This document shows positions 1 to 27,916 of a stretch of DNA of 27,916 nt, piece by piece (within the stretch, counting starts at the first letter, position 1; every line of letters begins with the position of its first letter). The notes under the pieces are model-generated. The model worked only from the letters and a program-made list of their open reading frames with translations, searched no databases and was not told the origin of the DNA. A program made the translations under genes and the position numbers. The DNA comes from a virus. Location of the stretch: the IMG/VR virus record IMGVR_UViG_3300025592_000053, positions 1 to 27,916 of that record. The stretch is one strand, 5' to 3'.

Positions 1-1747
1 AAGTTAACATATATGTGTTAAGCTTCGATCCCATCCAACCACCGAAGTCAGTAAGCCATTTAGGCATCGATTCTTTTATAGTTTCCCATGACGGTAAATT
101 TAATTTAAACGAGTTAAGCTTCGATCCCATCCAACCACCGAAGTCAGTAAGCCATTTAGGCATCGATTCTTTTATAGTTTCCCATGACGGTAAATTTAAT
201 TTAAACGAGTTAAATGCATTTACTATATATCCTTTAGGATCCTTCCAGAAGTCACCGAACTCAGCTTTTATAGTTTCCCATGACGGTAAATTTAATTTAA
301 ACGAGTTAAATGCATTTACTATATATCCTTTAGGATCCTTCCAGAAGTCACCGAACTCAGCTTTTATAGTTTCCCATGACGGTAAAAGATCCCTCACAAG
401 TTGTCCTATTTTAGCGAAAAATTCGGGTATAGCTTTGAATATATTATCAATTGATTCTGAGAAAGAGAATTCATCCATCTTCTTCTCTAGGTCGGTACCT
501 CCAAAGAACCCCACAATCCACGAAATTACACTCTTAATGAGATCAAGAGGAGCACCGATAACACTCTTGATAACACCTTTATTAAAATTAAGAATGCCTG
601 TGCCTATATCACCAGCTTTAAAATCATCTACACTAGATCGGAAACCTTCATATATACCCATCACTGCAGTTAATGGCCAAGCAATCTTACCTAGAATAGT
701 TGCAAACTTACCTAAAAATGTACCTGCTTTCGATAGAGTAGTGCCAAGTGTTCCAGCTTTAGCAGCTTTAGCAGCTTTAGCAACTTCATCTTTTTTAGGC
801 ATTAGAAGAGATAACCCACCAGTTGCAGCAGCTATTGTAGCAGTTTTAGCTACTGCCCCAACACTTTTAATCACATTTCCAATAGAACTTGTTGCTGCCT
901 TCATGAGATTCCAAGCTTTACTATTCTTTATGGTATCTGTTATAGTGTTAATCCGAGAGGCAATGTTACCACTGAACTCCTTTACAGCATTAGAGGCGTT
1001 AAAGAGAGCTCCTCCTAATTTAGTTTTCTTTACTGATTCTGTTATAGCTACACTGCTAGCTTTAATACTATTTCCCCATTTACTCCAGGCGGCTGTAACT
1101 GCGGCGATTGTAGGGAATATAGAAGGAATCTTATTAACGTATGATGATAAACTTTCTTTAACATCATTCCAAGCAGCTGCAATTTTATCCCAATTATTAT
1201 ATATACTTTCTAGAGCAACTAAACCAGCTCCAATTGCGATCTTAGTACCATGCTCCTTTAACTTATCAACCACTGTTTGTTTAGCTTTACCTAAGCCATC
1301 TTTGATCTTAACCTTAGATCGCATAGCCACCCCTTTCAAACCAGGAGTCATATCTGCTCTATGTTCTGCTCTTTCACGTTCCTTCTTAGCCAAAACCTCT
1401 ACTTTATCAGCAGCATCTTTAGCTGCTTCAATATCCATATCAGTTAATTTATCAGCGTGTGCTTTAGCTTCTTCAGCAAGCCTATCTGCATTTGATAGAC
1501 TTGCATCGTGCATTATATCTTTTGTGAGTTGCTCTTGTTTGAAATGTAGATCAGCAGCTCGTGTTGCAGATTCCACTCCTGATCTCATTTCTTCTCGAAT
1601 GTTTTTAGCGATATCACCAAAAGCGTCAGGTGTATTATTCTGAGCTGGTATCATTTTCGATACTGTTTCAATTAATTCTTTATGACGATTAGCCTCATTC
1701 TGATCATTATCTTTAATTTGATTCACGATAGGTAATTTATTTGGCAT
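1..1747 (-). CDS. Tape-measure-like tail protein, C-terminus beyond the window
   Basis: Reading from the ATG at 1747 the minus frame stays open to the window edge, giving about 582 residues (starts MPNKLPIVNQ). Residues ~55-125 are an Ala/Lys/Glu-rich helical, coiled-coil-like stretch. Hydrophobic helices follow, for example IAIGAGLVALESI and later VISWIVGFFGG. The last ~125 residues are four 32-residue units that each begin LPSWETIK. Its position directly after a tube-fold gene and a gp26-like gene with a frameshift extension is where a tape measure protein sits in long-tailed phages, and the long helical, partly hydrophobic composition fits. T4 gp29 (590 residues) would be the functional counterpart, but no gp29 signature was recognised. 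The start overlaps the end of the -1 frame extension by 11 nt. A different long virion protein, or one with an enzymatic C-terminus outside the window, cannot be excluded. Confidence 0.65.
   Translation of the reverse strand, partial: MPNKLPIVNQIKDNDQNEANRHKELIETVSKMIPAQNNTPDAFGDIAKNIREEMRSGVESATRAADLHFKQEQLTKDIMHDASLSNADRLAEEAKAHADKLTDMDIEAAKDAADKVEVLAKKERERAEHRADMTPGLKGVAMRSKVKIKDGLGKAKQTVVDKLKEHGTKIAIGAGLVALESIYNNWDKIAAAWNDVKESLSSYVNKIPSIFPTIAAVTAAWSKWGNSIKASSVAITESVKKTKLGGALFNASNAVKEFSGNIASRINTITDTIKNSKAWNLMKAATSSIGNVIKSVGAVAKTATIAAATGGLSLLMPKKDEVAKAAKAAKAGTLGTTLSKAGTFLGKFATILGKIAWPLTAVMGIYEGFRSSVDDFKAGDIGTGILNFNKGVIKSVIGAPLDLIKSVISWIVGFFGGTDLEKKMDEFSFSESIDNIFKAIPEFFAKIGQLVRDLLPSWETIKAEFGDFWKDPKGYIVNAFNSFKLNLPSWETIKAEFGDFWKDPKGYIVNAFNSFKLNLPSWETIKESMPKWLTDFGGWMGSKLNSFKLNLPSWETIKESMPKWLTDFGGWMGSKLNTYMLT
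17..386. repeat. Four 96-bp direct repeats (32 codons) inside the tape-measure-like gene
   Basis: Units begin at 17, 113, 209 and about 305. Units 1 and 2 are one type and units 3 and 4 another. All four share the half that encodes NSFKLN-LPSWETIK, while the other half differs between the pairs. Identity within each pair is essentially complete as far as read by eye, and 96 is a multiple of three so the frame is kept. This indicates recent in-frame duplication. Confidence 0.9.
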
Positions 1748-2608
1748 TCTCTTTTTCCATTTCTTTTAAGTGCTTTAACAACAATCCAACATATACTTCT
1801 CGTTCCCAAGGAACCAAACTCTCAATTTCTGTCAAGCTCCACTTATGATGTTGTATAAGGCTAAAATTTATTTCAAAATAAGATTTTAAATCATGAGTGA
1901 AGCTAATTAAAAAAACGAAGATAGACCCTCAAGTCGTATTACATTTACAGTATTACAAATTGGACATGGCATAGTAGCTTCGTATACAGTTTTCGGCATA
2001 TTAGCCATAAACTCATTAACCTTTTTAAATACAGTATCAGGTAAACTCTCAACAAAACTCATCAACTCCTCATCTGTATAATCAGATGGTTTATGTACAA
2101 CATCCCCTTCATATATAGACTTAATTAAATGAATAACAACGTTGAACATCTTATCTATATCTGTATCCCCATTTACCATCTCTAAATTATCCCCAGACGG
2201 GTATCTCAACTCCATACCAATATTTTCTGTAATCTCGATTAATGGATTAGGTTTATCTTTAAGATCAACTTGAACTTTGTTGAGATCAATTTCTATAGGT
2301 ATTTCCTCATCACATTTCGTACACCGTTTAGTAGCATTGATAGTATCCCCAACACTCTTCTGTCTCATTTTAATGAACATATATTCAATATCAAAGAACG
2401 GAAGATCACTAAGATTTTTAATATTTCCAAATGTACAATTATCAATAATCTGTAATATAGCTGACACCATAGCTTTTTCATCTTTAGACTCAAGAGCCAT
2501 CAAGAGAATCTTCTCTTCTTTAACTGTGAAACTTCTGTATTTCCATTTCTTCTTAGATGACGGAAGAGTTAGATTAAATGTTGCTTGTTGTATCTGTGGT
2601 AATGCCAT
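1737..2608 (-). CDS. Predicted -1 frameshift product of the gp26-like gene (gp51/GpGT-like long form)
   Basis: Slipping back one base on the T7 run at 1915-1909 bypasses the TAA at 1909-1907 and adds 57 codons, from 1910 to the TAA at 1739-1737, giving about 290 residues. The extension starts LISFTHDLKSYF, contains SLTEIESLVPWEREVY and ends in a charged helix KHLKEMEKENAK. It resembles the small gp51-type hub assembly proteins of marine T4-like phages (from memory). It has no ATG or GTG near its start: the -1 frame opens after a TGA upstream of the slip site and its first ATG is codon 51. The end overlaps the tape-measure-like start. This matches the G/GT tail chaperone arrangement of lambda. 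The slip itself is inferred, not shown. Confidence 0.6.
1907..1917 (-). promoter_or_regulatory. Candidate -1 ribosomal slippery site (T7 run before stop)
   Basis: On the minus strand the zero frame reads TCG TTT TTT TAA. Tandem TTT TTT codons allow both tRNAs to re-pair after a -1 shift, and the UAA directly in the next codon would provide a pause. The downstream -1 frame is open for 58 codons including its stop. No strong stem-loop was identified just downstream. Confidence 0.6.
1907..2608 (-). CDS. gp26: gp26-like baseplate/tail assembly protein (short form, T4_baseplate family)
   Basis: A 233-residue protein starting MALPQIQQATFNLTLP, with AAAGGA as Shine-Dalgarno 9 nt before the ATG at 2608; an upstream TTG in frame is less likely. 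The N-terminal signature (LTLPSSKKKWKYRSFTVKEEK) is the one seen in T4-type gp26 base plate proteins, which take part in making the baseplate hub. Two CxxC pairs (CTKC, CPIC) in the C-terminal half could form a zinc site. The gene ends TCG-TTT-TTT-TAA, so translation terminates directly after a seven-T run where a -1 slip would continue into another open frame (separate entry). It lies 18 nt or so downstream of the tube-fold gene and just upstream of the tape-measure-like gene, the place tail assembly chaperones occupy in other phages. T4 gp26 is 208 residues. Confidence 0.8.
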   Translation of the reverse strand: MALPQIQQATFNLTLPSSKKKWKYRSFTVKEEKILLMALESKDEKAMVSAILQIIDNCTFGNIKNLSDLPFFDIEYMFIKMRQKSVGDTINATKRCTKCDEEIPIEIDLNKVQVDLKDKPNPLIEITENIGMELRYPSGDNLEMVNGDTDIDKMFNVVIHLIKSIYEGDVVHKPSDYTDEELMSFVESLPDTVFKKVNEFMANMPKTVYEATMPCPICNTVNVIRLEGLSSFF

Positions 2609-2632
2609 ATTCAATATTCCTTTATAATATAA

Positions 2633-3226
2633 TTAATTCTTAACTAAAATTTCATGTTTTCTGTAAGCGAAATTCACTTGAAAATCACTAACTTCTGATG
2701 TCGGACCACTCGTATACGTTTTTGGAGTAATATTTAATGGGTATATATCATGAAACTTAGTCGTCATGATAGTATTAAATTGACGATCTAAATCTTTCAA
2801 TATACAAGATGATATATAATCATCATAATACATGATAGTATCTTGCTTTAAGGAACTATCAACAAAAGCTGATCCCTGCATACCCATTATCCACGCATCC
2901 ATTAAACCAAACAAATTGTGATCATCTGCATTCAAGAATGTTACCTCTAAATCTGATTCATGCCCTATACCCGTAACAGGTTTAATATGATTAAACCCAT
3001 CCCCAACTCTAGGTATATTAGTAGCTGAGTATGGAGAGTATGTAACTCCTTTAACGTATACATCCGCAGTAGGGAAAACTTCAGAAGCGTTTGTTAGCGT
3101 TCGCCCTTCCCAAAACTGTGTCTCGAGTACTTTCGGGAAACCAGTGAAACTAAAACTGTACAGATTATCTCGTGCTAGATCATTCCCCGATTTAAATACA
3201 GTTGATGTAAAATGTGATATATTCAT
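2633..3226 (-). CDS. Tail-tube-fold protein (gp19/gp54 type)
   Basis: A 197-residue protein. The N-terminal pattern DNLYSFSFTGFPK, an internal Asp-rich segment (LEVTFLNADDHNLFGLMDAWI) and the closing SDFQVNFAYRKHEI are typical of the T4-type tube fold shared by gp19 (tube), gp48 and gp54 (baseplate tube). T4 gp19 is 163 residues and gp54 320, so length does not decide between them. It is the first of three genes ending with the tape-measure-like gene. GATAAATA stands 6 nt before its ATG and no Shine-Dalgarno is visible, so it probably begins its own late transcript. It could be the main tube protein or a baseplate-proximal tube ring. Confidence 0.6.
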   Translation of the reverse strand: MNISHFTSTVFKSGNDLARDNLYSFSFTGFPKVLETQFWEGRTLTNASEVFPTADVYVKGVTYSPYSATNIPRVGDGFNHIKPVTGIGHESDLEVTFLNADDHNLFGLMDAWIMGMQGSAFVDSSLKQDTIMYYDDYISSCILKDLDRQFNTIMTTKFHDIYPLNITPKTYTSGPTSEVSDFQVNFAYRKHEILVKN

Positions 3227-3232
3227 ATTATG

Positions 3233-3240
3233 TATTTATC
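3233..3240 (-). promoter_or_regulatory. T4-type late promoter motif GATAAATA
   Basis: GATAAATA followed by 6 nt and the ATG of the tube-fold gene. It differs from the T4 late consensus TATAAATA in the first base only. At T4 spacing the transcript would start essentially at the start codon. Confidence 0.7.
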
Positions 3241-3251
3241 AACTAATTTTA

Positions 3252-3905
3252 TTATGCTCTCCATATATCCCTCTGAGAAGCTCCAACAAACTTAGATGTT
3301 GGTAAAAAGATAGATTGCTCCCAATCTGTAGGAAAAATCTCAAACACTTGACTGTTTATATGAGAAAATAAATATCTATGTATAGTCTTCTCCACAAATT
3401 TAACTTTAGATACTACCTTCCAATTAACTTTGAACATATCATCATCTGTAATATCACTAAAATCACTCCGTCCAGTGAATTTAAGCATAGCCGACATAAA
3501 CTGCATTCGATGCATTGGAGATAAGTAATGTACATTCAAACCTAACATAGATTGACCTTCAATGCCTATTATAATGCTTAATGGATGTTTATCCCAATAC
3601 GGTAATGTATCTTGATGTTTAGCATCATACATGAATGTTACCATAGAACCTAATTTAGGATTAGATACCTTTTTAGGCTTCTGCATTCCTTGATCAACTA
3701 CACCTTTAAACCACTGAGAAGCTTTCTTTGTATCTGTTGCAATGAACTTATTACCAGTTAATTTAGATGTTAATTCATGCTGGATCTTTTTAGGTGCACT
3801 TACACCAGCCTTTCCAGCTTTTGTTAATCGAGCCCACTGAGCTCCTCTCCATACATATGATTTACCATCAGTAGCTTGTTGTACTATACCTTTCTTAATA
3901 CTCAT
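3252..3905 (-). CDS. Conserved T4-type virion morphogenesis protein of unknown role
   Basis: A 217-residue protein starting MSIKKGIVQQ at the ATG at 3905; an in-frame GTG at 3920 falls inside the promoter motif and is unlikely. Recognisable conserved pieces are YVWRGAQW near the N-terminus, ASQWF, then MVTFMYDAKHQDTLPYWDK and LGLNVHYLSP in the middle, and FPTDWEQSIFLPTSKF near the end. This combination recurs in T4-like marine phages as a virion protein. It lies directly downstream of gp4, the neighbourhood where T4 keeps genes 2 and 3 (DNA end protector, tail completion), so a head or tail completion role is possible, but I cannot assign it. GATAAATA lies 5 nt before the ATG with no Shine-Dalgarno. 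Confidence 0.65.
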   Translation of the reverse strand: MSIKKGIVQQATDGKSYVWRGAQWARLTKAGKAGVSAPKKIQHELTSKLTGNKFIATDTKKASQWFKGVVDQGMQKPKKVSNPKLGSMVTFMYDAKHQDTLPYWDKHPLSIIIGIEGQSMLGLNVHYLSPMHRMQFMSAMLKFTGRSDFSDITDDDMFKVNWKVVSKVKFVEKTIHRYLFSHINSQVFEIFPTDWEQSIFLPTSKFVGASQRDIWRA

Positions 3906-3910
3906 ACACG

Positions 3911-3918
3911 TATTTATC
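3911..3918 (-). promoter_or_regulatory. T4-type late promoter motif GATAAATA
   Basis: GATAAATA, then CGTGT, then the ATG at 3905: a 5-nt spacer. There is no Shine-Dalgarno in the intervening bases, so the predicted transcript is leaderless. Confidence 0.7.
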
Positions 3919-3925
3919 ACTCACA

Positions 3926-4369
3926 TTACATTTTACCTCTCTTCAATGTCTTCTCAGTGATAATCATAAACTCCCACCCTCTATCAGCGCACCATTTCAT
4001 TGCGGATTTCCATTTGGCTTGATTTACAGCATAAACCTTAATTGCATTAATATATCGTTTAGTCTTACGACCAGATTTAGGTAGCTTAGGTGGCATTGTC
4101 TCTGCATGAGGCTTCACTTCAACTAATATACTTCTACCATCCTTCAATAACATCCAAAAATCTACGAAGTATCTATGATATCGATTATCTACTGGTGATA
4201 TATAAGGTACAACATCTTCTTCACTACGCCAAGTAACTACCTGTGTATTACTGTCAAGGTATTCCATAAATGTCCGTTCCCAACTAGATCTATATACAAT
4301 ATTATTTATATCACCTTGATACTTACTTTCATTAATTGGTTTCCACTTTCCTTGATGATACTTGCCCAT
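3926..4369 (-). CDS. gp4: Head completion protein gp4
   Basis: A 147-residue protein starting MGKYHQGKWKP, close in length to T4 gp4 (150). The line of conserved pieces matches gp4: KYQGDINNIVYRSSWE, a WRSEEDVVPYISP segment, DNRYHRYFVDFW, SILVEVKPH, then QAKWKSAMKWCADRGWEF and ITEKTLK. gp4 is a late head-completion protein required before tails attach to DNA-filled heads. The E..D..EVK residue pattern resembles a PD-(D/E)xK nuclease core, as noted for this family. The in-frame TTG start 15 nt upstream overlaps the promoter motif, so the ATG at 4369 is preferred. In T4, gene 4 neighbours genes 53 and 5; here those lie across the divergent junction, separated by the endonuclease. Confidence 0.88.
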   Translation of the reverse strand: MGKYHQGKWKPINESKYQGDINNIVYRSSWERTFMEYLDSNTQVVTWRSEEDVVPYISPVDNRYHRYFVDFWMLLKDGRSILVEVKPHAETMPPKLPKSGRKTKRYINAIKVYAVNQAKWKSAMKWCADRGWEFMIITEKTLKRGKM

Positions 4370-4374
4370 GATTA

Positions 4375-4382
4375 TATTTATC
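4375..4382 (-). promoter_or_regulatory. T4-type late promoter motif GATAAATA
   Basis: GATAAATA, then TAATC, then the ATG of gp4 at 4369: a 5-nt spacer. No Shine-Dalgarno is present between motif and start. It lies just after the stop codon of the homing endonuclease gene on the same strand. Confidence 0.7.
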
Positions 4383-4395
4383 AACTATTATCATT

Positions 4396-5397
4396 TTATG
4401 TGGTATAATAATAAAAACCAACATCTCTCCACGTCTTTCTGGTAAAATTCTCCCCTAGTGATTGAAGAAACGGACTTCTAATAAATGATTTGTTGCAGAT
4501 GGTAGCATCTAGATTTTTAAAATATCTCCGAATTATTCTAAGTGATGTGCAACAACCATACACACTCTTAATAGCGTGATGTAAATCTACAATCGTGTGA
4601 TACTCTCCAACTCCTTTGAATCCATAACACTTGTGTCCATAATTGGTCTCTAATCTTTTCCGTGTTTGCTCCTTACCAATAGTAGCCTTCCATGTTTCAT
4701 CACTAACAGTTGCAACTTGTTTAGCTATACCCTCTTTACCAATAGTAGCCTTCCATTCAGGATCACTAAATATTTTAAGTTGTTTAGCTATACCCTCTTT
4801 ACCAATAGTAGCCTTCCATTCAGGATCACTAATCGTTTTAGATCGTTTAATCATACCCTCTTTACCAACAGTTGCCATCCACTCAGGATCATTAATCGTT
4901 TTAGATCGTTTAATCATACCCTCTTTACCAACAGTTGCCTTCCACTTAGGATCATTAATCGTTTTAGATCGTTTAACCATACCCTCTTTACCAACAGTTG
5001 CCTTCCACTTAGGATCATTAATCGTTTCACATTGTTTAGCTGTAGACTCAGGAGTATTAGTCATGTTGCAGTTAGCATAAGATAAATTGTAAAATAATGG
5101 ATTAGAAGCTACTTCGTGGTCTCTCTGTAAAAACTCTTCATACTCAAGACACTCTTTAGAGTTATTAAACGTTTTAACTACAACACGTTCTAATTGAGAT
5201 GAGCACACATCTTGAAGACTTCTGAAATATTTAACATATGATGATCCAAAATATCTGTGATTTTCGGGATCAATGTTATTTTCTTGAAGTTCCTTCCGAG
5301 TAGATGATCCAATATAATACCTCTCTGTTCCTATAGGATTAAGATCAGTAATAAGATAAACGTAAAAATTGTTACCATTATAAATAGACGTATGCAT
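4396..5397 (-). CDS. GIY-YIG homing endonuclease with six 21-residue repeats
   Basis: A 333-residue free-standing endonuclease. The GIY-YIG domain is at the N-terminus: FYVYLIT (Y12, Y14), then RYYIGSSTRKEL with the likely catalytic Arg, and ECLEYEEFLQ with a Glu further on. Residues ~120-245 are six copies of a 21-residue unit of the form DPKWKATVGKEGMIKRSKTIN, probably a DNA-reading linker like the NUMOD helices of phage endonucleases. The C-terminal ~80 residues (AIKSVYGCCTSLRIIRRYF) may be a helix-turn-helix-type module. It sits between gp4 and the divergent gp48/54 gene, in an intergenic insertion typical of such elements. Its N-terminal ~105 residues are closely similar to the broken copy at 11111-12082, but the C-terminal parts differ. 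The frame looks intact. Confidence 0.85.
   Translation of the reverse strand: MHTSIYNGNNFYVYLITDLNPIGTERYYIGSSTRKELQENNIDPENHRYFGSSYVKYFRSLQDVCSSQLERVVVKTFNNSKECLEYEEFLQRDHEVASNPLFYNLSYANCNMTNTPESTAKQCETINDPKWKATVGKEGMVKRSKTINDPKWKATVGKEGMIKRSKTINDPEWMATVGKEGMIKRSKTISDPEWKATIGKEGIAKQLKIFSDPEWKATIGKEGIAKQVATVSDETWKATIGKEQTRKRLETNYGHKCYGFKGVGEYHTIVDLHHAIKSVYGCCTSLRIIRRYFKNLDATICNKSFIRSPFLQSLGENFTRKTWRDVGFYYYTT
4667..5044. repeat. Six 63-bp tandem repeats in the endonuclease gene
   Basis: Repeat starts fall at 4667, 4730, 4793, 4856, 4919 and 4982, marked by the phase-conserved CCCTCTTTACC (weaker in the first). Each encodes 21 residues with the core W-K-A-T-V/I-G-K-E. The central units are the most alike, and the outer ones have diverged. 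Confidence 0.9.
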
Positions 5398-5424
5398 GAT
5401 AATACTTCAATGTTGTTATGTTAG

Positions 5425-5457
5425 AAAGGGGACAGTGATCCAACACTATTCCCTTTT
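5425..5457. terminator. Hairpin upstream of the first endonuclease (terminator-like on plus, 5' leader hairpin on minus)
   Basis: On the plus strand AAAGGGGACAGTG (5425-5437), a 6-nt loop, then CACTATTCCCTTTT (5444-5457) form a stem of about 13 pairs with one mismatch, followed by TTTTGTT. On the minus strand the same hairpin lies between the TATAAATA box and the endonuclease ATG. A matching hairpin sits at the same place upstream of the second endonuclease. Confidence 0.6.
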
Positions 5458-5461
5458 GTTA

Positions 5462-5469
5462 TATTTATA
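5462..5469 (-). promoter_or_regulatory. Exact T4 late promoter consensus TATAAATA facing the endonuclease
   Basis: Minus-strand TATAAATA. Unlike the structural genes, it lies about 65 nt upstream of its start codon (5397) and the leader contains the hairpin. It is nearly back to back with the divergent GATAAATA that drives the gp48/54 gene. Confidence 0.6.
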
Positions 5470-5477
5470 CTATATTA

Positions 5478-5485
5478 GATAAATA
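5478..5485 (+). promoter_or_regulatory. T4-type late promoter motif GATAAATA for the gp48/54-53-27-5 unit
   Basis: GATAAATA, then CTCAT, then the ATG at 5491: a 5-nt spacer and no Shine-Dalgarno. The following genes overlap or lie a few bases apart, so this is the likely promoter of the whole run up to PAAR. Confidence 0.7.
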
Positions 5486-5490
5486 CTCAT

Positions 5491-6408
5491 ATGATCAAAA
5501 ACGTAACAATATCGACACTAGACCAAAATCAATCGTATAATGCTACTGATTCTAAAGGACTTCAATACCCTTTAGATATGAGTAACATTAATAACATCAT
5601 ATCCCTTAGGATATTTGGATTATATGAGCATGCTGGAGCAACTTTATCAAATCCAGATAAAGCAGAAGCTAAGAACGCTAAATATAATAAGAATACTCTA
5701 GCTAATATAATGTTATACCAAGTCCCAGTATCTACAGCTTATACCCAGAATTGGGGTAAACAAGAAGGAATGTTTAAAGGGCACGGAGGGGAATCGATAG
5801 CTGGCTTACAATCAACTCAATATCTCGCTAATAAAGTTGGAACTGGTATAACATCGACTGTAGGTGCGTTATGGGGAGCTAATGATGCTGTTGGAACTGG
5901 CAAGAGTATTAATCCGTTTTTAGGAGTGGCATATGAGAGTCCTGAGTTGAGATCTATAACTCTTCCGTTTGTTATGAACCCTAGGAGTGAACAAGAAGCT
6001 CGAGCTGTTATGAATATAATCAAGACGATAAAATATCATAGTTCTCCGTCATACTATGATACAGTTCAAACGCTGGATGATGCTCTTGCTAACGAGAAAA
6101 TTAATGGAAAGGAAGAAGTTAAGGGTAGTTTACTTTCGACTATTGTATCCAAAGCAGGATCAGTAGCTAATAAATTTATTCTAAATGCTCCAGATGTATT
6201 TGAAGTAAATTTTCTTAATCTAGAGGAAGGAAGAAATCACAGTTTGTTTAAATTTGGTCCAGCAGTATTAACTGACTTTCAATGCAATTACGGTGCAGAT
6301 GGAGTGTGGCGTGCATTTAAAAATGGTTTATCAATTAATGTAGAAATGAGCTTGAATTTCCAGGAGATGGACATTCTAACGAGAGCGGAAATCTTGAAAG
6401 GTTATTAA
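5491..6408 (+). CDS. gp48: Baseplate tail-tube cap/initiator protein (gp48/gp54 family)
   Basis: A 305-residue protein. The second half carries the tube-cap signature: SITLPFVMNPRSEQEARAVM, IIKTIKYHSSPSY, APDVFEVNFLN, then LTDFQCNYGADGVW and INVEMSLNFQEMDILTR, ending EILKGY. In T4, gp48 and gp54 sit on the hub, start tube polymerisation and share the gp19 tube fold; sizes are 364 and 320 residues. Which of the two this is cannot be decided from sequence alone, so the symbol is provisional. It is the first gene of the plus-strand baseplate unit and is followed 1 nt later by gp53. Confidence 0.75.
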   Translation: MIKNVTISTLDQNQSYNATDSKGLQYPLDMSNINNIISLRIFGLYEHAGATLSNPDKAEAKNAKYNKNTLANIMLYQVPVSTAYTQNWGKQEGMFKGHGGESIAGLQSTQYLANKVGTGITSTVGALWGANDAVGTGKSINPFLGVAYESPELRSITLPFVMNPRSEQEARAVMNIIKTIKYHSSPSYYDTVQTLDDALANEKINGKEEVKGSLLSTIVSKAGSVANKFILNAPDVFEVNFLNLEEGRNHSLFKFGPAVLTDFQCNYGADGVWRAFKNGLSINVEMSLNFQEMDILTRAEILKGY

Positions 6409-6409
6409 C

Positions 6410-6898
6410 ATGCAGACATTATACACAGCTATACCTAAAATTGAATATGACGGAAGGATTATTAAAGATATATTCAGACGATCAATTCCAACTAAAAACA
6501 TCGATACAAGGTTTAATATATACTCTTATATATTAGAGGATGGAGATACTCCTGAAATGTTAGCTCATAAGTTGTATAATGATGTTAACAAACATTGGAT
6601 ATTATTATTAATTAATAATGTGATAGATCCTCATATGGATTGGCTTCTCTCAATAGATGAGTTAGAGCGTTACACTGAGAATAAGTACGGAAACCTTAAT
6701 GATTTCCATCATTGGGAAGATGATGAAGGTGACCATGTATATGATGACAGGATCAACGATCATGATACGTATAATCTAATATATACATCAAATATAGATC
6801 ACGAAACACATCTAAACGAAATTAAAAGAGATGTTAAAATCATCCCAAGAGAGTATATAGCAGATTTCGAGGAAATGTTTAAAGAGAGTATCAAGTGA
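6410..6898 (+). CDS. gp53: Baseplate wedge protein gp53
   Basis: A 162-residue protein (T4 gp53 is 196). It begins with PKIEYDGRIIKDIFRR and continues with YILEDGDTPEMLAHKLYND, a LysM-like segment found in this family, followed by HWILLLINNVIDPHMDW and the helix SIDELERYTENKYG. gp53 links adjacent wedges around the hub when the baseplate closes. AAAGG lies 8 nt before the ATG. The last codons overlap the GTG start of the gp27-like gene. The C-terminal part is acidic and His-rich (HHWEDDEGDHVYDD). Confidence 0.85.
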   Translation: MQTLYTAIPKIEYDGRIIKDIFRRSIPTKNIDTRFNIYSYILEDGDTPEMLAHKLYNDVNKHWILLLINNVIDPHMDWLLSIDELERYTENKYGNLNDFHHWEDDEGDHVYDDRINDHDTYNLIYTSNIDHETHLNEIKRDVKIIPREYIADFEEMFKESIK

Positions 6899-8199
6899 AA
6901 GCTATTCGTAACGCTAAAGCATATAAATTAATTGAACTAAAAGTTATAAATGCTTGGAATCAAGAAACTGATATATCAACTATGATGCAGAGTATGACTA
7001 TTACTGAGAGTATATTTGCTAATGGCACTCAGGGTATGATTCATGTAGCAGACGGTATAGGACTTTGGGAAATGCTACCTTTCATTGGAGAAGAGCGAAT
7101 CAAGATCAAATACCAAACATCATTTGCTGATCAAGATAATGCTTTATATGAGAAGATATTCAACATATATAGAATTGATAATGGGAAACAGTATGACGGC
7201 AAAACAAGATCATATATTATACATTTTATAAGTCATGAAACAGAATTAAATAACAACATCAAACTTAGCAAATCATACAACAAAATGACATCAGATATAA
7301 TTGTTGCAGATATATGGGATAAGCTGAATGTTGAAGAATTAAATTCTATAGAGGTATCTGAATCCGCTCCTCGATTTATTATACCTACATGGTCTCCGTT
7401 CAAAGCTATTGAGTGGTTAAGTAAGAACTCCATTAGTAGTGATAACGATTATAATGATTATGTGTTATTTGAAAATCGGAAAGGTTGGCATTGGGTTACG
7501 ATTAGATCACTCTTGAAACAAAGTATCAACCAGACTATTGAATACGGAACATCAACTATAAAAAATGCAGAAGGTCAAACAAAAAATGTGATTGAGAATA
7601 TCGAATACAATCGATTATATGATACTGTGCAGATGACTAAAGATGGTTTGTATGGTGCTAGACGGTTGACGTATTCACACATTAATAAGAGTATGAATAA
7701 TGAACACACTATTCAGGATGATGCTTTGTATTTGAATAAGCCTAGATTACCAGCTCAATCATTAAGAGGTTCTAGTAGAGGAGCAGCATGGGATCATAAT
7801 ATACCAGATGTGAATGTTGCTGATACTTTATGGGGAACTGAACAATATTATGAATTTCTTGGTGATCCAATGGCATCATACACAGTTAAGTGTAATGATC
7901 CAGAGACTGTATACAAAGGAAAACATAAACATCATTTAATAAGAAATCAACTATTCGCCTCTATCAAGAGTAATACTTGGTCAGTTACATTACCTGGTAA
8001 CACATCACATTATTGTGGGGAGGTTATATTCCTTAACATGCCATCATTCAGAGATACTATTAAAAATGAAGGTCTTGATGCTTTAAACTCAGGTAAATAT
8101 CTTGTCACTGCCATTACACATTCACTGAACATGGATGAATATACAATTGAATTAGAGATACGAAATACAGGATCTAAAGAGGATTTTGCTACATGGTAA
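6895..8199 (+). CDS. gp27: Baseplate hub protein gp27-like
   Basis: A 434-residue protein (T4 gp27 is 391) starting at GTG 6895 and overlapping the gp53 stop, with GAGAG as Shine-Dalgarno. The N-terminal pattern YKLIELKVINAWNQETDIS and TITESIFANGTQGMIHV, then GEERIKIKYQT, YRIDNGKQYDGKTRSYIIHF, and RFIIPTWSPFKAIEWLSKNS fit the hub ring of T4-type phages, whose trimer forms the base of the tail tube and holds gp5. The C-terminal YLVTAITHSLNMDEYTIELE is the typical closing strand of hub proteins. Its coding sequence overlaps the next gene (gp5) by 7 nt, in line with the two proteins forming one complex. Confidence 0.82.
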   Translation: MKAIRNAKAYKLIELKVINAWNQETDISTMMQSMTITESIFANGTQGMIHVADGIGLWEMLPFIGEERIKIKYQTSFADQDNALYEKIFNIYRIDNGKQYDGKTRSYIIHFISHETELNNNIKLSKSYNKMTSDIIVADIWDKLNVEELNSIEVSESAPRFIIPTWSPFKAIEWLSKNSISSDNDYNDYVLFENRKGWHWVTIRSLLKQSINQTIEYGTSTIKNAEGQTKNVIENIEYNRLYDTVQMTKDGLYGARRLTYSHINKSMNNEHTIQDDALYLNKPRLPAQSLRGSSRGAAWDHNIPDVNVADTLWGTEQYYEFLGDPMASYTVKCNDPETVYKGKHKHHLIRNQLFASIKSNTWSVTLPGNTSHYCGEVIFLNMPSFRDTIKNEGLDALNSGKYLVTAITHSLNMDEYTIELEIRNTGSKEDFATW

Positions 8200-9206
8200 A
8201 TATGAAACTGTTTTATGCAGTAGTCGAAGATCGACTTGATCCTAGTATGCTAGGTCGCGTGAAAGTTCGAATCATTGGTTTACATACTGATGATAAGAGT
8301 CCTAGTGGAATATCAACGGATGATTTAATGTGGGCTTATCCTATGATGCCTATATCTAGCGCTAACATGAACGGTATTGGTCAGACCCCATTAGGAGTTG
8401 TTGAAGGTTCATGGGTGGTAGGCTTTTTTAGAGATGGTGATAATTGTCAAGATCCTGTCATTATAGGGGCTACAGGAGGTATACCTAGATCAACAAGTCA
8501 AGGAGAGAATGGTTTCGAGGATCCTCTCGGAGTGTACCCAAAAACAGATTATATTAACGAACCAGATGTAAATAGACTAGCGCGAGGTGTTACTGTAGAT
8601 GAGGATGATAACACTAAAGGAGCTGAGTGGATTGATCCTGAAGATCAATCTAAACATGATAATAAAATCGGGAATACTATAGTCAAGGATAAACAGGATG
8701 CGAGAGAAGCTGATAAAGATGTTCTTATAGGAAAAGGACGAGATGGTAGTAACGGTGAAGGTAAATGGACTGAGCCTGAATTATCATATGCTGCTAGATA
8801 TCCTTTTAATCATGTACACGAATCAGAGAGTGGTCATATCACCGAGATTGATGACACTCCTGGGGCAGAGCGAGTTCATAATTATCATCGAAGTGGTACA
8901 TTTAAAGAGATACATCCTAATGGTACAATTGTCCAAAAGATTGTGAATGATCATTACGAGCTTGTGTACGGAGATGATTTTTTACATGTGAAAGGTCATG
9001 TGAATATTACAGTGGACGGTAACTGTAACTTATACACTAAAGGCAATCTCAATGAACAAATAGATGGAAGTTATCATAGACACATTAAAGGTAACTTCAC
9101 AGAACAAGTAGATGGTAAAGTTGATCGAAATATAGGTGGGACATTCGATCAAGTTAGTGGTGGTAATAATATCACAATTGCACCTCGCATAGATTTAAAT
9201 CCTTAG
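8193..9206 (+). CDS. gp5: Baseplate central spike protein gp5, lacking the lysozyme domain
   Basis: A 337-residue protein; a second ATG at 8202 (MKLFYAVVEDRLDP) is an equally likely start. Residues ~4-105 form the OB-fold (MLGRVKVRIIGLHT, then VVGFFRDGDNCQDPVIIGAT). A charged linker follows to ~185. From ~205 the protein becomes a needle of short repeating strands (EIHPNGTIVQKIVNDHYELV, then VNITVDGNCNLYTKGNLNEQ, IDGSYHRHIKGNFTEQVDG), the gp5C/VgrG-type triple-stranded beta-helix. T4 gp5 has a lysozyme domain of about 160 residues between these parts; the T4 protein is 575 residues. Here there is no room for it and no catalytic signature, as in cyanophage gp5 proteins. Peptidoglycan cleavage must come from another protein. 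Confidence 0.87.
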   Translation: MVNMKLFYAVVEDRLDPSMLGRVKVRIIGLHTDDKSPSGISTDDLMWAYPMMPISSANMNGIGQTPLGVVEGSWVVGFFRDGDNCQDPVIIGATGGIPRSTSQGENGFEDPLGVYPKTDYINEPDVNRLARGVTVDEDDNTKGAEWIDPEDQSKHDNKIGNTIVKDKQDAREADKDVLIGKGRDGSNGEGKWTEPELSYAARYPFNHVHESESGHITEIDDTPGAERVHNYHRSGTFKEIHPNGTIVQKIVNDHYELVYGDDFLHVKGHVNITVDGNCNLYTKGNLNEQIDGSYHRHIKGNFTEQVDGKVDRNIGGTFDQVSGGNNITIAPRIDLNP

Positions 9207-9214
9207 GAGCTGAC

Positions 9215-10798
9215 ATGACACAAACACGAATCGGTTACACTTGTCAAATGGGTGATCCAATGGCTTTCTCAGAGGCTGAATGTTTAGCATCAGGAGGTAA
9301 TTGGATTGGCCAAGAGGTTCCAGCTGGAGTACCTGATTTTGGGAGTATCACTGGTGGTGGTTTTAACAATACTATAGATAATGCTGATTCTTTCTTACGT
9401 TTCCCTGGTCAAGATAAACTTAATAGTATATCAAGTCTAGGTACATCAATGAATGCATCACATAAAATAGGCTACACTAATCCATCACAGCTAAACCTTG
9501 CTGGTTTTGTACCAAATGATCAAGTGAAGATTAAAGCGGCTTTGTCTAAAATCGACACTCTTGCTAATAATACCTCAGTATGTTCTCAAGTGGTTCAGAA
9601 TATTGTAGATAAGAACGTAACTGATGTTCCTAAGAATACAGCAATATTAGATGCATACAAAACAGCATCTAAATTAATTGATTGTGGAGAAGGTCTCGAT
9701 GTGGTGATGAAAGGAGAGAATCTTCTCGATGAATTCACATCTACATCCAACTTAACATCAGTTGAATCTTCAATAGACAAAATAACAAATAGCATGAACT
9801 CTGATCTTTTTACAGCATTACCTAGTTCAGATGGACCTGTAATGAGTTGTGTATGTCATGGAGGAGATCCCTTTGATGGGAATGAAACTGATTGTCTATC
9901 TAATGGAGGGGAATGGAGGTGTCAAGAAGTATCAGGTTCTGCTGCGAATACATTTAATATAGACTTTATGAACAACATAAACAGTATAGATAACGTCGCA
10001 GATGACATGGATGGAGCGTGTAATAAACTCCAAGGGGCAGTTGAAGCTCTTCATGCTAAAGGTGTTGCATTGGTTGCTAAAGCAACTGGTTATCTTGAGA
10101 AAATGAGCAAACTCTCTAGTTTGAGTGTATCAACTGGTCCTTGTGGGGAGATTATTGAAGCATTGATACCAGACGAGGCTAAATCATATTTACCATTAAT
10201 CAGTAACGCTCTCAAAGGATTGCCACCTCAAGGGGGAGGAGAGAGTTGTGTATGTCATGGAGGAGATCCCTTTGACGGGAATGAAGCTGATTGTATATCT
10301 AATGGTGGGGAATGGAGATGTCAAACCATCGAAAGTGATACTCCTATCACATCAAATGCTCCATATACTGAATTTTTACCTACAATACCCCAAATTCCTA
10401 CAATCCCAACATCAACCGTAACGAATAATGTGAAGATTCCCATTAACATAAGTGCTAAGATAACTACAGTGGAACTGAATACACTATCTAGTATATCATC
10501 TATTACACCTAGTATTAATACACCTAGTATTAATACACCTGTTGTGAATGGTATCGGAGGTAATCTATTCAGCACCATATCTAATAAGATAAGTTCATTA
10601 GTACCAGTTAATAATGTAAGTTCCTCAGTTGATACTAGTGGATTTAATATCAATTCAATAGAATCTTCATTTAATATTACACAAGGGATAAACAGTCCTG
10701 CTCTATTTAATGGTAATCAACCTGAGCCTTGGACAAAAGCTGACGGAAGTAAAATGACTAGAGCAGAAATTGATGCTGCTCAAGCGGAGTATATGTAA
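9215..10798 (+). CDS. Uncharacterised hub/spike-adjacent virion protein with three C-C-W minidomains
   Basis: A 527-residue protein I do not recognise; AGGAG precedes its ATG. Three copies of a cysteine minidomain are visible: C10-C23-W30, C214-C227-W234 and C347-C360-W367. The last two are nearly identical at about 25 residues (CHGGDPFDGNE...CxSNGGEWRC). Between them lie helical stretches rich in Ser, Asn, Leu and Lys (LTSVESSIDKITNSMN and MDGACNKLQGAVEALHAKG). Residues ~385-500 are Thr/Ser/Ile/Asn/Pro-rich and low complexity with a duplicated PSINTPSINTP. The C-terminus EPWTKADGSKMTRAEIDAAQ looks like a small helical cap. It lies between gp5 and PAAR with its stop overlapping the PAAR start, which suggests a partner of the spike complex. 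This is inference from position only. Confidence 0.6.
   Translation: MTQTRIGYTCQMGDPMAFSEAECLASGGNWIGQEVPAGVPDFGSITGGGFNNTIDNADSFLRFPGQDKLNSISSLGTSMNASHKIGYTNPSQLNLAGFVPNDQVKIKAALSKIDTLANNTSVCSQVVQNIVDKNVTDVPKNTAILDAYKTASKLIDCGEGLDVVMKGENLLDEFTSTSNLTSVESSIDKITNSMNSDLFTALPSSDGPVMSCVCHGGDPFDGNETDCLSNGGEWRCQEVSGSAANTFNIDFMNNINSIDNVADDMDGACNKLQGAVEALHAKGVALVAKATGYLEKMSKLSSLSVSTGPCGEIIEALIPDEAKSYLPLISNALKGLPPQGGGESCVCHGGDPFDGNEADCISNGGEWRCQTIESDTPITSNAPYTEFLPTIPQIPTIPTSTVTNNVKIPINISAKITTVELNTLSSISSITPSINTPSINTPVVNGIGGNLFSTISNKISSLVPVNNVSSSVDTSGFNINSIESSFNITQGINSPALFNGNQPEPWTKADGSKMTRAEIDAAQAEYM
9845..9925. repeat. 81-bp direct repeat, copy 1 (C-C-W minidomain)
   Basis: This segment matches 10244-10324 at all but about five positions by eye. 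It encodes the second of three cysteine minidomains in the same protein. The near identity points to recent duplication or gene conversion. Confidence 0.85.
10244..10324. repeat. 81-bp direct repeat, copy 2 (C-C-W minidomain)
   Basis: Second copy of the 9845-9925 segment, 399 bp downstream in the same reading frame. Confidence 0.85.
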
Positions 10799-11121
10799 TG
10801 CCAGCAGCAGTACGAAAAGATGGAGTTGATGCAACATCTGACCCGGATGGTTCCGGATTTTGTTGCGGTTCCCCATCTAGTCATAGTACAAATGCGGGAA
10901 GTGGTAATGTATTCACTAATTCAATTGGTAATGTTCGTCAAGGAGATGCAATGATTACTCACACTTACGCAGGACCTTGTTGTACTCCTCACGCCCCAAC
11001 CTGTTCCACTCACAGTCCAAATGTTTTTATTAACAGTAAAGGTGCAATGAGAAAGGGAGATGCATTTGGAGGAGATCATATTACTGTAACAGGATCAAAC
11101 AATGTATTCATTAACGGGTAA
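10798..11121 (+). CDS. PAAR-type tail spike tip protein
   Basis: A 107-residue protein starting MPAAVRKDGVDA, with paired GD-containing motifs (VRQGDAMITHTY and MRKGDAFGGDHITV), VFTNS/VFINS strands, and a row of Cys and His (CCTPHAP, CSTHS). This is the PAAR fold that caps gp5/VgrG needles with a sharp, metal-holding cone; in T4 the equivalent is gp5.4 (97 residues). Its ATG overlaps the preceding stop (TAATG), with GGAG upstream. Its stop codon overlaps, tail to tail, the end of the broken endonuclease on the opposite strand. Confidence 0.88.
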   Translation: MPAAVRKDGVDATSDPDGSGFCCGSPSSHSTNAGSGNVFTNSIGNVRQGDAMITHTYAGPCCTPHAPTCSTHSPNVFINSKGAMRKGDAFGGDHITVTGSNNVFING

Positions 11122-12082
11122 TCAGATGATCTAATCTAATAGCATATGCTCCTATTAAATGCTCTTTATTGTGTTTAATGAGTTTAGATTTTGATCTACA
11201 AGTGTTTCCTATTCTATTAGTATGTGACGAAATAATCAACTTTTTATGTAACACATTCATAGATTGTTTAGATATTTCAGAATATAAAAGTGAATCGGTT
11301 TCGTGATATACATTCCACATACGAGACAGATCTAATTTGAAACAATTGTTATTATGGTATTTAGACATTATCCACGCTGATGTTGATATCATATTACAGT
11401 GAGGACATTCAACAGAATGTTCATCTTTCCATTGTTTAGATGATTTAGTTTCTGATGATTTTCTCCCTCCTCGTTGATTAGAGGTTTCCCCATTTTCATC
11501 TAGAATTAATTTAGTTGAATTTGCCTTCTGTCTTGCTATTTCAGCGATAGTGGTTCCATCATCTTTTGCTATATTCCTAGTTACAGCTGCTTTTCTCGCA
11601 CTCAACTGAGCAATTGATACTCCATTTAAATCTGGAATAGATTTAGTTATAGCTGCTTTTCTCCCTCCACGTTGATATGACGTCTCTCCATTTTCATCTT
11701 TCAATGAACGTTTATATACCATCTTAGCTGTGGATATTGGGGTATTAACAACTCCCGATGCATATGATAAATTATAGAATAATGGATTAGATGCTACATT
11801 ATGCTCCCTTTGCAACATCTCCTCATATTCAAGACACTCTTTAACATCATTAAATGTTTTAACTATGACACGCTCTAATTGAAGAGACTGAGAATCTTGA
11901 AGTGTTCTAAAGTGAGGTGTATACGAAGATCCGTAATATTGATCTTTTTCTGGATCAATATTATTTTCAGAGAGTTCCTTTCGAGTAGCGGATCCAATAT
12001 AATATCTTTCTGTTCCTATAGGATTAAGATCAGTTATTATGTCTACCTAATAATTGAGGCCACTATAAATAGATGTATGCAT
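11111..12082 (-). pseudogene. GIY-YIG homing endonuclease interrupted by a stop in the GIY motif
   Basis: From the ATG at 12082 the frame reads MHTSIYSGLNY, then TAG (12049-12047), then VDIITDLNPIGTERYYIG and on without interruption to the TAA at 11111. The intact paralog at 4396-5397 reads MHTSIYNGNNFYVYLITDLN, so the stop replaces Tyr12 and Tyr14 has become Asp: both GIY tyrosines are lost. A 235-codon open stretch remains from an internal ATG at 11818, after the nuclease domain. That part holds four degenerate units (RKAAITKS, RKAAVTRN, RQKANSTK, RKSSETKS), then a zinc-finger-like CPHC...HNNNC and a basic tail. These differ from the other copy's repeats, so the two share the nuclease but not the DNA-binding part. 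The remnant could still bind DNA if translated. Confidence 0.8.
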
Positions 12083-12109
12083 GATAATATTCCAGTAATA
12101 TTATATTAG

Positions 12110-12142
12110 AAAAGGATTAATGATGATGCATTAATCCTTTTT
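12110..12142. terminator. Perfect 13-bp hairpin with T-run
   Basis: AAAAGGATTAATG, a 6-nt loop ATGATG, CATTAATCCTTTT, then T and G. On the plus strand it has the form of an intrinsic terminator and could end read-through from PAAR before gp25. On the minus strand it lies in the leader of the broken endonuclease, just as the 5425-5457 hairpin does for the intact one. An AATAAATA box (12144-12151, minus) lies beyond it. Confidence 0.65.
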
Positions 12143-12185
12143 GTATTTATTACTGAAACCTATCATCATTTTTAACTCATTAATA

Positions 12186-12193
12186 GATAAATA
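12186..12193 (+). promoter_or_regulatory. T4-type late promoter motif GATAAATA for gp25
   Basis: GATAAATA, then ATATC, then the ATG at 12199: a 5-nt spacer without Shine-Dalgarno. Confidence 0.7.
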
Positions 12194-12198
12194 ATATC

Positions 12199-12600
12199 AT
12201 GAATAGATTAAGTAAACATACACAGATATATAGTGATATTGATATTGACTTCACTAAACATCCTTACACTAAAGACTTAGCAAAAGTTACTGATGAGAAT
12301 AGTGTAAAACAATCATTTTTGGGACTGTTACAGACTAATCATGGAGAGAGACCATTTCAGCCATGGTTAGCATCTGGAGTTAATGAATTATTATTTGATA
12401 ACATGGACCCTGCCACAGCGATAATGCTTGAGTATAAAATAGAAGATTTAATCACTAATTATGAGCCTAGGATTGTACTACACGAAGTTAATGCTACACC
12501 GAATTACGATGATAATGCTTATGATGTAACCATTGGCTTTAGCATTAGAGGTGTACCAAGCAAAAAAGAAATGAGCTTACAATTAGAAAGAATTCGCTAG
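12199..12600 (+). CDS. gp25: Baseplate wedge protein gp25
   Basis: A 133-residue protein, matching T4 gp25 (132). Typical pieces are YSDIDIDFTKHPYTKDLAKV, SVKQSFLGLLQTNHGERPFQP, GVNELLFDN and the core EPR triad in NYEPRIVLHEV, and a final IGFSIRG strand. gp25 joins the wedge core bundle with gp6 and gp7 to the first sheath ring and is conserved from T4 to contractile secretion systems. In this genome it stands alone between two opposite-strand insertions (the broken endonuclease and the DUF285 locus). Its stop is only 2 nt from the stop of the DUF285 gene on the other strand. Confidence 0.9.
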   Translation: MNRLSKHTQIYSDIDIDFTKHPYTKDLAKVTDENSVKQSFLGLLQTNHGERPFQPWLASGVNELLFDNMDPATAIMLEYKIEDLITNYEPRIVLHEVNATPNYDDNAYDVTIGFSIRGVPSKKEMSLQLERIR

Positions 12601-12638
12601 AATCATAACTCTAATACATCCATGAAAATACCCATATT
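12601..12638. repeat. 38-bp direct repeat, copy 1 (3' end of DUF285 gene)
   Basis: Identical to 13461-13498. It marks the shared 3' ends of the two DUF285 copies and shows that the locus arose by tandem duplication. Confidence 0.9.
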
Positions 12639-13466
12639 CTTATAAGATCCCCATTTTTTATTATAATCTTTAAAGTCTATAGCATTTATCTTATTACCAT
12701 AGAACATTAAATTCATACCAACGACATTAGATACATCCCAATTGCTTATATCATCAGTGAACTTAGAATCTCTAAACATCGAATTCATACCAACGACATT
12801 AGATACATCCCAATTGCTTATATCATCAGTGAACTTAGAATCTCTAAACATCGAATTCATATTAGTTACTTTAGATGTATTCCAATCACTTATATCATCA
12901 TCGAACTTAGAATTTCGAAACATCGAATCCATCATAGTAACATTAGATACATCCCAGCCACTTATATCACCATTAAAGACAGAATCACTGAACATAAAAC
13001 TCATATTGGTAACATTAGATACATCCCAGCCACTTATATCACCATTAAAGACAGAATCACTGAACATAAAACTCATATTAATTACATTAGATACATCCCA
13101 CTCACTTATGTCACCATTAAAATTAGAGTTTTTGAACATTGAATTCATATATTTAACTTTAGATACAACCCATTTACTTATATCACCATTAAAGACAGAA
13201 TCACTGAACATAAACCACATATTATCAACACTAGATACATCCCACTTACTTATATCACCATTAAATTGTGAATTATTATATAACATATAACTCATGTCAG
13301 TAACATTAGATACATCCCATTTACTTATATCTCCATTGAACTTAGAACTACTGAACATAAAACTCATATCACGAACATTTGAGACATCTAAGTCATTAAG
13401 ATCAGCATCATCAGCTCTCTCTTTAATTATACTTTTTAAATGTTTATTATCTTTAACTTTAATCAT
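12603..13466 (-). CDS. DUF285 repeat-solenoid protein (moron candidate)
   Basis: A 287-residue protein built of ten repeats of 24-25 residues of the form WDVSNVTDMSYMF...FNGDIS, the DUF285 (PF03382) repeat known from mycoplasma surface proteins and various bacterial proteins, usually without known activity. The N-terminal ~25 residues (MIKVKDNKHLKSIIKERADD) are a charged helix, and the C-terminus ends YNKKWGSYKNMGIFMDVLEL. There is no signal peptide or membrane segment. Neighbouring repeats are nearly identical at DNA level in places. It is antisense to the surrounding baseplate genes, with its stop 2 nt from that of gp25. Its ATG overlaps the TGA of a truncated upstream paralog, so the two were once coupled behind a sigma70-like promoter. 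It is not a known baseplate component; accessory cargo is more likely. Confidence 0.8.
   Translation of the reverse strand: MIKVKDNKHLKSIIKERADDADLNDLDVSNVRDMSFMFSSSKFNGDISKWDVSNVTDMSYMLYNNSQFNGDISKWDVSSVDNMWFMFSDSVFNGDISKWVVSKVKYMNSMFKNSNFNGDISEWDVSNVINMSFMFSDSVFNGDISGWDVSNVTNMSFMFSDSVFNGDISGWDVSNVTMMDSMFRNSKFDDDISDWNTSKVTNMNSMFRDSKFTDDISNWDVSNVVGMNSMFRDSKFTDDISNWDVSNVVGMNLMFYGNKINAIDFKDYNKKWGSYKNMGIFMDVLEL
12717..13400. repeat. 72-75-bp tandem repeats of the DUF285 gene
   Basis: About ten units with a 72-bp period (one of 75). Two adjacent pairs are almost identical, for example the units starting at 12717 and 12789. The repeat marker on the plus strand is ACATTAGATACATCCCA. Confidence 0.85.
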
Positions 13467-13498
13467 AACTCTAATACATCCATGAAAATACCCATATT
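13461..13498. repeat. 38-bp direct repeat, copy 2 (3' end of DUF285 pseudogene)
   Basis: Second copy of 12601-12638, overlapping the start codon of the longer DUF285 gene. Confidence 0.9.
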
Positions 13499-13727
13499 AT
13501 TTACAGGTTCCTGTTTTTTATTGTAATCTTTAAAATCTTTAGCGTCTATCTTATTACCATAGAACATATAATTCATACCAACGACATTAGATACATCCCA
13601 ATTGCTCACATCTTCAAATAACCGACTCATATCAGTTACTTTAGAGATATCTAAATCATTGAGATCAGCGTTATCAGCTCTCTTTGATTATATTTCTTAA
13701 CTCTTCATTAATTTCGACTTTTATCAT
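13463..13727 (-). pseudogene. Frameshifted short DUF285 paralog
   Basis: From the ATG at 13727 the frame reads MIKVEINEELRNIIKES and stops. Relative to the downstream paralog (AAAGAGAGAGCTGAT) this copy reads AAAGAGAGCTGAT, a 2-bp loss in a short GA repeat. Shifting frame restores ADNADLNDLDISKVTDM, one DUF285 unit WDVSNVVGMNYMF and the shared C-terminus ending MGIFMDVLEL, with the stop at 13465-13463. Only about two of the ten repeats are present. It looks like a partial duplicate that decayed. A 17-residue peptide would be made if translated, unless slippage restores the frame. Confidence 0.75.
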
Positions 13728-13733
13728 ATACCT

Positions 13734-13762
13734 ATTATACCACATTTTGCACAAAAATACAA
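13734..13762 (-). promoter_or_regulatory. Sigma70-like extended -10 promoter for the DUF285 locus
   Basis: On the minus strand TTGTAT (13762-13757), a 17-nt spacer, then TATAAT (13739-13734) preceded by TGG, an extended -10. Only six bases separate TATAAT from the ATG at 13727, so transcription would begin at or next to the start codon. The element differs from the late motif used by the structural genes, which suggests host polymerase can express this locus without late factors. The -35 match is weak (TTG only). Confidence 0.6.
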
Positions 13763-13850
13763 CATATTTCTCTTTTATAAGTTATTGATAATCACTTTAC
13801 TATTTATGGAGTATTTAAACTACTGATATATTAAAGTTTATCTATTCAGA

Positions 13851-13858
13851 GATAAATA
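13851..13858 (+). promoter_or_regulatory. T4-type late promoter motif GATAAATA for the gp6 unit
   Basis: GATAAATA lies 12 nt before the ATG at 13871 and 24 nt before an in-frame ATG at 13883. At T4 spacing the leader would be about 7 or 19 nt, with no clear Shine-Dalgarno. Confidence 0.65.
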
Positions 13859-13870
13859 AACCAATATAAC

Positions 13871-15613
13871 ATGGAAACTTTTATGACCCAGCAACTTAAT
13901 ACATCAGAGCTAGACTTCAATAAAATCAAGGATAACCTTAAAGATTTCATGAGATCTCAATCAGATCTCAATGATTATGATTTCGAAGGTTCAAATTTAT
14001 CAATTCTTTTAGATGCTATGGCATACATCACACATTATCAAGGTGTTTACGTTAACGCAGCTGTGAATGAATCATTTCTCGATACTGCTATCAGACGAAA
14101 TAGTATAATATCTCACGCTAAATCAATTGGTTACACTCCTAACAGCACAAAGGCTGCTCAAGCAACAATTAACTTAAAATTCAATGAAGCTGAGAATGAT
14201 GCAAACAATATAATTGGTGTTACTATAGCTAAAGGGGCTAAATTTATTGGTTCATATCAAGGCTCAATATACAACTTTGTTACATTTGATACATATTCAA
14301 CTTCATATCCTTATTCTATCGATATACCTATTAAACAAGGTTCATATCACACAAAGACATTTACTTGGCTGGATGGGACTGTTCAAAATTTCATTCTAAA
14401 TGAAAGTGACATTGATAGAGATTCAATTTCCCTTAAAGTGAATGGAGTTTTTTGGACTTACTCTAATGGAGACCTTACCAATGTAGATGCATCGAGTCAA
14501 GTATTTTACATACAAGAAAATTATGATAATAAAACTGAATTATATTTTGGACCAGACTCAGGTTTGTTTGGATTAAGACCGAATAATGGAGATACTTTAG
14601 AAGTTGAATACATTAGATCTGATGGAGCAGCAGCTAATGGAGTAGATGTATTCAGTATCCCAGGATTGGTTGGAGGTTATGATGCTCAAGGTATCAGTAT
14701 AAGTTTAGTTGATGTCGCAAGTCTTGGTATGGATCCTGAAGACATCGAGGATGTAAGATTCCGAGCTCCAAAAAACTATGAACGACAAGATCGTGCAGTA
14801 TCAGCAGATGATTTCAAAGCTATACTATTAGATGAATTTGGAGATATCGATGCTATTAATGTTTGGGGAGGAGAAACTAATGATCCCCCTCAATACGGTA
14901 AAGTTATGATTAGCATTAAACCTAATACAGGGGAACGATTATCTCCTATGACGAAAACTGATATAATCAATCGAATTCTTAAACCGTATAATATAGTTGC
15001 GATTACTCCAGTTATAGTTGATCCAGAATACGTATACATAACAATCAACTCAAAAGTTACTTATTACAGAAATAAAACTCAGAAGAGTCAAGGAGAGATG
15101 ATTGAGTTAATATCTGATATTATCAAAACTAAATATGAGGATTCTTTGAGGGATTTCGGATCAACTTTAAGATACTCAAGTGTTGTAACTGCAATTGATA
15201 ATGCTGATGTAGCAATCAACAGTAACATCACAGATATTCAGATGGCAAGAAGATTTAACCCAGATTCAAATAACGTATCAGGTTTATATGACTTATATTA
15301 CCACAATCCAATCAAACCCGGCACAATTATATCAAGTAGTATAATCAAGACTGGAGGAGATACTTACGCGTTGATGGATGATGGACTTGGAGTGATGACT
15401 TTATATAACATCACTCAAGAAGCATTTACAAGCATTAATATAGGAACAATCGATTATACTAAAGGTATCATATACCTGAGGAACTTCAACATTGATATAG
15501 ATACAACACAGATGATTTCAATATACGCTGTTCCAAGTAATACAGATGTAAAATCATCTCAGAATGTATTGATATTATTTGATGTTGCTAATATTACAAC
15601 GGATACTATATAA
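13871..15613 (+). CDS. gp6: Baseplate wedge protein gp6
   Basis: A 580-residue protein (T4 gp6 is 660). The N-terminus is characteristic: LDFNKIKDNLKDFMRSQ, YDFEGSNLSILLDAMAYIT and VNESFLDTAIRRNSIISHAK followed by IGYTPNS. A middle segment (RFRAPKNYERQDRAVSADDF) and the C-terminal YVYITINSKVTYYRN and LGVMTLYNITQEAF parts complete the family pattern. gp6 dimers form the inner ring that links the wedges and rearranges on contraction. The second Met (13883, MTQQLNTSELDF) matches the usual N-terminus of this family better than the first. It starts a run of overlapping genes through gp8; its stop overlaps the next ATG (TAATG). Confidence 0.9.
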   Translation: METFMTQQLNTSELDFNKIKDNLKDFMRSQSDLNDYDFEGSNLSILLDAMAYITHYQGVYVNAAVNESFLDTAIRRNSIISHAKSIGYTPNSTKAAQATINLKFNEAENDANNIIGVTIAKGAKFIGSYQGSIYNFVTFDTYSTSYPYSIDIPIKQGSYHTKTFTWLDGTVQNFILNESDIDRDSISLKVNGVFWTYSNGDLTNVDASSQVFYIQENYDNKTELYFGPDSGLFGLRPNNGDTLEVEYIRSDGAAANGVDVFSIPGLVGGYDAQGISISLVDVASLGMDPEDIEDVRFRAPKNYERQDRAVSADDFKAILLDEFGDIDAINVWGGETNDPPQYGKVMISIKPNTGERLSPMTKTDIINRILKPYNIVAITPVIVDPEYVYITINSKVTYYRNKTQKSQGEMIELISDIIKTKYEDSLRDFGSTLRYSSVVTAIDNADVAINSNITDIQMARRFNPDSNNVSGLYDLYYHNPIKPGTIISSSIIKTGGDTYALMDDGLGVMTLYNITQEAFTSINIGTIDYTKGIIYLRNFNIDIDTTQMISIYAVPSNTDVKSSQNVLILFDVANITTDTI

Positions 15614-16227
15614 TGCTATCAAGTATAATCAACAGGGTTCTACCTGCTTTTATACGAGATGATCATCCAACTTTTGAAACTTTTCTGAAGACGTGGTTAG
15701 AATTTCTAGATGATGATGGCCCCCATCAACATATAACCGAGTTAAAAAATCAAGTTGATGTAAATTCATCAGACGTTATAGATGTATTGAAAAACGCTTA
15801 TATGCCATCATATCCAGCAACGCCACTTGGATATGTACAAGAAACTGACTCAGCATTTCTTATTAAACATCTTAGAGATGTATACAGAAAGAAAGGATCT
15901 GAAGCGGCTTATAGATTCTTCTTCCAAGCTCAATTTGGCGAAGATATAACAATACACTATCCTAAAGAGAATGTACTAAGATTATCTGACGGAAAATGGC
16001 AAGTATACCAATACATCCTCTTTGATTGGAATATCGATACTGTCGAGCATGTTATAGTGAAAGGATTCTTCAATAAACAAATAAGAGGACGCACTAGCAA
16101 TGCTACAGCATTTGTTAATATACCTGAAGGAGCAGATCCACAATTTTATATAGACGCTAAAGAGCTTCCACTGAAAGATGTATTAGGAGACTTCTTACCT
16201 AATGAAATCATTGAGGTGATTATATGA
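15613..16227 (+). CDS. Baseplate wedge-associated protein in gp7 position
   Basis: A 204-residue protein. The order of signatures, LPAFIRDDHPTFETFLKTWL, LKNQVDVNSSDVIDVL, IKHLRDVYRKKGSEAAYRFF and IHYPKENVLRLSDGKW, is seen at the N-terminus of long virion proteins of T4-like marine phages, where it follows gp6. T4 gp7 has 1032 residues, so this would be only its N-terminal part, with the rest possibly split off as the next gene, whose start overlaps by 4 nt. The assignment rests on position plus the recognisable N-terminal pattern; a distinct wedge adaptor is the alternative. Confidence 0.6.
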   Translation: MLSSIINRVLPAFIRDDHPTFETFLKTWLEFLDDDGPHQHITELKNQVDVNSSDVIDVLKNAYMPSYPATPLGYVQETDSAFLIKHLRDVYRKKGSEAAYRFFFQAQFGEDITIHYPKENVLRLSDGKWQVYQYILFDWNIDTVEHVIVKGFFNKQIRGRTSNATAFVNIPEGADPQFYIDAKELPLKDVLGDFLPNEIIEVII

Positions 16228-18293
16228 TATTTTATGCGGAAGCTAGTATAGTCGCATTAGGACGAGATGATTTATACTTATGTGAAGATGGGGATATTAT
16301 ACTTCTTGAGAATGATGATGAAGCACAAAGAGAAGACTTTAATATTACAGTAGCAGCAGTTACTTCACATAACACGTCAAGTGAAATAACATCAAGCGTT
16401 ACATTATCATCATCACCACAAATCAATCTCCTTGCTGCATCTGTTGTAGTAGCTGGTGCAGAGTTGATTGGACAAGGAGGAATAACACGCTCAGGTGAAG
16501 CTAATATAGTAGCTGGTGCAGAGATGAACGATCAAGGAGGAATAACACACTCAGGTGAAGCTAATATAGTCGCATTAGGACAAGAAGATTTTAATATTAC
16601 AGTAGCAGCAGTTACTTCACATAATACGTCAGGTGAAATAACATCAAGCGTTACATTATCATCATCACCACAAATCAATCTCCTTGCTGCATCTGTTGTA
16701 GTAGCTGGTGCAGAGTTGATTGGACAAGGAGGAGTAACACACTCAGGTGAAGCTAGTATAGTCGCATTAGGACAAGAAGACTTTAATATTACAGTAGCAG
16801 CAGTTACTTCACATAATACGTCAAGTGAAATAACATCAAGCGTTACATTATCATCATCACCACAAATCAATCTCCTTGCTGCATCTGTTGTAGTAGCTGG
16901 TGCAGAGTTGATTGGACAAGGAGGAATAATACGCTCAGGTGAAGCTAATATAGTAGCTGGTGAATCAGTTCTCTATAATGTATTATTAGAGAATAATAAC
17001 GAATTCATAACTGAATATGGTGATGAAGTTGTTCTTGAGAGGTTAAATTTATTTGATCGTGGTTTGAATTCAATGACTTTGGGTTACATGACACTTAACT
17101 CTAGTAACTATATTGATATGACAATACAGCATCAATTACAAGTTATATCAACTGTGATTCATAATGATGATCCGTTAGATATAAACCAAACAGTACACGT
17201 TCAAGCAGATAGTCACCATGATGCGTTTGGATTGGGAGTTATCAATACTAACATATATATAATCAATGAATTATATATGAGCGCTGATGCATTAGCGACA
17301 TTTGAATGTGCTGGCGCTTCAATTATTGCAGGAGAAGTTGAACATTTTAGCGCATCAATTATATTATCTGGTGCTACTATGCAAGCGGGGATTCTTGCAC
17401 TTCAATGCACTACGAATGTTCTAACAAGAGAAGAGAGAGGGTATTGGGAAGGGACAGACGGATTCTTATCAAGTAATATGTACTTACAGGATAATCATTA
17501 TTATCAAGATTATTCCTATGAGATAGAATGTAATACATCAATACATCATTATAGAGATACTGTAACTGATCTCATTCATCCTAGTGGTACTAAGATGTTT
17601 GGTAAATATGTATGGACTTCAGAGATCACCAATAACTTTGAATTAACGGTTGATTCTTATGTAGAGTATGAAATACTTGATGTTGATGTGATGACTGGAA
17701 TGAGTGATGTTGATACCATACCACTAAACATAGTTAGAATTGTGTTTGGTGATGCACACATTAATCCATCTTGTGCATTGGATGCATTAAGTTATCGTAA
17801 TATATATTTAGATGGTAGCGTTAACGGAGAAGCTGTACTAGGAGAATTTAGTTCAATTAATCTTGAGAATAATGATACCATTCAATTAGAAGGTAATGAT
17901 GATACCATTGAATCTGAAAAAGAATCTATTGATGTATATGTTAAACGATTTGGATACGGTAATATAACATCAACTTTGAATGATGTAGATGCATCACTAT
18001 CATCTATCTTATACGCAAGCGCTGATATAGAGAATACCATTGGACCTAGTATGAGCGTATTAGCTGATGATACAGTGATACAATATAGTGTATCAATAAT
18101 ACTAGCAGGAGCATCTGTAACAGCATCATCTGAAGTGAGTGCTGGATTTGGACAAGGTATGTTAAATCAAGCTCCATTAGATACATGGACACTTAACGGT
18201 CACTTTGGAACAAGAGATGCTATATTAACTGAAGATGGTAAAACTGTAATAACAGAGATGGCTGATATATTAATAAATGAAGAGGTAAACTAA
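16224..18293 (+). CDS. Repeat-rich virion structural protein, function unknown
   Basis: A 689-residue protein with AGGTG before its ATG. Residues ~37-246 are three long repeats (DFNITVAAVTSHNTSS, SSVTLSSSPQINLLAASVVV, AGAELIGQGG), with a 20-residue subunit (VAGAEMNDQGGITHSGEAN) doubled after the first. The composition is Ala, Ser, Val and Thr-rich, suggesting stacked beta strands. The remainder is less repetitive, with recurring acidic beta motifs: LLENDD, VVLERLN, INLENNDTIQLEGNDD and ILTEDGKTVITE. This motif type appears in structural proteins of marine T4-like phages. Its place between the gp7-position gene and gp8 makes it a candidate for the outer part of gp7 or a baseplate-attached fibre. 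It resembles nothing I can name. Confidence 0.6.
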   Translation: MIFYAEASIVALGRDDLYLCEDGDIILLENDDEAQREDFNITVAAVTSHNTSSEITSSVTLSSSPQINLLAASVVVAGAELIGQGGITRSGEANIVAGAEMNDQGGITHSGEANIVALGQEDFNITVAAVTSHNTSGEITSSVTLSSSPQINLLAASVVVAGAELIGQGGVTHSGEASIVALGQEDFNITVAAVTSHNTSSEITSSVTLSSSPQINLLAASVVVAGAELIGQGGIIRSGEANIVAGESVLYNVLLENNNEFITEYGDEVVLERLNLFDRGLNSMTLGYMTLNSSNYIDMTIQHQLQVISTVIHNDDPLDINQTVHVQADSHHDAFGLGVINTNIYIINELYMSADALATFECAGASIIAGEVEHFSASIILSGATMQAGILALQCTTNVLTREERGYWEGTDGFLSSNMYLQDNHYYQDYSYEIECNTSIHHYRDTVTDLIHPSGTKMFGKYVWTSEITNNFELTVDSYVEYEILDVDVMTGMSDVDTIPLNIVRIVFGDAHINPSCALDALSYRNIYLDGSVNGEAVLGEFSSINLENNDTIQLEGNDDTIESEKESIDVYVKRFGYGNITSTLNDVDASLSSILYASADIENTIGPSMSVLADDTVIQYSVSIILAGASVTASSEVSAGFGQGMLNQAPLDTWTLNGHFGTRDAILTEDGKTVITEMADILINEEVN
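16335..16962. repeat. Nested in-frame repeats (three 192-bp units, one extra 60-bp subunit)
   Basis: Units start at 16335, 16587 and 16779. The first to second distance is 252 bp, exactly 192 + 60, because a 60-bp subunit is duplicated at about 16500-16570. Copies are almost identical by eye and all lengths are multiples of three. This is a recent two-level expansion. Confidence 0.9.
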
Positions 18294-18294
18294 C

Positions 18295-19374
18295 ATGACT
18301 GCAATTGTAACAACATCAATAAGAACTACTCAATTAACTAACTTTATTAATGCGTTTAATGAAGAGACAACAAGTGATGATTTCAAAAGTCTGTATTTGG
18401 CATTATGTAAAGATACTCCTTGGGATGATGATGCTTCTGGGCGTAATGAAGATGACCCTGGTTTCGCAGTACCATTAGTCAATGAAGATGATATTGATTT
18501 GATGTGGGATGATGTGTTAACATTCAAACGCATATTCATTGAGAATATTAATCCTGTTGTACCTGAGTGTACTTACATCAGCGGAGATAAATGGGCATGG
18601 GATGGCCTCAATCTATCATCTGGTGTCTGGGAACAATCATTTAATGGATTTAGTATTAAAAAGAGTGTTATGCGTAACTCTGAAGGACGAGTGTATCAAT
18701 GTATACAAGAACCATTAAATGGCACTTGTTATATTGGAGGAACAGAAACATCTCATTTGGATAGAGATGTATGTGAATCCAATCCAGGAGCTACATGGAT
18801 ACCAGAAAAAGCTACAATGGAACCTATCGGACTTCCAACTCAAAAGGGAGAAGTCTTAACATTCGGTAACTATCAATGGGAGTATCTATGGACTCTTGAT
18901 AGTAACACTATAATTGATAAAGTTAATTATTGGTGGCAGCCTATATCTTATAATTTATACTCAGAAGGCGGAGTTTGTTACATAGATGGTGTTCTAGACA
19001 CATCACACCAAACTCAAGAATCTTGTGAAGCCGAACCATTAAGTAACTGGACATATACATCAATACCATTCTTTGAGCAAGATGTATATGGGATTGATCC
19101 TGATTTAGCAGTTATCAAGACAAAGGCTATTAATATGATGATTGAGACTACTTTAACATCAGATAACATCGGAATCGATATTGATACATTCAGACAAATA
19201 TTCTTAGTGGATACACCCTATACACTTGATAATGAAAAGGCTTTTGAAAGTGTAATTCAACCATCTGATATGAGTTCTGATGTATCAGGGAATGTCTTTG
19301 TGATGGAGAATAAATTACCAGTTATACGCTCAGAAGATTCGAGAGAGTCTATAAAATTGATATTACGATTCTGA
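18295..19374 (+). CDS. gp8: Baseplate wedge protein gp8 with two cysteine minidomain insertions
   Basis: A 359-residue protein (T4 gp8 is 334). The gp8 pattern is clear: ATIVTTSIRTTQ-type start, FKSLYLALCKDTPWDDD, FAVPLVNEDDIDLMWDDV, then RVYQCIQEP, MEPIGLPT and YQWEYLWTL, and a C-terminal VIRSEDSRESIKLIL. Two segments do not belong to the T4 scheme: C145-C160-W168 lies between the YQC strand and the MEPIG strand, and C228-C244-W252 follows later. Both have the spacing of the minidomains in the 9215-10798 protein. gp8 dimers bind the gp10-gp7 part of the wedge. AGGT precedes the ATG, and the gene starts right after the previous stop. Confidence 0.87.
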   Translation: MTAIVTTSIRTTQLTNFINAFNEETTSDDFKSLYLALCKDTPWDDDASGRNEDDPGFAVPLVNEDDIDLMWDDVLTFKRIFIENINPVVPECTYISGDKWAWDGLNLSSGVWEQSFNGFSIKKSVMRNSEGRVYQCIQEPLNGTCYIGGTETSHLDRDVCESNPGATWIPEKATMEPIGLPTQKGEVLTFGNYQWEYLWTLDSNTIIDKVNYWWQPISYNLYSEGGVCYIDGVLDTSHQTQESCEAEPLSNWTYTSIPFFEQDVYGIDPDLAVIKTKAINMMIETTLTSDNIGIDIDTFRQIFLVDTPYTLDNEKAFESVIQPSDMSSDVSGNVFVMENKLPVIRSEDSRESIKLILRF

Positions 19375-19382
19375 GTAGTTGA

Positions 19383-19390
19383 GATAAATA
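19383..19390 (+). promoter_or_regulatory. T4-type late promoter motif GATAAATA for the DUF4815 gene
   Basis: GATAAATA in the 46-bp gap after gp8, 30 nt before the ATG at 19421. The leader would be about 25 nt, with GAGA 6 nt before the start. Confidence 0.65.
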
Positions 19391-19420
19391 ATGTATACAA
19401 CTAAACTATTGAGATAATAT

Positions 19421-22400
19421 ATGACAACACCTACTAATGGCGATTTTAACACTAATCCCTATTTCGATGACTTTGAAGCTAATAAAAACTTTATGCAAGT
19501 TCTCTTCAAACCAGGTCAAGCAGTACAAGCTAGAGAGTTAACACAATCCCAAACAGTGATACTTGAACAATTGAAGTCTATGAGCTCTCATCTGTTCACT
19601 GACGGAACACCAGTCATTAATGGTAAATTAACAATCAATAAGAATCAACGTTGGTTGCTTGTTAATCAAATTGATATGAATGTTGGATTGAAAAATCAAA
19701 TTATTATAGGTTTATCATCAGGTGCTAAAGCCATTGTAGAGCATCTACACGCTGATTATAATAATGAACCATATCTATACATCAAAGAGATTGGAGGCAC
19801 TTTCTTCGAAGGCGAAACAATCGAAACTGTTGGATTCTCAAGTCCTGAACTGTCTATAACATTACAAGGATCACAAACACTTACTAGTATATATGAATCT
19901 GAGTTTGGAGGCACTTCTACATTTGCATCTAATGATGATGGTATATACGCTATTAGTGGTAAATTTGTTCCTACATACGCTCAAACTATCATGGTTGATA
20001 AAAACAGTGGTAAAGCCTCCTCTAAGGTTGGATTTACTATTGTTAAAGAAATCATAACTGCAGTTGTTGATAACACTTTACTAGATCCAGCACATGGCTT
20101 CTACAATTATAATGCCCCTGGTTCTGATCGTTACAAAATCACTTTAACATTATCAACTAGAGTTGATCATGATATCAATACACCAACTTTAGACTTCATT
20201 GATTTAATGACTCTATTTGAGGGTGATATTAGTGCTAACATTGATCGTACTTATAATGCTGTTCTTGAGGAAACTATAGCTAGAAGGACTTATGATGAAT
20301 CCGGAAACTATACAACCAAGATATTTCCTATATCATTAATCAACAACATACCTAATGAAGCAATCGATCCTGACAAATTTGTAGTTAAATTAGATCCAGG
20401 AAAGGCTTATGTACATGGATATGAAATTGAAAGTAAAGGTCCACTGTACCTTGAAGACACTAAAGCACGAACTTTTGAACGGAAGAATAATGGTGCTCAT
20501 TTACATAGTATAGGTCCTTACGTTGAATTAGCTTATGATCTAGACCCAGAGAATTCCTCTAAAACTTATAACGATAAGTGGGCTTTTGATGTAAGTAAAC
20601 AAGAATTAGTTGAGTTTTTGGATAGTTCTGGTACTGTTTTATTTGATACTAGAATGAAACATATTATAGACGGGAGAATGTATCTATGTTCAAGTTGTGA
20701 TGATTTCGCGCTTATGAGATCAGCTAAAACAGTTAGAAGCGTCGCTTATCCAGTTGATAGAGTAGCAACACTATCATTAACAGATGATATTGTTATATTA
20801 CAAGGGCTTGATAGGATATCTAATCCATCAATATTAAAATTGCCTGAAAGTAATATTAAAACTGTGATGAATAATGAAACACATTTCTCAGCCCATAAAA
20901 CGTATCACACTGTTAATGTAAGTAGTAACACAGCATCTTTCACAACAGGTTCAAGTCAGATTACAATAAGTAAAATAATTCAAGTAGTAAACGATCTTAC
21001 TCATTATGTGATTGATCCAGGAACATACAATGCAGGTATAACAGGTATAGGAACGAATTCAGTTTCTATTGATTTCGGTTCATTAAGCGGATCAGTTAAT
21101 ATTATAACTGAACTTAGTATAGGCCAAAGTAACCATATCACCAAAACATTAACTATTAATACAGAATCATTGAGTGCAGTAGATGGTATCATAACATTAA
21201 GTAATTTCGATGTATATGATATAATATCTATTGAAGGTTCAACATCAGGAGATGTGAAGAGTAAATTTAGAGTTAATAATGGTCAACTTGATCATCTATA
21301 CAATTATGGCTCTTTGACTTGGAATGATGCTAATCCGATTCAATCTGAAACATTTAGTATAGAGTATAGATACTTCGCTCATGGTAATAGTGGAGAGTAT
21401 TTTAGCGTTGATTCATACACAAATTCATATGATAATACTGTTACTGGGTTTACTGATCTTCCTATACCATACGAGAATGATGAACTTCGTTATGTGAATG
21501 AAGCAGCATCTAGTACATATTATCTAAGAGATACTTTAGACTTTAGAGCTAATATCAATAGCATCGAAAACGGCAAATATATGCCGATTGTTGATACTTT
21601 AGTATACGCTGATTATGATTACTATATACCCAGAATTGATTTAGTTACCATTTCAGCAGATGGTAGTTTCTCAGTTGTTAATGGTGTTCCTGATATGAAC
21701 GCAGTTGAACCTAATCTACAAGGCGATACACTCCTTCTCTATAAACTATTCATACCAGCATATACATTCACCACTAGTCATATTGGTATAGAGTCTATGG
21801 ACACTAAACGATATACAATGAGAGATATTGGTAAACTCGAGAAACGTATTGACATAGAAGAGTATTATACTAGTTTGAGTCTGTTAGAGCAACAAGCTAT
21901 TGATATGAGTATCTTAGATGCTAATGGATTAGATCGGTACAAGAATGGTGTATTGGTAGATAATTTTACAGGTCATGGAGTTGGTGACGTAGAGCATGAA
22001 GAGTATAATGTATCTGTAGATAGTACAACTGGTACACTTAGAATGCCGTTCAAGCAGCATATGATTGATATGGAACAAGCGGGAGAGAACGATTCAGATG
22101 TAGCATGGAATGGTAACACTGCTTCATTGAGCTTCAGTTCAGTGTCTTACATTGAGCAATTGCAAGCTAGTCAAGTGATGAACGTGAATCCATATAATGT
22201 ATTTGCTTGGCAAGGTTCAATGACACTACAGCCAGATACTGATAATTGGGTTGATACTGAAACTAATCCTGATGTATTAGTGAACTTTGATGGTAATATG
22301 GATAACTGGTTCACTGATGATGGCTGGAATTCTAGTTGGAATAGTTGGCAGGATAACGTAACTGGTGTAAATCTGAATACAGTTAGTAACTCCACTTCAC

Positions 22401-24817
22401 GAAATGAATTGGTTGATGTTACTTGGCGAGATAGACGGAATGATACGATAACAACAACAACAGACACCACATCATTAAACGTCACAACATCTTCATCAAG
22501 AAGTGGTCTGAGATCAAGAACAATTCCAGAGACAGTTACAGAGTCTTTAGGTAATCGTGTGGTTGATATATCAATCGTGCCTATGATGCGTGGAAATGTA
22601 TTACATTATAAAGCAACTGGATTGAAACCTAATGTATCACTTCACGCTACATTTGATGGAGAACAATCTGATTTACATTGCACTAACCTTCTATCTGATG
22701 TGAATGGTACATGTGAAGGCGATTTTGAATTCCCATCAGGTGTTTTTAGAACAGGAGAACGCTTATTCCGTTTAACTGATAGTTTATCTGATCCAACGAC
22801 TAGTGCCGAATCAGCGTATGTAGCATCAGGATTACTCCAAACTCAAGAAAGGACAGTTGCTAGTGTAACATCATTTAGAACTGAAGTAGAATCGTTGTTT
22901 GAGAGTGGAGCTAGCTCAACTACAGATGCAGACGTAGTTAATACATCATCATCAGTATCTAGACAAACAGGAAGAGCATTCAGATGGAGAGATCCTCTAG
23001 CACAAAGCTTCTTAGTATCCAATAAAGATGGTGGTATATTCTTAACTAGCTTAGAGATATACTTCAGAAGTAAAGATGATGCAATCCCATGTTTAATCGA
23101 AATCCGTGAAATGGTTAATGGTTATCCTGGTCAAATTATCCTACCATACTCTACAGTGTCTCTGAATCCAGACGACATTACGGTTACAGGTAATGAGTAT
23201 GCGCCTGTTAATAGCACTACATTCTCATTCACTGATCCCGTGTTCCTAAGCAATAACACTGAGTATTGTTTTGCTATAATAAGTGACTCAGATGGATATG
23301 AAGTTTATACTGCTAAGATTGGAGATGGAGAAGTTCAAGCTGATGGTATTCAAGGACCTAGGATTAATAAACAACCTTATATGGGTGTTATGTTTAAATC
23401 TCAAAATGGTTCAACTTGGACTGCTGACCAGAATATGGACATCACATTCAAAATGAATCGAGCTGCGTTCCTTAATGATGGAGTGATAAACTTCTATAAT
23501 ACTGGATGGGATGATCAAGCTGCTGATGGATCTGAACACATCAATATTACCACTATGATGCCTACGATTGAGGAGATGAGTCTTGGAAACTCAGCTATTA
23601 CATGGGAGCTCAGATTCAAAGAAGGCTCAAATGAACTTAATCTTGGATGGACTCCATTCACTCCATTCACCAATGATGATCTCCAAGACCTTATCGAGTT
23701 GATGGGTGAACCTGGTGCATCTGATCCCACACAGGTACATATCAGAGGTACAATTGAAACATTGAATGATAATGTAAGTCCTATCATTAATACAAGCAGA
23801 GTTGGTTTGATAGCAGTGGCTAATACAGGTACTGTTGCTGGTAAATGTACTATTGCGGGTCAGAAAGCGTTTGATATAGGAACCGATGCAGAATGTGATA
23901 GTGCAGGAGGATTGTGGGAAACAGATGAAACTAATTTCACAATTGAAGGTAATTATGTAACTAGATCAGTTGAATTAGAGGACCCTGCCGAAAATATTAA
24001 TGTATGGTTAACTGCTGATAAACCTCAAGGTACTGCAGTTGATTTATATTATAGTACAGGAGGAACGATTAAACGATACATCGAACTTCAAGACGGTATC
24101 AACACTTATACAGATGGATATAGCTTAGTATACGTGAATGATTTTGAGAAACAGTATGTACACTTCTACACATCAGATAATATAGCATTCACAGTGCCTG
24201 ATGCTGGAGCGTTATATGGCAGCCTTTCTGCTTACGGTACAAGAGCATATGCTAATAGAGATCGTGATCATGGTGTAGCTAACGAGAAACGCTTATATCT
24301 AGTCAATATAGATGACGTAGCTCAAGTACAATATGGCGGCTGGATGTCCAATGAAGATTTAAGAGATTCGGTTGATTGGGACACTTCTGATACATATATA
24401 GAAGGTGATGTTATCAGACACTCATCAGGCAATTTTTATAAGTGTTTAATCAGTAATACTGCTATTGAACCAACTGTCACTAGCTATTGGCGTGATTCTT
24501 GGGATAAAGTTATTCTAATTCGAGTACAGAGTGGTCCTGCTTCTCCTGTTGCAAAGGATAGAGCATTAATTAGTGAAGATAAAGTAACTTGGATGCCTAT
24601 GGAAGCAGTAGAGACAAGTAGCTTTAAACAAGCTCAACAAGCTGCAAGCACAACTGGCGGAGAAGAAGTGAGTTCAGGTTTTGTTGAATATGAGTACTCA
24701 ACAGCTGATAAAATTGAAGACCCATTTAGCGTATTTAGAATCAAAGTGGTGTTGAAAGCTTTAAATGCTGCAAGAGTTCCAGGCGTGAGAAGTTTTAGAG
24801 CAGTTGCCAGTTTATGA
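19421..24817 (+). CDS. Giant DUF4815-family baseplate/virion protein
   Basis: A 1798-residue protein. The N-terminus (YFDDFEANKNFMQVLFKPG, QAVQARELTQSQTVILEQL, SHLFTDGTPVINGK) is the start of DUF4815 proteins, common in T4-like marine phages next to gp8. A later segment, DPLAQSFLVSNKDGGIFLTS, EIYFRSKDDAIPCLIEIRE, MVNGYPGQIILPYSTVSL, and the C-terminal FSVFRIKVVLKALNAARVPG and VRSFRAVASL are equally typical. Residues ~1030-1060 (NTITTTTDTTSLNVTTSSS) are a Thr/Ser linker with flanking helices, probably the bend between two arms. A cysteine minidomain, C1476-C1492-W1499, is inserted near the C-terminus. The likely role is the outer wedge, replacing T4 gp10/gp9, and holding fibres. Its last codons overlap the next start. 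Confidence 0.82.
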   Translation: MTTPTNGDFNTNPYFDDFEANKNFMQVLFKPGQAVQARELTQSQTVILEQLKSMSSHLFTDGTPVINGKLTINKNQRWLLVNQIDMNVGLKNQIIIGLSSGAKAIVEHLHADYNNEPYLYIKEIGGTFFEGETIETVGFSSPELSITLQGSQTLTSIYESEFGGTSTFASNDDGIYAISGKFVPTYAQTIMVDKNSGKASSKVGFTIVKEIITAVVDNTLLDPAHGFYNYNAPGSDRYKITLTLSTRVDHDINTPTLDFIDLMTLFEGDISANIDRTYNAVLEETIARRTYDESGNYTTKIFPISLINNIPNEAIDPDKFVVKLDPGKAYVHGYEIESKGPLYLEDTKARTFERKNNGAHLHSIGPYVELAYDLDPENSSKTYNDKWAFDVSKQELVEFLDSSGTVLFDTRMKHIIDGRMYLCSSCDDFALMRSAKTVRSVAYPVDRVATLSLTDDIVILQGLDRISNPSILKLPESNIKTVMNNETHFSAHKTYHTVNVSSNTASFTTGSSQITISKIIQVVNDLTHYVIDPGTYNAGITGIGTNSVSIDFGSLSGSVNIITELSIGQSNHITKTLTINTESLSAVDGIITLSNFDVYDIISIEGSTSGDVKSKFRVNNGQLDHLYNYGSLTWNDANPIQSETFSIEYRYFAHGNSGEYFSVDSYTNSYDNTVTGFTDLPIPYENDELRYVNEAASSTYYLRDTLDFRANINSIENGKYMPIVDTLVYADYDYYIPRIDLVTISADGSFSVVNGVPDMNAVEPNLQGDTLLLYKLFIPAYTFTTSHIGIESMDTKRYTMRDIGKLEKRIDIEEYYTSLSLLEQQAIDMSILDANGLDRYKNGVLVDNFTGHGVGDVEHEEYNVSVDSTTGTLRMPFKQHMIDMEQAGENDSDVAWNGNTASLSFSSVSYIEQLQASQVMNVNPYNVFAWQGSMTLQPDTDNWVDTETNPDVLVNFDGNMDNWFTDDGWNSSWNSWQDNVTGVNLNTVSNSTSRNELVDVTWRDRRNDTITTTTDTTSLNVTTSSSRSGLRSRTIPETVTESLGNRVVDISIVPMMRGNVLHYKATGLKPNVSLHATFDGEQSDLHCTNLLSDVNGTCEGDFEFPSGVFRTGERLFRLTDSLSDPTTSAESAYVASGLLQTQERTVASVTSFRTEVESLFESGASSTTDADVVNTSSSVSRQTGRAFRWRDPLAQSFLVSNKDGGIFLTSLEIYFRSKDDAIPCLIEIREMVNGYPGQIILPYSTVSLNPDDITVTGNEYAPVNSTTFSFTDPVFLSNNTEYCFAIISDSDGYEVYTAKIGDGEVQADGIQGPRINKQPYMGVMFKSQNGSTWTADQNMDITFKMNRAAFLNDGVINFYNTGWDDQAADGSEHINITTMMPTIEEMSLGNSAITWELRFKEGSNELNLGWTPFTPFTNDDLQDLIELMGEPGASDPTQVHIRGTIETLNDNVSPIINTSRVGLIAVANTGTVAGKCTIAGQKAFDIGTDAECDSAGGLWETDETNFTIEGNYVTRSVELEDPAENINVWLTADKPQGTAVDLYYSTGGTIKRYIELQDGINTYTDGYSLVYVNDFEKQYVHFYTSDNIAFTVPDAGALYGSLSAYGTRAYANRDRDHGVANEKRLYLVNIDDVAQVQYGGWMSNEDLRDSVDWDTSDTYIEGDVIRHSSGNFYKCLISNTAIEPTVTSYWRDSWDKVILIRVQSGPASPVAKDRALISEDKVTWMPMEAVETSSFKQAQQAASTTGGEEVSSGFVEYEYSTADKIEDPFSVFRIKVVLKALNAARVPGVRSFRAVASL

Positions 24818-25008
24818 GATTAGTGAAAGGCACTACATATTCTAGAGATGATCATAGTAAAGCATTCGTTAATAAAGGCTTGGAGGCGCATCTAAGTATG
24901 AAAGCTAGGAAAGAAGCTGAATTAAATGACAAACGACGCTTGGATAAAGTTGAGCGAGATGTGTCTGATATTAAACGGATGCTGGAGATGTTAATAAGTA
25001 ATTCTTAG
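24814..25008 (+). CDS. Small coiled-coil protein
   Basis: A 64-residue, highly charged protein starting with ATGA overlap at the end of the DUF4815 gene. The C-terminal half (KEAELNDKRRLDKVERDVSD followed by IKRMLEMLISN) is a heptad-like helix ending in hydrophobic residues, so it probably oligomerises. It does not resemble a named T4 protein to me. Position suggests a fibre or wedge accessory, translationally coupled to the giant protein. Confidence 0.6.
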   Translation: MRLVKGTTYSRDDHSKAFVNKGLEAHLSMKARKEAELNDKRRLDKVERDVSDIKRMLEMLISNS

Positions 25009-25043
25009 TGCGTTATAAACAAAACGCCTGATATTATTAATGA

Positions 25044-25051
25044 GATAAATA
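25044..25051 (+). promoter_or_regulatory. T4-type late promoter motif GATAAATA for the fibre module
   Basis: GATAAATA lies 35 nt before the fibre ATG. The intervening leader holds a Shine-Dalgarno (AGGAGA, about 25073-25078). This is the clearest normal leader in the set. Confidence 0.65.
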
Positions 25052-25086
25052 AACGTATATAATTTAATAGATAGGAGAATGTATAC

Positions 25087-26214
25087 ATGGCACAAAGAAA
25101 GATTTCCGAACTTCCTGTAGATAGTAATGTTACTGGGTCTGAAGAACTTATAACAAATGACTCTGGAGTCTCGAGAAAAGTTACTATTGCTAATGCAGTA
25201 GCTGCTGTAGAACCGAAAAGTCATACACATAACTATGAACCAGCAGATGTAGATATTCAAACTCACATCAATGCTGCTCATGCACCATCTAACGCTAACA
25301 ACTATAGTTTACCAAGTTCAGTTGTACATGATAATGAGTTGAGTAGCTCAACATCAAGCACTTCTACTTCAACAGGTGCCAATAGTGCCGCTGTTAAAGC
25401 TGCTTATGATAAAGGTAATCATAGTCACTCTTATTTAGGTGACTCAGACTCTAGAATTTCTGGTTGGGATGCTGCTACAGCTAATGGAACAGTAACAGGT
25501 TCTGGTACTACTTCAGGTACAAACACAGGTGACAATACAGTTTGTACTTCAGGTACAGCTACTACTGCTGCTACTCTAGCAACAGCTAGAACTATCGCAG
25601 GTGTATCGTTTGATGGTTCAGCTAATATATCTCTAAATAACAATGCTATTACTAATGGCGCTGGCTATATTACTTCTTACACTAACACTACTTACTCTGC
25701 AGGTGCGGGTCTTGATTTATCAGGTACTACATTCTCAATCGAATCAGACCTAAGAGAAGGTGGTACGACTTCAGATAGATATTGGGGTAATACTCATGAC
25801 TATGTGTTTGCTGATGCTTCACACGGTTTACGTTTCTACACATCTGGTGCTGAAGAGATGCGTCTTGAAGACGACGGTGACTTGCATGTAGATGGCGATG
25901 TTATTGCTTATTCTACTACTGTTTCGGATGAGCGTTTGAAGACAGATATAAAGAATATTGATAATGCTTTAGATAAGGTTAACAAGCTAAACGGTTGTAC
26001 ATTTACTTATACTTCAGACGGTAAAGAGTCAGCAGGTTTAATCGCTCAAGAGGTAGAAGAAGTTCTTCCTTCAGCAGTAACTACGAGTCAACTTGTGTTT
26101 CATGGTGAAGAAGGTAAGGAATATAAAGTTCTACAGTATGACCAGACAATCGGTTTGCTAGTAGAAGCTATTAAAGAGCTATCAGCTAAGGTCGAGGAAC
26201 TGGAGAATAAATAA
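25087..26214 (+). CDS. Tail fibre with C-terminal S74 intramolecular chaperone
   Basis: A 375-residue protein. The N-terminal ~40 residues (RKISELPVDSNVTGSEELI) are the attachment start common in phage fibres. The middle is a Ser/Thr/Gly-rich beta shaft with the fibre motif ATLATARTIAGVSFDGSANI and GLDLSGTTFSIESDL. From ~278 the chaperone begins: V-S280-D281-ERLKTDIKNIDNAL, GLIAQEVEEVLPSAV and a final coiled coil LVEAIKELSAKVEELENK. S74 domains fold the fibre trimer and then release themselves by cleavage at the Ser-Asp site. It is short for a complete fibre, so it may be a side or tail-tip fibre. Its stop overlaps the next ATG (TAATG). Confidence 0.85.
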   Translation: MAQRKISELPVDSNVTGSEELITNDSGVSRKVTIANAVAAVEPKSHTHNYEPADVDIQTHINAAHAPSNANNYSLPSSVVHDNELSSSTSSTSTSTGANSAAVKAAYDKGNHSHSYLGDSDSRISGWDAATANGTVTGSGTTSGTNTGDNTVCTSGTATTAATLATARTIAGVSFDGSANISLNNNAITNGAGYITSYTNTTYSAGAGLDLSGTTFSIESDLREGGTTSDRYWGNTHDYVFADASHGLRFYTSGAEEMRLEDDGDLHVDGDVIAYSTTVSDERLKTDIKNIDNALDKVNKLNGCTFTYTSDGKESAGLIAQEVEEVLPSAVTTSQLVFHGEEGKEYKVLQYDQTIGLLVEAIKELSAKVEELENK

Positions 26215-27221
26215 TGGCTTTACAAAGTTCAGGAGCAATATCACTAGCTAACATTCAAACAGAGTTTGGAGGTTCTTATCCTATCAGCCTTAGTGAATAT
26301 TATGGTGTAGATACTGTACCTTCTTCAGGTGCTATTAGTTTGAGTGACTTCTATGGTACGAGTAATGCTGTATTTATAGCTGCCACAGGCGGTTCAATAG
26401 TCACTTCAGGTGACTACAAAATTCATACCTTTACAGGCTCAAGTACATTCACAATTACAACTCTAGGTAATGCAGCTGGTTCAAATTCAGTTGAGTATCT
26501 AGTTGTTGCGGGCGGTGGTGGCGGTGGTTCATCTATCGGTGGTGGTGGTGGTGCTGGTGGTTACAGGACAGCTACAAGTTTATCAGTAGCACAACAAGGC
26601 TATAGTGTCACTGTAGGTGGTTCTGGAACTGGAAGGAGTCGTAGTCCTCTAGGTGGAACAAATGGCAGTAATTCAGTATTCAGTTCAATCACTTCTACTG
26701 GAGGTGGTGGAGGTGCTGGTGAAACAGATGGTGCTAACTCTGGTGGTTCTGGAGGCGGTGGCGAACGCGGAGGCGGTGGAGCATCTGGTACAGCTGGTCA
26801 AGGAAACTCTGGTGGGGGCTCTAGTGGTAACAACGGAGGCGGAGGCGGAGGTGCTTCAGCTTCAGGAACTAATCCTCATGGTGGTAGTGGTATTCAAAAT
26901 AATATAGATGGAACTAATTATTACTATGCTGGTGGTGGTGGCGGCGGTCGTAATGGTGGTGGTGGTGGCGGTAATGGCGGTAATGGTGGTGGTGGTGGTG
27001 GCGCTAATACTGGTGGTACTCCACATGGAACAGGTGGTATAGGTAGAAATCAAGGACAACCTGGCGGACAATCCCCAGGATCTTATGGAGCAGGTGGTAC
27101 TACTGGTTCTGGTGGTAATGGTGGTTCAAATACTGGTGGTGGTGGTGGTGGTGATGGTAATAATGGCCAAGGCGGTAATGGTGGCTCAGGTATTGTTATC
27201 ATTAAATACAAATTCCAATAG
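26214..27221 (+). CDS. Glycine-rich fibre-tip adhesin
   Basis: A 335-residue protein. The N-terminus has two copies of an S-G-A-I-S-L...FYG motif (SSGAISLANIQTEFGG, then SSGAISLSDFYG), a common opening of T4-like fibre-tip proteins. After a short strand-rich region (SGDYKIHTFTGSSTFTITTL) and YLVVAGGGGGG, about 220 residues are dominated by Gly runs broken by Asn, Ser, Thr and Arg, ending GGSGIVIIKYKFQ. Gly-rich lattices of this type (polyglycine II helices) form the receptor-binding tip in gp38 of Salmonella phage S16, so a receptor-binding role is likely but inferred. The DNA is a run of GGT codons, unlike any other part of the window and prone to slippage. Confidence 0.75.
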   Translation: MALQSSGAISLANIQTEFGGSYPISLSEYYGVDTVPSSGAISLSDFYGTSNAVFIAATGGSIVTSGDYKIHTFTGSSTFTITTLGNAAGSNSVEYLVVAGGGGGGSSIGGGGGAGGYRTATSLSVAQQGYSVTVGGSGTGRSRSPLGGTNGSNSVFSSITSTGGGGGAGETDGANSGGSGGGGERGGGGASGTAGQGNSGGGSSGNNGGGGGGASASGTNPHGGSGIQNNIDGTNYYYAGGGGGGRNGGGGGGNGGNGGGGGGANTGGTPHGTGGIGRNQGQPGGQSPGSYGAGGTTGSGGNGGSNTGGGGGGDGNNGQGGNGGSGIVIIKYKFQ

Positions 27222-27229
27222 GAAGAACT

Positions 27230-27592
27230 ATGGCACATTTTGCACAAATAGAAAACAACCTAGTAATTCAAGTAATCGTTGTAGATAACAGCGATATTCT
27301 TGATGAACAAGGAAACGAATCAGAAGCTGTGGGTACTCAATTCTGTACTGACTTATTAGGCGGTACTTGGGTACAGACTTCATATAACGGTCATATTAGA
27401 GAGAATTACGCAGGTGTTGGTGATACTTACGATACTACTAGAGATGCTTTTATCTCACCACAACCCTACCCTTCTTGGGTATTAAATGAAGATACTTGTC
27501 TATGGGAGGCGCCTGTACCTTACCCTACAGATGACAAGATATATGTATGGGATGAAGACACTACCTCTTGGGTAGTAACAACAGGAGAATAA
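27230..27592 (+). CDS. Small fibre-module protein conserved in marine phages
   Basis: A 120-residue protein, ATG at 27230 with AGGA 7 nt upstream. Recognisable segments are MAHFAQIENNLVIQVIVVDN, F-C39-TDLLGGTW47, GHIRENYAGVGDTYDTTRDA, FISPQPYPSWVLNEDTCLWE and APVPYP. This combination recurs in cyanophage and pelagiphage genomes near fibre genes, with no function assigned that I know. The sequence FCTDLLGGTW has the second half of the C-C-W minidomain pattern. Confidence 0.7.
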   Translation: MAHFAQIENNLVIQVIVVDNSDILDEQGNESEAVGTQFCTDLLGGTWVQTSYNGHIRENYAGVGDTYDTTRDAFISPQPYPSWVLNEDTCLWEAPVPYPTDDKIYVWDEDTTSWVVTTGE

Positions 27593-27593
27593 T

Positions 27594-27749
27594 ATGATTA
27601 TTACAATCAATCAACTAGAAAGAAACACAGCAGACCCTGCTATTACTTCTATCCCTGCTGACAAAGAGGCAGTGGTACTAGCAGCAGATATTAAGTCAGT
27701 AGCAGTACGTCAAGCTGAAGCAGAAGCAGAAATGAATCCAGGAGAATAA
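27594..27749 (+). CDS. Small acidic/helical protein, unknown
   Basis: A 51-residue protein starting MIITINQLERNTADPA 1 nt after the previous stop, with GGAG 7 nt before its ATG. The C-terminal half is Ala/Glu-rich helix (AADIKSVAVRQAEAEAEMN). Part of the same operon by spacing; no function recognised. Confidence 0.65.
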   Translation: MIITINQLERNTADPAITSIPADKEAVVLAADIKSVAVRQAEAEAEMNPGE

Positions 27750-27750
27750 A

Positions 27751-27916
27751 ATGACAGAAGTAATATTAGAAGTACCATCAACAGAAGAAATTTCGCAACA
27801 TTATTCAGCAATGGGTGACAGTGTAGACCTAATCAACGCAGGACAACCAGAAGATATGTCAGCAGAAGATTGGGCAGATATGAAGTCTCGTAACCAAGAA
27901 CACTTAGTTTTAATGT
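27751..27916 (+). CDS. Partial small protein, continues beyond the window
   Basis: Opens at the ATG at 27751, 1 nt after the previous stop and with GGAG as Shine-Dalgarno, and stays open to the edge for 55 codons (MTEVILEVPSTEEISQHYSA, then SVDLINAGQPEDMSAEDWAD). Acidic, no recognised domain. The repeated context GGAGAATAA-ATG at this and the preceding start suggests that these small genes expanded by duplication of a translation signal. Confidence 0.6.
   Translation, partial: MTEVILEVPSTEEISQHYSAMGDSVDLINAGQPEDMSAEDWADMKSRNQEHLVLM

Follow-up and report, generated by a model that had tools for sequence, protein, structure and literature searches.

The tail gene locus and its two overlapping frames

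The DNA analyzed (hereafter the window) is a stretch of 27,916 nt from a viral record. A tail tube gene, a gp26-like gene and a tape-measure-like gene follow in succession on its minus strand (Table 1). The gp26-like protein was assigned to PF12322 (T4_baseplate; 1.1e-58, 199 bits against a curated cut-off of 24.5) and also matched phrog_150 (4.1e-60). The tape-measure-like ORF matched phrog_8462, a tail length tape measure protein (9.4e-6), and phrog_305 (2.2e-4).

Table 1. Genes, putative frameshift signals and predicted RNA structure at the locus.
Feature	Coordinates	Strand	Details
Tail tube gene, upstream of gp26-like gene	2633..3226	minus	phrog_45 tail tube, 3.9e-20
gp26-like gene, putative short chaperone form (TAC-N)	1907..2608	minus	233 aa, ATG at 2608
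3′ end of gp26-like gene	stop 1909-1907	minus	reads CTT GAG GGT CTA TCT TCG TTT TTT TAA
Shine-Dalgarno-like GAGGG	1926..1930	minus	approximately 10 nt upstream of slip site
Putative slip site G TTT TTT T	1909..1916	minus	rest of the UAA stop follows at once
Predicted RNA stem	1835..1904	minus	9 + 5 bp outer helices, MFE −17.2 kcal/mol
gp51-like domain, putative C-terminal part of long form (TAC-NC)	1737..1910	minus	57 codons + stop
Tape-measure-like gene	2..1747	minus	ATG starts at 1747; cut by window end

The gp26-like gene ends in TTT TTT TAA on a run of seven T, as the preliminary description of this DNA had reported. This run (1915-1909) is the only run of at least 7 A or T in the window, and TTTTTTY occurs once on the two strands together, compared with 15.7 (sd 5.7) expected from dinucleotide shuffles.

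The open stretch of the −1 frame begins 19 nt ahead of the gp26-like stop and is closed by a TAA at 1739-1737. The same description had proposed that a −1 slip would add 57 codons of a gp51-like domain having neither ATG nor GTG, and the 57-codon gp51-like frame and its lack of these start codons were borne out. The extension (LISF...ENAK) reads LISFTHDLKSYFEINFSLIQHHKWSLTEIESLVPWEREVYVGLLLKHLKEMEKENAK and, taken as a 58-residue piece (1746-1919), matched the gp51 family phrog_634 (baseplate hub assembly catalyst; 2e-23); its frame contains no ATG or GTG and two TTG codons, 81 and 99 nt in. The same piece weakly matched the C-terminal end of phrog_150 (9e-4), and a search of the extension against Pfam returned no family above its cut-off. 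The extension had also been said to end exactly at the tape-measure start; the two do adjoin, with the extension stop in fact overlapping the tape-measure-like ORF by 11 nt. The gp26/extension pair thus lies directly upstream of the tape-measure-like gene, as in G/GT-type chaperones.

The chance of the −1 frame staying open for this length was approximately 1.3% at the base composition of the window. Among 21 other CDSs checked, the −1 frame was open for at least 57 codons past the stop in nine, and in most of these nine the stop coincides with the start of the next gene, which accounts for the open frame. An open frame is thus weak evidence by itself, and conservation carries the case. Taken with the conserved arrangement described below, the sequence points to two overlapping frames, the putative long form consisting of the short form plus a C-terminal domain.

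Heptamer and frame arrangement among relatives

A set of 89 rows was compared by eye; it comprised the best 80 IMG/VR contigs, five named phages (S-CREM1, S-ShM2, P-SSM4, phiM12 and phiAS5) and four more contigs of the window clade. Every one of the 89 rows showed a gp51-like −1 frame, with an FF pair preceding the stop; five of these rows were near-identical window-clade contigs. The heptamer was T_TTT_TTC in 64 rows, T_TTT_TTT in 20 and G_TTT_TTT in 5, the last all from the window clade.

The automated pass covered 230 loci, 25 of them without either a gp26 or a gp51 profile, and included four loci, all near phiAS5, that were obtained with the phiAS5 gp26 query. A gp51-like ORF was found in 201 of the 230 loci, and in 199 it occupied the −1 frame relative to a gp26 ORF. 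The two outside this arrangement were the T4-type phage G8 and L190, a 2.3-kb contig in which the gp26 frame is broken upstream and the junction itself reads as −1. G8 encodes gp51 independently, on the strand opposite to gp26, and so needs no frameshift; the gp51 ORF weakly matches the gp26 profile (57-235, E 5e-4) and, in the same frame, the extension profile (249-285, E 6e-4).

After removal of exact duplicates, 175 −1 sites remained, window included. The poly-T slip site, for which the preliminary description had suggested checking homologs, was kept as T_TTT_TTN in 172 of them (TTC 138, TTT 27, TTA 6 and TTG 1, the last in Rhizobium RL38J1). T_TTT_TT was thus retained even where the residue had changed to Leu (the six TTA and one TTG sites). 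Two of the 175 sites had no T-run (Pseudomonas Cygsa01 and Vibrio YC), and only the window had its T-run in a broken register, with the stop following at once (1/175 distinct sites). Four gp26 loci (L008, L009, L095 and L101) had no gp51-like ORF at E 1e-3; by eye, three of the four lack a T-run but retain a gp51-like −1 frame, and in L095 (Stenotrophomonas IME-SM1) the gp26 ORF is longer and has a gp51-like stretch in its +1 frame. Filtering the T-run sites at 85% identity, with sites lacking TTTTT left out beforehand, gave 146 sites. All 145 of these other than the window had T at the first position followed by TTT (P ~ 1e-52 by codon usage, a value that ignores relatedness in a sample of phylogenetically nonindependent sites leaning toward the kin of the window, the scans returning the best 80 matches).

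An alternative source of a fusion would be transcriptional slippage, in which RNA polymerase would insert an additional U at the run of seven T and the lengthened mRNA would be translated normally. One extra U would join both frames directly, and the displacement of the T-run of the window from the ribosomal register would be of no matter to the polymerase. The relatives point the other way: their run is mostly six T followed by C (138/175), and 172/175 share one register relative to the reading frame, a constraint that polymerase slippage would not need. Polymerase slippage also usually requires longer runs. We consider this explanation improbable.

At the slip site of the window, the 0 frame holds G_TTT_TTT and not a canonical heptamer (X_XXY_YYZ); the site is therefore claimed to work like a canonical heptamer, not to be one. 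Because all other T-run sites in the set have T at the first position, the G of the window is most simply read as derived. The closest relative among the matches listed, L015 (50% identical), has the junction AAT TTT TTC GTC TAA and is grouped with the window in a tree built from 66 members of the 146-site set (support 100/71, below the starred level). Among the matches listed, no contig was between 50% and 100% identical to the gp26-like gene of the window, and none had a transitional slip site. A stop right after the FF pair also occurs in two relatives, L028 and L047.

Since homopolymers are prone to error and the canonical register is absent from the window, a sequencing or assembly error (a true run of six or eight T) or a decayed gene was also considered. 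With six T, gp51 would fall in the +1 frame, and with eight the two would be fused in one frame; neither is the pattern of the relatives, and the stop straight after the FF pair is shared with L028 and L047. The 872 bases of gene and extension are identical in five IMG/VR contigs, an agreement that rules out an error in a single assembly, although these contigs represent strains that are nearly identical (99.2-100% across 4.1-5.6 kb). We regard this explanation as the least credible of those considered.

In several records gp51 has a CDS annotation to itself, and the gp51 domain might be produced independently, either through reinitiation or from a start codon of its own. The preliminary description had regarded homologs with a start codon of their own for the extension as evidence against frameshifting, and such homologs were found in part. 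At 56 of the 146 nonredundant sites, the −1 frame offers an ATG or GTG within 24 nt, and a TAATG/TGATG junction occurs both with a T-run (VH7D, RL38J1 and L047) and, in three outlying phages, without one (Cygsa01, YC and K362). None of the 56 early starts, however, is preceded by a Shine-Dalgarno-like sequence (cut-off, duplex ≤ −6 kcal/mol in 12 nt). In the window, whose extension has neither ATG nor GTG, the first TTG would halve the domain, and separate synthesis leaves the conserved heptamer unexplained. A separate gp51 protein is very unlikely.

Signals flanking the putative slip site

Two further elements, together with the noncanonical register, had been overlooked by the preliminary description, which noted the T-run itself. 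Across the family, the slip site is preceded, at a distance of approximately 10 nt, by a Shine-Dalgarno-like GARGG. The Glu five codons upstream is encoded by GAG in 68 of 96 sites, compared with 27% gene-wide, and the Gly four codons upstream by GGG in 27 of 144, compared with 6%. Compared with synonymous shuffles, the family had a stronger anti-Shine-Dalgarno duplex (mean z −1.20, sem 0.11, n = 146), whereas that of the window was ordinary (−5.8 kcal/mol, z −0.5).

The second element is the predicted RNA stem, which begins 5 nt after G_TTT_TTT and just 2 nt after the UAA codon. Its z was −3.3 (1/200 dinucleotide shuffles of 85 nt). Against synonymous shuffles, 1, 1, 3 and 12 of 400 were as stable at 75, 81, 90 and 99 nt (z −4.1, −3.4, −2.5 and −2.0, respectively), and no excess was observed at 30, 36, 48, 60 or 66 nt; the stem forms only in folds of at least 75 nt. 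Because it was first noticed in a plain 80-nt fold, the later lengths are not blind and the choice of length is effectively post hoc. The family also folded beyond synonymous shuffles, with a mean z of −0.77 to −1.19 at 30-60 nt (146 sites, window included) and of −1.35 to −1.58 at 66-99 nt (145 sites, window excluded). The predicted stem of the window may compensate for the broken register of the heptamer.

A common downstream fold was considered for the family and rejected, with no consensus over the 146 sites (alifold 0.0) and individual folds that differ. Rfam gave zero matches at E ≤ 1 for positions 1700-2700 of the window.

Predicted chaperone fold, known systems and proposed mechanism

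The AlphaFold2 model of the gp26-like protein, built with 62 aligned sequences, had a pLDDT of 92.7 and a pTM of 0.86. When it was re-aligned to the top 1000 PDB chains of Foldseek, the first row was 3fgx, an uncharacterized Bacillus protein (model residues 5-95, Z 8.3), residues 1-86 matched the tail assembly chaperone of HK97 (2ob9; Z 7.9, rmsd 4.0, 84 aligned), and the third row had a Z of 4.9. A Z near 8, as in the 2ob9 and 3fgx matches, can reflect a common arrangement. On this model, the N-terminus of the short form is predicted to have the chaperone fold. A plain Foldseek search of the model against the PDB gave nothing at E ≤ 0.001, and a search of the PDB by sequence gave no convincing match (best E 0.15). 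Against predicted viral structures, there were 60 matches at E ≤ 0.001, and the named entries among the first twelve were baseplate hub (gp26-type) proteins. In contrast to the lambda chaperones, gp26 has an extra region beyond the predicted chaperone fold (approximately residues 89-230 of the model); the lambda slip site is G_GGA_AAG.

The gp26 and gp51 proteins were reportedly identified as the tail assembly chaperones of T4-like phages by Vladimirov, Gautam and Davidson in 2022 (Virology 566:9-15), with frameshifting said to be conserved in several T4-like groups and T4 said to use genes 26 and 51. The proteins of T4 genes 26 and 51, listed as hub assembly chaperones in a table of PMC3004832, are homologous to the window pair. 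The T4-like gp26/gp51 chaperones have the same two domains in the same order and the same −1 frame, and PMC12846349, citing Vladimirov 2022, treats poly-T slip signals as known in their TAC-N genes. PMC10885494 (PRFect), citing the same work, describes T4-like phages with a short gene and a separate fused gene and no frameshifting, and a 2016 review (PMC5009743) gives G/GT frameshifting as widely conserved "except T4". The proposed likeness to lambda gpG/gpGT, as outlined in that review, lies in short and long forms produced by −1 frameshifting and in tape measure binding. Similar junctions occur elsewhere. The Felix-O1-like phage Moogle (KM236239) has an annotated joined CDS for its tape measure chaperone, by annotation not of the gp26 family, with AGT TTT TTC near the end of the short form; this is the heptamer of the relatives with the canonical register kept. 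For the Vandenendeviridae, PMC12846349 reports a tape measure chaperone with a −1 frame and a GTTTTT motif that does not vary. Among the literature titles listed, no other named gp26/gp51 frameshifting and none concerned G_TTT_TTT, mention inside the texts being possible.

The mechanism is thus already known for the gp26/gp51 pair, and what the window adds is its odd slip site: the T4-like relatives examined have T_TTT_TTN in 172/175, whereas the window has G_TTT_TTT with the stop adjacent. The G/GT-type reading put forward earlier stands as to the families, the −1 frame, the slip signal and the tape-measure gene next to it; its claim to novelty does not, and the remark that no firmly described case was known in T4-like phages is doubtful given the credit in PMC12846349 to Vladimirov 2022 for poly-T signals.

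Programmed −1 frameshifting that makes a G/GT-type pair of tail assembly chaperones is very probably the best explanation of the locus. At the level of sequence, this reading is well supported by the frame arrangement, the slip signal and the conserved extension, as well as by the modeled N-terminal chaperone fold. We infer that the fusion is made, and likewise its ratio and role. Most ribosomes would stop at UAA and release the short gp26-like form of 233 aa. A minority would slip back one base on the U-run, aided by upstream anti-Shine-Dalgarno contact and the downstream RNA stem, and would read 57 more codons, giving a gp26-gp51 fusion of 290 aa. If the two forms act as gpG and gpGT do in lambda, the tape measure may be coated by the short one, with tail tube subunits recruited by the long one.

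Two kinds of slip could operate in the window. In the first, tandem slippage would take place at G_UUU_UUU, with tRNA-Phe on GUU and a first-position mismatch in the P site. In the second, single P-site slippage would take place on the second UUU, with perfect re-pairing and UAA in the A site. The two would give an identical protein, and mass spectrometry therefore cannot separate them. A stem spacing of 5 nt is nearer to that of known tandem sites, which argues somewhat against pure stop-codon slippage. We suggest, tentatively and as one possible course, that the lineage moved from a tandem two-tRNA heptamer to a "shifty stop" −1 slip, the stem replacing the lost base; if so, termination efficiency would set the chaperone ratio.

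The wide metagenomic sample supports the joining of gp26 and gp51 by −1 frameshifting in many non-T4 T4-like phages and supplies measurable signals for it (the heptamer, the Shine-Dalgarno-like codons and the stems). Where the two are so joined, separate "gp51" records in such phages may represent half of a fusion. The window is a natural exception to a near-invariant heptamer and could be used to test the limits of the P-site pairing rule.

Frame overlap and T/A runs at the slip site

Measured from the first base of the TTT codon, the 0-frame stop most often lay 9 nt downstream among the 146 non-redundant sites with a T-run (112 sites). In 9 of the 146 sites, including comparison loci L017, L024, L025, and L029, this stop was found at 30 nt, and therefore the overlap between the gp26 and gp51 frames was larger there. 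Within the whole window, TTTTTTY occurred once on both strands, compared with 15.7 occurrences expected from shuffles. Slip-prone T/A runs seem to be avoided throughout the window, with the exception of the slip site.

Repeats and other predicted proteins

Comparison contig L011 and the window region containing the 96-bp repeats differed by 13 gap openings, counted over the entire 5.5 kb alignment. The ORF with 63-bp repeats had no Pfam match above the family cut-off. The gene of the DUF285-repeat protein, a family whose name derives from Mycoplasma, is flanked by tail genes on the opposite strand. Three different predicted proteins shared, as judged by eye, a short Cys-rich module with the pattern C...G...C...W.

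Repeats and predicted proteins located in the window
Feature	Position	Strand	Details
96-bp tandem repeats	17-386		two arrays, 100% matches; inside tape-measure-like gene
ORF with 63-bp tandem repeats	4396-5397	minus	repeat unit ...DPKWKATVGKEG...
Protein with C...G...C...W module	9215-10798	plus	by eye
DUF285-repeat protein	12603-13466	minus	PF03382, 3e-74
Protein with C...G...C...W module	18295-19374	plus	by eye
Protein with C...G...C...W module	19421-24817	plus	by eye

Junctions differing in frame or lacking the T-run

Stenotrophomonas phage IME-SM1 (L095) has a longer gp26 ORF (280 aa), and its gp51-like stretch (...YLDEMHPFELELQS..., at approximately 2313) lies in the +1 frame of that ORF, which differs from the −1 arrangement found elsewhere. 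When junctions were read by eye, a gp51-like stretch was still found in the −1 frame in five relatives without the T-run: Pseudomonas Cygsa01 (L094), Vibrio YC (L098) and K362 (L009), and Salmonella selz (L008) and Maynard (L101). Inspection of the selz and Maynard junctions revealed no ATG or GTG within 30 nt for the gp51-like stretch. The junctions of Cygsa01, YC, and K362 contained TAATG, a sequence that suggests coupling in these three phages.
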